A DNA stretch of 64,000 nt. Source: Halobacteriovorax marinus. GTDB lineage: Bacteria; Bdellovibrionota; Bacteriovoracia; Bacteriovoracales; Bacteriovoracaceae. Every line of letters starts with the position of its first letter. Position 1 is the first letter of the stretch. Below the pieces are notes generated by a model. It ran no database searches. It saw only the letters and a program-made list of their open reading frames with translations, and was not told where the DNA came from. This document shows positions 1 to 64,000 of this stretch, piece after piece. The stretch lies in NCBI GenBank assembly GCA_002163155.1, contig MAAO01000005.1, positions 103,874 to 167,873 on the forward strand, given 5' to 3'. The position numbers and the translations under genes were made by a program.

Positions 1-8
1 TCTCAAGA

Positions 9-2948
9 ATGAATAGCAAAGTGAATAGAATTCAAAAAGAGCTTAGAAAAATTGATCCTTCATATGAAATCCCGCCAATGGATTCAAACTTCAGTACAGA
101 CTTTGCTGAATTTTCAAATGGAGCTGAAAACTTCTTTAAAAAGAAATACATTAACGAATGTGTGACTATGGCCGACAAAGGTGTCGCTATTTCACCAGAG
201 AGAATTTTAAGTTCTCTTCGAATTGGTGGCAGTGGAGATAGGTCTATTGCTTTAAATAACTATAGAACGGCATTATCAAATATCTTAAATTCAGATTCTT
301 TCATTGAAGATAAGATGATGAGAATTAAGCAGTTAGATCAGCAATATGCCAGTTCTGACGTCTCAATCTCTTACAAAAATAGTGGAGCACAAACAGTTGT
401 GACAACTCCCTACGGTCTCTTTCAAGAAACGGTTTCTCAGTGTGAGACTAAGTTTGATCAAGATGACACTTTCTCTCCAGGACAATCTGGACAAGTTTCA
501 CAAAAGAAGAAAATCAAAAGAGCTAAGACTTATATGAACGAGCTCAAAGAACTTGAAGCTACTTTCTCAGCGGCCATTGGTAATCAAATTTATGATTCAA
601 TTATCAACTGTTCTGGAAGATCTGAAAATACAAATACTTGTTCTGACTCTGGAGTCTTTGAACAAGGTTCAGATGCCTTTTGTGTGAAACATGCTGCTAG
701 TTGTTCTGACAAAGTAAAAACTTGTTACGCTAAAGCGACTGCTCTTGTTGAAGATAGAAAATCAAAAGTAAAAAGCATGCAAGCAACTTATAACAAGAAC
801 GTAACTGCTCTTGTTGCTAGAGAAGAAGCTTACCTTAAGCAAGTTAAAGCTCAGGTACTAGCTGACGCTGATTACCTTAAGAAATATTTCCCAGGTGCTA
901 ACTTCAGCTACCCAGAAGGGCTATTTATTAAAATGCCAGAAACTGCGGAAAGTGAATTTGGAGTTGATCTTCTTGGTGGTGGATCACTTGATTTTATGAA
1001 AGATCTTCCTAATCAAATTGGAAAACTTAAAGATACTCTTGAAGAACAATCAGGAGAAATCACAGGTGTTATTGATGATTACATCGGTAATCAAAAACAA
1101 GCAATGGACACTCAAAAAGCAAAATGGGAAGGTCTAGCGCAAAGCTGTGCAGGTGTAGAGAATGGATACAGACAAGCTGTAGCTCAAGGGAACGCCGAAC
1201 AACAACAAGCTCAACAACAGAAGATGGGAGAAGTTGGAGAATTCTGTAATAGATTCGGACAACTTGGTAACTCTAACCCAGCTGCTGGTTGTGGTGAAGG
1301 ATCAAACTCAGCTGCGTCTTTATATGAAGATATGGCCGGAGTCTCCACTCACCTCTCTAACGATACTGAATTAGCTCTTAGTGACTACAATAATCTCTGT
1401 GCAAGATCACAAAGTGAAAGAGAAGCTGGTACCGAAGACGATGACAATAAGTTCAAGCCTTCTAGCTTAGCAAAACTTTGTAGAAGTGGTGATTCAGACG
1501 ATGCTAGATCAAAAATGATAAAAGAGCTCATGAGTAATATTCCTCCAGAGCTTGCTAAAGAAAAATCTAACATTAAGAAGTACCTTGAAGGTAACGGCAA
1601 ACTAAGCAAGAAAGTCACTAAATCTGATTTTGCCGACACTCTTAAAGAGTATAAGAAAATTACTGACTCTGATGAAAGGCCTTATAAGTCAAAAGAAGAA
1701 ATTCTTAAAAGCCTTACTCAAGGGAAGAAGACTAAGGGTAGACAAACTGATGTGGATGATGCCAAAGAAAAGCTTTCTAAGTTGGAAGCTAAAAAAGATG
1801 ATAGTGGCGAAGGTGAAAGTCTTGCTCTTGAAAAAGCAAAGAGTGAACTAGAATCTGCAATAGAAGCAAATGGGATTGCTCACTCTGAAAAAATGTCGAA
1901 AGAGACAGAGAAGATCAATACCAAGATCACTAATGCAGAAGCAAAGGTATTGAAGGTGGAGGGCAATAGTTCAAGTCGAAAACCTGAAATATTAAAGTTG
2001 AGATCTTTAAGAGACGCAGCAAGAACAGCACGTGACACTCTTCAATCAGAGGCGATTAACGCTCCTAACAATCAAGGTGTTGAAAGAGATAATTTAGAAA
2101 ATTCCGTTAGTTCAGCTAAAAGAGAATTGGAAATTCAAGAGAGTAAATATTTTAATAGTGACGAAATAGTAAAGGCCAAAAAGACATTATTGACAGCGGA
2201 ACAGGCCCTTAAAACACATGACAACACAAAGGAAGGATCTAATAAATCCTTAGAAAGAAGATTAAAGTTTGCTGAAAATAAATTTGAAGAAATACAAGAT
2301 GAGCTTCAAGAAGCGGAGCAATCTGATTTATCTACATCTAAACAACACAGAGATGATCTTGCGAAAGCAAATGAAGGGGTAGCTTCAGCGAAACAGGAAC
2401 TAGAGGCATTAAAAACTAAAAAAGCACCTGAATCTTCTGAACTAAAAGATGCAAGAAAGAAATTAGCAGCAGCAGAAACAGGAAAAGGTTCTACAGAACT
2501 TGATAAAAAAATTGCGGAAGCTAGAACAGAATTGAAAACTGCAGAAAAAGAATTAAAAAGTGCAAAAGAAGACGAACCACTCGACTCTGATGAATTATCT
2601 AAACACTTAGTTGATGTTAAAAAAGGTGATTTCTGTGGAGCTTATATAAATAGCGTTGTAGTGGATGCTGCTAAGGCCTGTATGAAGTCTGAATCTTCAA
2701 CTTGTTTTCAAGATGAATATGACGACAGAGAAAATAAAGAAACAAAAGAATTTAAAAGAATCGATCGCGCTATCGCTAGCCTAAGTGATGTATCACTAGA
2801 CGGTGATTGGCAAAGAATCGGACAAAAAGTTGCGGACACTCAGTGTCAAGCAGCTAATGCCTCACAAAGAGGTGCAGAAAGTTATTTTCAACAGATGCAA
2901 CAGCTCGGTGGAACCGACTTTTCTGGTCAAATGGGATTTGGCAAGTAG
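9..2948 (+). CDS. Large Lys/Glu-rich coiled-coil protein with N-terminal Cys-containing region; N-terminus probably extends upstream of the window
   Basis: Long ORF. No stop lies between base 1 and the listed ATG in this frame and no signal peptide follows it, so the true start may be outside the window. Heptad-like K/E/A/L-rich segments from about residue 550 to 870. Confidence 0.8.
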   Translation: MNSKVNRIQKELRKIDPSYEIPPMDSNFSTDFAEFSNGAENFFKKKYINECVTMADKGVAISPERILSSLRIGGSGDRSIALNNYRTALSNILNSDSFIEDKMMRIKQLDQQYASSDVSISYKNSGAQTVVTTPYGLFQETVSQCETKFDQDDTFSPGQSGQVSQKKKIKRAKTYMNELKELEATFSAAIGNQIYDSIINCSGRSENTNTCSDSGVFEQGSDAFCVKHAASCSDKVKTCYAKATALVEDRKSKVKSMQATYNKNVTALVAREEAYLKQVKAQVLADADYLKKYFPGANFSYPEGLFIKMPETAESEFGVDLLGGGSLDFMKDLPNQIGKLKDTLEEQSGEITGVIDDYIGNQKQAMDTQKAKWEGLAQSCAGVENGYRQAVAQGNAEQQQAQQQKMGEVGEFCNRFGQLGNSNPAAGCGEGSNSAASLYEDMAGVSTHLSNDTELALSDYNNLCARSQSEREAGTEDDDNKFKPSSLAKLCRSGDSDDARSKMIKELMSNIPPELAKEKSNIKKYLEGNGKLSKKVTKSDFADTLKEYKKITDSDERPYKSKEEILKSLTQGKKTKGRQTDVDDAKEKLSKLEAKKDDSGEGESLALEKAKSELESAIEANGIAHSEKMSKETEKINTKITNAEAKVLKVEGNSSSRKPEILKLRSLRDAARTARDTLQSEAINAPNNQGVERDNLENSVSSAKRELEIQESKYFNSDEIVKAKKTLLTAEQALKTHDNTKEGSNKSLERRLKFAENKFEEIQDELQEAEQSDLSTSKQHRDDLAKANEGVASAKQELEALKTKKAPESSELKDARKKLAAAETGKGSTELDKKIAEARTELKTAEKELKSAKEDEPLDSDELSKHLVDVKKGDFCGAYINSVVVDAAKACMKSESSTCFQDEYDDRENKETKEFKRIDRAIASLSDVSLDGDWQRIGQKVADTQCQAANASQRGAESYFQQMQQLGGTDFSGQMGFGK

Positions 2949-2962
2949 GACGTAAGTAAAAC

Positions 2963-5359
2963 ATGGATGAATTAAAAAGAAACGGAACTTTTAAAAAATC
3001 TCTGTCGAAGCAGACTTATTACAAGTCTGCACTCGTCGTTATGGCGTTGTGTTTAACTTCTTGTGTACCTAGCCAAAGTGGTGGTTCTAAGAAGTCTTCA
3101 GGTGCCTCAGGGGTAACTAACACATCTTCAACAGTAGGTGTAGGATATGGACGAGTGCTCCATGACAATCCTATCATTCTCTCTGGAAACGCCAATCTAT
3201 CACAAGATACCAACTTAAATACTTTATTAAAACAAGGTCAAGATTATGTGACCTCCAATCAATATCTCCAAGAAAGTTGTGGATCTCTCCCCTTTTGTTT
3301 TGAAGTTAAGAAAGACAAATTCACCGCCCTTCACCAGGCGTCTGATGGGAAATGGGGATTTCACACTTCAACAAATGAATTCAACCAAGTTCAAATGTTT
3401 ACTCATATGAACTGGATTATTGATAAATACAATAGTGATCTCTTTAATGTTCATGACCAATACTACGGATTAAGTCCTTCTGGTCTACAAACTTCACTTC
3501 CAAGTACTCTCTATTTAAACAATGCATTTTGGGACAGTACGAGACCACTTAGAGGTTACGCCGTATGTGATGACCTTCCAAACAATGCATTCTTTAGTCC
3601 ATCGGATTATTCAATTTGTCTTGGTTTTGACAGTATCTACACCAACGTAAAGTTCGTGCAAGATCCTACAACTCTCTACCATGAAATTGGTCACGCCTTT
3701 GTGGCAAATGCTCTTAACTTTAGAAATAATGCAGCAGGAACCGTTAGTATAGATTCATCTCTGGGTTACTTCTCATACGATGAAGGTAAAGCGATTAACG
3801 AAGGTATTGCTGATTACTTTAGTTACTATATGACAGGCCGTACCCACATGGGAGAATGGGCCCAGGGAAGATTCTTAAATCTCTCGCGTCCTATGAGTGA
3901 GAGTGATGCTCTCCATGCGCCGGGACTTAGTGAAACTGTAACAGGAAGATTATCTTACCCAACTTATCTAGGTTACGATCCCAATGAGCCAACTCTAGTA
4001 CAAGAAGAAATTCACTACGCTGGACAAATCATGTCTCACTTTCTAGTGGCCTTTACAAAAGATCTAGAAGTTGCTTGTTCTTTTAGTAATTCAGCAGCTA
4101 GATCATACACGTTTAAACTTCTTATGGAGTCTCTCGCCTACCTAGGAGATTTTACAAGTACGGGAATTGAAGGATTTGCAGCAGGTAGTGTTAATCACTC
4201 ATTTGAAAACGGAAGAGAATGGTTACAAAAGAATAAACCTATTACTTTTAGAAGATTCTCTCAAGCATTTGCAAGGTTTACAAAATCTTCACTTGCCACT
4301 GATCCGGCGCTATGTAACTTCAATGTTTATAACATTCAAAGATTAGAGCAATTACTAGATAATTATGGATTACTTCTCTTTAAAAATTATGACATGAATG
4401 GAAGCAGGTCCATTGTAGAAACAATTCAAAAAGTACAAGACCTCAATAGACAAAAGACAGTTCTTATTAAAAAGAACCAACTCTTTACAGATATTAGACC
4501 TAGTACTTCTTCCGCTTTTGTTTTTGATAGCTACACAGATATGAATGAAGCTGCCAAAGCATTAACTGGAGGATTCATTGATGGGACTCTGAGTAGTACT
4601 ATTTTTGAAAATGGTAACCTTAAATACAATAATGGAAATGGACAAATTAGTCCGGGAGAGCTCGTAGGAGTTCTTATCAATCTCTACAACAATTCAAATA
4701 GTGTAATGTCTGGAGTTCGCATACTGGCCAACGACTGGGACCATATGGATAGCGGACAGGCCTGTAATAATTTAAGTGATAACTTCCCTAGTTCAAGTCA
4801 AGGTGGAATTTCCACTGCAAGTTGTTCAACAGAAGCTCTTGAAAACGGAGCAGGAACTGATCCAGAATCTGTTGATCCTGTTTGCTTCTTTCAAGATAGT
4901 AGTTCTGGTTCGGCCATCTGGGTAAGCCAAGAAACTTTCATGGCCTCTAAGGCAATTGAAGAGAGTGAATGTCTTGGAGGAATAGGAAATAAGAAAGACT
5001 GTCTCGTGAGATCTCCAAAAGGAGCTGACGTAGGTTGGTATTCTAAAATTGATCCTAAGAAAACATGGGCCGAGACTTTTCAAGATGCTGACGGTAATAA
5101 TCAATTTAAAGCATCTAATATCTTCTTCTTAGAAATAAGTCCTTCTATTCCCCCTGGAACAACTATTAATTGTCGCTTAAGAGCAACTTTCACTAACTGT
5201 GAAGATTGTCACAATATAACGAGTACAGCGACAGGAAACACTTATACTCCAAACGTACACACTCCTTTTGAGCAAAATGGTGATGAGTACAAAGACTATA
5301 AATACTCTGGAGCTGACCCTTATCAAATTATTAACTATCAATTTACGGTGATCGACTAA
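2963..5359 (+). CDS. Lipoprotein, gluzincin-like zinc metalloprotease
   Basis: N-terminal hydrophobic segment ending in LTSC (lipobox). Contains YHEIGHAF (HExxH) and downstream INEGIADYFSYY, typical of a third zinc ligand Glu. Confidence 0.75.
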   Translation: MDELKRNGTFKKSLSKQTYYKSALVVMALCLTSCVPSQSGGSKKSSGASGVTNTSSTVGVGYGRVLHDNPIILSGNANLSQDTNLNTLLKQGQDYVTSNQYLQESCGSLPFCFEVKKDKFTALHQASDGKWGFHTSTNEFNQVQMFTHMNWIIDKYNSDLFNVHDQYYGLSPSGLQTSLPSTLYLNNAFWDSTRPLRGYAVCDDLPNNAFFSPSDYSICLGFDSIYTNVKFVQDPTTLYHEIGHAFVANALNFRNNAAGTVSIDSSLGYFSYDEGKAINEGIADYFSYYMTGRTHMGEWAQGRFLNLSRPMSESDALHAPGLSETVTGRLSYPTYLGYDPNEPTLVQEEIHYAGQIMSHFLVAFTKDLEVACSFSNSAARSYTFKLLMESLAYLGDFTSTGIEGFAAGSVNHSFENGREWLQKNKPITFRRFSQAFARFTKSSLATDPALCNFNVYNIQRLEQLLDNYGLLLFKNYDMNGSRSIVETIQKVQDLNRQKTVLIKKNQLFTDIRPSTSSAFVFDSYTDMNEAAKALTGGFIDGTLSSTIFENGNLKYNNGNGQISPGELVGVLINLYNNSNSVMSGVRILANDWDHMDSGQACNNLSDNFPSSSQGGISTASCSTEALENGAGTDPESVDPVCFFQDSSSGSAIWVSQETFMASKAIEESECLGGIGNKKDCLVRSPKGADVGWYSKIDPKKTWAETFQDADGNNQFKASNIFFLEISPSIPPGTTINCRLRATFTNCEDCHNITSTATGNTYTPNVHTPFEQNGDEYKDYKYSGADPYQIINYQFTVID

Positions 5360-5946
5360 TGAAACTTTTAAAGATTATGGCCTTTATATTTGCCCTTAGT
5401 ATTCCAGTTTATTTTGGACTAAAACTGCTTAGTCCACCAGAAGACCAACAAGCAAATTGGGACACCTACGAGAAAAAAGACAAAAAGATCACAACTCATA
5501 AATCCACAAAGACTGAGAAGAAGAAATCAAGAGTCTCTTCATCTAAAAGAGCTCCTGCCTCTAAGGCACCAGTAAAGAAAACAATAGGACCAAGTAAGAG
5601 AATCCTCACCGGTTCACTAAGATCGAAATATGAAAACTCTCCGTGGGATTTATCTTATGTAAATACACCAAGTATTGAGTGGAAGAACCTCTACGCTAAT
5701 AAAATGTTAACAATACTTCCAGAAGGTACTAAGGTACTTATTAAGAAGACTCAAGGGGTGATCATTATCACTGCTAAGGGCGCCAAATACGTAGAACATG
5801 TTCGAGTTAGCATTCAAAAAGAAGATGCTCCACCAGTAGGTTTTGAGGCGCAAGTGGACTCAGAGAGTGGACAACAATTAAAAGTTTGGAATAGAACACA
5901 TTTTGAATACGGACAGGGTTTTAGCTTTAAAAAGAAACTTCAATAG
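5359..5946 (+). CDS. Hypothetical membrane-anchored/secreted protein
   Basis: Start overlaps the previous stop (TAATG), implying translational coupling. Single N-terminal hydrophobic segment followed by a Lys-rich linker. Confidence 0.7.
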   Translation: MKLLKIMAFIFALSIPVYFGLKLLSPPEDQQANWDTYEKKDKKITTHKSTKTEKKKSRVSSSKRAPASKAPVKKTIGPSKRILTGSLRSKYENSPWDLSYVNTPSIEWKNLYANKMLTILPEGTKVLIKKTQGVIIITAKGAKYVEHVRVSIQKEDAPPVGFEAQVDSESGQQLKVWNRTHFEYGQGFSFKKKLQ

Positions 5947-5971
5947 TATTGACCTCGATTGAGGTCAATAC
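5946..5971. terminator. Bidirectional terminator-like hairpin between convergent genes
   Basis: GTATTGACCTC-GATT-GAGGTCAATAC, perfect 11-bp stem. Confidence 0.75.
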
Positions 5972-5988
5972 AAATCAAATATTAAATA

Positions 5989-6597
5989 TTAAATATCTAG
6001 TGGTAGAGAAATCCCTACAAATAATTGATTGATATTTTCATCCACTACAGTTTCTGTATTGGCAGAAATATCTTTCCACTTATCAAGTGCAATCATTCTA
6101 TATTCAAAGTTTATACTTACAAAAGGAAGGCCTGTGAAACCTACACCTAGCGTTGTTGTGCTACCAGAGATTTCATCTCCCTTTCCAGCACGCCAAGAGT
6201 TTGTAGTATCAATTTCCCACTTTGTATTAAAGGCGTAACCTAGATAAACCCTTGCGAGAATAGGAAAGTTATATCCAACAAAAACTCCAAACTCAGAACC
6301 TGAGTAATCTGCCTTTGTAGGTTGTAGTCCAAAAGAAAGAGTTGAAGGACCATCAAACTTATAAGATCCAGAAGAGCGTCTATATTCAAGTCCTCCCATT
6401 AAACCAAGAAATTGATAACCTAGACGACCACCAAATTGCATGGAAGTTTCCTTAGTCTCACGAGTGGTAGCACCTGTCCGTGCATAATCACCAGAACCTG
6501 CAGCGAAACCAACAAATGGCTCAATTAAAACGCCTGCTGAAGTAAATGTAGAAAAGAGAAAGGCACTAAATAGACCTAAGATTTTAAGATTTTTCAT
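5989..6597 (-). CDS. Outer-membrane beta-barrel-like protein
   Basis: Signal peptide, alternating aromatic/glycine beta-strand pattern (GRLGYQFLGLMGGLEYRR, VFVGYNFPI), C-terminal FVGISLPLDI. Confidence 0.65.
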   Translation of the reverse strand: MKNLKILGLFSAFLFSTFTSAGVLIEPFVGFAAGSGDYARTGATTRETKETSMQFGGRLGYQFLGLMGGLEYRRSSGSYKFDGPSTLSFGLQPTKADYSGSEFGVFVGYNFPILARVYLGYAFNTKWEIDTTNSWRAGKGDEISGSTTTLGVGFTGLPFVSINFEYRMIALDKWKDISANTETVVDENINQLFVGISLPLDI

Positions 6598-6769
6598 ATA
6601 TCCTCCTTAATGTGGACAACCCCTATCCATGGGGTATTTCAATATTCATTTTGACAAATAAGGCCTGCAAAAGGCAGTCGTTTGTAAAAACTTCAAAAGC
6701 TGAACATTTCTTATACATTTAAGTATAAGTGATTAAATCAATTACTAAAAGTGAAAAAAAGGACGCAAA

Positions 6770-7240
6770 ATGATCGCTAAACTAGCTTTATTCATGCTTT
6801 TAACTCTAAATACTAATGCTCTAGAGTTCAAAATCATCGGTGCATGTTCCACCACTCCTCTCTTTGAGACCCAAGTAAATGGGACTTTTAATAATGTTGG
6901 TGAATTAAGCCATACTGTTTTAAAAGAGTACAATATTCAAAATCTTGCAAGTGATTATGGAATTTCTCAAATTTTCAACTCTCCAGTTGGTGATATCGCT
7001 CTAGAAGTGATTTCAGATTATAAATTGAGAGCACACGGTTGGTGTTATAGCGTTGACGGTAATGTTCCAGAAGTGCTTATGGGTGATTTTAATTTACTAG
7101 GAAATGAAAAAGAGATCACTTGGTTTATGGGTTATACAACTTATATAGGATATCCAGAAACTGGTGAATCTGAATGGGTTGGTCAATGTACTCCTAGCAA
7201 CCTACCTCCGGCTAACCCCGTTTGGTGTAACAATAACTAG
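6770..7240 (+). CDS. Secreted hypothetical protein (possible DUF4430-like)
   Basis: Signal peptide and a secreted small domain (MGDFNLLGNEKEITWFMGYTTY). Confidence 0.55.
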   Translation: MIAKLALFMLLTLNTNALEFKIIGACSTTPLFETQVNGTFNNVGELSHTVLKEYNIQNLASDYGISQIFNSPVGDIALEVISDYKLRAHGWCYSVDGNVPEVLMGDFNLLGNEKEITWFMGYTTYIGYPETGESEWVGQCTPSNLPPANPVWCNNN

Positions 7241-7253
7241 AAGTTAAAAATTG

Positions 7254-7275
7254 CCGAAGACCGCAAGGCCTTCGG
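7254..7275. terminator. Hairpin between convergent genes
   Basis: CCGAAG...CTTCGG stem in the intergenic gap. Confidence 0.55.
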
Positions 7276-7287
7276 TTTAAAAGTCTT

Positions 7288-7944
7288 TTAAAATGTCATC
7301 TCTGGAATATCACCCTTGATCACAAGTTCAGCTTCTGTCTTCTCTTGAATCTCTTCTACAGAAACACCAGGAGCTCTCTCTATGAGATGAAACTTTCCAT
7401 CAATTAATTCAAGTACAGCTAAATCAGAGACAATTTTCTTCACACATTGCACACCTGTTAAAGGAAGTGAACATTGTTTAAGAATCTTAGAAACACCATG
7501 CTTATTTGCATGAGTCATCGCCACGATAATATTCTCAGCGCCAGCAACAAGGTCCATAGCGCCTCCCATTCCCTTTACTAACTTGCCAGGAATCATCCAA
7601 GAAGCAATATTTCCGTTTTGATCAACTTCAAAAGCTCCAAGAACTGTAAGGTCTACATGACCTCCACGGATCATGGCAAAACTATCAGCAGAGTCAAAGA
7701 AAGCTGCTCCTGTTGCACAAGTCACAGTTTGTTTACCAGCATTAATTAAATCAGCATCAACATTCTCTTCAGTAGGAAATTCTCCCATACCTAGAAGACC
7801 ATTTTCAGATTGAAGCATAATCTCAATATCTTTAGGAACATAATTCGCTACCAGAGTAGGAATACCGATTCCAAGATTCACGTAGAATCCATCTTTTAAT
7901 TCTTTTGCAATTCTCATTGCTATTTGATCTTTACTTAGTGCCAT
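7288..7944 (-). CDS. scoB: 3-oxoacid CoA-transferase subunit B
   Basis: GIGIPTLVANYVP, SENGLLGMG and GGAMDLVAGA motifs of the SCOT beta subunit. Confidence 0.92.
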   Translation of the reverse strand: MALSKDQIAMRIAKELKDGFYVNLGIGIPTLVANYVPKDIEIMLQSENGLLGMGEFPTEENVDADLINAGKQTVTCATGAAFFDSADSFAMIRGGHVDLTVLGAFEVDQNGNIASWMIPGKLVKGMGGAMDLVAGAENIIVAMTHANKHGVSKILKQCSLPLTGVQCVKKIVSDLAVLELIDGKFHLIERAPGVSVEEIQEKTEAELVIKGDIPEMTF

Positions 7945-7957
7945 CTCATCACCTTAT

Positions 7958-8662
7958 TTATGATTGTTTAACAGTACGTTGCTCAATTCTCTTTTCAAAA
8001 GTTCCTTTGATTACACGGTCTACGTATATACCTGGAACGTGAATTTGATTAGGATCAAGCTCTCCAGCTTCAACTATCTCTTCCACTTCAACTACTGTTA
8101 TTTTTCCAGCAGTAGCAATCATTGAATTAAAGTTTCTCGCTGTTTTTCTAAAGATGAGGTTCCCAAATCTATCGGCCTTCCAAGCTTTTACTAAAGCAAA
8201 ATCAGCTTTAGGATAGGCCTCTTCAAGAACATACATTCTTCCATTAAATTCTTTAGTCTCTTTACCTTCAGCAACCTGAGTTCCATAACCCGTGGCCGTA
8301 TAAAAACCAGGGATTCCTGCACCAGTTGCTCTGATCTTTTCAGCCAGAGTTCCTTGAGGAGTTAGAATAACTTCCATCTTTCCGCTAAGAAATAATTCTT
8401 CAAAGAGTTTATTCTCACCAACGTAAGAGCCAATCATCGTTTTGATTTGTCTCTTCTCTAAGAGTTTACCAAGACCAAAACCATCAACACCTGCATTATT
8501 AGAAATACAAGTTAACCCTGTAACTCCAACTTCAACAACTTTATCGATAAGACCTTCTGGAATACCACAGAGGCCAAAACCACCAACCATGAGAAGTTGA
8601 TCATTAGAGAGTCCCTCTAGTGCTTCTTCATAACTTGTAACTACTTTATTTAAACCTTTCAT
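7958..8662 (-). CDS. scoA: 3-oxoacid CoA-transferase subunit A
   Basis: [26 protein letters not shown] and [25 protein letters not shown] motifs; adjacent to subunit B. Confidence 0.92.
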
Positions 8663-8685
8663 TACTCTTCCTTTAAAAATTATGT

Positions 8686-9255
8686 TTAAAGCAAATCTTT
8701 TAACTTTTCTTCACTGCTTGCCGCGACCTCAGCATGCAATGAACCACCATGAGAATCCATCGTTACAACAACAGGAAATTCTGTGACAGAAAGCTCCCAG
8801 ATAGCTTCTGGCGAACCAAGGTCCTCCCAGTAAACATTATCAACTGAATCAATTTTTTCGGCGAGAACTTGTGCTGCTCCACCAATGGCGTGAAAATAAA
8901 CACATCCATAATCTGCACAACCCTTTAGAGTTTTAGGACCCATGCCACCTTTACCAATCACTCCAATGATTCCATAGTCACGCATGACTTCCCACTGGTA
9001 AGGTTCTTCACGAATAGAAGTCGTAGGACCTGCGGCCTTAACTTCAAACTTTCCAGATTCTTTATCTTTAATAACAACTGGACCACAATGATAAATAATT
9101 TGATTTTCGAAACTCACTGGAGGTTTAGTTCCATCATGAATTCTCTTATGAACGGCATCTCTTCCTGTAAAAAGTTTTCCAGAGATTAAAACCATATCAC
9201 CAACTCTTAAGTCTCTAATTTCTTCTTTTTTAAATGGGTACTGAAGTTTTTTCAT
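8686..9255 (-). CDS. Class I fumarate hydratase, beta (C-terminal) subunit
   Basis: [28 protein letters not shown] and GKGGMG motifs of the Fe-S fumarase C-terminal domain. Confidence 0.88.
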
Positions 9256-9268
9256 ATTTTAGTCCTTA

Positions 9269-10522
9269 CTAGTATAACCAAGATTTAATTTCGCTTGTTT
9301 TTCCTAAAGTGACACCTTGTCTTCTATAGGCCCAACACATATACGAAACTGAAACAAAGAAACTTGCTGGTAATCTATTGAGTGTTCCAATTTTACAACC
9401 TAGAAGAGTAGTCTTTCCTCCAAAGCCCATTGGTCCAATTCCTAATTTATTAGCAGTCGTCACAATATCTTTTTCAAGAGCATCTAATTCTGAAATACTA
9501 TTTGTATCATCTAACTTTCTTAGCAGTTGTTCTTTAGAGAAAACATAACCAGCTCCCCTGTCTCCACCAATAGTCACTCCAAGAACACCTGGTCCACAAC
9601 CCTTACCTTGCGCTTTAACGATAGCATCAAGAATAACTTTTCTTACACCATCTAAATCACGTCCAGCTTCAAGAGCAGTATTTGGAAGAGCGTACTGAGC
9701 TCCAACATTTTCACAACCGCCACCTTTAAGCATAAGTCTAACTTCAACGCCAGCGCCTTTGTGTTCATGAAAATGAATGTCTGGATGACCAGGACCAATA
9801 TTCATTGTCTCATTCTTACCTGTTAATGAATCAACAGAATTTTGTCTTAGGTATCCAATCTCAGTAGCTTTAACTACTGCTTTCTTAACAGTGTCACTGA
9901 ACTTTGATTGATTAAAACCTGTAGGATGAGAAACATAAAAGAGAATCGTCCCTGTGTCCTGACAAATAGGCTGAGACTTCTTCTTGGCAAGTGCGATATT
10001 TGCTTTAATGATATTCATCGCATATTCAGCAGTAGTATTTTCTTCTTCTCTATCAAGAGCTTCTAAAACAACTTTTTGAACATCATCAGGAATGACTGTT
10101 GAAGTTATTCTAACAAGCTCTAAAATTGAATTGAATAAAACCTTATCCGAGTTAATTTTCTTTGGTGCTGCTTTCTTCTTTGTTACTTTCTTCGCAACTT
10201 TTTTCTTCGTCGCTTTCTTAGCAACTTTTTTCTTCGTCGCTTTCTTAGCAACTTTCTTCTTCGTCGCTTTCTTCGCAACTTTTTTCTTCGTCGCTTTCTT
10301 CGCAACTTTCTTCTTCGTCACTTTCTTAGCAACTTTTTTCTTCGTCGCTTTCTTTGCAACTTTTTTCTTCGTCGCTTTCTTCGCAACTTTTTTCTTCGTC
10401 GCTTTCTTCGCTACTTTCTTCTTCGTCGCTTTCTTCGCTACTTTCTTCTTTGTAACTTTCTTTGTCGCTTTCTTAGCCACTTTCTTTTTTGCTACTTTTT
10501 TTGCAACTTTCTTCTTTGCCAT
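9269..10522 (-). CDS. Class I fumarate hydratase alpha subunit with N-terminal histone H1-like Lys/Ala repeat tail
   Basis: Residues ~125-417: PICQDTG, NIGPGHPDIHFHEHKG, MLKGGGCENVG, GCGPGVLGVTIGGDRG. Residues 1-~120: KKKVAKKAT repeats. Confidence 0.88.
   Translation of the reverse strand: MAKKKVAKKVAKKKVAKKATKKVTKKKVAKKATKKKVAKKATKKKVAKKATKKKVAKKATKKKVAKKVTKKKVAKKATKKKVAKKATKKKVAKKATKKKVAKKATKKKVAKKVTKKKAAPKKINSDKVLFNSILELVRITSTVIPDDVQKVVLEALDREEENTTAEYAMNIIKANIALAKKKSQPICQDTGTILFYVSHPTGFNQSKFSDTVKKAVVKATEIGYLRQNSVDSLTGKNETMNIGPGHPDIHFHEHKGAGVEVRLMLKGGGCENVGAQYALPNTALEAGRDLDGVRKVILDAIVKAQGKGCGPGVLGVTIGGDRGAGYVFSKEQLLRKLDDTNSISELDALEKDIVTTANKLGIGPMGFGGKTTLLGCKIGTLNRLPASFFVSVSYMCWAYRRQGVTLGKTSEIKSWLY
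10165..10520 (-). repeat. 27-bp tandem repeat (about 12 units, some imperfect) encoding KKKVAKKAT
   Basis: Repeated ttcttcgtcgctttcttcgcaactttt unit on the + strand with synonymous variation. Confidence 0.9.
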
Positions 10523-10677
10523 AACAAATCCCTCTTCTTTAATATTTATTTACTCTTTCAGTTCTTATCAGTTATATATATTGCCGAAAAATAGTACCAA
10601 CGAGCAGTGTTTCTGCCTAGTTATATTCTCACTTTTGTCATTGGCTAAGCCCTTTCAATCCGTTACTGTAGGGTCCT

Positions 10678-12726
10678 ATGATTTCATTAAGTGGATTAAA
10701 TGATGCGCAGAGACAAGCTGCCGACACAATTGAAGGACCAGTTCTAATACTGGCCGGCGCTGGTAGTGGGAAGACGAGAACTATTACATATCGTATCGCA
10801 CACATGGTTGATAATCTTAATATCAATCAAAAATCTATTTTGGCCCTAAGTTTTACAAATAAGGCCGCAAAAGAAATGCGTGAGAGAATCATAGGTTTAC
10901 TCGGAAAGAAGAAATCCCGAGGTCTAACCATGGCGACTTTTCACTCGCTAGGCGTTAAAATATTAAAGAAGCAAATTACAAAACTTGGTTACCATAAGAA
11001 CTTCAGTATCTATGATTCTGCAGATCAAATCTCAATAGTTAGAGAGGCCCTAAAACATTTTAAGGCCGGCAAGGAATTTGATCGAAAGATCATCATGTCC
11101 AAAATTGGAAAATTGAAGAATCAAGGTATTACTCCACATGACTTCGCAGATAGTGAGTACTTTGATGATGAAGATCCCTACGATCACGCTCTTCTCTTTG
11201 TTTATGAATACTATCAAGAGAAGTTAAAATTCTACAATGCCATTGATTTCGACGATATACTCTTTATGACCGTTAAGTTATTTACAGATTTTCCAGAAGT
11301 GGCCAAAGAATATTCAGAACAATTTAAATATATCATGGTTGATGAGTATCAAGATACCAACTCATTACAATTTGATCTCATCAGTGCCTTAACTTCTACT
11401 CACGATAATCTCTGTGTGGTTGGCGACGATGACCAGGCGATATATTCTTTTAGAGGCGCAGATATTACAAATATCCTAAGTTTTGAAAGAGCTTTTCCTG
11501 GAGCAAAAGTTGTAATCCTAGAAGAAAATTACAGATCAGTGAGTCCAATTTTAGAGCTGGCCAATAAGGTCATTCATCAAAACGTGAATAGACGTGATAA
11601 AACTCTATGGACTAGAAGACAGAGTAACGTTAAGCCTTATCTTTGGGCCATGGGAAGTACTGAACACGAAGCGGAAGTCGTGGCCGATGAAATTACAAAA
11701 CATCAGTCCAATGGTGGTCACTTAGGAGACATTGCCATTCTCTATAGATCAAATCTACAAGCACAACCATTTGAAGAAATTTTTCGTATGAATCAAATCC
11801 CCTATACAATTATTGGTGGGCAAAAATTCTACGAGAAGAAAGAAGTTAAAGACATAATGGCGTTTTTAACTGTTATTTATAATCCAAAAGACCAATTACA
11901 ATTAAGACGTATTTTAAATATTCCAAATCGCGGAATAGGAACACGTACGCTCGAAAAATACCTTGAAAAAGGTGAACAAGAAAACATTTCACTCTTTGAG
12001 GCCTTGCACCAATATCCAGCGCTTGATCCAAATCGTGAAAAAAACATTAGAGAATTCACGGATATCATTAAAAAGTTCAAAGAAGTTTTTGAGCTTCATC
12101 CCCTTCCTCAAGCAATTAGTAAACTTCTTGAAGACATTGATTTCTTTAAGTTTATTGAACGCCAATACGACAGTGCAAAACAAGTAGAGAGAAGAAGAAA
12201 TGATGTAATGTTCTTCATTGAATCAGCAGAGCGATTTGTTAAGTACAATGGTGAAAAAGCGACTTTAAAGAACTTCTTAGAAAAACTTCTTCTACAAGAT
12301 AACCAAGATACTGAAGAAGATGAAGATGATGATGTGAGAAAGAACGAAGTGACTATGATGACATTTCACTCTTCTAAAGGACTTGAATTTGACACGGTCT
12401 ACATGGTTGGTGTTGAAGAGGAAAGCCTACCGCACAAGAATACGATAAAAAATGGTGAAGATATTTCTGAAGAGAGGCGTCTCTGTTATGTGGGAATCAC
12501 CAGAGCACAGCAAAAGCTCATTATGACCTACGCAAAAGAGAGAAAGATCTACGGTAAAGAAACTCCTAGACACGTGAGTCGTTTCATAATTGACCTAGAT
12601 AAAGAAGGATTCTTCACTCACCAAGACCGTACCACCTTTGGTCATATGTCCGAAGAAGAGGCCGACACCTATAAGAAAGACTTCTTTGCCAGTCTCATGG
12701 ACAACCTCAACGACGATACAGCTTAA
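10678..12726 (+). CDS. UvrD/Rep/PcrA-family superfamily 1 ATP-dependent DNA helicase
   Basis: LNDAQRQAA, AGAGSGKTRTI, VDEYQDTN, GDDDQAIYSFRGA, ENYRS, TFHSSKGLEFD and YVGITRAQ motifs. Confidence 0.95.
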   Translation: MISLSGLNDAQRQAADTIEGPVLILAGAGSGKTRTITYRIAHMVDNLNINQKSILALSFTNKAAKEMRERIIGLLGKKKSRGLTMATFHSLGVKILKKQITKLGYHKNFSIYDSADQISIVREALKHFKAGKEFDRKIIMSKIGKLKNQGITPHDFADSEYFDDEDPYDHALLFVYEYYQEKLKFYNAIDFDDILFMTVKLFTDFPEVAKEYSEQFKYIMVDEYQDTNSLQFDLISALTSTHDNLCVVGDDDQAIYSFRGADITNILSFERAFPGAKVVILEENYRSVSPILELANKVIHQNVNRRDKTLWTRRQSNVKPYLWAMGSTEHEAEVVADEITKHQSNGGHLGDIAILYRSNLQAQPFEEIFRMNQIPYTIIGGQKFYEKKEVKDIMAFLTVIYNPKDQLQLRRILNIPNRGIGTRTLEKYLEKGEQENISLFEALHQYPALDPNREKNIREFTDIIKKFKEVFELHPLPQAISKLLEDIDFFKFIERQYDSAKQVERRRNDVMFFIESAERFVKYNGEKATLKNFLEKLLLQDNQDTEEDEDDDVRKNEVTMMTFHSSKGLEFDTVYMVGVEEESLPHKNTIKNGEDISEERRLCYVGITRAQQKLIMTYAKERKIYGKETPRHVSRFIIDLDKEGFFTHQDRTTFGHMSEEEADTYKKDFFASLMDNLNDDTA

Positions 12727-12731
12727 AAATA

Positions 12732-12752
12732 AAAAGGTACGACGTACCTTTT
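12732..12752. terminator. Bidirectional terminator between helicase gene and uvrA
   Basis: AAAAGGTAC-GAC-GTACCTTTT, perfect 9-bp stem between convergent genes. Confidence 0.75.
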
Positions 12753-15602
12753 CTACAATAACTTCTTTAAAAATTTTCCTGTTGGACCATACTTATCTTT
12801 TGAGACATCCTCAGGAGATCCTACAACAATAATCTCTCCTCCACCTTGTCCCCCCTCCGGACCAAGATCAATCACCCAATCACAACTCTTGATGACATCT
12901 AAATTGTGTTCAATCACTACAATAGTATTTCCAGCATCAGTGAGTTTTTGAATAACCTTTAAGAGGTTTCTTATATCGTTAAAGTGTAGTCCTGTTGTTG
13001 GCTCATCTAATATATAGAGGGTTCTACCGGTGTCTCTCTTTGATAATTCTTTAGCAAGCTTAATTCGCTGGGCCTCTCCACCAGAGAGAGTTGTCGCCGG
13101 TTGCCCCAGTTTTATATAACCGAGTCCTACTTCCATTAAAGTATCTAGAATTTTGGCAATTTTTGGATGTACAGAAAAGAGCTCTTTAGCTTGCTCGACA
13201 GAGAGATCTAAGACATCTGCAATAGAGTGACCTTTGTAAAGAACTCGCAGTGTACCTTCATTGAATCTCTTAGTTTTACACTTTTCACAGGGCACCATCA
13301 CATCGGCCAAGAAGTGCATTTCCACAGTGATGAACCCATCCCCTTGGCACTCTTCACAACGTCCACCCTTTACATTAAAAGAGAATCTCCCCTTCTTGTA
13401 ACCAAGTGATTTTGACTCAGGAAGCATAGCAAAGAAATCTCGAACAAGGTCAAAGACTTTTGTATAAGTGGCCGGATTACTTCTTGGAGTTTTCCCAATT
13501 GCCTTTTGATCGATATTAATAACCTTATCTAAAAACTCTAGTCCTTCAATCCTCTTATGTGCCCCCACTTCTAGAGACGAATCATGAAGTAGGTTATTTA
13601 GTGCAGGAAAGAGAATTTGATTAATGAGAGTAGATTTTCCAGCTCCAGAAACTCCTGTGATACAAGTAAAGAGACCAATCGGAATTTCCGCAGTGACATC
13701 CTTTAGATTATTGGCGGAGGCCTTAACTATTTTTATTAAATCCCCTCCAGACTCTCTTCTTTCTGCAGGAACTTCAATACAATCTTTTCCAGATAAGAAT
13801 CTTCCAGTAATAGATCTCTTATTCTTCTTTAATTGAGCAGGAGTTCCTTGCGCCATTATTTGACCACCCAGTCTACCTGCACCTGGACCCACATCTAAAA
13901 TCCAATCAGCCGCTTCCATTGTTTCTTCATCGTGTTCAACGACGAGAATTGAATTTCCAATGTCACGCAGATGGCACAGAGTATCGATGAGTTTCTTATT
14001 ATCCCTTTGATGAAGTCCAATAGAAGGTTCATCTAAAATGTAGAGAACCCCTGTGAGTTCACTACCAATTTGAGAGGCCAAGCGAATTCTTTGCGCTTCT
14101 CCACCCGATAGAGTTGGTCCTGAACGATTTAAAGAGAGATAATTGAGTCCCACATTCACAAGAAATCCTAGTCTCGAAACAATTTCTTTTAAGAGTTCAT
14201 CAGCAATGAGTTTTTGATTTCCTTTAAGATTTAATTGTAAGAAGAATTCGTGCGCCTCTTTTATACTAAATTCTGTCACATCCGTAATAGAGAGTTTCTT
14301 TATTTTAACAGAGGAAACTTCTTTCTTTAAACGCTCCCCTCCACAATCATGACAAGGAAGAACTGAAGTGTACTTTGAAATCCAAGATCGTTTTCCATCG
14401 TTCTTACTCTTAAGAAAAAGTCGCATGAGTCTTGGAATGAGTCCTTCATATTGAGAGGACCAATTATATTCACTACCATCCCCCGTCCAGAGAAGACGAA
14501 GTTCATGTTTAGGATCGTCAGATCCATAGAGTATTCTCTCTCTAAGTTTCTTAGGCGTTTTATTCCATGATTTTGAAAGATCAAGTCCCCAACATTCTTC
14601 TAAGGCATTTACGCGGGCCAATCCCCAGTTCATTTCTTTCTTATTTCCATTTTTATCAAAGTAATTATCCCACGCGCGAACTCCACCCATACAGATAGGG
14701 ACATTTGCATCGGGTATAAGTTTAGTTTCATCGATGGTAGTTACGTTTCCTATTCCGTGACAAGATTCACACATTCCAAGGGGCGAGTTAAAAGAAAATA
14801 ATTGTGGTACAAGTTCCGGGTAGGCCTTACCACAACAACTTCTCTGCTCACTCATGCGCATGTCTTCGCGTCCATCAACATGTACGATGAGTTGTCCATT
14901 TCCGTGTTTTAGGGAAAGTTCAATACTATCTCTTAGTCTGGACTTAAAAGCTTCACCAGATTTAATTTTTAATCTATCTACAATGACTTCTAAATTATGT
15001 TTCTTATTCTTTGCAAGAGATTGAACGTCAGAGAGATTACTAATCACTCCATCAACTCTTATGCGCACAAATCCCTCAGCTCTTACTTTATCTAAGAGAT
15101 CTTTATATTCACCTTTTCTATTTTCAACAATTGGAGCTAGCAGTTGGATTTTTGTGCCTGTTGGAATGTCTAGTACCTGGGAGACCATACTTTCAGCGTC
15201 TCCTCTTCCAACTTCTTTTCCACAGTCGTAACAGTACTGTGTCCCTACTCTAGCAAAGAGTACTCGCAGGTAATCGTAAATTTCAGTAATAGTACCAACA
15301 GTAGATCTTGGATTCTTACTTGCTGATTTTTGCTCTATAGCAATTGTAGGCGATAGTCCTTTAATCGTGTCGTACTTAGGTTTTTCCATTTGACCAAGAA
15401 ATTGTCTGGCATAAGAAGAAAGAGATTCTACATAACGTCTCTGCCCTTCCGCATAGATAGTATCGAAGGCCAGGGATGATTTTCCAGATCCAGAAACACC
15501 AGTGATCACTACGAGTTTCTTTTTAGGAATTTCTACATCAATATTTTTGAGATTATGTTCACGGGCCCCGAGAACTTGGATGACGTTTAATTCTTTGGTC
15601 AT
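12753..15602 (-). CDS. uvrA: Excinuclease ABC subunit A
   Basis: GVSGSGKSSLAFDT, YARQFLGQMEKP, zinc-finger Cys pairs, two LSGGEAQRI signatures. Confidence 0.97.
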   Translation of the reverse strand: MTKELNVIQVLGAREHNLKNIDVEIPKKKLVVITGVSGSGKSSLAFDTIYAEGQRRYVESLSSYARQFLGQMEKPKYDTIKGLSPTIAIEQKSASKNPRSTVGTITEIYDYLRVLFARVGTQYCYDCGKEVGRGDAESMVSQVLDIPTGTKIQLLAPIVENRKGEYKDLLDKVRAEGFVRIRVDGVISNLSDVQSLAKNKKHNLEVIVDRLKIKSGEAFKSRLRDSIELSLKHGNGQLIVHVDGREDMRMSEQRSCCGKAYPELVPQLFSFNSPLGMCESCHGIGNVTTIDETKLIPDANVPICMGGVRAWDNYFDKNGNKKEMNWGLARVNALEECWGLDLSKSWNKTPKKLRERILYGSDDPKHELRLLWTGDGSEYNWSSQYEGLIPRLMRLFLKSKNDGKRSWISKYTSVLPCHDCGGERLKKEVSSVKIKKLSITDVTEFSIKEAHEFFLQLNLKGNQKLIADELLKEIVSRLGFLVNVGLNYLSLNRSGPTLSGGEAQRIRLASQIGSELTGVLYILDEPSIGLHQRDNKKLIDTLCHLRDIGNSILVVEHDEETMEAADWILDVGPGAGRLGGQIMAQGTPAQLKKNKRSITGRFLSGKDCIEVPAERRESGGDLIKIVKASANNLKDVTAEIPIGLFTCITGVSGAGKSTLINQILFPALNNLLHDSSLEVGAHKRIEGLEFLDKVINIDQKAIGKTPRSNPATYTKVFDLVRDFFAMLPESKSLGYKKGRFSFNVKGGRCEECQGDGFITVEMHFLADVMVPCEKCKTKRFNEGTLRVLYKGHSIADVLDLSVEQAKELFSVHPKIAKILDTLMEVGLGYIKLGQPATTLSGGEAQRIKLAKELSKRDTGRTLYILDEPTTGLHFNDIRNLLKVIQKLTDAGNTIVVIEHNLDVIKSCDWVIDLGPEGGQGGGEIIVVGSPEDVSKDKYGPTGKFLKKLL

Positions 15603-15681
15603 AATAAAGTTACCTTTTTATTTGTTTCCAAGAATTGTATGCGTAAGTTATGCGTAAGTAAATATTAAAATGCAAAAAAAA

Positions 15682-15709
15682 ACGCCCGAGAATTGTACGA
15701 CTCGGGCGT
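15682..15709 (-). terminator. Rho-independent terminator
   Basis: ACGCCCGAG...CTCGGGCGT, 9-bp stem, flanked by an A-run on + (T-run on -). Confidence 0.8.
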
Positions 15710-15735
15710 TTTATGGAATTTAATCAAAGAGTAAA

Positions 15736-16080
15736 CTATGATTGTTGTTGCTGGTTTCTACCGCCACGTTGTCCACCAGCTCTTCTAGTTTTCTTCTTAC
15801 CTTTAAGAATACACTTAAATTTTACTTTGCTTGTATTCGCTTTCTTTATCGCTTTAACACATCTTAAAGCACCAACTTTCTTTATTTCTCTAGTGAACTT
15901 TCCACCAGTTTTAGTAATTTCTTCAACTTCTAATGCCATGTAAATAGCTTTTGCTTTCTTACCTTTTACTACTACCTTCTTCATTTTCTTAGGTGCAGAT
16001 TGGTTTTGAGCTGCAGGGTTGTGTGCAAAAGTTGTTAAAGTCATTACTGAAAGTGCTAAAATAGTTATCATCTTTTTCAT
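15736..16080 (-). CDS. Small secreted, highly basic protein with RGG-type C-terminus
   Basis: Signal peptide MKKMITILALSVMTLTTFA; Lys-rich body; C-terminus GGQRGGRNQQQQS. Confidence 0.7.
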   Translation of the reverse strand: MKKMITILALSVMTLTTFAHNPAAQNQSAPKKMKKVVVKGKKAKAIYMALEVEEITKTGGKFTREIKKVGALRCVKAIKKANTSKVKFKCILKGKKKTRRAGGQRGGRNQQQQS

Positions 16081-16314
16081 GGGTTACTCCTTAAGTTTGT
16101 TTCCCTCTTTTCGTTAAAACAGTTCTACACAAGAAGTAGATTTGATGAAACTAAAAATTAATTAATATAATTCAATAAATTTACTAATAGTAAATACTGC
16201 TACCAGAACTTACGTAATATAAGGTACTTAGACATGCCTAAACAGTTAAAAAGTTTCTCATTTTTTTGTTTTTATATTTTGAAAGTATGTAAAAATCAAC
16301 TCATTTAGGGTAAC

Positions 16315-16815
16315 TTGCCTGCAATGAATTTTAAAATCGAAGATATTCAATCTATTTTCCACCAAACTTTTAGAGAGTCTTACAAGACTGAACTTATCTT
16401 TGGTGCAGATGAACCCTTCTATAAAGCGGCAAAAAGAGAAAATGAAGAACATAAGCTCATTTGCAGAAGTGATTTCTTCGCTTCGGCCCTGCATGAGATT
16501 TCCCATTGGTGTGTGGCCGGCAATGAACGACGCAAAGAGGATGACTTTGGTTATTGGTATAATCCAGACGGAAGAGACTTAGATCAACAGAAGATTTTTG
16601 AGAATGTAGAAGTAAAACCTCAGGCACTTGAAAAAGCTTTTAGCGAGGCCTGTAATTATCCTTTCAAAGTGAGCGTTGATAACCTCTCACTTTCAGATTA
16701 TGACTCCTCACCTTTTGCTGAAAAAGTAATTGAGAAGCTTACCTACTATAGAGAAAATGGTTTTCCAAAAAGAGCGACATTATTCATTAGTGCTCTGGAA
16801 GAGTTTTACTCTTAA
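16315..16815 (+). CDS. epmC: Elongation factor P hydroxylase-like protein (EpmC/YfcM family)
   Basis: ALHEISHWCVAGNERR, DFGYWYNPDGRD and VEVKPQALEKAFSEA match the family signature. Confidence 0.85.
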   Translation: MPAMNFKIEDIQSIFHQTFRESYKTELIFGADEPFYKAAKRENEEHKLICRSDFFASALHEISHWCVAGNERRKEDDFGYWYNPDGRDLDQQKIFENVEVKPQALEKAFSEACNYPFKVSVDNLSLSDYDSSPFAEKVIEKLTYYRENGFPKRATLFISALEEFYS

Positions 16816-16836
16816 ACTCTTCCACGTAGAAACAAT

Positions 16837-17250
16837 TTATTTAAGGACTTTAACTCCAGAGGCCACCAAACGATATTCCGTTTTTCCTTCTGTCACTTTT
16901 GAAGGGTCTCCCCCTGCATCTTCAATATAGTGTTTCGTTTCAGCTAGAGACATTTTCTTTTTAATTATTTTCCCCTGTACTAGAACATTTTTTCCAACTA
17001 AAGAAAAAGGAACAAAGAATTTATAATCTTTAAAAGTTACACGATAATCAGCTGACTTGTCTTCTAGAGACATCCAACAACCTTTCGTTTTGCAAACACT
17101 TCCAACCTTTGCTTCTATGAGAACTTCTTCTTTTGAATTGGACTTAATCGCCTGTGACAAAGAAATAGTTTTCTTCAAAGTTATAGCAGTTCCATATTGA
17201 GTGTTGGCCATAACATTAAACGTAAGTAAAAACAGAACAAGAAATTTCAT
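16837..17250 (-). CDS. Secreted DUF4920-type protein
   Basis: Signal peptide; KVGSVCKTKGCWMSLED and FKDYKFFVPFSLVGKNVLVQGKI motifs. Confidence 0.75.
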   Translation of the reverse strand: MKFLVLFLLTFNVMANTQYGTAITLKKTISLSQAIKSNSKEEVLIEAKVGSVCKTKGCWMSLEDKSADYRVTFKDYKFFVPFSLVGKNVLVQGKIIKKKMSLAETKHYIEDAGGDPSKVTEGKTEYRLVASGVKVLK

Positions 17251-17443
17251 AAGGTCTCCAAGGGACTAAATTATCGAATCTCTATTTTATGATTGAATAA
17301 GTACTGTCGTCAAATATCTTAAGGAGAAACTATATTTAGAAGAGTTTTACTCAACTAAATCAGCTGAATTAATTTTAAATTATATTGAGAGTCATGCACC
17401 TAGAAACGATAATAGTTCTATTCAAAGATTTCAAGGAGGAATC

Positions 17444-17614
17444 ATGGCAAAGAAAAAATTGTGGATACCGCTAACGCAAAAGAATAAAAGTAGTCGTATT
17501 GAGAATCTTCGTTTAGACATTCAAAAGATAATTGAATCAGAAGGTGACTATCTAAGACCTAAGTCACTTCGTAAAATTTTAAAAATTGAAAGAGAAATCT
17601 CAAAACTAGTCTAA
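17444..17614 (+). CDS. Putative 56-aa basic small protein
   Basis: ATG preceded by AAGGAGGAATC; encodes MAKKKLWIPLTQKNKSSRIENLRLDIQKIIESEGDYLRPKSLRKILKIEREISKLV; followed by a perfect hairpin. Missing from the ORF track because it is under 60 aa. Confidence 0.6.
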   Translation: MAKKKLWIPLTQKNKSSRIENLRLDIQKIIESEGDYLRPKSLRKILKIEREISKLV

Positions 17615-17621
17615 ATATTTG

Positions 17622-17652
17622 GTTTTGGTCACTTCTTGCAAGTGACCAAAAC
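17622..17652 (+). terminator. Terminator-like hairpin
   Basis: GTTTTGGTCACTT-CTTGC-AAGTGACCAAAAC, perfect 13-bp stem. Confidence 0.7.
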
Positions 17653-17668
17653 ACTAAAATTAATGTCC

Positions 17669-17699
17669 AAAAAAAAGACACCCTATAGGTGCCTTTTTC
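17669..17699 (-). terminator. Rho-independent terminator downstream of acnB
   Basis: On the - strand AAAAAGGCACC-TATA-GGGTGTCTTTTTTTT, just past the acnB stop. Confidence 0.7.
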
Positions 17700-17719
17700 T
17701 ATAATTAAATCTATCTTTT

Positions 17720-20278
17720 TTAAACTGTAAAATCATCCATCTCATGAAAGTTAAGATACTTATAAATAGCTTCTTCTTTTCCTTCGAGTGCTGGAGTCAT
17801 TGTTTCAATATACTCAGCAGGAGTTGGCATTTTACCTAAGAGAGCAACAACAGCAGCAAGCTCAGATGATCCAAGATAAACTTGCGCATCTTTTCCTAAA
17901 CGGTTGTTGAAGTTTCTAGTAGACGTTGAAAACACAGTCGAACCATTTCTCACTCTAGCTTGGTTCCCCATACAAAGTGAACAACCAGGCATTTCTAATC
18001 TTGCTCCGGCCGCTGCAAAAGTTGCATAGTAACCTTCAGCTACGAGTTGATCTTTATCCATTTTAGTTGGAGGAGCAATCCAAAGAGTTGTTCCAGCTTG
18101 TCCCTTACCTTTTAAGATTTCTCCAGCGGCACGGAAGAGTCCAACGTTAGTCATACAAGATCCAATAAAGACCTCGTCAACTTTATCACCTTGTACATCA
18201 GAAAGAACTTTCACATCATCAGGATCATTTGGACAACAAACAACTGGTTCAGTCATTTCAGCTAAATCAATTTCAATAACGTGCGCGTACTCAGCATTTT
18301 TATCGGCTTCCATAAGGACACCATTTGCTAGCCAATCTTTAACGTCCGCAATTCTCTTCTTCAATGTATTAGCGTCTTTGTAGCCACCTTCAATCATCGA
18401 TTCCATTAATTTAATATTTGATTTTAAATACTCTTCAATTGGAGCTCTATTTAATTTAATAGATGCGCCTGCAGCTGATCTCTCAGCAGCAGCATCAGTA
18501 AGCTCAAATGCTTGTTCAACTTTTAGCTCTGGAAGACCTTCCATTTCTAAAATCTTACCAGCGAAGATATTCTTCTTCCCTTTCTTCTCAACAGTTAAAA
18601 GTCCTAACTGAATCGCCTTTAGAGGAATCATATTCACAACATCACGAAGCGTGATACCTGGCTGTAACTCACCTTTAAACTTAACCAGAACAGACTCAGG
18701 CATATCAAGCGGCATAACTCCAAGAGCTGCAGCAAAGGCCACGAGACCAGACCCTGCAGGAAATGAAATCCCCATAGGAAATCTAGTATGTGAATCTCCA
18801 CCAGTTCCAACAGTATCAGGAACAAGTAATCTATTTAGCCAAGAGTGAATAACACCATCACCAACTTTTAGAGAAACTCCTCCTCTATTAGAAATATATT
18901 CTGGTAGAGTTGCGTGAGTGATCACATCAGTTGGTTTTGGATAAGCTGCTGTATGACAGAAAGATTGCATAACTAAATCAGCATTGAACTTTAAACAAGC
19001 AAGCTCAGTCATCTCATTTGCAGTCATTGGTCCAGTTGTATCTTGAGAACCAACAGTAGTCATTTTAGGAAGACAAGTTGTTCCAGGCAGAATTCCCTCT
19101 ACACCACATGCTTTTCCTACCATTTTCTGAGCTTGCGTATAGCCTTGCCCATCTTTAGGAACAGTATTTATAGGATTAGTGAATATTCCAGACTCTTCAA
19201 TCGTACTCATAGAAAGTGCTTCACGCGCTTTACCAGTTAACTGCTTTCCAATAATTAGAGGTACACGACCACCGGCCTTATACTCATTTAGAATAGTGTC
19301 AGGAGAAACTGAATACTCAGCAAGAGTGTTGCCATTTTCATCAGTAATCTTTCCCGCATTTGGATGAACAATTATAATCTTTCCAGTTTCAAACTTTGAA
19401 ACGTCAGCTTGAATAGGAAGTGCACCTGAATCTTCTGCAGTGTTAAAGAAAATTGGAGCAATAGTTTCTCCAATAATAACTCCGCCGTCTCTCTTATTTG
19501 GAACAAAATCAATATCGTTACCGATATGCCATAGAAGAGAGTTACAAGCAGATTTTCTAGAAGAACCAGTTCCAACAACATCTCCAACAAAAGTCACAGG
19601 AAGTTTGAACTTATCTTTTAGGTCGTGAATTTGTTTTGGTCCACTTGGAAATAAAACTCCTCCCATACAATTTGAGTGAAGAGGAATGTCAGCTCTTGTG
19701 AAGGCATATGCTGCTGGAGAGAAATCATCTGTATTAATTTCTCCATCAACTTTAAAAACAACTGATTTTATTTCAGTAGGAATGTCTTCTTTTGCTGTAA
19801 ACCATTCAGCGTTGGCCCAAGATTCAACTACAGTCTTTGCAAAGTTATTTGTAGCAGCAAGAGTGTTTACTTCTTCAAAAATATTTATTGAAAGAACCAT
19901 GTGCTTAAGAGCAGTAGCGGCTAATTCAGCCAGCTCTTTATCTGATCCTTTCATAATATTTATAAGACCTGCGAGGTTATAACCACCAAGCATAGTTCCT
20001 AAGAGTTTAACTGCGTGCTTCTTATCAATGAGCTCACAAGTACTATCACCATGAGCAATCTTTAATAAGAATTCGGCCTTAACTTGGGCCGCAGGATCAA
20101 CTCCAGGATTAACTCTATTAGTAATAAGATCTAGTAGTTCTTCACCTTTACCAGCTGGGACATTTTCAAGAAGTTCACAGACTTCTCCCATTTGGACTTT
20201 AGTTAGAGCAAGAGGTGGTATTCCTTCAGCTTTTCTTTCTTCAACATGTTTGTTGTAAGTTTCAAAGAAATTAGACAT
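17720..20278 (-). CDS. acnB: Bifunctional aconitate hydratase 2 / 2-methylisocitrate dehydratase
   Basis: GTGSSRKSACNSLLWHIG, GGVSLKVGDGVIHSWLNR, GGDSHTRFPMGISFPAGSG and GCSLCMGNQARV motifs; full length 852 aa. Confidence 0.97.
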   Translation of the reverse strand: MSNFFETYNKHVEERKAEGIPPLALTKVQMGEVCELLENVPAGKGEELLDLITNRVNPGVDPAAQVKAEFLLKIAHGDSTCELIDKKHAVKLLGTMLGGYNLAGLINIMKGSDKELAELAATALKHMVLSINIFEEVNTLAATNNFAKTVVESWANAEWFTAKEDIPTEIKSVVFKVDGEINTDDFSPAAYAFTRADIPLHSNCMGGVLFPSGPKQIHDLKDKFKLPVTFVGDVVGTGSSRKSACNSLLWHIGNDIDFVPNKRDGGVIIGETIAPIFFNTAEDSGALPIQADVSKFETGKIIIVHPNAGKITDENGNTLAEYSVSPDTILNEYKAGGRVPLIIGKQLTGKAREALSMSTIEESGIFTNPINTVPKDGQGYTQAQKMVGKACGVEGILPGTTCLPKMTTVGSQDTTGPMTANEMTELACLKFNADLVMQSFCHTAAYPKPTDVITHATLPEYISNRGGVSLKVGDGVIHSWLNRLLVPDTVGTGGDSHTRFPMGISFPAGSGLVAFAAALGVMPLDMPESVLVKFKGELQPGITLRDVVNMIPLKAIQLGLLTVEKKGKKNIFAGKILEMEGLPELKVEQAFELTDAAAERSAAGASIKLNRAPIEEYLKSNIKLMESMIEGGYKDANTLKKRIADVKDWLANGVLMEADKNAEYAHVIEIDLAEMTEPVVCCPNDPDDVKVLSDVQGDKVDEVFIGSCMTNVGLFRAAGEILKGKGQAGTTLWIAPPTKMDKDQLVAEGYYATFAAAGARLEMPGCSLCMGNQARVRNGSTVFSTSTRNFNNRLGKDAQVYLGSSELAAVVALLGKMPTPAEYIETMTPALEGKEEAIYKYLNFHEMDDFTV

Positions 20279-20341
20279 GGGTTTTCCTTAGTTCAAATTA
20301 TCAGTTTGTTATTTAGAAATAAGTTATTGAATTTTGGTGTC

Positions 20342-20347
20342 ATTATA
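20342..20347 (-). promoter_or_regulatory. Candidate -10 box (TATAAT) of acnB
   Basis: TATAAT on the - strand 64 nt upstream of the acnB start; no clear consensus -35. Confidence 0.4.
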
Positions 20348-20440
20348 CACCATTTAGAGCGATTAATAAAGCTTCAACAGGTTGTGACGCTCTAGCACTT
20401 ATACAAATACACACCTTGCAGGGCCAAACCCTTTGCCACG

Positions 20441-20448
20441 GTGCGCAC
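20441..20448. promoter_or_regulatory. GTGCGCAC palindrome in extended motif upstream of acnB
   Basis: Context GGGCCAAACCCTTTGCCACGGTGCGCACACGAGT; a similar motif lies upstream of the leucine operon at 29275. Confidence 0.35.
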
Positions 20449-20487
20449 ACGAGTAAGTAATTAAATTCATTTATACGATTTAAAACA

Positions 20488-20509
20488 TGGGAGCATCATA
20501 GTGCTCCCA
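20488..20509 (-). terminator. Hairpin downstream of deoxynucleoside kinase gene
   Basis: TGGGAGCA-TCATAG-TGCTCCCA, 8-bp stem. Confidence 0.55.
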
Positions 20510-20528
20510 AAGTTAAGTTTACCTAGAT

Positions 20529-21194
20529 CTATAGAGAACTATGATCAAGATTTACTAGGTTTGTTTTTTTTTTGAGATTATAAAGGATTTCAGTTTCTTG
20601 ATAATTCATTCTATCTAGAACATAATCAACTGGTTTGAATTCATTCCAATCAATTTCAACCACATCACTACCCATATTTGCCAGATCAATTGCTAGCTCT
20701 TTATAAAGAGTATCGAGTCCCTTCAGGTAATCCATAGGAATACCAGCTTCACAGTCACGGCTTCTACTAATTATATTCTTATAAGTAATTTCTGGATCAT
20801 TCTTTAAGTAAATTGTCGTATGAGGAACCATGAGACTCTTTGTCATGACAGCTCTCATTTTATTATAATTTTCAAAATCAAGATCAGACATATTCCCGTC
20901 CATCCAATTCTTCTTTGCGAAAATATAATCACCATAGATTGATCTATCAAAGATACAAGGTTGTCCTGTTCTCCAAATATGCTCAATTCCCTCTAGGTGC
21001 ATTTCATAACGAATAGACATTAAATAGAATTGCATTGGAAGGGCATACTTCTTAGGGTCTTTGTAAAACAGCTCTAAGTAAGGATTAGATTCCACTGGCT
21101 CATAGAAAGCTTTAGCACCTATCTTATCTGCTAATTCTTTTGTGAGCGTAGATTTTCCGGCCCCAATATTACCTTCGACAATGATCATTTTCAT
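20529..21194 (-). CDS. Deoxynucleoside kinase family protein
   Basis: IIVEGNIGAGKSTL, FDRSIYGDYIFAK and YLKNDPEITYKNIISRSRDCE motifs. Confidence 0.88.
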   Translation of the reverse strand: MKMIIVEGNIGAGKSTLTKELADKIGAKAFYEPVESNPYLELFYKDPKKYALPMQFYLMSIRYEMHLEGIEHIWRTGQPCIFDRSIYGDYIFAKKNWMDGNMSDLDFENYNKMRAVMTKSLMVPHTTIYLKNDPEITYKNIISRSRDCEAGIPMDYLKGLDTLYKELAIDLANMGSDVVEIDWNEFKPVDYVLDRMNYQETEILYNLKKKTNLVNLDHSSL

Positions 21195-21320
21195 ATAATT
21201 TCTCTCTGTGTTAATTTGTGTGTGTATGTGTGAAAGATACTATCCTCTGAAGAATTAAAGGTAAAGAAACCCTTTAATAACGTCCTATAGCGTCATGACT
21301 CTCTATGTATAATAGAGCAC

Positions 21321-22223
21321 TTAGCGGTGAATCTTCGCCTGTGGATAGAATGTTTTAAGAGCGAAAAAATAACCGCTCACACACTGACTCACCTGACCCA
21401 AACAATTTAACTCGCGTGTTTCTTTATTATATTGAATGAGAACTTTCTCACCTTTAGTTTTTATAAGAACTCTCCCCTTTGAGTTTTTAAGAGAACTCAT
21501 AGGTACAATAACAGGATTCTTCGAAAGAATAATTAGCGACCATTCCTTAAAGTGATATTTCTTTGGTCTAACATTTATAGGAAAATATAAGGTATTTGTT
21601 TTTTCGTAATTTGCGTAAGGGTTCCTACTATAATCTCGGGAGAAACCTGTTTCTTTAGAGAGAACTCTCGTTTTTGGATTTTCCTTTAAAAATTTTATTA
21701 GTCGCACATGCATTGAAGGAAAAATCTTTAACTTAGATCCCTTATACTTACCACTTACACTCTTTAGGAGAAGTTGAGACCATAGGCTTTCAGTTTGTTT
21801 GTCATATAAGAGAACATCACTTTGATAGAGAAGTCCTGAAACTCCAAAAGATAATTGAGCATTCTCTTGCTTCGAATAGAACACCATACCCGTTCCACAA
21901 AGAGGACAATAGGAAATTACCAGATGAGTGTCCCCTACAATGTCATTTACTATTTCATGCCAATTTAAAACTGAAATAGGATAGGCCTTAGTTTCTTTAG
22001 CTGTACTCACAACAATGGCATAGTCATCAATAGAATAGATCTTCTCTGCCTTATCACTAGAAATAAACAAGGGATGATTAATAGCGGGAATCCCGTCCCT
22101 AGGAGGCCCTCCTTTTAAAATATTCTTTCTTGGAATCAACGTTCCTTCTAAATTAAAACCGTTCATGCCATAGGCACTTATGAAGGTTAGAAAGAAGAAA
22201 GCAACAATAATAGTTTTATACAT
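21321..22223 (-). CDS. Secreted DUF3179-family protein
   Basis: VLNWHEIVNDIVGDTHLVISYCPLCGTGMVF signature. Confidence 0.88.
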   Translation of the reverse strand: MYKTIIVAFFFLTFISAYGMNGFNLEGTLIPRKNILKGGPPRDGIPAINHPLFISSDKAEKIYSIDDYAIVVSTAKETKAYPISVLNWHEIVNDIVGDTHLVISYCPLCGTGMVFYSKQENAQLSFGVSGLLYQSDVLLYDKQTESLWSQLLLKSVSGKYKGSKLKIFPSMHVRLIKFLKENPKTRVLSKETGFSRDYSRNPYANYEKTNTLYFPINVRPKKYHFKEWSLIILSKNPVIVPMSSLKNSKGRVLIKTKGEKVLIQYNKETRELNCLGQVSQCVSGYFFALKTFYPQAKIHR

Positions 22224-22262
22224 ATCTATGAGTGACTATTTGCTGGTTGATGTGACAAAAAA

Positions 22263-22280
22263 ATGGCCATCCATGGCCAT
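22263..22280 (-). terminator. Hairpin with T-run on - strand
   Basis: ATGGCCAT-CC-ATGGCCAT followed on the - strand by TTTTTTT. Confidence 0.6.
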
Positions 22281-22317
22281 CGTTTTATTCAAACTAAAAG
22301 TAACCTTCCTTGGTACT

Positions 22318-22629
22318 TTACTTAAGGGCGTAATCTATAATTAATGTTTTACTAGTCATTAAAGGGAGAACACTGACTAGAGACTCAAAGAATCCTTGTT
22401 TCCAAGTAAAATTCATATACTTGATTTTTCGACAATCAATATTTTCTTTTGCAAGAATCTCTTTTAAAGAAACTTCATCAGACATTCCAAAATAAAAAAC
22501 CCCTTCAACATGCTTCTTATACTCTGCATTTGTTTCACTATATTTCCCACTCCCAAAACAACCCTTTGAGACAAGACGAGTGTTATGAGTACAGCCTACG
22601 AGTAACAGAAGAATAAATAGGTATTTCAT
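22318..22629 (-). CDS. Small lipoprotein, possibly Bor-like
   Basis: Lipobox LLLVGC; VFYFGMSDEVSLKEI layout; 4-nt overlap with the upstream gene. Confidence 0.55.
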   Translation of the reverse strand: MKYLFILLLLVGCTHNTRLVSKGCFGSGKYSETNAEYKKHVEGVFYFGMSDEVSLKEILAKENIDCRKIKYMNFTWKQGFFESLVSVLPLMTSKTLIIDYALK

Positions 22630-22985
22630 TCTTTAACTCCCCATGAAGTAATTTTGTAGCGAATGGGTCGATAGAGGCCAAGAGTTAAAAATGTGTAAAT
22701 TACATCCATTCCATCTTGATACTCTTCAACTTCAATCTTAGCACTAGATAGGAGAGCAGTATCAGAGAGTTCACTATCTAAATTGACTGTATGTTCTCTA
22801 GGTATGAGTCCCCACAAATAGAATTTCCTAAGACCAGTGGTCTTAACTTTACGAGTATGATGTTTCTTAGATGAAATATAAGTAGGAATAGTATTTTCTG
22901 AAGTATAACGAATTTGGGAACACGATAGGTTTAAAAAAATTACGAACAAAAATAATAAGTGCGTTTTTTTAATCATAGATTCCAA
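22626..22985 (-). CDS. Bor/Iss-like lipoprotein
   Basis: Lipobox NLSC; FYLWGLIPREHTVNLDSEL and IYTFLTLGLYRPIRYKI resemble Bor-family layout. Confidence 0.55.
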   Translation of the reverse strand: MESMIKKTHLLFLFVIFLNLSCSQIRYTSENTIPTYISSKKHHTRKVKTTGLRKFYLWGLIPREHTVNLDSELSDTALLSSAKIEVEEYQDGMDVIYTFLTLGLYRPIRYKITSWGVKE

Positions 22986-23039
22986 TAAGAAAAAGTTTCT
23001 ATCTTATTGTTATTATTTAATAATTATCTGTCAACTTAA

Positions 23040-23849
23040 TTACTTCCCAGTGAAAACAGGAGTTCTCTTCTCTTTAAAAGCAGCAATCGCCTCGAAGTGA
23101 TCACTAGTTCTTTGAGAGATACCTTGAAAAGAACTTAAGAGTTCTAGTTGATCATTTAAGTTAGAAGTTCTTCCAGACTTTAGAGCAATTTTTGTGAGAG
23201 AAATGGCAATAGGACCATTACTTGAAATTTTAGTAGCAAGCTTAGTTGTTTCCTCTAAAAGTGAGGCGCTCTTATATTGATAATTTGAGAGACCCATTTC
23301 CTTTATAGAATCTCCACTATAAATATCACCAGTAAGAAACATCTCCATGGCATTAGTGTAACCCACAACTCTTTGCAAAAAGAATGTCCCCCCGTCACCA
23401 GGAACTAAAGAGAGCTTTGAAAAAGTTTCTCCGAATTTTGTTTTTTCGCTTGATACACGTAGATCACACATCATAGCAAGATCACATCCCGCTCCAATCG
23501 CCGCACCATTAACCATAGCAATGATGGGAGTTTTAAGAGCTTCAATTGCTCTTGGAATTCTTTGGATTCCACGCCTATATCTTCTTCTTAATTCATCCGG
23601 TTCTCCAGCAAACATACCTGTGGAGTTTTCCATTGCTTTGATATCCCCTCCGGCACAAAATACTTTTCCAGCACCAGTGAGAACAATACAACGAATATCA
23701 TCGTCTTCATCGGCGTATGTAAGAACTTCTACTAATGAATCAATCATCTCATCTGTAATAGCATTGGCCATGTCAGGATTGTTTAAAGTCAGAAATAAAT
23801 TGTGATTCTCTTTCTCTACTAGTAAATGCGAAAAACTATTTTGGTACAT
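23040..23849 (-). CDS. Enoyl-CoA hydratase/isomerase family protein
   Basis: Crotonase signatures AGKVFCAGGDIKAM and NGAAIGAGCDLAMMCDLRV. Confidence 0.9.
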   Translation of the reverse strand: MYQNSFSHLLVEKENHNLFLTLNNPDMANAITDEMIDSLVEVLTYADEDDDIRCIVLTGAGKVFCAGGDIKAMENSTGMFAGEPDELRRRYRRGIQRIPRAIEALKTPIIAMVNGAAIGAGCDLAMMCDLRVSSEKTKFGETFSKLSLVPGDGGTFFLQRVVGYTNAMEMFLTGDIYSGDSIKEMGLSNYQYKSASLLEETTKLATKISSNGPIAISLTKIALKSGRTSNLNDQLELLSSFQGISQRTSDHFEAIAAFKEKRTPVFTGK

Positions 23850-23850
23850 A

Positions 23851-24789
23851 TTAAATTCCAGTTGAGAGAAAGGCCTTTAGATATTTTGAAGGTGTCTCTT
23901 TATTTAGTTTATTCAGAATAAATTGAGATGAGGCCGCGAGTTTCTTCATATCAACCCCAGTATTTATCCCCATACTTTCAAACATGTGAACGACATCTTC
24001 AGTGGCGACATTTCCGGTAGCTCCCTTAGCATAAGGGCAGCCCCCAAGACCTGCAGCAGAAGCATCAAAGTTGAGAGCTCCCAATTCAAGCGCTGCTAAA
24101 ATATTAGCTAAGGCCATACCGCGAGTATCATGAAAATGAAGGGCAATATCTTTAGCAGAAAAGGTTTTAAAAACTCTTTCAAGGATATTCTTTGTCTGCA
24201 GAGGATTACCAACACCAATAGTGTCACCTAGAGATACTTCGTAACAACCGAAATCTTTTAAAGTAGCAATTGTACTAAGAAGAGCATCAACGGAAGTTTC
24301 TCCTTCATAAGGACAACCAAAGACAGTTGAAACATATCCTCTAATTTTCATATTGTGCTTATTGGCAAGCGCTACAACGGGTTCAAACCTCTTGAGAGAT
24401 TCAGCAAGTGTTGCATTTATATTCTTCTTATTAAAAGTGTCTGAAGTTGCGGTAAAAATGGCAACTTCTTTTACTCCCTGCTCTATTGCGATCTGCATTC
24501 CCTTTAAGTTGGGAACTAAACATGGAGCATGAATATCATTAAAATATTCTTTCTTGGAAATGGTGGCAAAGAGTTCTTTCGCATCACTCATCTGAGGAAT
24601 TTTATCTGCTCTGACAAAACTTGTAACCTCAATGCTCTTCAAACCAGCAACAACTAATTTATCAATAAATTGAACTTTATCTTCTGTAGAAAGAACAACC
24701 TTTTCATTTTGTAGACCATCTCTTGGACCCACTTCAATGATACGAACATCTTTTGGTAAGTTTTTAAACATCTTAAGCCTCTTGCTCAC
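23851..24789 (-). CDS. Hydroxymethylglutaryl-CoA lyase
   Basis: VGPRDGLQNE, FHDTRGMALANI and GLGGCPYAKGATGNVATEDVV motifs. Confidence 0.95.
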   Translation of the reverse strand: MSKRLKMFKNLPKDVRIIEVGPRDGLQNEKVVLSTEDKVQFIDKLVVAGLKSIEVTSFVRADKIPQMSDAKELFATISKKEYFNDIHAPCLVPNLKGMQIAIEQGVKEVAIFTATSDTFNKKNINATLAESLKRFEPVVALANKHNMKIRGYVSTVFGCPYEGETSVDALLSTIATLKDFGCYEVSLGDTIGVGNPLQTKNILERVFKTFSAKDIALHFHDTRGMALANILAALELGALNFDASAAGLGGCPYAKGATGNVATEDVVHMFESMGINTGVDMKKLAASSQFILNKLNKETPSKYLKAFLSTGI

Positions 24790-25255
24790 AATTTAAATCT
24801 ACGAGATCAACTCCACCAGCGACCAATTGGCCTTCGCCGAAATGAACCTCAGAAATAACACCATCTTCAGAAGCTTTAATTGTATGCTCCATCTTCATGG
24901 CCTCCATAACAATGAGGGAATCACCTTTCTTAACAACGTCACCTACTTTAACCAGAACTTGTAAGATCTTTCCTGGCATTGGAGAGAGCATATGACCCCC
25001 AGTATCGGTGCGATTCTTTGATCTTGAACTATTAGGTGGTTCTACTCGTAACTCTTTTCCAGCAACCATGAAATCATGATCAGTATGAATCACTCTAGCG
25101 TTTAGAGTTCCAGTCAAAAAAGTTTTATGTGGACCTAACTGATTTGCTTTAATCGAATAATCTCTACCATTAAAAGTAAATTCAACCTGGCCGTGACGAT
25201 TAGTTAAAACATTAATTTCAACTTCTTCACCATTTAATACCAATTTCTTTTTCAT
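24773..25255 (-). CDS. Biotin carboxyl carrier protein of an acyl-CoA carboxylase
   Basis: VMEAMKMEHTI biotinylation motif; MLSPMPGKILQV. Confidence 0.9.
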   Translation of the reverse strand: MKKKLVLNGEEVEINVLTNRHGQVEFTFNGRDYSIKANQLGPHKTFLTGTLNARVIHTDHDFMVAGKELRVEPPNSSRSKNRTDTGGHMLSPMPGKILQVLVKVGDVVKKGDSLIVMEAMKMEHTIKASEDGVISEVHFGEGQLVAGGVDLVDLNCEQEA

Positions 25256-26751
25256 ATATTTCTAAACCCTTGTAGTCTTTGCCAAGATGAATCTATCGTT
25301 TCACCAGAGGCCTTAGTACTTTTTGAATTTAATAAGAAAGTTGCAATCCCAAGGGCCTTTTGCTCATCGCTTAATTCAACATTTTTTAGTAATTCAGCGT
25401 GAGTCTCAACAAAGTGAGTAAAAGTATCACCCTCTCTAAAAGGCGAAGATCCTACTATTCGCTTTAGGTAGTCTCTATTCGTCTTAATTCCAAAGAAAGG
25501 CACTTCATCTAAAGAGTGAAGTGTTTTACTAATGGCCGTCTCTCTATCGACGCCCCAACATATAAGTTTAGCAAGCATAGGATCAAAGTTAATAGTGACT
25601 TCATTACCATCTACGTAACCACTATCTAAGCGAACATTATTAAGCTCAGGTGTACCCACATGAGAAATAGTTCCAATTGCTGGCATAAAATTATTATCAG
25701 GATCTTCTGAATAAACTCTGACTTCAATAGCGTGACCAGATTGTTTAATTTCAGATTGTTTCATTGGTAGAGGTAAACCCGCTGCCGCTAGAATTTGCAA
25801 TTGAACAAGATCACATCCTGTAACCATTTCAGTAATAGGATGTTCAACTTGTAATCTCGTATTCATTTCAAGAAAGAAAAACTCTCCCGCAGCATCCATG
25901 ATGAACTCAACCGTTCCAGCACCTTCATAATTAATACCTGAAGCGATGTTCACAGCAGTTTGTGTAATATCATTTCTAATTTTATCAGTTAAAGCAATTG
26001 AAGGTGTCTCTTCAACAACTTTCTGATGCCTTCTTTGAATAGAACACTCTCTTTCAAAAAAGTGTAAGTGATTCCCATGGGTATCACTCATGACTTGAAC
26101 TTCAATATGTCTTGGGTTTTGAATAAATTTTTCAATGAGGACAATATCATTTCCAAAAGCATTCTTAGCTTCACGTTTTGCAGAGTTTAGAGCTTCAATG
26201 AACTCCTCTTCTTTCCAAACCGCACGCATTCCCTTTCCACCACCACCAGCAGTGGCCTTAATTAAAACAGGATAACCCATTTTATCAGCTTCATTTTTTA
26301 AGAAGTCATCTTCTTGATTATCTCCGTGATAACCAGGAATAAGAGGGATGGATATTTTTCCCATTTCAACTTTAGAAGTTTTCTTATCACCCATGAGTTC
26401 CATACTATCAGGACGGGGACCTATGAAAATTAATCCAGCACTAGTTACTTTATTAGCAAAAACTGAATTCTCGGAAAGGAATCCATATCCAGGATGAATT
26501 GCACTGGCGCCACATTTCTTAGCGATTTCAATAATTCTATCTTGGTTAAGGTAAGTCTCACTAAGAGGACCTTCCCCAAGAGAGATACATTCATCAGCTA
26601 AATTAGCGTGAGGGTAATCTCTCTCTATTTCCGTAAATAGTGAAACAGATTTAATTCCCATTTCCTTACAGGTCTTCATCACACGAAGGGAAATCTCCCC
26701 CCTGTTTGCAATGAGGATTTTATCAATTTTCTTTAAAACTTCACTTTTCAT
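25252..26751 (-). CDS. Biotin carboxylase subunit (methylcrotonyl-CoA carboxylase alpha-type)
   Basis: ILIANRGEISLRV, KATAGGGGKGMR, EMNTRLQVEHPITEMVTG; operon context. Confidence 0.92.
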   Translation of the reverse strand: MKSEVLKKIDKILIANRGEISLRVMKTCKEMGIKSVSLFTEIERDYPHANLADECISLGEGPLSETYLNQDRIIEIAKKCGASAIHPGYGFLSENSVFANKVTSAGLIFIGPRPDSMELMGDKKTSKVEMGKISIPLIPGYHGDNQEDDFLKNEADKMGYPVLIKATAGGGGKGMRAVWKEEEFIEALNSAKREAKNAFGNDIVLIEKFIQNPRHIEVQVMSDTHGNHLHFFERECSIQRRHQKVVEETPSIALTDKIRNDITQTAVNIASGINYEGAGTVEFIMDAAGEFFFLEMNTRLQVEHPITEMVTGCDLVQLQILAAAGLPLPMKQSEIKQSGHAIEVRVYSEDPDNNFMPAIGTISHVGTPELNNVRLDSGYVDGNEVTINFDPMLAKLICWGVDRETAISKTLHSLDEVPFFGIKTNRDYLKRIVGSSPFREGDTFTHFVETHAELLKNVELSDEQKALGIATFLLNSKSTKASGETIDSSWQRLQGFRNI

Positions 26752-27554
26752 TATTTGTCCTTAAGTGATGACCAATTTGGTCTTCTCTTTTCTAAGAGTG
26801 CACTCATACCTTCTTGACCTTCAGCACTTACTCTTCTCTTTGCGATTGTTTCACAGGTATATTTTGATATTTCTTGATAACTAGAATTTTTAAGCCTTAA
26901 GACGTTTGAAACTAAACTCTTGGCCGATTTTTGAGCACCTGGAGCGGCCCTAAGAAATCTTTCCACCAATTTATCACAATCACCATGGAAGTGACGATCG
27001 AGACAAATTTGATGAACAAGTCCTAACTCTTTTGCTCTTGTGACATCAAAGCGCTCACCCGTTAAAAATGTCGCTCTAGCATTACTCTCGCCAATTTTAG
27101 CTATGACGTAAGGAGAAATTACCGCAGGCACTAATCCTAGCAAGACTTCAGTGAAACCAAACTTGGCCCCTTCACTAGCAATGACATAATCACACACGGC
27201 TACAAGACCTGCGCCACCACCGAGGGCAGCACCATTAACTTTCCCAATGACGGGTTTAGAAAATTCATTAATTGTTTCAAAGAGATCAGATAATTTCTGG
27301 CTGTCAGCGATATTTTCAGCTTCGCTATAATTCACCATGGACTTCATCCAATTTAAATCAGCACCTGCGCAAAATGATTTTCCCTTACCAGTAAGGACCA
27401 CCACTTTTACAGCATCGTCTGTTTCCATTTCTTTAAATTTATTAGTCAAATCTTTAATAAGTTCGTCATTAAAAGCATTATGAATCTCTTCTCTATTTAA
27501 ACTAAGAGTCGCTAAACCATTATCTTCTAAAATATATTCAATTAAATTACTCAT
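26751..27554 (-). CDS. Enoyl-CoA hydratase family, probable methylglutaconyl-CoA hydratase
   Basis: GKSFCAGADLNWMKSMV and NGAALGGGAGLVAVCDYVIA. The start is taken at MSNLIEYIL rather than the longer track start at 27584. Confidence 0.85.
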   Translation of the reverse strand: MSNLIEYILEDNGLATLSLNREEIHNAFNDELIKDLTNKFKEMETDDAVKVVVLTGKGKSFCAGADLNWMKSMVNYSEAENIADSQKLSDLFETINEFSKPVIGKVNGAALGGGAGLVAVCDYVIASEGAKFGFTEVLLGLVPAVISPYVIAKIGESNARATFLTGERFDVTRAKELGLVHQICLDRHFHGDCDKLVERFLRAAPGAQKSAKSLVSNVLRLKNSSYQEISKYTCETIAKRRVSAEGQEGMSALLEKRRPNWSSLKDK

Positions 27555-27564
27555 AAACTTCCTA

Positions 27565-29187
27565 TTACATTCTAAAGACACCAAACTTACTTTCGTTAAT
27601 TGGTGTGTTTAAAGAAGAACTAATCGCCAAACCTAGAATATCTCTAGTGTGGGCAGGATCAATAATTCCATCGTCCCAAAGACGTGCTGTAGAATAGTAA
27701 GCACTTCCTTCAGTTTCATATTTCTCTAAGATTGGAGCTTGAAATTCTTTAACTTCAGACTCAGTCATTGCAGGTTTACCAGTGGCCGCTAAACCACCTT
27801 GCTTAACTGTTGTAAGAACACCAGCAGCTTGCTCACCGCCCATGACTGAAATCCTAGCATTTGGCCACATCCAAAGAAAACGCGGCTGATAGGCCCTTCC
27901 ACACATTCCATAGTTACCAGCACCAAATGATCCGCCGATGATAACTGTGAACTTTGGAACTTCAACAGTTGAAACTGCTGTCACCATTTTAGCGCCATGT
28001 TTAGCAATCCCTTCACTTTCGTACTTCTTACCAACCATGAAACCGGTAATATTCTGTAAGAAAACGAGAGGGATTTTTCTTTGCCCACAAAGCTCAATAA
28101 AGTGAGCTCCTTTTTGAGCACTCTCACTAAAGAGGATTCCATTATTGGCCACAATTCCTACTTGATGCCCGTGAATACGCGCAAAACCAGTAACAAGAGT
28201 TGTTCCATATTTTTCTTTAAATTCATGAAACTCCGATCCATCAACGATACGAGAAATAATTTCTCTAATATCAAAGGGCTTCTTAGTATCATGAGGTAAG
28301 ATTCCATAAATCTCATCACTAGATTTGGTAGGTTCTTTATATTTAGAAATTTTCTTTTGCCCAGCGATTTCGCCCAAAGAGACATAGTTTAAATTTTCTA
28401 CGATATTTCTCGTAATGATCAGCGCTTCTTCTTCATCTTCTGCGTAGTGATCAGCAACCCCTGATTCGTGAGTATGAATATAAGCTCCACCTAATTCTTC
28501 AGCAGAAACTTCTTCTCCAGTGGCGGCCTTAACTAGTGGAGGTCCTGCAAGAAAAATTGTTCCATTACCTTTAACAATGACTGATTCATCCGCCATGGCC
28601 GGAACATAAGCTCCTCCAGCGGTACAAGAACCAAGCACTACAGCAATTTGAGGAATTCCCTTGGCGGACATTTGCGCCTGGTTGTAGAAAATTCGACCAA
28701 AGTGATCACGGTCAGGAAAAACTTCATCCTGCATTGGAAGAAAAGCTCCACCTGAATCTACTAAGTAAATACAAGGTAATCTATTCTCAAGAGCAATCTC
28801 TTGTGCTCTTAAATGTTTCTTAACAGTCATGGGAAAGTAAGTTCCACCCTTAACTGTGGCATCGTTAGCTACGAACATACATTCGACACCATGAACACGA
28901 CCGATTCCACAAACAACTCCAGCACTGGGAACATCTGTTCCATACATTCCGTTTGCAGCTAGTGAAGATAATTCTAGAAAAGGAGAACCCTCATCTAGAA
29001 CGCGATCAATTCTCTCTCTGGGTAGAAGTTTTTCTCGTTTGTGATGACGATCAACATACTTCTTACCGCCACCAAGTTTTACTTTATCTATCTGAGCTAA
29101 AAACTCTTCTCGTAAATTTAAGTGGAATTCTCTATTTTCTTTGAAATCGACACTATTTGTATCGATATGGGAGTCTAAAACATCCAT
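27565..29187 (-). CDS. Acyl-CoA carboxylase carboxyltransferase subunit, probable methylcrotonyl-CoA carboxylase beta
   Basis: [42 protein letters not shown] and [40 protein letters not shown] are typical of MCC beta. Confidence 0.93.
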
Positions 29188-29222
29188 TTCTGTATCCTAT
29201 TAAAAGCGAATAAAATCGTATC

Positions 29223-29252
29223 ATTTTAATAAGATATGACTGATTGTGGCAA
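29223..29252 (-). promoter_or_regulatory. Candidate sigma-70 promoter of the leucine operon
   Basis: On the - strand TTGCCA (29252-29247), 18-nt spacer, TAAAAT (29228-29223). Confidence 0.45.
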
Positions 29253-29274
29253 GGCACATGAGCCAATTGACCCC

Positions 29275-29282
29275 GTGCGCAC
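29275..29282. promoter_or_regulatory. GTGCGCAC palindrome upstream of the leucine operon
   Basis: Context GAGCCAATTGACCCCGTGCGCACGAGT; resembles the acnB upstream motif. Confidence 0.35.
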
Positions 29283-29302
29283 GAGTGTTTTTAGCTCACT
29301 AA

Positions 29303-30334
29303 CTAGAGTTTTTGCAGCATGGAGCAATAACTGGCACTAATAGTGACAAATTCTCTTGTGAATTTAGTCTTGCGTCCGATGGAATGCTGAGTCAATCCAA
29401 AGAGATATTTAGAGAAAACATCCACCCACGGAGATTCAGATCTTACAGTATAAGGATTGAATTTCTTCTTATTCCCAAGATAAGGAAGATAATATCTACT
29501 AAGGGCATCTAACAAAGGTTCTTCAAACCAAAGATATTTTGCGATTCCTCTTTCTTTTATTTTTGGACATGTGTCCATGAAAACTTTCGATAGGTTTTCC
29601 TTCTTATTCTTTCCAAGGCTCACGATGAGAGAATGAATCAGTGCCTTTAGCATAAAATCTTCATCTAAGTACTTAGTGTGTTTGATAGGATTAATCCTTA
29701 AGATGACTCTCCCACTTTGAAAATCCACAATAGGTCTCTCTGTTGGTGGCCACCAGACTAGTTTGATGCGACCGCCTTTAATTTTATTTGTGGGAAGATC
29801 AAAGAACTTATCTAGTTTTTTAATATTGGATGAAAACTTCTTCTTCTTAAATATTTTATTTAATCTCTGCGCCTCATCCTTTAGAATGGCACTCTCTCTA
29901 ACTAACTTTGAAATACTCATCTTAAAGTGTTTATACACTTTTACTATTTCTTTTAGATCAGTATTATTCACTCTCTTATTTTTCTTAAGAATTGAAAGTG
30001 CTTTATCGACAGTTTTCACTTTAGCAAAAGTTCTTGTAAAGACATCTCCTGAAATGGCCTCCTCACTAAAGAGAGAGTCATTAGCAGCTGGATATTCTTT
30101 ATGATACTTGGAGCGAATTCTTCTATATGTCTCTAACATCATTTTATCTGATTGAGACATATTGAATGATTTACTAAAGTACTGATAATATTCTTTACGG
30201 CTATTTTCGTGCCAGCCTGAAAGGTGATCAACAATTTGAAAGACATCGAAGGCCTCTGTGTATGTGACCATCTTTGATTTTGAAAATGAATTTATAGAAA
30301 ATAAGAGAAAACTAAAAATTATAAGAATTTTCAA
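29303..30334 (-). CDS. Secreted hypothetical protein
   Basis: Signal peptide MKILIIFSFLLFSINSFS; no recognised domain. Confidence 0.7.
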   Translation of the reverse strand: MKILIIFSFLLFSINSFSKSKMVTYTEAFDVFQIVDHLSGWHENSRKEYYQYFSKSFNMSQSDKMMLETYRRIRSKYHKEYPAANDSLFSEEAISGDVFTRTFAKVKTVDKALSILKKNKRVNNTDLKEIVKVYKHFKMSISKLVRESAILKDEAQRLNKIFKKKKFSSNIKKLDKFFDLPTNKIKGGRIKLVWWPPTERPIVDFQSGRVILRINPIKHTKYLDEDFMLKALIHSLIVSLGKNKKENLSKVFMDTCPKIKERGIAKYLWFEEPLLDALSRYYLPYLGNKKKFNPYTVRSESPWVDVFSKYLFGLTQHSIGRKTKFTREFVTISASYCSMLQKL

Positions 30335-30369
30335 CGAACACCATCCATAGTTGTTTTCTTATATTATAG

Positions 30370-31689
30370 CTAAAGATTTAACTTTTTTAAATGAGCAACA
30401 ATGGTTTTCATGGCATATTTATGAAGTTTTGGGTCAATTGCCTCATAAATGACATCTAAGATCTCTTGATTAGACTTACCAGACTGCTTTAAGTTCTTAA
30501 TCTGATCCTCACGCTCCTGGCGATGGCCCAATGTCTTACTAAGTTTATGAGTCCCACCAATGGCAATCCCATGAGAAGGAATGATAAATTTTGGAGAAAG
30601 ATCAATAACTCTATTTAAAGACTCAAAATACTTGAGCATATCTCCCTCAGGAGCACCAATCACGACCGTTCCAATAGTTTGAATGAGATCTCCCACTAGA
30701 AACCAATTCATAGTACTTGGAGCAATAGCGAGTTGACCTTCATCGTGACCAGGAACTTCATAGATTTGAATATCTTTTCCCAGAGACTGAGTTAAAATAT
30801 CTCCTTCACTGTAGAAATGAATTTCCGTATCTAAGAAGTAATCTTCTCCATGTCTCGCTAGAATTCGCTCATAAGTATCTTCACTCATCCCCATTTTCAC
30901 ACCGTAGTACTTGGCTACTTTCACACTTCTTTCATGATGATCTGGATGATGATGAGTGAGAAAAACTTCATCTACAGAGAATTTATCAACGTGTTTTATA
31001 AGCTTTTCTAATTCCTGCTCATCTCTAGGAGAGGGATCTATAAGAACACTCTTAGAGTCTCCAATGAGAAAACAATTTGTTCTATTGGCCGGAGGGAAAG
31101 TATGCGACAGAGGAAGAAATTGCTTCACTCCATAAATACTTTCAATCATGGGTACTTCAGTTTCTGGACAATGTGGGAGAGATAGATCTAATTCTTCTTC
31201 AAAGAGAATATTATCTTCTAGTGCCTTAAATAATTTTACAGTTGGAGGTACGGCCATAATTTCGGCCCGTTCAAAACTTGCCATTAAATCACAGGCCTTA
31301 GTCCAACCAGATTCGGAGGCTTCACCTTCATCAACAGTGAATTCAACTTTCTCTTTCAAATTAATTCTGTAGTAATAATTCTTAAATCGGTAGGGATTAA
31401 ATTCAGGAGTAATAGCAAGACCTACATAATCAATAGATTCTATTAAGTCCAGGTTTGCTTCAAGATCAAAGTTGATCTCTTCATTCATCTCGCGAATGAG
31501 AGCACTCATAATATAGGGTTCAAACTTAGCGAGCTCACCTATGTAGCTCTTTGTGATTTCCTTATCTGACTTATCAATTTTTCCACCAGGAAAGGCGGTA
31601 TAACCAGGAAATACAGAGAGGTAGTTCTGTCTCGTAATGGAAAAGACTTCATCTCTATAAACAAAAATTGCGCAAACTGACTCTCTCAT
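30370..31689 (-). CDS. NUDIX hydrolase - metallo-beta-lactamase fusion protein
   Basis: N-terminal FPGGKID...LIREMNEEINF (NUDIX box-like); C-terminal FLTHHHPDHHERS and VPGHDEGQLAI (MBL fold). Confidence 0.85.
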   Translation of the reverse strand: MRESVCAIFVYRDEVFSITRQNYLSVFPGYTAFPGGKIDKSDKEITKSYIGELAKFEPYIMSALIREMNEEINFDLEANLDLIESIDYVGLAITPEFNPYRFKNYYYRINLKEKVEFTVDEGEASESGWTKACDLMASFERAEIMAVPPTVKLFKALEDNILFEEELDLSLPHCPETEVPMIESIYGVKQFLPLSHTFPPANRTNCFLIGDSKSVLIDPSPRDEQELEKLIKHVDKFSVDEVFLTHHHPDHHERSVKVAKYYGVKMGMSEDTYERILARHGEDYFLDTEIHFYSEGDILTQSLGKDIQIYEVPGHDEGQLAIAPSTMNWFLVGDLIQTIGTVVIGAPEGDMLKYFESLNRVIDLSPKFIIPSHGIAIGGTHKLSKTLGHRQEREDQIKNLKQSGKSNQEILDVIYEAIDPKLHKYAMKTIVAHLKKLNL

Positions 31690-31724
31690 ATCTAACCTTT
31701 AAGGTTATTATAGATGAGTGAAAG

Positions 31725-34700
31725 CTATTCGTCACCAAAGAGTCGCTCATAACCAGATTTTTGATAACGTCTGGTGATGATTTCAAAGATATTCTTATCC
31801 TTACCACCAACAATATCAGCGTTTTTATAATTATATCTCTTATCACTCTTGTAATTTAAATCCGTTGGACTGCCATCAAAACCTCTAACTACAGTTCCAC
31901 CACCTCCAAACATTGATCCACCTGAAGATTTCTTCTTAGACTTAATGCCACCCATTCCAGTACCACCAGACATAAGTAGAGAACTTGGATTCTTTCTTAA
32001 ACGATTAGGGTTCTTTAGGGCCATGTTTGATTTACCTGTGAGCTGTATTCCTTGTCCTTTTAAAAGACCATTTTTCATCATGCCACCAATCAATTTCTTA
32101 TTGGCACCGATAGTATTTAAATAAGCGTTCATAACTTTTCCATTTATTTTTCCAGGATTTGGAATTGAATTTTTATTGGGTAATTTATTATAGAGCAGAT
32201 CTCTTACTCTCTCGGCCTTATTAATAGCTGAATTAACCTTACTTAAATCAAGTTCACCAGAAGCTAATAAACCACTGTTAATTCCATTTAAACTCTTTTC
32301 CAGATCACCAATGGATAATCCTTGAGCTACCCCTGCTTGAAAGTTCGAGGATGAGAATCCTGCTTTCTTACAGGCATTCTGGCCATTTTGATCTTTAAAC
32401 TTTCTACATTTACAACTTAAATCAAAGCGATTATTTGCAGCGACACACCCTTTTCTATTACGAGAAGGATTGGCCCTCGTTTTGTCGGACGACTCTGCAA
32501 ATAAGTTCACATTTCCTTTGGCCCAAAGGTCCTGGCATTTCTTAGAGTTAGTACGACTTGAATTTTGTCCGCCTTCATCGTTGTAACAGTAACAAGTGAG
32601 ATCATTAATATCATCTCTACCTTTTGGACAATACTTAGCTTGATCAGAAGTAAACTTAGACTGTATTTCCTCTAATTTCTTAACATTATTTTCTGAAGCG
32701 ACTTTTTGTTTCTTAGCTGCTGCCCATAGCTTTTTATTAATGAAAGCATTTACTCCCGAGAAAAAAGCTACTGAGTAGGAATTAGATAAGAACTTACCTA
32801 ACTTCTCTTTTATGGGATATCCTTGAGTATCAATCCAATTAATGAGCATAGTAATTCCATAAGAAAGCAGAGAGCTCTTTATCATTCCTAGACCTAGTGT
32901 TTTAAGTTTATCCCCTCCAGATTCTACCGCGTGAGTAGATGGGAAAATAAAATTAAAATAGAGATTTGCAGCATTCTTTATAAAGTGCTTAAAGTTATAA
33001 GCACTATCTGTTGATTCAATTGAGTTGATGTGACCTTCTAAAAAGTCTCTTCTATTTTCAAACTTTTTCTTTAAAGATTCATCTGCTGTATTCTCTAATA
33101 TCTTATTCCACTTATTCTTGGCCTCAATTAAAAGAGACTTTCTTTGACTATTACTAATACTTGGTGAAAGTGCTGCATTTTCAAGTTTATAGGCACTATT
33201 TAATTCCTCAGAATAGTTAAAACTATCTTTTCCTCGATCATTTATTTTTTCACTATTATCTTGATGATACTGCATATCTGCCCAACGGGTTTCTGTCTCT
33301 GCAACTTTAGTTAGACCATCTGTAAAATAGCTCTTGTCTAAATAACTAGCTCCTTGAACATCTACATATTGAGCAAGATCTGCTTTCGTACTTATAAGTT
33401 TTGTGTCCATGACTCCAATATCAGTTTTTAATCCTGAAATATCTGTGTTGAGATCAGTTATCTTAGTCTCAAACCCTTTGATATTAGTATTTATAGTATC
33501 AACACTACCAATGGCCTTAATCTTAGTATTGAGATCCCCTATATTAGTTTTCACTCCCTCAACATTTTTAGTGAGTTTAGCCATGTCCGGAAGAGCTTCT
33601 ACTTGTGCATCAATTTTAGCGATTCCGGCCTTGAGATCACTTACTTCAGTTTTTACGTTTACAATTTTCTCATCTAAGGCATTTACTTGTGTTGTGATTT
33701 CTGTACTTTGTTGATCGAAAGCAGTATTTGCAATTTCTTTCTGACCAGCAATTTCGGTCATATCATTTTGAAACTCTGTCGCCTTAGCTTGTAATGCTTG
33801 TTCTCCTGCAACAACCTTATTATCAATACTATCTATCTCATTATTAAATCGAGATTCAATATCGTTAACCATCACTGAATCGTTTGTAGGGTTCGCCTGC
33901 TTAAAGGAATCTCTTTGGCTGGTCATTTGTTCAGAAGTAGCTTTATTCTGAGTCACAGTTTGATTTTCTTTTATATATTCTTCAGTATAAGTTTTTCCCT
34001 TTTTTGCGACTTCCTGATCAAAAGAATCATTAGATGCAGATTTTTTGGCAGTAATATCTTTTTGAGCAGTTTCTAATTTTTGTTTTTCGCCACTAAGCTC
34101 TTTTATTTTTTTAGAGGCGACCACTTCTTGATTCGTTTTAGTATCATGCTCAGTACTAAGAGCATCATTCTTTTTAGTAGTCTCCGCAATTTCTTTATTT
34201 AATTCCGTTTCTTTAGTTTCGAGGCCTTTCTTTTGTTCTTCAAAAGCTGCTTTATCTTTTAGTGATTTTTCGGAAGCAGCTTTGTCACCTTGAGCTTCTG
34301 CTAATTCTTTCTTTTTTCCATCAGACTTTTCTGTTAACTCTTTTTTTTCTAATTCTTCAGCTTCTTTTTGTTTTTGAAGATCTTCTTTACTAGCAACGGG
34401 AGAAACTCTTCCTAGAGAAGTTTGACAACCAGCTGCGGCCATACTTCCGCCTGAAATCCCCTCAGTCAGAGCAGCTGCTGTTGAAGCGGTGTAACCTAAA
34501 GTCACGACCATGTGTAAATTAGATTTATACTTAGCTATTGAGGCTATCGCCTTTTGTTCTTTTCTTAGAAATTCGAAGACTTCGTTTTGAGCCGCGTACT
34601 CATCATCACTTAGAATATTTTTTTCAAACTCTTCTCTAAGCTTTAAAGCTTTATCATCAATTTTGAAATATGCGTAAAGAGAACCCACTGTAGAAGCTAT

Positions 34701-35060
34701 TCCCGTATACTTGGCGATTTTAACAGACCAGCACTTACTCATGGCCCCACCTACGATGGCCCCATTAATAATATTAGCGATTTCAAAAGTTTTTAAAAGA
34801 ATTGGGTTAAGGCCAGGATCAAAAGTAGTATCTTCTAGCCCTTCACTCTTTGCCAATCCTTCCATACATTGTTTCTTCTTGGCCTCATCTTTCATGGCCG
34901 AGCAATTTTTAAAAGAAAGTCTGTCACTCTTGGAAGTTTGACTTGTCATACAACGACATAAGTTCCCATTCCAACTCTTTGAAGGATTTTTTGAACAGGC
35001 TTCCATTTGCGGACCAAAGTCCGCTTGATCACAGCCAGCAATTGAAGTGAAAGCTTGCAT
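31725..35060 (-). CDS. Large secreted/envelope coiled-coil protein (real start probably at 35093, ATC)
   Basis: Long ORF; Cys-rich N- and C-terminal regions flank a long coiled coil and possible TM segments. Upstream in-frame codons IKFVFITLLFF complete a signal peptide. Confidence 0.8.
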   Translation of the reverse strand: MQAFTSIAGCDQADFGPQMEACSKNPSKSWNGNLCRCMTSQTSKSDRLSFKNCSAMKDEAKKKQCMEGLAKSEGLEDTTFDPGLNPILLKTFEIANIINGAIVGGAMSKCWSVKIAKYTGIASTVGSLYAYFKIDDKALKLREEFEKNILSDDEYAAQNEVFEFLRKEQKAIASIAKYKSNLHMVVTLGYTASTAAALTEGISGGSMAAAGCQTSLGRVSPVASKEDLQKQKEAEELEKKELTEKSDGKKKELAEAQGDKAASEKSLKDKAAFEEQKKGLETKETELNKEIAETTKKNDALSTEHDTKTNQEVVASKKIKELSGEKQKLETAQKDITAKKSASNDSFDQEVAKKGKTYTEEYIKENQTVTQNKATSEQMTSQRDSFKQANPTNDSVMVNDIESRFNNEIDSIDNKVVAGEQALQAKATEFQNDMTEIAGQKEIANTAFDQQSTEITTQVNALDEKIVNVKTEVSDLKAGIAKIDAQVEALPDMAKLTKNVEGVKTNIGDLNTKIKAIGSVDTINTNIKGFETKITDLNTDISGLKTDIGVMDTKLISTKADLAQYVDVQGASYLDKSYFTDGLTKVAETETRWADMQYHQDNSEKINDRGKDSFNYSEELNSAYKLENAALSPSISNSQRKSLLIEAKNKWNKILENTADESLKKKFENRRDFLEGHINSIESTDSAYNFKHFIKNAANLYFNFIFPSTHAVESGGDKLKTLGLGMIKSSLLSYGITMLINWIDTQGYPIKEKLGKFLSNSYSVAFFSGVNAFINKKLWAAAKKQKVASENNVKKLEEIQSKFTSDQAKYCPKGRDDINDLTCYCYNDEGGQNSSRTNSKKCQDLWAKGNVNLFAESSDKTRANPSRNRKGCVAANNRFDLSCKCRKFKDQNGQNACKKAGFSSSNFQAGVAQGLSIGDLEKSLNGINSGLLASGELDLSKVNSAINKAERVRDLLYNKLPNKNSIPNPGKINGKVMNAYLNTIGANKKLIGGMMKNGLLKGQGIQLTGKSNMALKNPNRLRKNPSSLLMSGGTGMGGIKSKKKSSGGSMFGGGGTVVRGFDGSPTDLNYKSDKRYNYKNADIVGGKDKNIFEIITRRYQKSGYERLFGDE

Positions 35061-35122
35061 GAAAAATAGAAGAGTTATGAATACAAACTTGATGAGATAT
35101 CCTTTATTTAAATGATTTCAAT

Positions 35123-35128
35123 ATTATA
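35123..35128 (-). promoter_or_regulatory. Candidate -10 TATAAT for the 1,111-aa protein gene
   Basis: TATAAT on the - strand, 30 nt upstream of the putative ATC start; weak -35 TTAATT at 17-nt spacing. Confidence 0.45.
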
Positions 35129-35244
35129 CTAGCTAGCTTGGTTTTAATTAAGCGGAAAATATTTATGTACAAGATTTTAATGACTTATGAAGGTAAAATA
35201 TCTAAAACTTCATAATTTACTGACTAATTCTAGAGGCAGAACTG

Positions 35245-36939
35245 ATGGCTAAGTATCTAATTTTACTAATGTTTATAAATATCAACTCCTACGCAAACAG
35301 TGGCCTTGGTTGGAATGGAAATTGCTATCAAATACAAAACTTCAAAGGTGAAAAGTTATCAAGACCTACAAATTTCAAAATCTATGGCATGGAGATATTT
35401 TATAACTTTGCCTATGCTCTTACATTAAAAGAAGCAAAATCTCATGCCAGAGTTAACCTTCTCAATAAAGTTAAAAGAAAGTGTCAGAAAGTACCAAGTG
35501 ATTTAAAATTTATTATTCAATGTCCTGTAGATTCAGATCATATAAAGAAATTTCATGTTATAGCAGTGACTAAGAGATGTTCAGAAAAATTTAAAAATAC
35601 TAAACTTGAAACTGAAAGAAAACGTGGTCCTAAGAAAACCAATCCCAAGGCCATAAAAAACCAGTGTCGTAGTGGTGAGACAATCGCATGTAATAAAGGT
35701 CTTCTCCATGCCTTCTATAAAGACAAGCCTTCACTACAAAGAAAGTATGCTTCCGCTCTCTGTAAACAAAATGATAAATTAGGTTGTTTTTTAAAGGTTC
35801 TTTTAAGTAAGAATAAATACTCTTCAATCACTTCTCTAGTGACTCTATGTAAGAAGAAAAACTCTAGGGCCTGTAAAAAGTTAGGAGACAATGAACTTAA
35901 GGCCAGAAATTTAAAAAGTGCAATATCCTATTATGAAAAGGCATGTCATCTAAAGAATACCAAGTCCTGTGGGCTGCAGGGTTATCTTTTAAAACTAACC
36001 GGACAGAAAGTCTTAGGAGATAGACTCTTAAAGAAATCATGTCAAAAAGGAAATACTATTTCATGCGCCGATTTAGCACCAAAAAAGAGAATAAAGTTCT
36101 GCCAAGAAGGACTAGAAAAAGCATGTCAAGATGAATTTATGGAGACTCAAAATGTTAAGATGCTTTCAAAGTCTTGTCAGCTAAATAACGCAAATTCCTG
36201 TTACAAAATGGCACAGATAAACTTAAAGAATAAAGACTACTCCTTATCCCATTTGAGATTTACAAAATCTTGCTTACTAGGAAACTTAAGAGCCTGTAAA
36301 AATATTGTTTTAATTGCTCCGAATGCAAGTGGTGGGGAGATAGAGATTAACACCAACCTTTGTAAGAATGGTGATCAAAAATCTTGCACCTATCTTGCAA
36401 TCGCAAATTTTAAACAAAAGAAATACAAACTAGCATTAGGTGATCTCACAGGTCTGTGTAAGAAAGGAGATCAACTTTCCTGTTATTATAAAGCTCTCTC
36501 TCTATCTAAGTTAAATAAACTTCCAGAGGCCATTATAGAATTAGGAAAGCTTTGTACCAAGGAAAGTCCACTTGTCTGTCTAACCCTTTCAAAATTCCAA
36601 AATGGAAAAGACAGAATCAAAACATTGAGAAAAGGATGTAAGTTTAAAGAACATCAGAGTTGTTTTAATTTAGCGACCAAGTCAAAAAAGAACTCACAGG
36701 CGCAAAGAAAGTATTATTCAGAATCATGTCTATATGCAAACGCGCAGGGTTGTGAAAAAGCAGGTAAAATTCTTTTAAAATTAAAAGACAATAAAACAGC
36801 CAAGGCCTATTTTAAGAAAGGTTGTAGATTAGAATTTGCAAATAGCTGTAATTCACTAGCTTCCCTCTCAAACAAGAAGGAAAAAAACATCCTGCTAAAA
36901 AAGGCCTGTAAACTTGGGCACAAGAAATCGTGCCCATAA
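35245..36939 (+). CDS. Secreted Sel1-like/cysteine-rich repeat protein
   Basis: Recurring 'C(K/L)xGxxxSC...A' units (e.g. LCKKGDQLSCYYKALSL, ACKLGHKKSC), as in disulfide-linked Sel1-like repeats of the Hcp type. Confidence 0.8.
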   Translation: MAKYLILLMFININSYANSGLGWNGNCYQIQNFKGEKLSRPTNFKIYGMEIFYNFAYALTLKEAKSHARVNLLNKVKRKCQKVPSDLKFIIQCPVDSDHIKKFHVIAVTKRCSEKFKNTKLETERKRGPKKTNPKAIKNQCRSGETIACNKGLLHAFYKDKPSLQRKYASALCKQNDKLGCFLKVLLSKNKYSSITSLVTLCKKKNSRACKKLGDNELKARNLKSAISYYEKACHLKNTKSCGLQGYLLKLTGQKVLGDRLLKKSCQKGNTISCADLAPKKRIKFCQEGLEKACQDEFMETQNVKMLSKSCQLNNANSCYKMAQINLKNKDYSLSHLRFTKSCLLGNLRACKNIVLIAPNASGGEIEINTNLCKNGDQKSCTYLAIANFKQKKYKLALGDLTGLCKKGDQLSCYYKALSLSKLNKLPEAIIELGKLCTKESPLVCLTLSKFQNGKDRIKTLRKGCKFKEHQSCFNLATKSKKNSQAQRKYYSESCLYANAQGCEKAGKILLKLKDNKTAKAYFKKGCRLEFANSCNSLASLSNKKEKNILLKKACKLGHKKSCP

Positions 36940-36941
36940 GC

Positions 36942-39900
36942 TTAACTCATTTTTTCTATGGCACTCTTATAACGAACGTCTCTATATCCTTTGACGTTCT
37001 CAAGCTTCTTTAGATCAGTATACATCTGCTTACTTGGTCTATTCACAAGTTTTAAGACTTTTTCTCTAATCTCTAAATTGATCTCACGCTCTTTTCTATG
37101 CCAGGCCGGAAGAATCAAACGAAGAATTCTCATGTGACGCATAAATTTTAACATCCATGGTCTTGGGCTAATATCAAATTCAATTTTTCTAGCAAAGACA
37201 TCAAAGCTGGGACGATTAATAAATTCTTTCTTATAAGATTTTCCAAGGTTCTCATACATTAAGTGATCAGATTGATCACGCATGGGAGAAATCATTTGAT
37301 GGGCCACAAAGATTTCATCTTTGAGCCAATATGTTCTAGCAATAGTCCTAAGTGCAATAGCTTGAAACTCATCATCTACAAACTCTTTAATCATTTGCGC
37401 TTCTCTTAGAAACTGCTGAACATTCATTCCTCTATCAAAGACGTACATGTCGTGAAGATAAGTGGCTAAATGAGTGCTTGGAATATTTGGTAGTAATTTT
37501 ATAATTCTGCTGTGGGCCGATCTATATAGATCAATGAAAGTATCTTTATTGTGCCATGGTAGGAAAGTGGCCTTAAGGCTCTTTTCTAAAAGAGCAAAGT
37601 GATTGAGTTTCTTAGTGGTCGATTTCTTTACATATTGATCTCTCACCGACTCATCACCATTTAGATAAACTTTTCTTCCTAGATTGAAAGCAACCCAATT
37701 ACTTTCAAGTTCTTCTTTACGCATAGTAGATGAAAAAGCATCTTTCATATTTTCAAAAGTAAAAGGTAGCTTACCGCTTTGAAAAGCGACTCCTAAAATC
37801 ATTGCCGAGGCGTAGACACTCTTTCCCAAGACATCGTTACATAGGCCCTTCATAGAAGCTAGAGTCACACGCTCACCAAACTTCTCTTCTAAGTTTTCTC
37901 TTAATTGTTTTTCTGAAATCGTCTTTTTAATTTCTGCATCATCTAAGAGAATCGACAAAGGCATTTGAAATTTCTTATCAATGATCGCCCTTCCACTCGT
38001 TGAGAGAAAGTGTAACTGCCCACTGGCATCTAAGAGATCAGGGGAAACTAACAGATCAGCTGTACCTAGTGGAGTCACAGCTCCCTTTGATTTGTCTTTA
38101 TGGTAAATAGTTAAATGACCTGTCACATTTCCGTTTCTCTGAGCGAGACCTTTTTGATCCATAAACTTGAAATCAAGATCATCACGTCCATTCATATCTC
38201 TTGCAGCGTGAGAGAGAACACGGGAAATCGTTGTCACGCCAGAGCCACCAACCCCTGTCACAACCATACGCCAATCTTGGCCGTTTGCTATGTCAGAGAA
38301 TGACTTCTCAACAGTTGGCATTTCAATGGAATCATCTGCGAAGGAGAGACTATTTCCTTCTTTATATTTTGTTGGGTGATAATTAAGTACTTCTACTAAT
38401 TCAAAACTAGGACAGGCCTTCATTTTTGTACAATAGCTATCGGCCACACAAATTTGCGGATCTATGGAAACTTTCGATCCATAAGCATCATGAACTTGTG
38501 TAAGTCCAGGACAACCAGTACTCTCCACACAAACGCGACAATCTTCACAAGCGGAAGTATTAATTTGATAGAATTTTTTCGAAGGAATTGTGTCATTCTT
38601 AGAGAAGATCTTTCTCTCTTTCGCCTTCTTTCTACCAAAGTATGTCAGTGCACATTCTTTATCAGAAACAATAACCTTCACACCTTTTTTACGAACAATA
38701 TTTACGAGTAAACTGCGATAAAAATAGCGATCACTTGGATTCACTTGATGGGTCTCAGTCACTCCAAGCGCTTTCACAACAGAGAGCATACTTTGGCGAG
38801 GTCTCTTATAACCTTCCACTGAAATTCCAGAAGCAGGACTCATCTGATGTCCGGTCATTGCGGTATTGTCATTATCTAATAAGATATAAGTGATATCGTG
38901 ACCAATTTGAAGAGAATTTGAAATATCCGTTAAACCAGAATGAAAGAATGTTGAATCTCCCATGAGAACAACTGAAGGGTTATCAGCAAAGATATCAACT
39001 CCAGCACCTAATGCTCCCCCTTGCCCCATGGCCGAGAGATTATGCATCTCTTTAAAAGGAGGAAGAAAGGAAAGCGAGTAACAACCAACATCTCCGTGAG
39101 TGAGAAGATTTAAACCTTCCTCATCTTTTAAAACAGATCTTAATTCCTTTAAGAGAGACAGTGTTTCTCTGTGGGGACAACCTGGACAAAAAGTTGGAAG
39201 TCTTCTTGGTAAATCTAATCCTGAATCGATTGAGTCATGTTTTAAATCGCGGCAAAGATCTAAGTTTAAGATTTTTAGCAGATCTTTAGTTTTATCAACA
39301 ACGATTTCATAACTCAGGCCTCCGTGTGCGGGGAAACCAATTTCATCATTAAACTTCTTTCCATATATTTTTATTTTTATATCGTGTTCAACACAGAAAC
39401 TCTTCAGCTCAGCTTCAAGAAACCCTCGCTTCTCTTCAACAACAACTAGAGTATCTAGTCCCTTTAGATAAGGGAGAAGTTGATTTTCAACAAGAGGATA
39501 CGAACAAGCTATTTTATATAAACTAAAGTGCCCAAGAAGAGCTCCTTCTTCTAAAACTTGTTTAATCGTTTCAAAGGCCACACCTGTGGAAATAAACCCA
39601 ACTTTGGATTCAGTTTTTCCATAAGTCTTATCAAGTGCGAGTTCATTTAAGACTTCTAAAACTTTTGGGAAACGGTCTTCAATCATGGTCACATCGGCCT
39701 TGAGAGAATTTGGAGGAACCATGACATTTTTAGAGAGATCAAAAGTGGCAGGATCAAGTGTCACAATCTCAGCATTAACTTCTTTATGTGGACCTACTTC
39801 AACTCGTCCACCACCTTCGGCCATAAAAGTCGTCAGTAACAGTCCTTGGTAAACAGAAGTACGTTTAGAAATCTCTAGCGCTAACTTCATCCAATCTTTA

Positions 39901-40367
39901 AGTTCTTGTGGAGTAGATGGTTCTAAAAAAGGAATATGTAAATGTTTGTAGAGATATCTTGAATCAGCAGGAGTTGAAGTCGACATTGACCATGGATCAT
40001 CACCTACAACAATAACCACACCAGAATAGATTTCTTCTCCTGTTTTAGGATCAATTGTCGTCGTACCTGGATTGGCAAAATTTCCAACTGAGAGAGCATC
40101 AGCCGCCACATGTAGACCCATGGACTTCATGGCCACGAGACAGTCTCTCCCAACTTGCTTACACCCAGATGCCATGGCCGCGGCATTAGCTTCTGAATTT
40201 GCAATAGCAACACGAATTCCCTTCTTATGAAATTCGTCTTTTCTCTTGTAGAGAATATTAAAATAATCCGCTAGTGGTGAACCTGGGTAACCCGTGTATA
40301 AGTTAAATCCAGCCTCAAGACCGCCTTGAACGATAAGTTCGTTCCCATTTAATATCTCAATAGTCAT
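36942..40367 (-). CDS. Indolepyruvate ferredoxin oxidoreductase, fused alpha-beta subunits
   Basis: TGYPGSPLADYF, FCPGCPHRETLSLL, GDVGCYSL, GDSTFFHSGLTDISNSL, Cys-rich segments CEDCRVCVESTGCPG and CVADSYCTKMKACP, VTGVGGSGVTTISRVL. Confidence 0.95.
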   Translation of the reverse strand: MTIEILNGNELIVQGGLEAGFNLYTGYPGSPLADYFNILYKRKDEFHKKGIRVAIANSEANAAAMASGCKQVGRDCLVAMKSMGLHVAADALSVGNFANPGTTTIDPKTGEEIYSGVVIVVGDDPWSMSTSTPADSRYLYKHLHIPFLEPSTPQELKDWMKLALEISKRTSVYQGLLLTTFMAEGGGRVEVGPHKEVNAEIVTLDPATFDLSKNVMVPPNSLKADVTMIEDRFPKVLEVLNELALDKTYGKTESKVGFISTGVAFETIKQVLEEGALLGHFSLYKIACSYPLVENQLLPYLKGLDTLVVVEEKRGFLEAELKSFCVEHDIKIKIYGKKFNDEIGFPAHGGLSYEIVVDKTKDLLKILNLDLCRDLKHDSIDSGLDLPRRLPTFCPGCPHRETLSLLKELRSVLKDEEGLNLLTHGDVGCYSLSFLPPFKEMHNLSAMGQGGALGAGVDIFADNPSVVLMGDSTFFHSGLTDISNSLQIGHDITYILLDNDNTAMTGHQMSPASGISVEGYKRPRQSMLSVVKALGVTETHQVNPSDRYFYRSLLVNIVRKKGVKVIVSDKECALTYFGRKKAKERKIFSKNDTIPSKKFYQINTSACEDCRVCVESTGCPGLTQVHDAYGSKVSIDPQICVADSYCTKMKACPSFELVEVLNYHPTKYKEGNSLSFADDSIEMPTVEKSFSDIANGQDWRMVVTGVGGSGVTTISRVLSHAARDMNGRDDLDFKFMDQKGLAQRNGNVTGHLTIYHKDKSKGAVTPLGTADLLVSPDLLDASGQLHFLSTSGRAIIDKKFQMPLSILLDDAEIKKTISEKQLRENLEEKFGERVTLASMKGLCNDVLGKSVYASAMILGVAFQSGKLPFTFENMKDAFSSTMRKEELESNWVAFNLGRKVYLNGDESVRDQYVKKSTTKKLNHFALLEKSLKATFLPWHNKDTFIDLYRSAHSRIIKLLPNIPSTHLATYLHDMYVFDRGMNVQQFLREAQMIKEFVDDEFQAIALRTIARTYWLKDEIFVAHQMISPMRDQSDHLMYENLGKSYKKEFINRPSFDVFARKIEFDISPRPWMLKFMRHMRILRLILPAWHRKEREINLEIREKVLKLVNRPSKQMYTDLKKLENVKGYRDVRYKSAIEKMS

Positions 40368-40555
40368 ATCTCTTCCTAATTTATCAATTTTTTGGTTATT
40401 TTAAGGCACTTCGAAAAACTCTGTCACTTATTAACTCTTTAAAATAATGGAGACATTGTGAAAAGAAAACCGCGTCATTTCACTCTACGCACCTTGAAAC
40501 TCTCCTCTTTCTATACCAAAATACCAAGATATTAAAATTAACGATAGGTTGCGCC

Positions 40556-41377
40556 GTGTCTAAACAAGATACTCTTCCTAAAGCCCAATGGATAAATATG
40601 AGTGAATTGATTACAACCCACCCTTATAAGAACGATTTAAGAGTCGCTCTTTTGAAATTAAATCGACCAAAAGTTCTAAACGCTCTCACCACAGAGCTTC
40701 TGCAAGAAATTGTAAATGAACTCACTCGTCTTGAAGAACTTCCAGAAGTGAGATGTATTATTATAACAGGTGATGAACGCGCTTTTGCAGCTGGTGCAGA
40801 TATAAGAAAAATGGTTGAGTCCAATTCAATTGATCAACTCAATGATAAGAGACTTAGACTGTGGAAACAATTTGCTCTCATCTCCAAACCTATTATTGCT
40901 GCCGTTAATGGTTACGCTCTTGGTGGTGGTGCTGAACTTGCCATGTCTTGTGACTTTATCGTAGCTGGCGACAACGCAAAATTTGGACAACCAGAAGTTA
41001 ATATAGGAACTATTCCAGGGGCCGGCGGAACGCAAAGACTTGCTCGTGCCATTGGAAAAAATAAGGCGATGATGCTCACCCTAACAGGAGAGATGATAGA
41101 TGCAAAAACTGCACTTGAATGGAATCTCATTGCTAAAGTAGTTCCATACAATACACTTCTGCAAGAAAGTTTTGAACTCGCTAAGAAGATTTCTGACAAG
41201 TCTCCTATTGCAGCAAAACTCATAAAAGATTGCATCAATAAGTCTCAAGAGATGTCTCTTTGGGATGGACTTGAATATGAAAGAAGAAATTTTTATTTAA
41301 CATTCTCTTCTCTTGATCAAAAAGAAGGGATGAATGCCTTTTTAGAAAAAAGAGCACCCGAGTACAAAGGAAATTAA
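40556..41377 (+). CDS. Enoyl-CoA hydratase (PaaF-like); true start may be 40598
   Basis: LNRPKVLNALT, DERAFAAGADI, NGYALGGGAELAMSCDFIVA and PGAGGTQRL motifs. Confidence 0.92.
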   Translation: MSKQDTLPKAQWINMSELITTHPYKNDLRVALLKLNRPKVLNALTTELLQEIVNELTRLEELPEVRCIIITGDERAFAAGADIRKMVESNSIDQLNDKRLRLWKQFALISKPIIAAVNGYALGGGAELAMSCDFIVAGDNAKFGQPEVNIGTIPGAGGTQRLARAIGKNKAMMLTLTGEMIDAKTALEWNLIAKVVPYNTLLQESFELAKKISDKSPIAAKLIKDCINKSQEMSLWDGLEYERRNFYLTFSSLDQKEGMNAFLEKRAPEYKGN

Positions 41378-42166
41378 ATGACTGACTACACTTATATAAG
41401 TTCAGAAAATATTGATAACACGCAAATTATTACTATTTGTCGCGAAGAAGTTTATAACGCTTTAAATACTGAAGCTAAAATGGAAATCGTAAAAGCAATA
41501 AGAGCGGCCAATAAAGATCAAGATGTGAAATCTATTATTCTCACGGCAGCAGGCAAGGCATTTTGTACAGGACAAGACCTCAATGACCGAAGTGTGCAAG
41601 CAAGTGAAGCCCCAGTAGATCTAGGTGTAACACTTGAAACTGAGTGGAACCCACTGGTTCAAAGTATTAAAGACTCAAAGAAGTTAGTGATTGGTGCTAT
41701 TAACGGCGTTTGTGCTGGAGCTGGATTATCAGTGGCACTGGCCTGTGATTTTATTTATGCCGCTCCAAAAGCAAAATTTATTTCAGGTTTTTCTAAACTA
41801 GGACTTGCTCCTGATGCAGGAAGTTCATATACCTTCGTTAAGGCGATGGGACATCAGAAAACACTTGAGTTCTTTCTCTTCAACGAGCCTCTTCTAGCTG
41901 ATCAACTGAAAGACTATGGTCTCATAAATGATGTGAGCGAAGATGTTGTAAAGAAAGCACAAGAAATTGCCCTAAAAATAAATGCAATGGCACCTCAATG
42001 TATTGAGCTTATAAAGAAGAATGTTCAATACGCACGAGACAATTCATTTAATGAAAGTATTAAAAATGAAATTTATGCTCAGAGATTTCTTGGAAACTCT
42101 GAAGATTACAAAGAAGGCCTAAGTGCATTCTTTGATAAGAGAGCACCAAACTTCAAAGGTAACTAG
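41378..42166 (+). CDS. Crotonase family, probable 1,2-epoxyphenylacetyl-CoA isomerase (PaaG-like)
   Basis: AAGKAFCTGQDLNDR and FSKLGLAPDAGSSYTF are characteristic of the PaaG group. Confidence 0.82.
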   Translation: MTDYTYISSENIDNTQIITICREEVYNALNTEAKMEIVKAIRAANKDQDVKSIILTAAGKAFCTGQDLNDRSVQASEAPVDLGVTLETEWNPLVQSIKDSKKLVIGAINGVCAGAGLSVALACDFIYAAPKAKFISGFSKLGLAPDAGSSYTFVKAMGHQKTLEFFLFNEPLLADQLKDYGLINDVSEDVVKKAQEIALKINAMAPQCIELIKKNVQYARDNSFNESIKNEIYAQRFLGNSEDYKEGLSAFFDKRAPNFKGN

Positions 42167-42175
42167 GAAAGAAAC

Positions 42176-43039
42176 ATGAAATTAGAATCAGTTCTAGTCA
42201 TTGGTGCAGGGACTATGGGGCGCGGTATTGCTCAATGGTTTGCTCAGCAAGGTTTAAAAGTAGAACTCTTAGATAATAATCCTAAGGCGATTGATTCAGC
42301 AATTGAAGCTGTTAATCAGTCTTGGGATAAACTCTCCAAAAAGGGGAAATTTTCAGAAGCTGAAGTAAAAAGTTTTAAGAGTCATTTGAGTGCCACAAAC
42401 TGGGAATCTTTTAATAAGAATTGTTCACTGGTGGTTGAGGCCATCATTGAAAACATAGAAATAAAAAATACTGTTTTCCAAAAGCTAGATGAACTCTGTC
42501 ATAAAGACTGTATTCTAGCTTCAAATACAAGTTCAATTCCTATCTCTTCAATGGCCAAAGGTCTGAGTGCAGAGAGAAGAGAAAAGTTTCTAGGACTTCA
42601 CTTCTTTAATCCCGCTCCTATTATGAAGTTAGTTGAAGTGATAAAAGGTCACTGGACAAATGTTGATCTTATTGCAGAATTTACCACTTGGTTTGAAACT
42701 GCTGGAAAAAAAGTTGCCGTTTGTAATGATTCCCCTGGTTTCATTGTCAATAGAGTCGCCAGAAACTTCTATGGAGAATCCCTAAGAATTACGAATCACC
42801 ATGATATGGAAAAGATGCGAGAAATCGATAACGTTTTAAAGAAGTGTGGTGGTTTTAAAATGGGTCCCTTTGAATTAATGGATCTGATTGGAATTGATAT
42901 TAATTACTCTGTGACTGAATCTGTATGGCACAGTTACTATAATGATCCTCGCTTTGCCCCCCACCTACTACAAAAGAAAATGGTTGATAGTGGAAGACTT
43001 GGTAAGAAAACAAAAGGAGGGTTCTATGACTACGAATAA
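42176..43039 (+). CDS. 3-hydroxyacyl-CoA dehydrogenase (PaaH/FadB2-like)
   Basis: VIGAGTMGRGIAQWFAQQG, NTSSIPISSMA, GLHFFNPAPIMKLVEVI and NDSPGFIVNRVAR motifs. Confidence 0.93.
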   Translation: MKLESVLVIGAGTMGRGIAQWFAQQGLKVELLDNNPKAIDSAIEAVNQSWDKLSKKGKFSEAEVKSFKSHLSATNWESFNKNCSLVVEAIIENIEIKNTVFQKLDELCHKDCILASNTSSIPISSMAKGLSAERREKFLGLHFFNPAPIMKLVEVIKGHWTNVDLIAEFTTWFETAGKKVAVCNDSPGFIVNRVARNFYGESLRITNHHDMEKMREIDNVLKKCGGFKMGPFELMDLIGIDINYSVTESVWHSYYNDPRFAPHLLQKKMVDSGRLGKKTKGGFYDYE

Positions 43040-43703
43040 GAAGTTTCTCGTTCTAGCAACGAAGAATCACCCGTTATATGAGAAATTAAAGACATTAGAT
43101 GTTGAATTCTATGACCTTGATTCAGTTGCTCCCTTCGAGCAAAATTGGTCTAGGGATTATGAGTGCGACCTAGTGCTCGATTTTTCGATTCTAGATGCTG
43201 ATAAGAAAATGACTCTTTTGAATAATTTAAATATTCAATTTGATTTTCCAATTGTCAGTGATCTTTCAACTTATTGGGGAGAGCTCTTTATTGAGAAAAT
43301 ATCAGGACTAAGAGGAGCAGTTTCTCTCGCTTTTCATTCTCCAAATAATTGTTATGAATACTACGCCATTGATGAGGCCACAAAGAGCGGAATTGAAGAG
43401 TTCTATAAACTTTTAAATTTCGAAGGTGTCCAGGTTTCAAATCCAGGAATTGGTTTTACATATCCAAGAGTTATATCAATGGTGATCAACGAGGCTTTTT
43501 TCTCTCTAGAAGATAAACTAGCAAGACCTAGAGATATTGATACGGCCATGAAATTTGGCGTAAACTATCCCCTAGGTCCCTTTGAGTGGGTCAAAAAAAT
43601 TGGCCCTAAGAACATCTTACGGCTTTTAGAGACTCTCTATGATGTCACAAGAGATCAAAGATATAGACCCAGCCAGAAATTAAGATTAGAAGCAAATTTA
43701 TAA
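43026..43703 (+). CDS. C-terminal half of a PaaH-type 3-hydroxyacyl-CoA dehydrogenase (reduced Rossmann + 3HCDH C-terminal domain)
   Basis: Start MTTNKKFLV has an AAAGGAGGG Shine-Dalgarno. C-terminus PRVISMVINEAFFSLEDKLARPRDIDTAMKFGVNYPLGPFEW is a 3HCDH domain; no GxGxxG. Confidence 0.8.
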   Translation: MTTNKKFLVLATKNHPLYEKLKTLDVEFYDLDSVAPFEQNWSRDYECDLVLDFSILDADKKMTLLNNLNIQFDFPIVSDLSTYWGELFIEKISGLRGAVSLAFHSPNNCYEYYAIDEATKSGIEEFYKLLNFEGVQVSNPGIGFTYPRVISMVINEAFFSLEDKLARPRDIDTAMKFGVNYPLGPFEWVKKIGPKNILRLLETLYDVTRDQRYRPSQKLRLEANL

Positions 43704-43713
43704 AGGAATACCT

Positions 43714-44910
43714 ATGACCAAATCATATATAATTTATGCCAAGAGAACACCCATTGGAAAACTTGGTGGTGGACTTTCAAATGTTAGAGTTGACGATATG
43801 TTGGCGCTACTCTTTAAAGATTTCAAAGATCAGGCAACTTTTGATTTAACTGAAATTGATGACGTGATTGTTGGTTGTGCCAACCAGGCCGGTGAAGATA
43901 ATAGAAACCTCGCCAGAATGTCATCAGTACTTGCAGGTTTCCCCTATGAAGTTCCAGGAACAACAATCAATAGACTCTGTGGATCTTCACTAGATGCAGT
44001 CATGGACGCCGTAGGAAGAATTAATGCTGGCTTTGGAGACTGTTTTGTAGTTGGAGGCGCAGAGAGTATGACTCGCGCTCCTTTCGTTGTTTCAAAAGCT
44101 TCTAGTGCCTTTGGACGTGATTCAAAGATGTATGACACAACATTTGGTTGGAGATTTCCAAATCCAAAAATGAAAGAACTCTTCCCACTCTTTGGAATGG
44201 GAGAAACAGCTGAAGAAGTAGCTGAGCAATATAAAATAACTCGAGAAGATCAAGATCAATTTGCGCTAAATTCACATAAGAAGGCCCATGCTGCATGGGA
44301 GAATGGCTCTTTTGATGAAGAAGTTCTACCTGTCGAAGTGAAGCTTAGAAAGTCTTCTTTCACTGTTGCTAGAGATGAGGGACCAAGAGCTGATACCAGC
44401 CTTGAAAAGTTAGGAAAACTTCGCGCGGTTTTCAGAGAAGGTGGAACAGTAACAGCTGGAAATGCATCCATGATGAATGATGGGGCCAGTGCAGTTGTTG
44501 TAGTTTCAGAAGAATTTCTAAAAAAGCACAAACTGACTGCACTAGTAGAAGTGACAGGTGCAGCAGTTAGAGGAGTTCATCCAAACGTTATGGGACTAGG
44601 CCCTATTGAGGCCACTAAAACTCTCTGTAAGAGATTTAATAAGAAAGTTAGTGACTTTGATGTTGTCGAACTTAATGAAGCTTTCGCAGCACAGGCGCTT
44701 GCCTGTATCAGAGAGTTAGGACTAGACGAATCTAAGGTCAACTTAAATGGCGGAGCGATCTCTCTTGGTCACCCGCTGGGTTGTTCAGGTGCTCGCATTC
44801 TTACAACTCTTATTCATATAATGAAGAAGAATCCTGAATTAAAAGAAGGGTTAGCTTCTATGTGTATTGGGGTTGGACAAGGAATTGCGCTCTCAGTAAA
44901 ACAAGTTTAA
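43714..44910 (+). CDS. Thiolase (acetyl-CoA acetyltransferase/3-oxoadipyl-CoA thiolase-like)
   Basis: NRLCGSSLDAV, GGAESMTRAPFV, NLNGGAISLGHPLGCSGARI and ASMCIGVGQGIA motifs. Confidence 0.94.
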   Translation: MTKSYIIYAKRTPIGKLGGGLSNVRVDDMLALLFKDFKDQATFDLTEIDDVIVGCANQAGEDNRNLARMSSVLAGFPYEVPGTTINRLCGSSLDAVMDAVGRINAGFGDCFVVGGAESMTRAPFVVSKASSAFGRDSKMYDTTFGWRFPNPKMKELFPLFGMGETAEEVAEQYKITREDQDQFALNSHKKAHAAWENGSFDEEVLPVEVKLRKSSFTVARDEGPRADTSLEKLGKLRAVFREGGTVTAGNASMMNDGASAVVVVSEEFLKKHKLTALVEVTGAAVRGVHPNVMGLGPIEATKTLCKRFNKKVSDFDVVELNEAFAAQALACIRELGLDESKVNLNGGAISLGHPLGCSGARILTTLIHIMKKNPELKEGLASMCIGVGQGIALSVKQV

Positions 44911-44913
44911 ATA

Positions 44914-44941
44914 AAAAAGGTCCCAAATCTGGGACCTTTTT
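44914..44941. terminator. Bidirectional terminator
   Basis: AAAAAGGTCCCA-AATC-TGGGACCTTTTT. Confidence 0.85.
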
Positions 44942-44963
44942 CTTTTATAAATTTTAATATTTT

Positions 44964-46259
44964 TTAATCTACAAACTTTACAGAATTTAAATCAAAGCCA
45001 TCTTTAGAAGGACCCTTTGGAGTCACATCTTTAACAACTAATTTCTTTAATCTACAACCTGAGTAACTCTTCCCTTCTTCATTTTCAGAGAAACTATAAG
45101 TTAACTTCTCTTTTGTTTGGACAGTTGCGATTGTGTTGACTCCATTTAAAGACTCTTCATCACAACTCTCAAGCTTTACTCTAACTTTTGCTTGCTCTGG
45201 GTATGATTGCATATTTTGATTACCCCAAGTAATTTCTCTAAGCTCTAAAGTTTTACCAAATACAGGGTAACTTGCTGAGTAACCATTAATTCTACAAGAG
45301 ATGGCCACTTTTCCTCTTAATCCTAAAGATAAGAAGTTGATCTTCCCAGTTGTTGAAACTTCATCAATAAAGGCATTTGATACATTCTTTCTACTCGCAA
45401 CAACACCTTTACCTGGCCTATATAAAACATGTAAATCTGAGAGATTTGAAAAATCACACTCTTGACCTAAATCAATTTCTCCTTCAATACACTTTCTAAA
45501 ACCTTTCGTACCTACATTGAACATTTCTTCGCAGGCATCATAATTATGATTCTTTCCAACTTCTTCCACAGAAATATTATCAATTAAGATTCCATAACTA
45601 TCAGGAATACCATTATCTCTTAGTACTAATTTTGAAAATTTTCTTGTTGCTAGCACTTCTAAACTTCTAGAAGAAAAAGCATTAAATACAGGATCAAATT
45701 TTTCTAATTCTGAACCAAATCTCACGATGAGGTTTCTATAGGACTTCTCGGTCATTCCACCATAGCTTCTCATTTTATAGTCAAATTTTACTTTGTACTT
45801 GTAACCAATTTTTGTTGGAATAAATGATCTTATTCTAATATTTGCGGGCTCATTTCCAGATATCCCACAATGTTGAAGATCCGTATCAAGTTCAGCAATC
45901 ATATTATCTCTTGAGCCTGCTCTGTATACACTGGCCTTACCAAATTCAATCTTGGGTTCACATATTGAGTTTGCAAGCTCTTTAGTCATTTCACTTCTCG
46001 AATATCCCAATCTATCTGCTAAGTGATTTCTCGTTCTCTTAGTCCAAGAAATATCGAAATTTATCTCACTATCATCACTGACGTAATCCTCTCTAGAATT
46101 TTCGCCCTGTAACCCAAAGTCACTTAAGTACCAACTTTGATTGGTCTCAAAAGATTCAAAATTTTGTGTCGCCACAACATTAGTTGTCGTCTGTGTCGCA
46201 AATGTTGCTGTTGTCGATAAAAGCGCACTATAAACTAAAAAACTTTTAAGTAAATTCAT
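44964..46259 (-). CDS. Secreted hypothetical protein
   Basis: Internal Met gives signal peptide MNLLKSFLVYSALLSTTATFA; the track start at 46337 is probably too long. Confidence 0.7.
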   Translation of the reverse strand: MNLLKSFLVYSALLSTTATFATQTTTNVVATQNFESFETNQSWYLSDFGLQGENSREDYVSDDSEINFDISWTKRTRNHLADRLGYSRSEMTKELANSICEPKIEFGKASVYRAGSRDNMIAELDTDLQHCGISGNEPANIRIRSFIPTKIGYKYKVKFDYKMRSYGGMTEKSYRNLIVRFGSELEKFDPVFNAFSSRSLEVLATRKFSKLVLRDNGIPDSYGILIDNISVEEVGKNHNYDACEEMFNVGTKGFRKCIEGEIDLGQECDFSNLSDLHVLYRPGKGVVASRKNVSNAFIDEVSTTGKINFLSLGLRGKVAISCRINGYSASYPVFGKTLELREITWGNQNMQSYPEQAKVRVKLESCDEESLNGVNTIATVQTKEKLTYSFSENEEGKSYSGCRLKKLVVKDVTPKGPSKDGFDLNSVKFVD

Positions 46260-46472
46260 CTCAAATTCTCCCGATTTATGATGGTAACACCAGCTATTAA
46301 AGCAAGCATTATGCCAACTTAGGTCACCTAACTCCATGATATTACGCTGGCAATAATGTCAAAACTTTATGCACGTTAGAATATTAGACACAATGCTTAG
46401 AGACTTGAAAATGATGGTAAAATAAGTAATATAGATGATTCATATAGAGACTTTTTAAGGATAGAGGAAGTA

Positions 46473-46910
46473 ATGAGTTTAAAAGATGCAATGATGAAAG
46501 CTGGTCTTAAATCTTCTAAAACACAGAATATGCGCAAAGCCGTAACAACACGTGACAAGAAGAAAATCGAGAAACATCAAGAAATTAGAAATTTCTGTGA
46601 AGTCTGTCAGCTCATACAACCTGATGTTGAAAGATACGTTCACAAGAATCCTACAGTAGACGCTGAATGGATCTGTGCTGCTTGTGCTGATAAAGAAGAA
46701 ATTCACGACCAATTTAGAATGACTAATCAAAGTGAATTTGCCAAAGGTAGAAGATTCAGACGAGAATTTGGTCCTACAAAGGATTTCTCGGATAATTCTT
46801 CAACTAACAAGAAGTCTAGTCATAGATCACCTGTAAAAAAGAAAGAAGAAGTCTATAAAGAAGCAGATTTTAGTGTAGATGATGACGGAGAAAAGAACTT
46901 TAATTGTTAA
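46473..46910 (+). CDS. Small protein with zinc-ribbon-like CxxC...CxxC
   Basis: FCEVCQLIQPDVERYVHKNPTVDAEWICAACADK. Confidence 0.7.
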   Translation: MSLKDAMMKAGLKSSKTQNMRKAVTTRDKKKIEKHQEIRNFCEVCQLIQPDVERYVHKNPTVDAEWICAACADKEEIHDQFRMTNQSEFAKGRRFRREFGPTKDFSDNSSTNKKSSHRSPVKKKEEVYKEADFSVDDDGEKNFNC

Positions 46911-46912
46911 AG

Positions 46913-48559
46913 TTAGGCATTCTTTATTTCAAGATTTTCTTTTATAAAGAATGTTATAGTTTCACGTAAGGTTTTAGAACAAAGTGGTTTTGGTAAATGT
47001 GCATTAAAACCTGAAGAAAGATAACAATCAACATCTTCCTTTAAAACATTAGCTGAGACGGCCACTATTGGAGTGGCCATTTTTTTTGTTTCAACTTCGT
47101 AGTTCCTCATATGTACCGTAGCTTCCAACCCATTCATTATAGGCATACTTATATCCATTAAAACTATGTCGTATTCATTGGATTTAAAGAGCTCAACTCC
47201 CTGTTGACCATTCTTTCCAATATCTACTTTAATAGACATTTTTTCTAGATACTTAGTCATCAGTTTAATAATGACATTATTATCTTCACACAAGAGAACT
47301 TTAATAGAACTTAAATCAATCTGTGATAAAGGTTCTACATTAAATTCTTTCTTTTCATCTAAGAGCGAAATGTTTGATGATTCCTCCATTGGAAGAGAAA
47401 TACTAAAAGTAGATCCAACTCCGGGATTAGATTTAACTTCTACAACTCCACCCCATAGAGCAGTGAGTCTCTTCACAATACTTAAGCCAAGTCCTGTTCC
47501 ACCAAATTTTCTTGTCGTAGATGTATCGGCTTGAGAAAAAGAGTCAAAAATTAATTCTAATTTACTTTCTTCGATACCAATCCCTGTATCAATAACTTCG
47601 AATAGAAGATCACCTTGTGACTTTCTGGAAACGTTTAAGGTGATAGTTCCAACTTCTGTAAATTTAAGTGCATTGCTAATTAAATTTGATAAGATTTGTC
47701 TTAAGCGATGAGAATCACCGAGGTAAAATACAATAACTTCCTTATCAATCTTCAAATCAAGCTTAATGTTTTTTTTCTGTGCTTCATTGGAATAGAGCTT
47801 AATAGTTGTTTCAAGAAAATCGCGTAAATTAAAATCAATTTTTTCAACTTCAACCATTCCTGAATCAAGTTTCGAGAATGTAAGAATATCATTGATAATG
47901 CAAACAAGTCCCTGACCTGAAACTTTTATTAGATCAAGAAATTCTAATTTCTCATAGTTGTCTTCTTTCTCAATTAATAAATCAGTAAAACCTAATATGG
48001 CACTCATAGGTGTTCTAATTTCGTGGCTCATTGTTGAGAGAAAAATTCCCTTTGCTTCAGAAATTTTCTTTAATTCATTATTTTTCTCTTCTAGCGCTCT
48101 CTGATGTTTTCTAAGTCCAGTATTGGCCAATTCTAAATTAATTTGATGGGTAATGAGTTCATTTTCAAGATTTGCTTTCTCAATTGCATTGCCAACAACT
48201 TTTTGCATGGTCTCACTATTGACGTGGTCCTTTACTATATAGTCCACAACTCCAGCTTTTAAGGCCTCTACGGCAACTTCTTCATTACCAGCTCCTGTCA
48301 GCATAATGATAGGGACAACTCTATCTCTCTCTCTGTGCAAATCATGTATTAATGACAATCCATTTTGATCAGGGAGAAGATAATCAAGTAGCACTAAGTC
48401 AGGAGAATATTCAATAAATAGTCTTAGCCCCTCTCTTGCAGTACTAGCTTCAAAGAAATGATAACTCCCCTTACCGCTGGTTAAGCAATCACAATAGAAT
48501 TCCCTATCATCAGGGTTATCATCAATGATAAGAATGGTTTTTTTTAGATTCTCATTCAA
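46913..48559 (-). CDS. Hybrid histidine kinase, REC-HisKA-HATPase-REC
   Basis: ILIIDDNPDDRE...LLDYLLPDQNG; FLSTMSHEIRTPMSAILGF; DTGIGI and GGTGLGLSI; C-terminal LCEDNNVI...LMDISMPIMNG. Confidence 0.93.
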   Translation of the reverse strand: MNENLKKTILIIDDNPDDREFYCDCLTSGKGSYHFFEASTAREGLRLFIEYSPDLVLLDYLLPDQNGLSLIHDLHRERDRVVPIIMLTGAGNEEVAVEALKAGVVDYIVKDHVNSETMQKVVGNAIEKANLENELITHQINLELANTGLRKHQRALEEKNNELKKISEAKGIFLSTMSHEIRTPMSAILGFTDLLIEKEDNYEKLEFLDLIKVSGQGLVCIINDILTFSKLDSGMVEVEKIDFNLRDFLETTIKLYSNEAQKKNIKLDLKIDKEVIVFYLGDSHRLRQILSNLISNALKFTEVGTITLNVSRKSQGDLLFEVIDTGIGIEESKLELIFDSFSQADTSTTRKFGGTGLGLSIVKRLTALWGGVVEVKSNPGVGSTFSISLPMEESSNISLLDEKKEFNVEPLSQIDLSSIKVLLCEDNNVIIKLMTKYLEKMSIKVDIGKNGQQGVELFKSNEYDIVLMDISMPIMNGLEATVHMRNYEVETKKMATPIVAVSANVLKEDVDCYLSSGFNAHLPKPLCSKTLRETITFFIKENLEIKNA

Positions 48560-48570
48560 AGAAGTAGTCC

Positions 48571-49005
48571 TTAAGTATTCTTAGGTAAGAGAGAGAGTTC
48601 GAAAACAAATCCCTTCATGACTTTTAAGGCCTCAATAAAACCATCAAAATCTGCAGGTTTTGGAATATAACTATTGGCACCAAATTTATAGCAATCTTCC
48701 ACATCCCGCTCGGATTCAGAAGTTGTGAGAATAAAAACAGGAATCGACTGAAGTTCAAAATCACTCTTAACAATCCTCAAAACTTCTCTTCCATCAATAC
48801 CTGGCATATTGAGGTCAAGAAGAATGAGATCAGGTCTTTTGGGATTTCCTTGACGTCCATTCTTATTAAGATAATCTAGCGCCTCTTGACCATCTTTACA
48901 GCGAACTAATTCATTTATAATTTCAACTTCTTTAAAAGATTCAGATAAAACTTCATAGTCATCATCACAATCTTCCACCACAAGTATTAATTTACTCATT
49001 TCCAT
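48571..49005 (-). CDS. Single-domain response regulator (Rcp1-like)
   Basis: LVVEDCDDDYEVL, LILLDLNMPGIDGREVL, IPVFILTTSESERDVEDCY. Confidence 0.93.
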   Translation of the reverse strand: MEMSKLILVVEDCDDDYEVLSESFKEVEIINELVRCKDGQEALDYLNKNGRQGNPKRPDLILLDLNMPGIDGREVLRIVKSDFELQSIPVFILTTSESERDVEDCYKFGANSYIPKPADFDGFIEALKVMKGFVFELSLLPKNT

Positions 49006-49007
49006 AT

Positions 49008-50774
49008 CTACTCCTCTCCTAACTTAAAATAGAAAGTTGATCCAATATTTATATCAGAATCAATCCAAATAATTCCGTCATGATGATCTATAATTTTTTT
49101 AACGATGGTAAGTCCTGCTCCTGTACCTCCGCCATACTCATCCTTAGCATGAAGTCTTTTAAATATTTTAAAAATGTTTAATTTATGTTCTTCGGGAATT
49201 CCGATGCCGTTATCTCTTACATATATTGTAGGTCCAAAAGACTTACGAGATTCAGCTCCGGGAGAGATAAGAAAATGAGAAATTCCAATATCTATAATCT
49301 TATTTTTCTTTTCATTATATTTGATTCCATTAGAAATAAGGTTGGTAAAAAGTTCAGTTAATTTGACCTTATCCCCTTGAATGTCAGGAAGATTCGCTAC
49401 GTTTAATTGAACATTCTCTTCTTTAATTCTAACTTCAAGATTTTCAATTGCATCATCGACAATCTCATTTAAGCTCACAACTTCGTTCTGTGTACGCTCC
49501 TTCTCAATTTGAGAATACTTAAGAAGCGACTTAACTAAATCTTCCATACGATTAGCTAAATTTGTAACTCGTTCAATCCGAGCAATACCCTTCTCCGTTA
49601 TATCAGCCCCGCAATCCCGCTTTAGAAACATAATATTGCTCTTAATTCCCCGGAGTGGTTCTTTAAGATCATGGGAAGCAATATAAGTGAAATCATCTAA
49701 ATCACGATTCCTCTTCAAGAGTTGATCCGATATTCTTTCAGCCGTTTTAAATGTACGAATATATTCGAAAGCTAAACCTGCAAAAGGAATCATATAGGAA
49801 AATATTTTTAAGAAGTGAGCAATATTAAAATGATTATCGAATAATGCTGTTGAACCTAAGGCCATATGAATCTGTACAGCAAGATCAGCTACCGTACTTA
49901 GAAGAAGAGAATGAAGAAAAGGCCCCGGCCGTCTATTAAAAAAGACCCAATAAAATAAGGCCCCTAAGCAAAAGACTAGGAATGGATACACATCCCAAGG
50001 TCTTGTGATTATGTTACCTGGGAAAGTAGTTTGCGGTAAATTCTCTGATGTTGCGGCTAAATGAATAGTCACATAAGCCGCAACCATAAAGACCAAACTT
50101 GTCAGTGCAATGAGCTGAGTTCCATATTTTACTGAAGTGCTTTTCTTTCTAAAAAGAAAAACACTCACTCCCACTAAACAGATAATAGAGTTGAACAAAC
50201 GACAAATGGCCCAAGTAAATGGGATAAGGTTCTCATTGGGAGCAGCCGCTTCTATCAGTCTAGTGGCCGCTAGTGTATGAAAGGCATCCATGAATCCAGC
50301 GCAGAGCAGTGCCACTGCAATAATTGGCGTTGCAGGGTCTCTTTTAATTGCATAGTGAGTAAAGGCCAAGACAACAGTTAATATGGCCGTAGTAAATGCA
50401 GCCCATTCAAGCAGAGCGTGAGTAAAAGCACCATTTAGTATATTAAAGCGATGATCTACAACATTGATTATTTTAGCTGCATCGAGGCTAACTTTTGGTG
50501 AAGAAAAATCTATTCCAAGAAAATTTAAAAATATAGGAAGTATGCAGACAATGAAAACACCATAAACCATGATATTTGGTAACTTCTGTGAATTTATATA
50601 TTCCGAAGAATGTTTCTTCTTTCCATATATGATATCTATGAATGGACGCATCCAGCCAACATGTCCCCTTACTTGATGATGAACAGAACTCTCCGCATGA
50701 CTCATTTCTAATTGAACTTCCAGAGCAGGTTCAAACTTTTCTTCAAGGGCCTGTGCTTGTCTTGCTTCTTTCAT
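49008..50774 (-). CDS. Membrane sensor histidine kinase with multi-TM N-terminal sensor (MASE-like)
   Basis: Several hydrophobic TM segments, then FTYIASHDLKEPLRGI, VRDNGIGIPEEH and GGGTGAGLTIVKKI. Confidence 0.88.
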   Translation of the reverse strand: MKEARQAQALEEKFEPALEVQLEMSHAESSVHHQVRGHVGWMRPFIDIIYGKKKHSSEYINSQKLPNIMVYGVFIVCILPIFLNFLGIDFSSPKVSLDAAKIINVVDHRFNILNGAFTHALLEWAAFTTAILTVVLAFTHYAIKRDPATPIIAVALLCAGFMDAFHTLAATRLIEAAAPNENLIPFTWAICRLFNSIICLVGVSVFLFRKKSTSVKYGTQLIALTSLVFMVAAYVTIHLAATSENLPQTTFPGNIITRPWDVYPFLVFCLGALFYWVFFNRRPGPFLHSLLLSTVADLAVQIHMALGSTALFDNHFNIAHFLKIFSYMIPFAGLAFEYIRTFKTAERISDQLLKRNRDLDDFTYIASHDLKEPLRGIKSNIMFLKRDCGADITEKGIARIERVTNLANRMEDLVKSLLKYSQIEKERTQNEVVSLNEIVDDAIENLEVRIKEENVQLNVANLPDIQGDKVKLTELFTNLISNGIKYNEKKNKIIDIGISHFLISPGAESRKSFGPTIYVRDNGIGIPEEHKLNIFKIFKRLHAKDEYGGGTGAGLTIVKKIIDHHDGIIWIDSDINIGSTFYFKLGEE

Positions 50775-50952
50775 TTCTCATTCCAATTGCAATATTTAAT
50801 ATGATTTTTGTATTCCAAAGATCGATATCAATTCTACAATTATTTTTTTTTCTTGTTTGAGAAAGAAGAAGGAAAGAGGTGAAAATGAGTTTAGCTTAAA
50901 GATATTAACGCGAAACTGTAATTTAGAGAGAAACACTTTGATATAGTAAGAA

Positions 50953-50976
50953 TGGCCTTGTTAGATAACAAGGCCA
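50953..50976 (-). terminator. Hairpin downstream of bamB-like gene
   Basis: TGGCCTTGTTA-GA-TAACAAGGCCA, perfect 11-bp stem; weak T-tract. Confidence 0.55.
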
Positions 50977-50991
50977 GAACATTTTAGAGAA

Positions 50992-52095
50992 TTATTTAAA
51001 AATATATAATCGATTTCTTGAACTGATAGCAGCGAGATAATTCTCACCGACTTCAAGCTCACCCAAGACACCACTATAAGCATGTCCCAAGTCAAAAGTA
51101 GATTGAATTGAAAGGTCATCCTGACTAAGAAGTAGTATTTCCTTTTTAACAGAACTTACCGCTAGTCCACCTTTCCAAGGAATGATGCTACTTAGAACAG
51201 ATTTATTAATCATGACTTTACTTTCTTCCATTAAATTCTTATCGAGTTTGAGAATTTCGCCAAAGATAGTCGAGACATAGAGTTTCCCACCATGAACAAG
51301 TGGGCTTCTAGAGATCTTATAAGGAAATCTTCGTAGAATTTCTCCTGAGTTTGGTTCAATCATTACAAGCTCTCCATTAATAGAACCTGCAAAGAGTCTC
51401 GAATTGAAAAGAATTGGAGAAGAATCAACATCTACAAATTTACTACCTGTAGAGAGTTTTCTTTCCCAAAGAATCACACCTTCTTCTAAACTAAAAGCTG
51501 CAAGAGATCCATCAGCAAAACCAATGTAAACTCTATTCTTAAAGATCAAAGGTTTTGAAGCTCTTTGAACAGTCGTCAAATAAGGGACAGACCTCTTATA
51601 GGTCCAAAGAATTTTCCCAGTAGTCACATCTAGACAAAAGACTTTATGATTTCTTGTTTGAAAGATAACTCTGTCTTTATAAATCACACCTTGTGTCTCT
51701 ATAGAAGAACCTAGATCAACAATATATTGAGATTTTCCAGTTAGAAGATGCCGCGAGAAGATCCTTCCTTTCGCTGTACCGTAAATAACCCAATCTTTAT
51801 AAACGACAGGTTTAGAGTGATAGTCACTATCATCATACTTTGACCAAATCTTTCTACCATTTTCTAGTTGGAAAGCTTGCATGTGACCATCATTATGACC
51901 AGCATAGAGAATACCTTCGTGAATAACAGGAGAATTTAGAGCAATAGGCATGTTTCCCGTCTGGTGAGCAGGATCATTATTCTTGCTCCATACAACTGTA
52001 AACCCTGGTTGCTTTGTTTTAACTCCTTCAATCTGAGTTAAAACAGAGCAAGAAACAAAACTTAAACTAAGAATTAAAAATAAAAATTTGTGCAC
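50992..52095 (-). CDS. PQQ-like beta-propeller lipoprotein (BamB-like)
   Basis: Lipobox SFVSC; repeats such as AFQLENGRKIWSKYD, DVTTGKILWTYKR, FSLEEGVILWERKL. Confidence 0.85.
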   Translation of the reverse strand: MHKFLFLILSLSFVSCSVLTQIEGVKTKQPGFTVVWSKNNDPAHQTGNMPIALNSPVIHEGILYAGHNDGHMQAFQLENGRKIWSKYDDSDYHSKPVVYKDWVIYGTAKGRIFSRHLLTGKSQYIVDLGSSIETQGVIYKDRVIFQTRNHKVFCLDVTTGKILWTYKRSVPYLTTVQRASKPLIFKNRVYIGFADGSLAAFSLEEGVILWERKLSTGSKFVDVDSSPILFNSRLFAGSINGELVMIEPNSGEILRRFPYKISRSPLVHGGKLYVSTIFGEILKLDKNLMEESKVMINKSVLSSIIPWKGGLAVSSVKKEILLLSQDDLSIQSTFDLGHAYSGVLGELEVGENYLAAISSRNRLYIFK

Positions 52096-52763
52096 TATAG
52101 CTCCAAGTCAGCAATGTAGAGTTTAGCAAGTTTTACAAACTCAGCTTGACCTAAATTATCAATAACGAATTGAAAGTTACTCTTAGCTTTTTCCTTGTCA
52201 CCTTTTTTTAAGTAAAGACGTCCAAGATCTAAATAAGTTTTTGACTCCATAACTTTAATATTAGATTTAACTATTCTTTCTAGATCAGCAATGGCCAGAT
52301 CATTTTGAGCAAGATCTTCATGGGCTACCGCCATTCTAGAATGAACAAAGTAAACCATGAATGGATTACTTTGGTTCTCTACCGTCTTTAATACTGCAAG
52401 AGAAGATTTGATCGCATTCTGCTTATAGAGCTCATCACTAGCTATTAAGGCAAAAGGAACTAGACCAGAAAAATATTCAACTTCATTGGCCATAACAACA
52501 AAAGCATTTGTAAAATCTGCCGGAGACATTTTCTTTTCAGCAAGCTTAGTAAAGTTCGTAGTCTTAAAATTAAAAACGATTGAACCTAATTTATCATTCT
52601 TAGTTTCTGTAAAAGATGTGTATCCACCCCAAGCAAAAACTCCAATAATGATCGCAATAACAAGACCGATAATCAGTCCCATGTTTCTAGAGATGAAAGT
52701 CCCTAGTTCAGTTTCATTTAAAACATCGTCCACAGGATTGTGAGTATTAGGTGTAGTGGCCAT
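52095..52763 (-). CDS. Tetratricopeptide repeat membrane protein (YfgM-like)
   Basis: Single TM near the N-terminus, TPR-like C-terminus; 1-nt overlap with the bamB-like gene. Confidence 0.75.
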   Translation of the reverse strand: MATTPNTHNPVDDVLNETELGTFISRNMGLIIGLVIAIIIGVFAWGGYTSFTETKNDKLGSIVFNFKTTNFTKLAEKKMSPADFTNAFVVMANEVEYFSGLVPFALIASDELYKQNAIKSSLAVLKTVENQSNPFMVYFVHSRMAVAHEDLAQNDLAIADLERIVKSNIKVMESKTYLDLGRLYLKKGDKEKAKSNFQFVIDNLGQAEFVKLAKLYIADLEL

Positions 52764-52917
52764 AGAGAATTCCTTATCTTTGTATTTTGCAACGCATTAC
52801 GCTGCTTAATTAATATCCATATTAGTAATTTTACAAATTTTAGAATTCTTGCCCTAAGTTGTCAAAAATAGAAAGAATGTTTAGAATAAAAAAGAAGAAA
52901 AAAAACACAACTTTTTT

Positions 52918-53445
52918 GTGCAAGGAAGCATAATGAAAACGAACCAAAGTCATATTTGTAAGAAATTATTACTACTCATCTCTTTCATTTCAGTATTTGC
53001 AACCTCTAGTTTTGCCAATGAACGGATAGGAAGACTGGGTCTAGGCTTCTCTAACCAGTTTAAAAGTGGCATTCCTGCACTATCTTTTAAAATTCAAAAG
53101 TCTAAGTCCACTGCTCTTGGAGCACTCATTGGTTTTGACACTGACACCAGCTCTGGTGGCTGGGGTGCTGGCGTAAAGATCTTTAGAAACATATTTGATG
53201 AACCTCAATTAAATTTTTATGCTGCAATGCTTGGTGGACTTATAAATAAAAAACAAGGAGCTGGAAATGCAGCAAAGACTGGTTTTCAACTAGATTTAAC
53301 TCTCGGGAGTGAATTTAGTTTTTCTGGACTCGCAAGTATTGGCTTTAGTTTCGAGTTTGGAGTTTCATTTAATAAGGTTGATGATTTTCGCATTCAAACT
53401 GTGGGAGATTCATTCATCGTGGCCGCGGCCCATTTTTATCTATAA
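52918..53445 (+). CDS. Outer-membrane beta-barrel-like secreted protein
   Basis: Signal peptide (start may be MKTNQSH); Gly/aromatic strands; C-terminal aromatic residue AAAHFYL. Confidence 0.6.
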   Translation: MQGSIMKTNQSHICKKLLLLISFISVFATSSFANERIGRLGLGFSNQFKSGIPALSFKIQKSKSTALGALIGFDTDTSSGGWGAGVKIFRNIFDEPQLNFYAAMLGGLINKKQGAGNAAKTGFQLDLTLGSEFSFSGLASIGFSFEFGVSFNKVDDFRIQTVGDSFIVAAAHFYL

Positions 53446-53453
53446 GGGTATAG

Positions 53454-54221
53454 ATGACGTTTAAAAACTTAAGTTTAGTACTTCTTAGTTTTCTTATTTC
53501 TTTTCAATGCTTGGCCCAAGCCGGTGTAAGTGACGGCTTTAGTGCCGAAGAAGAAGATTTAAATATTGGTGGAGATATATTTTCAGATTTCAATGAAGAT
53601 ATAGAGAGTAACCAAGTCATGGAAGATGAGAGATTCTTTCGCTATGGCCGCTTCTTCACTTTCTCTTTTTCACTTGGAATTACAACCTTTAGTGGAAATA
53701 GAGGAATAGTTACAGAAAATGCAATTCCTAGTTATGGTTTACAATTAACTGTCTTTAGAGATTTTCAAACGGCTATTTCAATGGGGATTGGATTCTCTCG
53801 TCACACTATGTACTTTGATCAAACGACCTTAGAAGGCTTCAATGGAGAAGCTCCAGGTCTAGTACAGGTCGGACAACTAAGAGTTTATGTTGGCTACAAG
53901 TATTACATGGACACAGCTAATCTTGGTACGGCGATTACCTACTCTAATCCTTATTTAACTGGACGATTAGAATACTGGTACACTACGAATAAATTTATCG
54001 ACAATGAAAACATTGGAAATAGAAGCGGTGGTGGTCTTGGAGTTGGGCTTGGAGGCGGTTTAGAGTTTCCTATAAAACTCAAAGAATCCTACTTAGGAGT
54101 TGAGATACTCTATCACAACGTTAATTTTCACGATAAGAATACAGGATCTTTTCAACCAGTAGTTGATGATCTAGGTGGTGATGCCTATACTACGATGGTT
54201 TCTTATATTTGGAACTGGTAG
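53454..54221 (+). CDS. Outer-membrane beta-barrel-like protein
   Basis: Signal peptide; strands such as VYVGYKYYMD, YLGVEILYHNVNF, YTTMVSYIWNW (C-terminal aromatic). Confidence 0.65.
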   Translation: MTFKNLSLVLLSFLISFQCLAQAGVSDGFSAEEEDLNIGGDIFSDFNEDIESNQVMEDERFFRYGRFFTFSFSLGITTFSGNRGIVTENAIPSYGLQLTVFRDFQTAISMGIGFSRHTMYFDQTTLEGFNGEAPGLVQVGQLRVYVGYKYYMDTANLGTAITYSNPYLTGRLEYWYTTNKFIDNENIGNRSGGGLGVGLGGGLEFPIKLKESYLGVEILYHNVNFHDKNTGSFQPVVDDLGGDAYTTMVSYIWNW

Positions 54222-54227
54222 TTCTAA

Positions 54228-55094
54228 CTACCAGCGACCACGACAAAGAGAATTCAGTCTTTTTTCAATGCGCTTCAATGTATCATCTAACTGCGAGTCT
54301 ATAGACACACTTGGTCTCTTATAACTTTTTACAAAAGCTGCGCACTTAGTCCAGCTTGGAATAACTTTTTCGTAGATATCATCATCTCGAGAATTAATAT
54401 AAGAGAAAACTTTCTTAGAAACTTTCAGGACATCTTCATAGTCAATCCAACCACGCGCATAAAACTCTAATGCTAGATCACTTGCAGTTAAATAAGCAAT
54501 CTGACCTTTAGCAAGTTTTACCCCGCGCTTTGCCTTATCTTCCTCATATACTGAATATAGTTGATGAATGAAAGTCACTATGTTCTTCGATGAGAAACGA
54601 TCCGTCACTTTCTTATAGGCAGCGACATCATGTTGACCGTTGTCACCAATGAGAATGAAATCAAAATCCTGAGTTGAAATGATTTCTGATATTTCTTTAG
54701 CTTTAAAGTTTAATGTTGATAAATTAGCAGTTCTTCCGGCCACTGTTCCTGTTGGAAACTTAGATCTAGAAATAAACTCTCGACCAAATAATTGAAGTCT
54801 TCCAACTGCACCAGTAACATAACTAACCCAGCGCTTATTAGAATGAACCATGCCGCGTTTTGATAAACAAAACTTCTTACTGATCTTTGTTTCTTCAGCA
54901 TGACATTGAAAGGCCATATACAGTTCAGGCATGCCAATGAAAGGGTTCGTAGTACGAACCCCACCAGTCATATAACCTAGAATATGAGACCTTTTAATAG
55001 TGTCATCAATGTCTGAAATCATCATCACTTTAGCATTTAAAGAAAATGACATTAAACAAAGTAGTACCGCATAAATTTTCATTCTAATACTCAC
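54228..55094 (-). CDS. Secreted DUF2183/App1-like phosphatase domain protein
   Basis: MMISDIDDTIKRSHILGY and FDFILIGDNGQHDVAAYKKV are App1 catalytic-domain hallmarks. Confidence 0.82.
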   Translation of the reverse strand: MSIRMKIYAVLLCLMSFSLNAKVMMISDIDDTIKRSHILGYMTGGVRTTNPFIGMPELYMAFQCHAEETKISKKFCLSKRGMVHSNKRWVSYVTGAVGRLQLFGREFISRSKFPTGTVAGRTANLSTLNFKAKEISEIISTQDFDFILIGDNGQHDVAAYKKVTDRFSSKNIVTFIHQLYSVYEEDKAKRGVKLAKGQIAYLTASDLALEFYARGWIDYEDVLKVSKKVFSYINSRDDDIYEKVIPSWTKCAAFVKSYKRPSVSIDSQLDDTLKRIEKRLNSLCRGRW

Positions 55095-55112
55095 TAGCTT
55101 TTATTAGTAATC

Positions 55113-56978
55113 TTAGTCTTCAAACGAAATCATCATTTTTGATTTCTTCATTCTCTTAGAAAGTTCGTTACCTGTTCTTAGAATTAAATGCACCGGAGTG
55201 TTATCTAATTTAAATCCTTCACGAATAGCATTTCTAAGGTATCTCTTATAATTGTCAGGAACACCTTGAGACTTATTCGTAAAGAGTAAGAATGTTGGTG
55301 GTTCTGATTTAATCATAGAAGTGTACTTCACCTTAAATCTCTTTGCTCCACCGACTTTAGCAATCACTGGATTTCTTTCAACGAGGTCAAAAATAAATCT
55401 ATTCAGCTCACCTGTAGGAATATTTGTATTTCTCACAAGAACCGTCTTCTTGATTGATTCTTTAAGTTGCTTTAATCCTTTATTATGTTTTGCAGAGATT
55501 GTAATAATATCGCAAAAACTTAACCAAGGAATATCAATTCTTAAATGAGCAATCCACTCTCTCTTAGCTTTTTCATCTTTAAGATCGGCCCTTTTTAGAT
55601 CCATCTTATTAAGAGCAACGATAACTGACTTCCCTTTTTCAAGGGCAATATCAATAAGTCTTCTATCTTGATGCCCAATACCTTTAGTAGCATCAATAAG
55701 CACTACAACAATATCAGATTCAGTAATACTTCTAAGAGATCTATATACTGATTGAGACTCAACAAAACCATTTACTGATTTTTGTCTTCTAATCCCTGCA
55801 GTGTCTACGAGGTGAATAGAACGCCAATGACTTCCATCATTTTCGTCTACTTCTACTGCAACTTCTACTTGCTCTGTCGTACTTTCTTCAAGATCAGCTG
55901 GAGCTGTAAAAACTTGATCAAAATTCTTATCAAGACTTTCCTCTTCACTTCTTTCTTCACTTTGCTCAAGGAGTTGTTCTTCTAAAGAAGCGTCTACTAA
56001 ATCAGAAAGTTCATAATCAACTTCAAAGTGATCCATTCCCGCATTCTTATCAGACATTTCTTCTAAGGCATAAGCATCAACCATTTGTTGATAAACAGCA
56101 GCATTATTTTTTCTAAAATCTTCATACTGACTAAAGAGTAATCCGTCATTTTTAGAAAATCCTTGATCTTCTTCTAGGACTTTTGATTCTTTCCCAAAGA
56201 AAAGATCAAAATACCCTTCGATAGGATCAACTGTTGTTCCAGCGATATCACTAACAAGTGCTCTTTCAGAACCAACTAAGAGATTTAAAAGTGTAGACTT
56301 CCCAGCGTTTGGTGCACCAATGAGAGCAACTTTTGAAACCACTTGCTCTCTAGGTGTTACACCCATAGAGATTCCTGGAGCTTCTTTTAATTTACTCTTC
56401 GCAAACTCATTTCCAATCTCTTGAACTTTTTCTTTAAGAAGAATTATTCCACGACCGTGAGTTGAACTAGTTAAGAACATTTCATCAGAGTTTATCCCAA
56501 GAGAATAAAATTCAGCTTCTTCGCCAGCTTGATTGTCAGTGTCATACTTATTCACTACAACAAGAAATTTCTTCTTCTGTGATCTAATATAATCTGCAAT
56601 TGTTGTATCAAAAGGAAGTGCTCCTTCTCTTACATCAACCACAAAGAGAACCAAGTCAGACTCTTCAATCGCCATACGTGCGTGATCAGTCATTATATTA
56701 AAGAACTTATTTGCATTTTCTTCTTCTGTATTCTTGCCTCTTTCATCAATTCTTTCAGGATAGAAACCACCAGTATCTACAAGAATGACATCTGTAGGAT
56801 CAATATTATGATCTTCTTCAAAAGTCGTAATCTCGTAGTGACGGTCACGGGTTACACCTGGTTTATCGTGAGTGATGGCCTTGTGTTGTTTTTGGATTAA
56901 TCGATTAAAGAGGGTACTTTTCCCTACATTTGGTCTACCGATTAATGAAACTACCATAGATCTATTTTTCATCGTCAT
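55113..56978 (-). CDS. der: Ribosome biogenesis GTPase Der (EngA) with acidic insertion in G domain 2
   Basis: Two G1 motifs ([18 protein letters not shown]), NKYD and [13 protein letters not shown]-terminal KH-like domain; 621 aa. Confidence 0.94.
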
Positions 56979-56982
56979 TATC

Positions 56983-57963
56983 CTATTTACTACGCCAAAC
57001 TCTATTAGAATTCGTGGCCCTTGGAAGACCTAGTTCTTCTAATATGTAATTATTCTTAAACCATTTTTCAGAAACTTTCACGTGAAGGTTTAAGTGAATT
57101 TGTCCCCCAACCATCGCTTCAATTTTCTTTCTGGCTCGCATTCCAATTTCTTTAATCATAGTACCTTTGGAACCAACAACGATGGCCCTTTGAGAAGGTC
57201 TATTTACAAGAATAGAAGCTGAAATATGAGAAGTAATCTTTGGATTCTCTTCGCCTTTTCTAGGTTTCATGTCTTTGTACTCATCAATAACTACCGCTAA
57301 TTCATACGGAAGTTCATCGTTAAGTAATTCAAATGCCTGCTCTCTAATATACTCAGTTGCAAAGAATCTTGTATTCTTATTTGAAACAGAACCATCATCG
57401 TAGTGGTGAGGCCCTGGAATTGCAGTATCAACTAATACACCAGTAAGTTTGTGCATGTTGATTCCTTCTTTTGCACTAACAACTATTCCTTTTTCGATAG
57501 CAGGAAGGATTTCCATCATCTTATCGAGAACAAGAGTTAGTGGAAGGTCTTGATAATTTTCAACACGATCACACTTAGTGAAGATAACCCAAGTTTTTAA
57601 GAACTCATCAGTTTCCATATTGTCTTTGAAGCTTTGACATTGCTCAAGCACAGGTCTTGTAAGATCAACAAGAAGTAGGTTTAAGTCAGCGCCATTAACA
57701 CCTTCTCTCGCCTGCTCATTTAATCTCTTATTTAATTCTTGGTTTGTCTTATGTAGACCCGGAGTATCTACTAAAATGATTTCAGTATGATCTACTGTGA
57801 ATACACAGTGAATTTTATTTCTTGTTGTTTGCGCCTTGGCCGTAACAACTGAAAGATCAGAACCTAGTAAGTAGTTTATAAGTGAACTCTTACCTACGTT
57901 TGGGGCACCAAGTACGGCGACCATAATCGACTTATTATCCGGATGTTGATCAATTAATAACAT
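56983..57963 (-). CDS. era: GTPase Era
   Basis: [24 protein letters not shown]-terminal KH domain [21 protein letters not shown]. Confidence 0.95.
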
Positions 57964-57972
57964 GTAATCTCC

Positions 57973-58785
57973 TTAAGATTTCTTATTTTCTGTTTCTAAT
58001 TCTTTTAATATTTTTGCGGCAAGCTCACGCTCCCCTTTTTTCTTAGATTGGTAGATACCTTGTGCTAGTAATTTTGAATCAAGCCAAAGACTCACTTCAA
58101 ATTCAGCGCCCTCACATTCACGTGACTTATAAGTAGGTAGAGTCTTATAAAGGGCCATCGTTAATTCTTGTAATCTTGTTTTAGAATCAAATTGAATGAT
58201 GTTTTCTTCGTTATAGAAAACCACTCCAGACTCTCTTTCATACAAATCTACAATTGTATGAAATACAGCTCTAGTACTTTCTAAATTTGAATCTTTATAA
58301 ATGGCGCCTAGAAGTGCTTCAAGCACGTCAGCCATAATGGATGATCTTGAATTACCTTGATTTTTAAGCTCTCCCTTTCCCACAAGAATGACATTCTCTA
58401 AGGCGATGGATTTTGCTAATTTTTCAAGGGAGCTCTCATTGACAAGTGATGCTCTAAGCTTTGAGAGTTGCCCTTCAGAGAGAGCAGGAAACTTAGCTAA
58501 GAGCTCATCAATCACAATGAGACTAAGCACACTATCCCCTAGAAACTCGAGAGTTTCGTAGGACTGCCTAGAATCAAGCATATACTCGTGAGCAAACGAT
58601 GAGTGACTCAAGGCCTGATAGAGTAGATCTAGATTATTAAATGTATAAGAAAGTTTATTTAGAAGAGTGAGAATTGATTGCTGGTCCTTTAATAATACCT
58701 GTAACTGACTAAAATCACTAAACTTGTTAGTAAAATTATCTTGCACAAAAACTGCTGACAAAGTCATGTTTGTATTAAAGGTCAT
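57973..58785 (-). CDS. rnc: Ribonuclease III
   Basis: ETLEFLGDSVLSLI and DVLEALLGAIYKD motifs; C-terminal dsRNA-binding domain. Confidence 0.95.
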   Translation of the reverse strand: MTFNTNMTLSAVFVQDNFTNKFSDFSQLQVLLKDQQSILTLLNKLSYTFNNLDLLYQALSHSSFAHEYMLDSRQSYETLEFLGDSVLSLIVIDELLAKFPALSEGQLSKLRASLVNESSLEKLAKSIALENVILVGKGELKNQGNSRSSIMADVLEALLGAIYKDSNLESTRAVFHTIVDLYERESGVVFYNEENIIQFDSKTRLQELTMALYKTLPTYKSRECEGAEFEVSLWLDSKLLAQGIYQSKKKGERELAAKILKELETENKKS

Positions 58786-58866
58786 CTCGTGTTCTCACTA
58801 ATATTCGAATTTTTCTATTTTTAACAAAAATGCTTACTAAATTCAACCTTTTTGAAAAAAGTACCA

Positions 58867-58896
58867 GGGCATAAGTCCAAATAATGACTTATGCCC
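58867..58896 (-). terminator. Terminator-like hairpin
   Basis: GGGCATAAGTC-CAAATAAT-GACTTATGCCC, perfect 11-bp stem. Confidence 0.65.
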
Positions 58897-58953
58897 AAGG
58901 TATTTTATTGAACTTTATCTGACGGTGTGGGTGTCAGGCTCAGCTCTTGCTAA

Positions 58954-59832
58954 TTAGTTTATTGTTTTTACAACTTCGTTACAGATCGTTGCAGAACCAT
59001 TCCACCAACCACCTGTAGTTTTAACTTTATATTGAGATCCATTTACTAGAACTTCAAAACTATCTGCTCTAGAAACGCCTGCTTCTGATAGTTTTCTTTG
59101 ACACTTTCTCATCACTTCAGTTTTCGTATCGGCCTTAATATTTATAAGAGTGCTTTCAACACTTCCTTGAACAGTGTATCTAGCTGTTAAATTAGTTGGA
59201 ACATTTGTTCTAGCTAGTTTTGAAGATAGTTCAGAGCAAACTCTTCCAGCTCCTACCCACCAACCACCAGTCGATAGTGTTCTTTCACCACTAAAATTAA
59301 CTGCAATAGATGCGTTATCAGCTCTAGAAATATTCTTGAATTGTCTTGCACATTTATCAAAGAAATCTACAACATCTACGACTTCATATAAGTAACCTTC
59401 TCTTTCAACAACTCCATTTACAGTATAGAAATCATTTGGAACTGGTACTGGATTAAGTTGATCTTCGAGATCTTGAATTCTTAAGTTAAGCTCAGAAATT
59501 CTTTCGTTCTTTCTGTCTACTTTGTTTTCTAAACGAGTGATTGTAGAATTAGCGTTATCTAGAGATTGTTTTGTCTCTCTAAGCTCTCTTCTTACACGTC
59601 TAATATCACCTCTATTTCCACCATTCGCTAAATCACTTCTACACTGCGAAAGGTTGGCAGAGATAACATCGTTAGAATTTTGAAGAGTAACTCTCTCTCT
59701 TTTTAATTCTCTAACTTTTTCTCTACAACTTCTTAATCTGTCATTATTAAGATTAATGTTTACATCTAAGTCTCTGGCCATTGCTGTTGTTGCACTAGAT
59801 ACGAGAATCATTCCTAAAATAAACTTTTTCAT
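58954..59832 (-). CDS. Secreted coiled-coil protein with two tandem TGGWW/Cys domains
   Basis: Signal peptide; coiled coil residues 30-127; repeats at ~135-206 and ~218-292. Confidence 0.8.
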   Translation of the reverse strand: MKKFILGMILVSSATTAMARDLDVNINLNNDRLRSCREKVRELKRERVTLQNSNDVISANLSQCRSDLANGGNRGDIRRVRRELRETKQSLDNANSTITRLENKVDRKNERISELNLRIQDLEDQLNPVPVPNDFYTVNGVVEREGYLYEVVDVVDFFDKCARQFKNISRADNASIAVNFSGERTLSTGGWWVGAGRVCSELSSKLARTNVPTNLTARYTVQGSVESTLINIKADTKTEVMRKCQRKLSEAGVSRADSFEVLVNGSQYKVKTTGGWWNGSATICNEVVKTIN

Positions 59833-60060
59833 ACGTCCTCCTAAAGGCGTTTTTAATTATATAAATTAAGTAATATTTGATTCAAAGTTGCAGCAATCTA
59901 ACACAGTGCATCACTAAATAAAATAACCCTTGAAATATTTACTCTCCCCCTTAGTGACCTCACTAATTTTAAAAACTTATATCGCTTTGGACGTAGACAA
60001 TGACTATTCTGCGAAGTTAAAATATTGGAGCGCTATTTAAGAATAAATATGGAAGTATAA

Positions 60061-61041
60061 ATGACTCAAGATAGATCACACGCAGAAATACAACTCGCTC
60101 AACTTCAAAATGATTTCTTTATAAATTTAAAATCCAAAGGAAGAAGTCTCAACACATTAAAGAACTATAAAACGGATCTTGATTGCTTTAATAATTATCT
60201 TAGAGTGAATGACCAGAAAATGGATATCACCAACTTCTCTATCCCTCAGGTTCAGATGTATGGAAATTATCTAGAAACAAAGTACACTTCAGATAATTCT
60301 AGAAGAAGAAGAGTACAGGCCTTGAGAATTTTCTTTGATTACTTAGTTGAATTGAATCTCTATGAATCAAACCCTGTGAGAAAAATTCCTACTTCACCAA
60401 AATTCTTAGATATCCCAAGACCAACTCCTTTTATAGATGTAAAAACTCTCTGGGTAAGTCTGCTAGACGAAGCTCAATCTAAAAATGAAATGAGCGCTCT
60501 ACTCGCCAAAAGAAATCAAGTCGTCATGTTACTTATTTTTGGTGCCGGCTTAAAGGTTTCTGATCTTTCTAAACTTAAAACAAGTAGTATCTTTGTAGAC
60601 GGTGAAAAAACTAGAGTACTCATTCACCACGATAAAAGAGACCCCTACACTATAATGCTACCAAAGATTTTTCTTACGGTTTATAACGATTATATTTTAA
60701 AGTTGAATGATGCTAAAATTAAATCTTCCGTAAACTTTGAAGAATTACTCTTTAATGCCAATCCTTACCGTATTCTTTCCGGAGGACTAAGTCCTAGAGG
60801 AATTGAAATTGTATTTGAAGAGTATAGAAAGAAATTACAAATAAAACTCACTCCAAAATCTCTTAGACAGGCCTGTATTTTTAAATGGCTAACATTTAAA
60901 CACCCAGAGACACTGATTAAAGAATGGATGGGTGTGGCCCCTACATACAGCTTAAAGCTCTATAAAGCGCATATGGAACAGTATATCTACAATGAAAGTT
61001 TCATGGGTGAATTATACAAGAATCATCTTGCCAAGAATTAA
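60061..61041 (+). CDS. Tyrosine recombinase/integrase-like protein with degenerate catalytic residues
   Basis: SAM-like N-terminal domain (LNTLKNYKTDLDCFNNYL), MLLIFGAGLKVSDLSKLK, LTPKSLRQACIFKWL, LKLYKAHM. Confidence 0.82.
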   Translation: MTQDRSHAEIQLAQLQNDFFINLKSKGRSLNTLKNYKTDLDCFNNYLRVNDQKMDITNFSIPQVQMYGNYLETKYTSDNSRRRRVQALRIFFDYLVELNLYESNPVRKIPTSPKFLDIPRPTPFIDVKTLWVSLLDEAQSKNEMSALLAKRNQVVMLLIFGAGLKVSDLSKLKTSSIFVDGEKTRVLIHHDKRDPYTIMLPKIFLTVYNDYILKLNDAKIKSSVNFEELLFNANPYRILSGGLSPRGIEIVFEEYRKKLQIKLTPKSLRQACIFKWLTFKHPETLIKEWMGVAPTYSLKLYKAHMEQYIYNESFMGELYKNHLAKN

Positions 61042-61898
61042 AGTTTTGGTTTAATAGGCCTTGGTCTCTTTCCAACTGGAATACCAAGGTCTTGATCTAA
61101 GTGCCAACGATCGATGGCCAATTCATCTTTTTCAATACGATAGAAACTTAAATCCTCATCAATAGAATCCAGTCTATAGATCAATTCTTTCTGTAATTTA
61201 ATCTGATCTTTCTTATTTAATTGTAATTCTTCTAAAGCTCTCTGCTTTTGTTTTCTCACTTGCATCATCTTTCTATCATAAGTCGCTGCGACTTTTACTT
61301 TTTGCTGATTATAAGACCACACAAAGTGATTCACGTTATTTAGCTGCTTAAAGAAATCTTTCTTTCTTTTAAGTAGCACTCGCCTATAAATAGAAGCCTC
61401 TCTTACTCTCTCTGCCAAACGATATGAGGTCATCACAAGAACAGTCCCTCTTCTAAAATATTCTGTCTTTCCCCAGCAAGGTATAAGATTCTTTACAAAA
61501 ATAACAAAGTACTTATCTTCAACGGAACGAACATGCCCTTCGCATTTCTTCCTGTCCTGTAAACTTGCTATATTGAAATGAACAGTATCACCGGCGCGGA
61601 AGAATTTTATATTTCTATTTTCAGAAGTGATTTTTATAATATTAGAAGTTTTATCGCGGTCAGTTACTCGAGCGGAAAAAGACGCATAGTCAAATTCTCC
61701 ATCATAGAATGAATCTTCATTTTCTGTTTTTTCAAGATAAGAAATATCTCTTTTTAATTCAGCAGCTAATTTCTTGGAAAACTTTGAGTAATCCACATAA
61801 TCCTCTCCACTCACTGCATAAATTTGCCATGAAAAGATAAGGGAGTTAACTAAAAGAAACCAGAGTACGAAAGATTTCATAAGACTATTATGACCCAT
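61038..61898 (-). CDS. Secreted hypothetical protein
   Basis: Signal peptide; C-terminal coiled coil; convergent 4-nt overlap with the recombinase gene. Confidence 0.7.
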   Translation of the reverse strand: MGHNSLMKSFVLWFLLVNSLIFSWQIYAVSGEDYVDYSKFSKKLAAELKRDISYLEKTENEDSFYDGEFDYASFSARVTDRDKTSNIIKITSENRNIKFFRAGDTVHFNIASLQDRKKCEGHVRSVEDKYFVIFVKNLIPCWGKTEYFRRGTVLVMTSYRLAERVREASIYRRVLLKRKKDFFKQLNNVNHFVWSYNQQKVKVAATYDRKMMQVRKQKQRALEELQLNKKDQIKLQKELIYRLDSIDEDLSFYRIEKDELAIDRWHLDQDLGIPVGKRPRPIKPKL

Positions 61899-62003
61899 AA
61901 TAGCAAAAAAATCAGCTAGGAAGAGATATCCGATTAGCTATTTACTATGGATAATATGACGGTTAAGCTAATGGCAATTTTAGGACTAGATATAGGAGAA
62001 ATC

Positions 62004-62648
62004 ATGGAAATATTTTTAGATACAGGTGTAGTAGACGAGATTCGTGAAGCTGCGAAATGGGGTGTTATTGACGGTGTTACAACTAACCCAACACTTATTG
62101 CCAAAACTGGTAGAACTCAAGAAGACGTAATTAAAGAAATTTGTGAAATCATTGATGGACCCATTTCTGCTGAAGTTATAGCAACTGACACAGAAGGTAT
62201 GATTAAAGAAGGTAGTGAATTAGCAAAAATTCACAAGAATGTTGTTATTAAGCTTCCTCTTACTGAAGATGGAATTGCCGCTTGTAAGTGGTTCTCTGAC
62301 AACGATATCAAAACAAATGTCACACTCTGTTTCTCAGTCAATCAGGCATTCCTCGCGGCTAAGAATGGCGCGACATATATCTCACCATTCATTGGTAGAC
62401 TTGATGATATTGGTCACAGTGGAATGGACTTAATTGACGAAATCAGAACAGTTTATGACAACTTTGGATTTACAACAAAAATTCTTGCGGCATCTATTAG
62501 ACACTCTTCTCACGTAAGGGATGCTCTACTAGTAGGAGCAGACGTTGGAACAATGCCTATTAATGTAGTCAAAGGGTTATTTAAACACCCTCTAACTGAC
62601 AAAGGTTTAGCTCAATTTCTAGCAGATCACGCTAAGGCAAACGCTTAG
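62004..62648 (+). CDS. Transaldolase (fructose-6-phosphate aldolase family)
   Basis: [37 protein letters not shown] and [12 protein letters not shown]; start placed at 62004 (214 aa, expected size), not 61947. Confidence 0.95.
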
Positions 62649-62679
62649 AACTACAGTAAATTAGTATATTTTATAGATA

Positions 62680-62706
62680 GGGCCCCTAGAAAGGGCCCTT
62701 TTTTTT
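62680..62706 (+). terminator. Rho-independent terminator of the transaldolase gene
   Basis: GGGCCC-CTAGAAA-GGGCCC followed by TTTTTTTT. Confidence 0.9.
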
Positions 62707-62798
62707 TAACCAGACCCTAAATTCCCTTATTCTATAACCGACAAGACTTTACTGAGCTTAATTGCTCACCCTTTAACGGACTAAGGGAGTCAGTTAAT

Positions 62799-63635
62799 AT
62801 GAAATATGTTTTAGTCATTCTTTTGTCGGTCATGGTTATCGCTTGTAAGCCTTCTTCAACGGAGACTTCTACTCAAGGAGCCAATGCCCCATTTGACCTA
62901 AGTCAGAACCTCCCTATACGCTGGGCAGATGGAAAACTCCCTATCACCATTAATATATCTGCAGACTTCACTTTTAACCCAGGTGACCTAGACGGTGCCG
63001 GCAGAAATCCTGTTGAACAAATGGAAAAGGCCTGGGATGATGCTGTTCCTTCAAAGGGCTTCTTTATCTTTCCTGCTCCTGCAACGGCAAGCCTTGGAGC
63101 CTTGGGCCTGAGCTCATATAACGATACAGTGATTGGAGTTTATAAGGCCGATGATTGGTTTAGTAATGTCAGCTCTAGTGCACTAGCAATAACCCAATTC
63201 TTCGCAATAAAGAGATCTTCTGGTTCAGGAGATTACTACGAAATGCTACACGCGGATATTATTGTTAACGAAAGAGATTTTGATTTTAGTTACAATGCCG
63301 CATCCAATTCAGATTACGATATGTCTTCAGTTCTATTGCATGAGTTTGGCCATTTACTAGGGCTAGGTCATCAATTTGATTTTGCTGTACCTGCTGTCAT
63401 GCAACCTTACATGAGTATCTGGGAATCAAACAGAGTTCTCTTTGCCAATGATGAACAGAGAATAAAAGAGAATTATGGTGTGGCCGCAGTAGTGGCTTCC
63501 CCTTTCATACTTGCCGCAAGTGCCATCAAGAGTTCAATTCCAGATGGAACTGAGTATCACGGGGTCATTGAATTACATGCGAGTGGTGAATGTAGACATT
63601 TTAAAAATGGAAAACTTATTCGTTCCCATTTTTAG
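62799..63635 (+). CDS. Lipoprotein metzincin/matrixin-like metalloprotease
   Basis: Lipobox MVIAC; LLHEFGHLLGLGHQFD (HExxHxxGxxH) with a downstream Met-turn (AVMQPYM). Confidence 0.85.
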   Translation: MKYVLVILLSVMVIACKPSSTETSTQGANAPFDLSQNLPIRWADGKLPITINISADFTFNPGDLDGAGRNPVEQMEKAWDDAVPSKGFFIFPAPATASLGALGLSSYNDTVIGVYKADDWFSNVSSSALAITQFFAIKRSSGSGDYYEMLHADIIVNERDFDFSYNAASNSDYDMSSVLLHEFGHLLGLGHQFDFAVPAVMQPYMSIWESNRVLFANDEQRIKENYGVAAVVASPFILAASAIKSSIPDGTEYHGVIELHASGECRHFKNGKLIRSHF

Positions 63636-63876
63636 ATTTCAAACGATCTAAGATTTCATCTTCCAAAACTTTTATTTTAGTTTCATTAATCTCTGATCTT
63701 CTCTTTAAAAGAGAAGAGAACTTCTCTTGAACAAATTTTAAGCCAGCGACATATTTGCGACACTTATCACACATGAAGAGATGCATTTTATAATTTAATT
63801 TATCAAACCCTTTTAACTCTTCTTCATGACAAGAGACTTTAGAAATTTCCTTACAAGAAAACATTTTAAATTTCAC
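63616..63876 (-). CDS. Putative zinc-finger anti-sigma factor
   Basis: CHEEELKGFDKLNYKMHLFMCDKCRKYV (zf-HC2-like HxxxCxxC); follows a sigma-factor 3' end. Confidence 0.7.
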   Translation of the reverse strand: MKFKMFSCKEISKVSCHEEELKGFDKLNYKMHLFMCDKCRKYVAGLKFVQEKFSSLLKRRSEINETKIKVLEDEILDRLKSKNGNE

Positions 63877-63894
63877 AAAATGACTCCTTCATAA

Positions 63895-64000
63895 CTAACC
63901 TACACTCTTTCTTTCAACACACTCTCTCAGTCGTGTTTTGGCACGATAGAGAAGCTGTCTTAGATTAGTGGCAGAAATATTCAAAATGTGACAAATATTT
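63895..64000 (-). CDS. ECF-type sigma factor, C-terminal fragment (region 4), truncated by window edge
   Basis: - strand translation NICHILNISATNLRQLLYRAKTRLRECVERKSVG* resembles the sigma region 4 helix-turn-helix. Confidence 0.75.
   Translation of the reverse strand, partial: NICHILNISATNLRQLLYRAKTRLRECVERKSVG

Follow-up and report, generated by a model that had tools for sequence, protein, structure and literature searches.

The question raised by this locus, from a Bacteriovoracaceae-type bacterium, is where a long open reading frame on the minus strand begins, its first canonical codon being an internal ATG (35058..35060, minus strand). Counted from this ATG, the frame (31725-35060) encodes 1,111 aa. 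The window (the whole stretch of DNA that was analyzed) comprises 64,000 nucleotides. The original prediction placed the start 11 codons farther upstream, at an ATC codon (35091..35093, minus strand) with a correctly spaced AAAGGA and no in-frame ATG, GTG or TTG ahead of it, and the sequence was found to be as claimed. On the minus strand, a TATAAT hexamer (35128-35123) is followed by ATTGAAATCATTTAAAT, the putative Shine–Dalgarno (SD) sequence AAAGGA (35100..35105), in which AAGGA forms a 5-nt match, a 6-nt spacer (TATCTC) and the ATC (35093-35091). The frame upstream reads TGA AAT CAT TTA AAT AAA GGA TAT CTC ATC, with a gap of eight codons between TGA and ATC, and downstream the codons AAG TTT GTA TTC ATA ACT CTT CTA TTT TTC lead to the ATG (35060). 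In-frame reading from the TGA to this ATG gave no ATG, GTG or TTG. The only one-base neighbors of ATG in this interval are ATC, AAG and ATA, and at SD distance only the ATC and the AAG next to it were found. A near-cognate codon thus stands at SD distance, and no canonical one is available at the proposed start. The pattern AAAGGA-N6-ATCAAR, which was composed after the site had been seen, occurs once in the 64-kb window versus 0.04 copies expected from shuffles. A start in another frame combined with a frameshift was rejected, as the TTG codons there, inspected by eye, open short frames that end in a stop.

The upstream signals were less informative. The TATAAT, which had been noted as a possible -10 box (35123..35128, minus strand), is indeed present; as promoter evidence it is weak, and by itself it counts for nothing, because the window holds 52 copies versus 58 expected by chance. 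No paired -35/-10 match to a sigma-70 promoter was found for the gene, no RNA structure at the start exceeded the shuffles, and Rfam gave no match in the window.

When the frame is read from the ATC, its N-terminus has the appearance of a signal peptide, (M)KFVFITLLFFMQAFTSIAG, followed directly by Cys (35034..35093, minus strand). Hydrophobicity over 8 residues was 3.0 from the ATC versus 1.44 from the internal ATG, in agreement with the claim that the first ATG lies inside the hydrophobic stretch; neither a signal peptide nor an SD is associated with this ATG. A control survey was needed, because hydrophobic stretches often arise when T-rich DNA is translated. The control sample, 464 kb of the same genome made up of the 64-kb window and a further 400 kb in stretches, held 399 non-overlapping ORFs, and signal peptides were scored by a simple home-made rule, not by SignalP. 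A canonical start served the signal peptide in 107 of these ORFs, and only 1 of the 108 signal-peptide ORFs, the present gene, needed a near-cognate codon. No other near-cognate start with an SD of at least 6 nt was found in the 464-kb sample. The signal peptide thus stands above chance (1 versus 107 in the control), and the homologues agree with it. The end of the peptide (SIAG-C, or IAG-C) fits a lipobox when compared by eye with the known consensus, and together with Lys2 and the Cys at position 21 this makes the product a possible lipoprotein, which may be lipid-anchored. The SIAG-CDQ junction falls within 35025-35045. The paralogue in the same genome has AWA-NE at the cleavage end and no Cys there, and the two copies may use different signal peptidases.

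The full coding sequence proposed from the ATC (31725..35093, minus strand) would give a protein of 1,122 aa, a putative secreted family member whose middle part is a coiled coil and whose C-terminal domain is rich in Cys. Pfam and NCBIfam gave no family, hmmscan returned weak coiled-coil matches only, and a sequence search of the PDB gave no relative. Relatives were found in 51 of the 98 genomes searched, all from the same taxonomic family, the Bacteriovoracaceae; the Cys-rich N- and C-terminal parts are kept among them and the middle is variable. The present protein combines an N-terminal signal peptide with the conserved Cys-rich C-terminal block, and no stop interrupts its 1,122 codons, which retain the conserved cysteines of the family.

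Of 50 homologous frames whose N-terminus was read, 49 had a canonical start (45 ATG, 3 GTG, 1 TTG) that led into a hydrophobic signal peptide. These ATG, GTG and TTG starts are those of paralogues and distant homologues. The residue encoded by the ATC aligned with Met1 of five close homologues, namely the paralogue in the same genome and four congeneric proteins, with Lys2 invariant, and the codon fell in the ATG column of their DNA. The surrounding DNA is also similar, reading AAGGATTTATCT-ATGAAA in two congeners (G003 and G004) versus AAAGGATATCTC-ATCAAG here. In three of the four congeneric homologues a Met also occurs at roughly the position of the internal ATG, inside the signal peptide. 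Homology thus places the N-terminus at the ATC. One other family member (L126; G042:C15:15000-21000) has its signal peptide some 25-30 codons past the first ATG, with a CTG preceded by AAGGGG at 6 nt just before the n-region; either a long n-region or a CTG start would account for this.

Neither the 98 genomes nor the genome contigs searched yielded an orthologue of the long form. A search of the contigs with the family alignment matched only UBA3083, a MAG of the Bacteriovoracaceae, and a DNA pattern search of viral contigs gave no match. The gene lies in a segment (31690..36941) that it shares with a divergent TPR-repeat gene (35245-36939, plus strand) and that is missing at this place in two congeners. 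In both of these (G001 and G002), the metallo-beta-lactamase/NUDIX gene adjoins the 2-oxoacid:ferredoxin oxidoreductase gene, and here 5.2 kb lie between the two. By this comparison the present gene is a lineage-specific extra copy; a shorter paralogue with an ATG is also present in the genome. Elsewhere in the genome, a tRNA-Lys and tRNA-Glu pair occurs twice, about 4 kb apart (G000:C15:240498-244750), a possible local duplication.

The organism can, in principle, use a near-cognate start. Its own infC starts with ATT, preceded by GGAGGTGA. Among the same-family relatives whose infC was read, nearly all start this gene with ATT, ATC or ATA by the same reading; extended SDs of the GGAGGT type precede infC in its own genome and in almost all of these relatives. 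In some members of the phylum that are less closely related, infC could start at an ATG. The SD of the ATC gene is an ordinary AAGGA of 5 nt, most chosen starts in the genome having 4-5 nt, and the infC-type combination of a near-cognate start with an extended SD is not found here (AAGGA versus GGAGGTGA). Three tRNAs with a CAU anticodon were found, one of them the ordinary initiator. A variant initiator tRNA able to read AUC was considered and was absent from the tRNAs read, in which the initiator anticodon is CAU. These also included no tRNA with a GAU anticodon, probably because it is located in a collapsed rRNA operon. In the proposed mechanism, AAAGGA would position the 30S subunit at the ATC (35093-35091), and the ordinary initiator tRNA (CAU) would pair with AUC with a mismatch at the third base. 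With this pairing fMet would therefore be inserted, the protein would start with fMet-Lys-Phe-Val, and its output would be a small fraction of the ATG level.

Taken together, the homologues, the position of the SD and the unfitness of the internal ATG uphold the part of the original prediction that concerns the N-terminus: the coding sequence very probably begins at the position of the ATC and encodes a signal peptide, which would be a correction to the annotation. From assumed error rates, the ATC is also likely to be the true base. That the base is correct and that AUC initiates, and does so weakly, we infer. We give a probability of about 0.6 to the full reading, in which the gene is translated from the ATC with AUC as a functional initiation codon and the product is secreted and possibly lipid-anchored. 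The strengths attached to these three statements are judgements and were not computed.

A single base separates ATC from ATG, and because no orthologue was found and the SD is an ordinary one of 5 nt, some probability remains that the base was misread or has mutated recently. If the assembly were wrong at this base, the real codon would be ATG and the gene an ordinary one; one substitution would give back the usual codon of the family, with which 49 of the 50 homologues, starting canonically, would agree, as would an SD of the kind that is ordinary with canonical starts. Against an error, only about 0.1 start-codon errors are expected per 4.5-Mb genome (at an assumed rate of ~1e-5 per base or lower), and no other signal-peptide gene in the 464 kb is affected, so we regard it as unlikely. 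Somewhat less probable still is that the ATC is real, recent and damaging, a lineage-specific paralogue having just lost its start and now decaying into a pseudogene that yields little product. Such decay would suit an extra copy that is absent at the same place in two congeners, with the short ATG paralogue persisting in the genome and no extended SD offsetting the ATC. However, 1,122 codons remain open with the conserved cysteines present, and because AUU and AUA starts keep ~10-30% of AUG expression in Staphylococcus aureus, the loss of the start would be only partial.

A start at the internal ATG (35060), which would yield a cytoplasmic protein, is highly improbable: a gene caller would choose this codon, the first canonical one, but it has no SD, it halves the hydrophobic stretch, and the homologues are secreted and start at least 11 codons earlier. 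Only marginally better, and still improbable, is the idea that selection has kept the AUC as an IF3-sensitive brake on a secreted protein found in this lineage alone, so that a near-cognate start would control translation of a cell-surface gene that has no extended SD; IF3-dependent control of this gene is speculation.

Translation from the ATC, our preferred reading, bears mainly on annotation. Near-cognate starts are hard to spot because gene callers ignore them, and a caller that chose the internal ATG would lose the signal peptide and wrongly make the protein cytoplasmic. The present value of the locus lies chiefly in this correction and in a candidate near-cognate start. If genuine, it would add to the short list a near-cognate start outside infC in Bdellovibrio-like bacteria; the putative ATC start is an exception of an ordinary kind.

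Among known systems, infC of Escherichia coli, which is subject to IF3 autoregulation, and pcnB of the same species have AUU starts. The present gene resembles them in having a near-cognate AUN codon behind an SD, with weak initiation expected, but differs in that the codon is ATC, the SD is not extended, and the predicted product is secreted and is not a translation or RNA factor. Control of the E. coli infC by its AUU start is cited in PMC1780047. In Myxococcus xanthus, formerly classified within the same broad group, dsg (infC) starts with AUC; the codon is common to both, but dsg encodes IF3 and the ATC gene a putative secreted protein. In S. aureus, cvfC1 (AUU) and ccpN and citZ (both AUA) have near-cognate starts with ~10-30% of AUG activity in reporters, and these starts carry extended SDs (PMC13009471). 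In cvfC1 and ccpN, the codon is kept across species and accompanied by extended SDs (PMC13009471), whereas the ATC gene has a plain 5-nt SD and its ATC is known from one genome; what it would share with cvfC1, ccpN and citZ is a near-cognate start in a gene other than infC.
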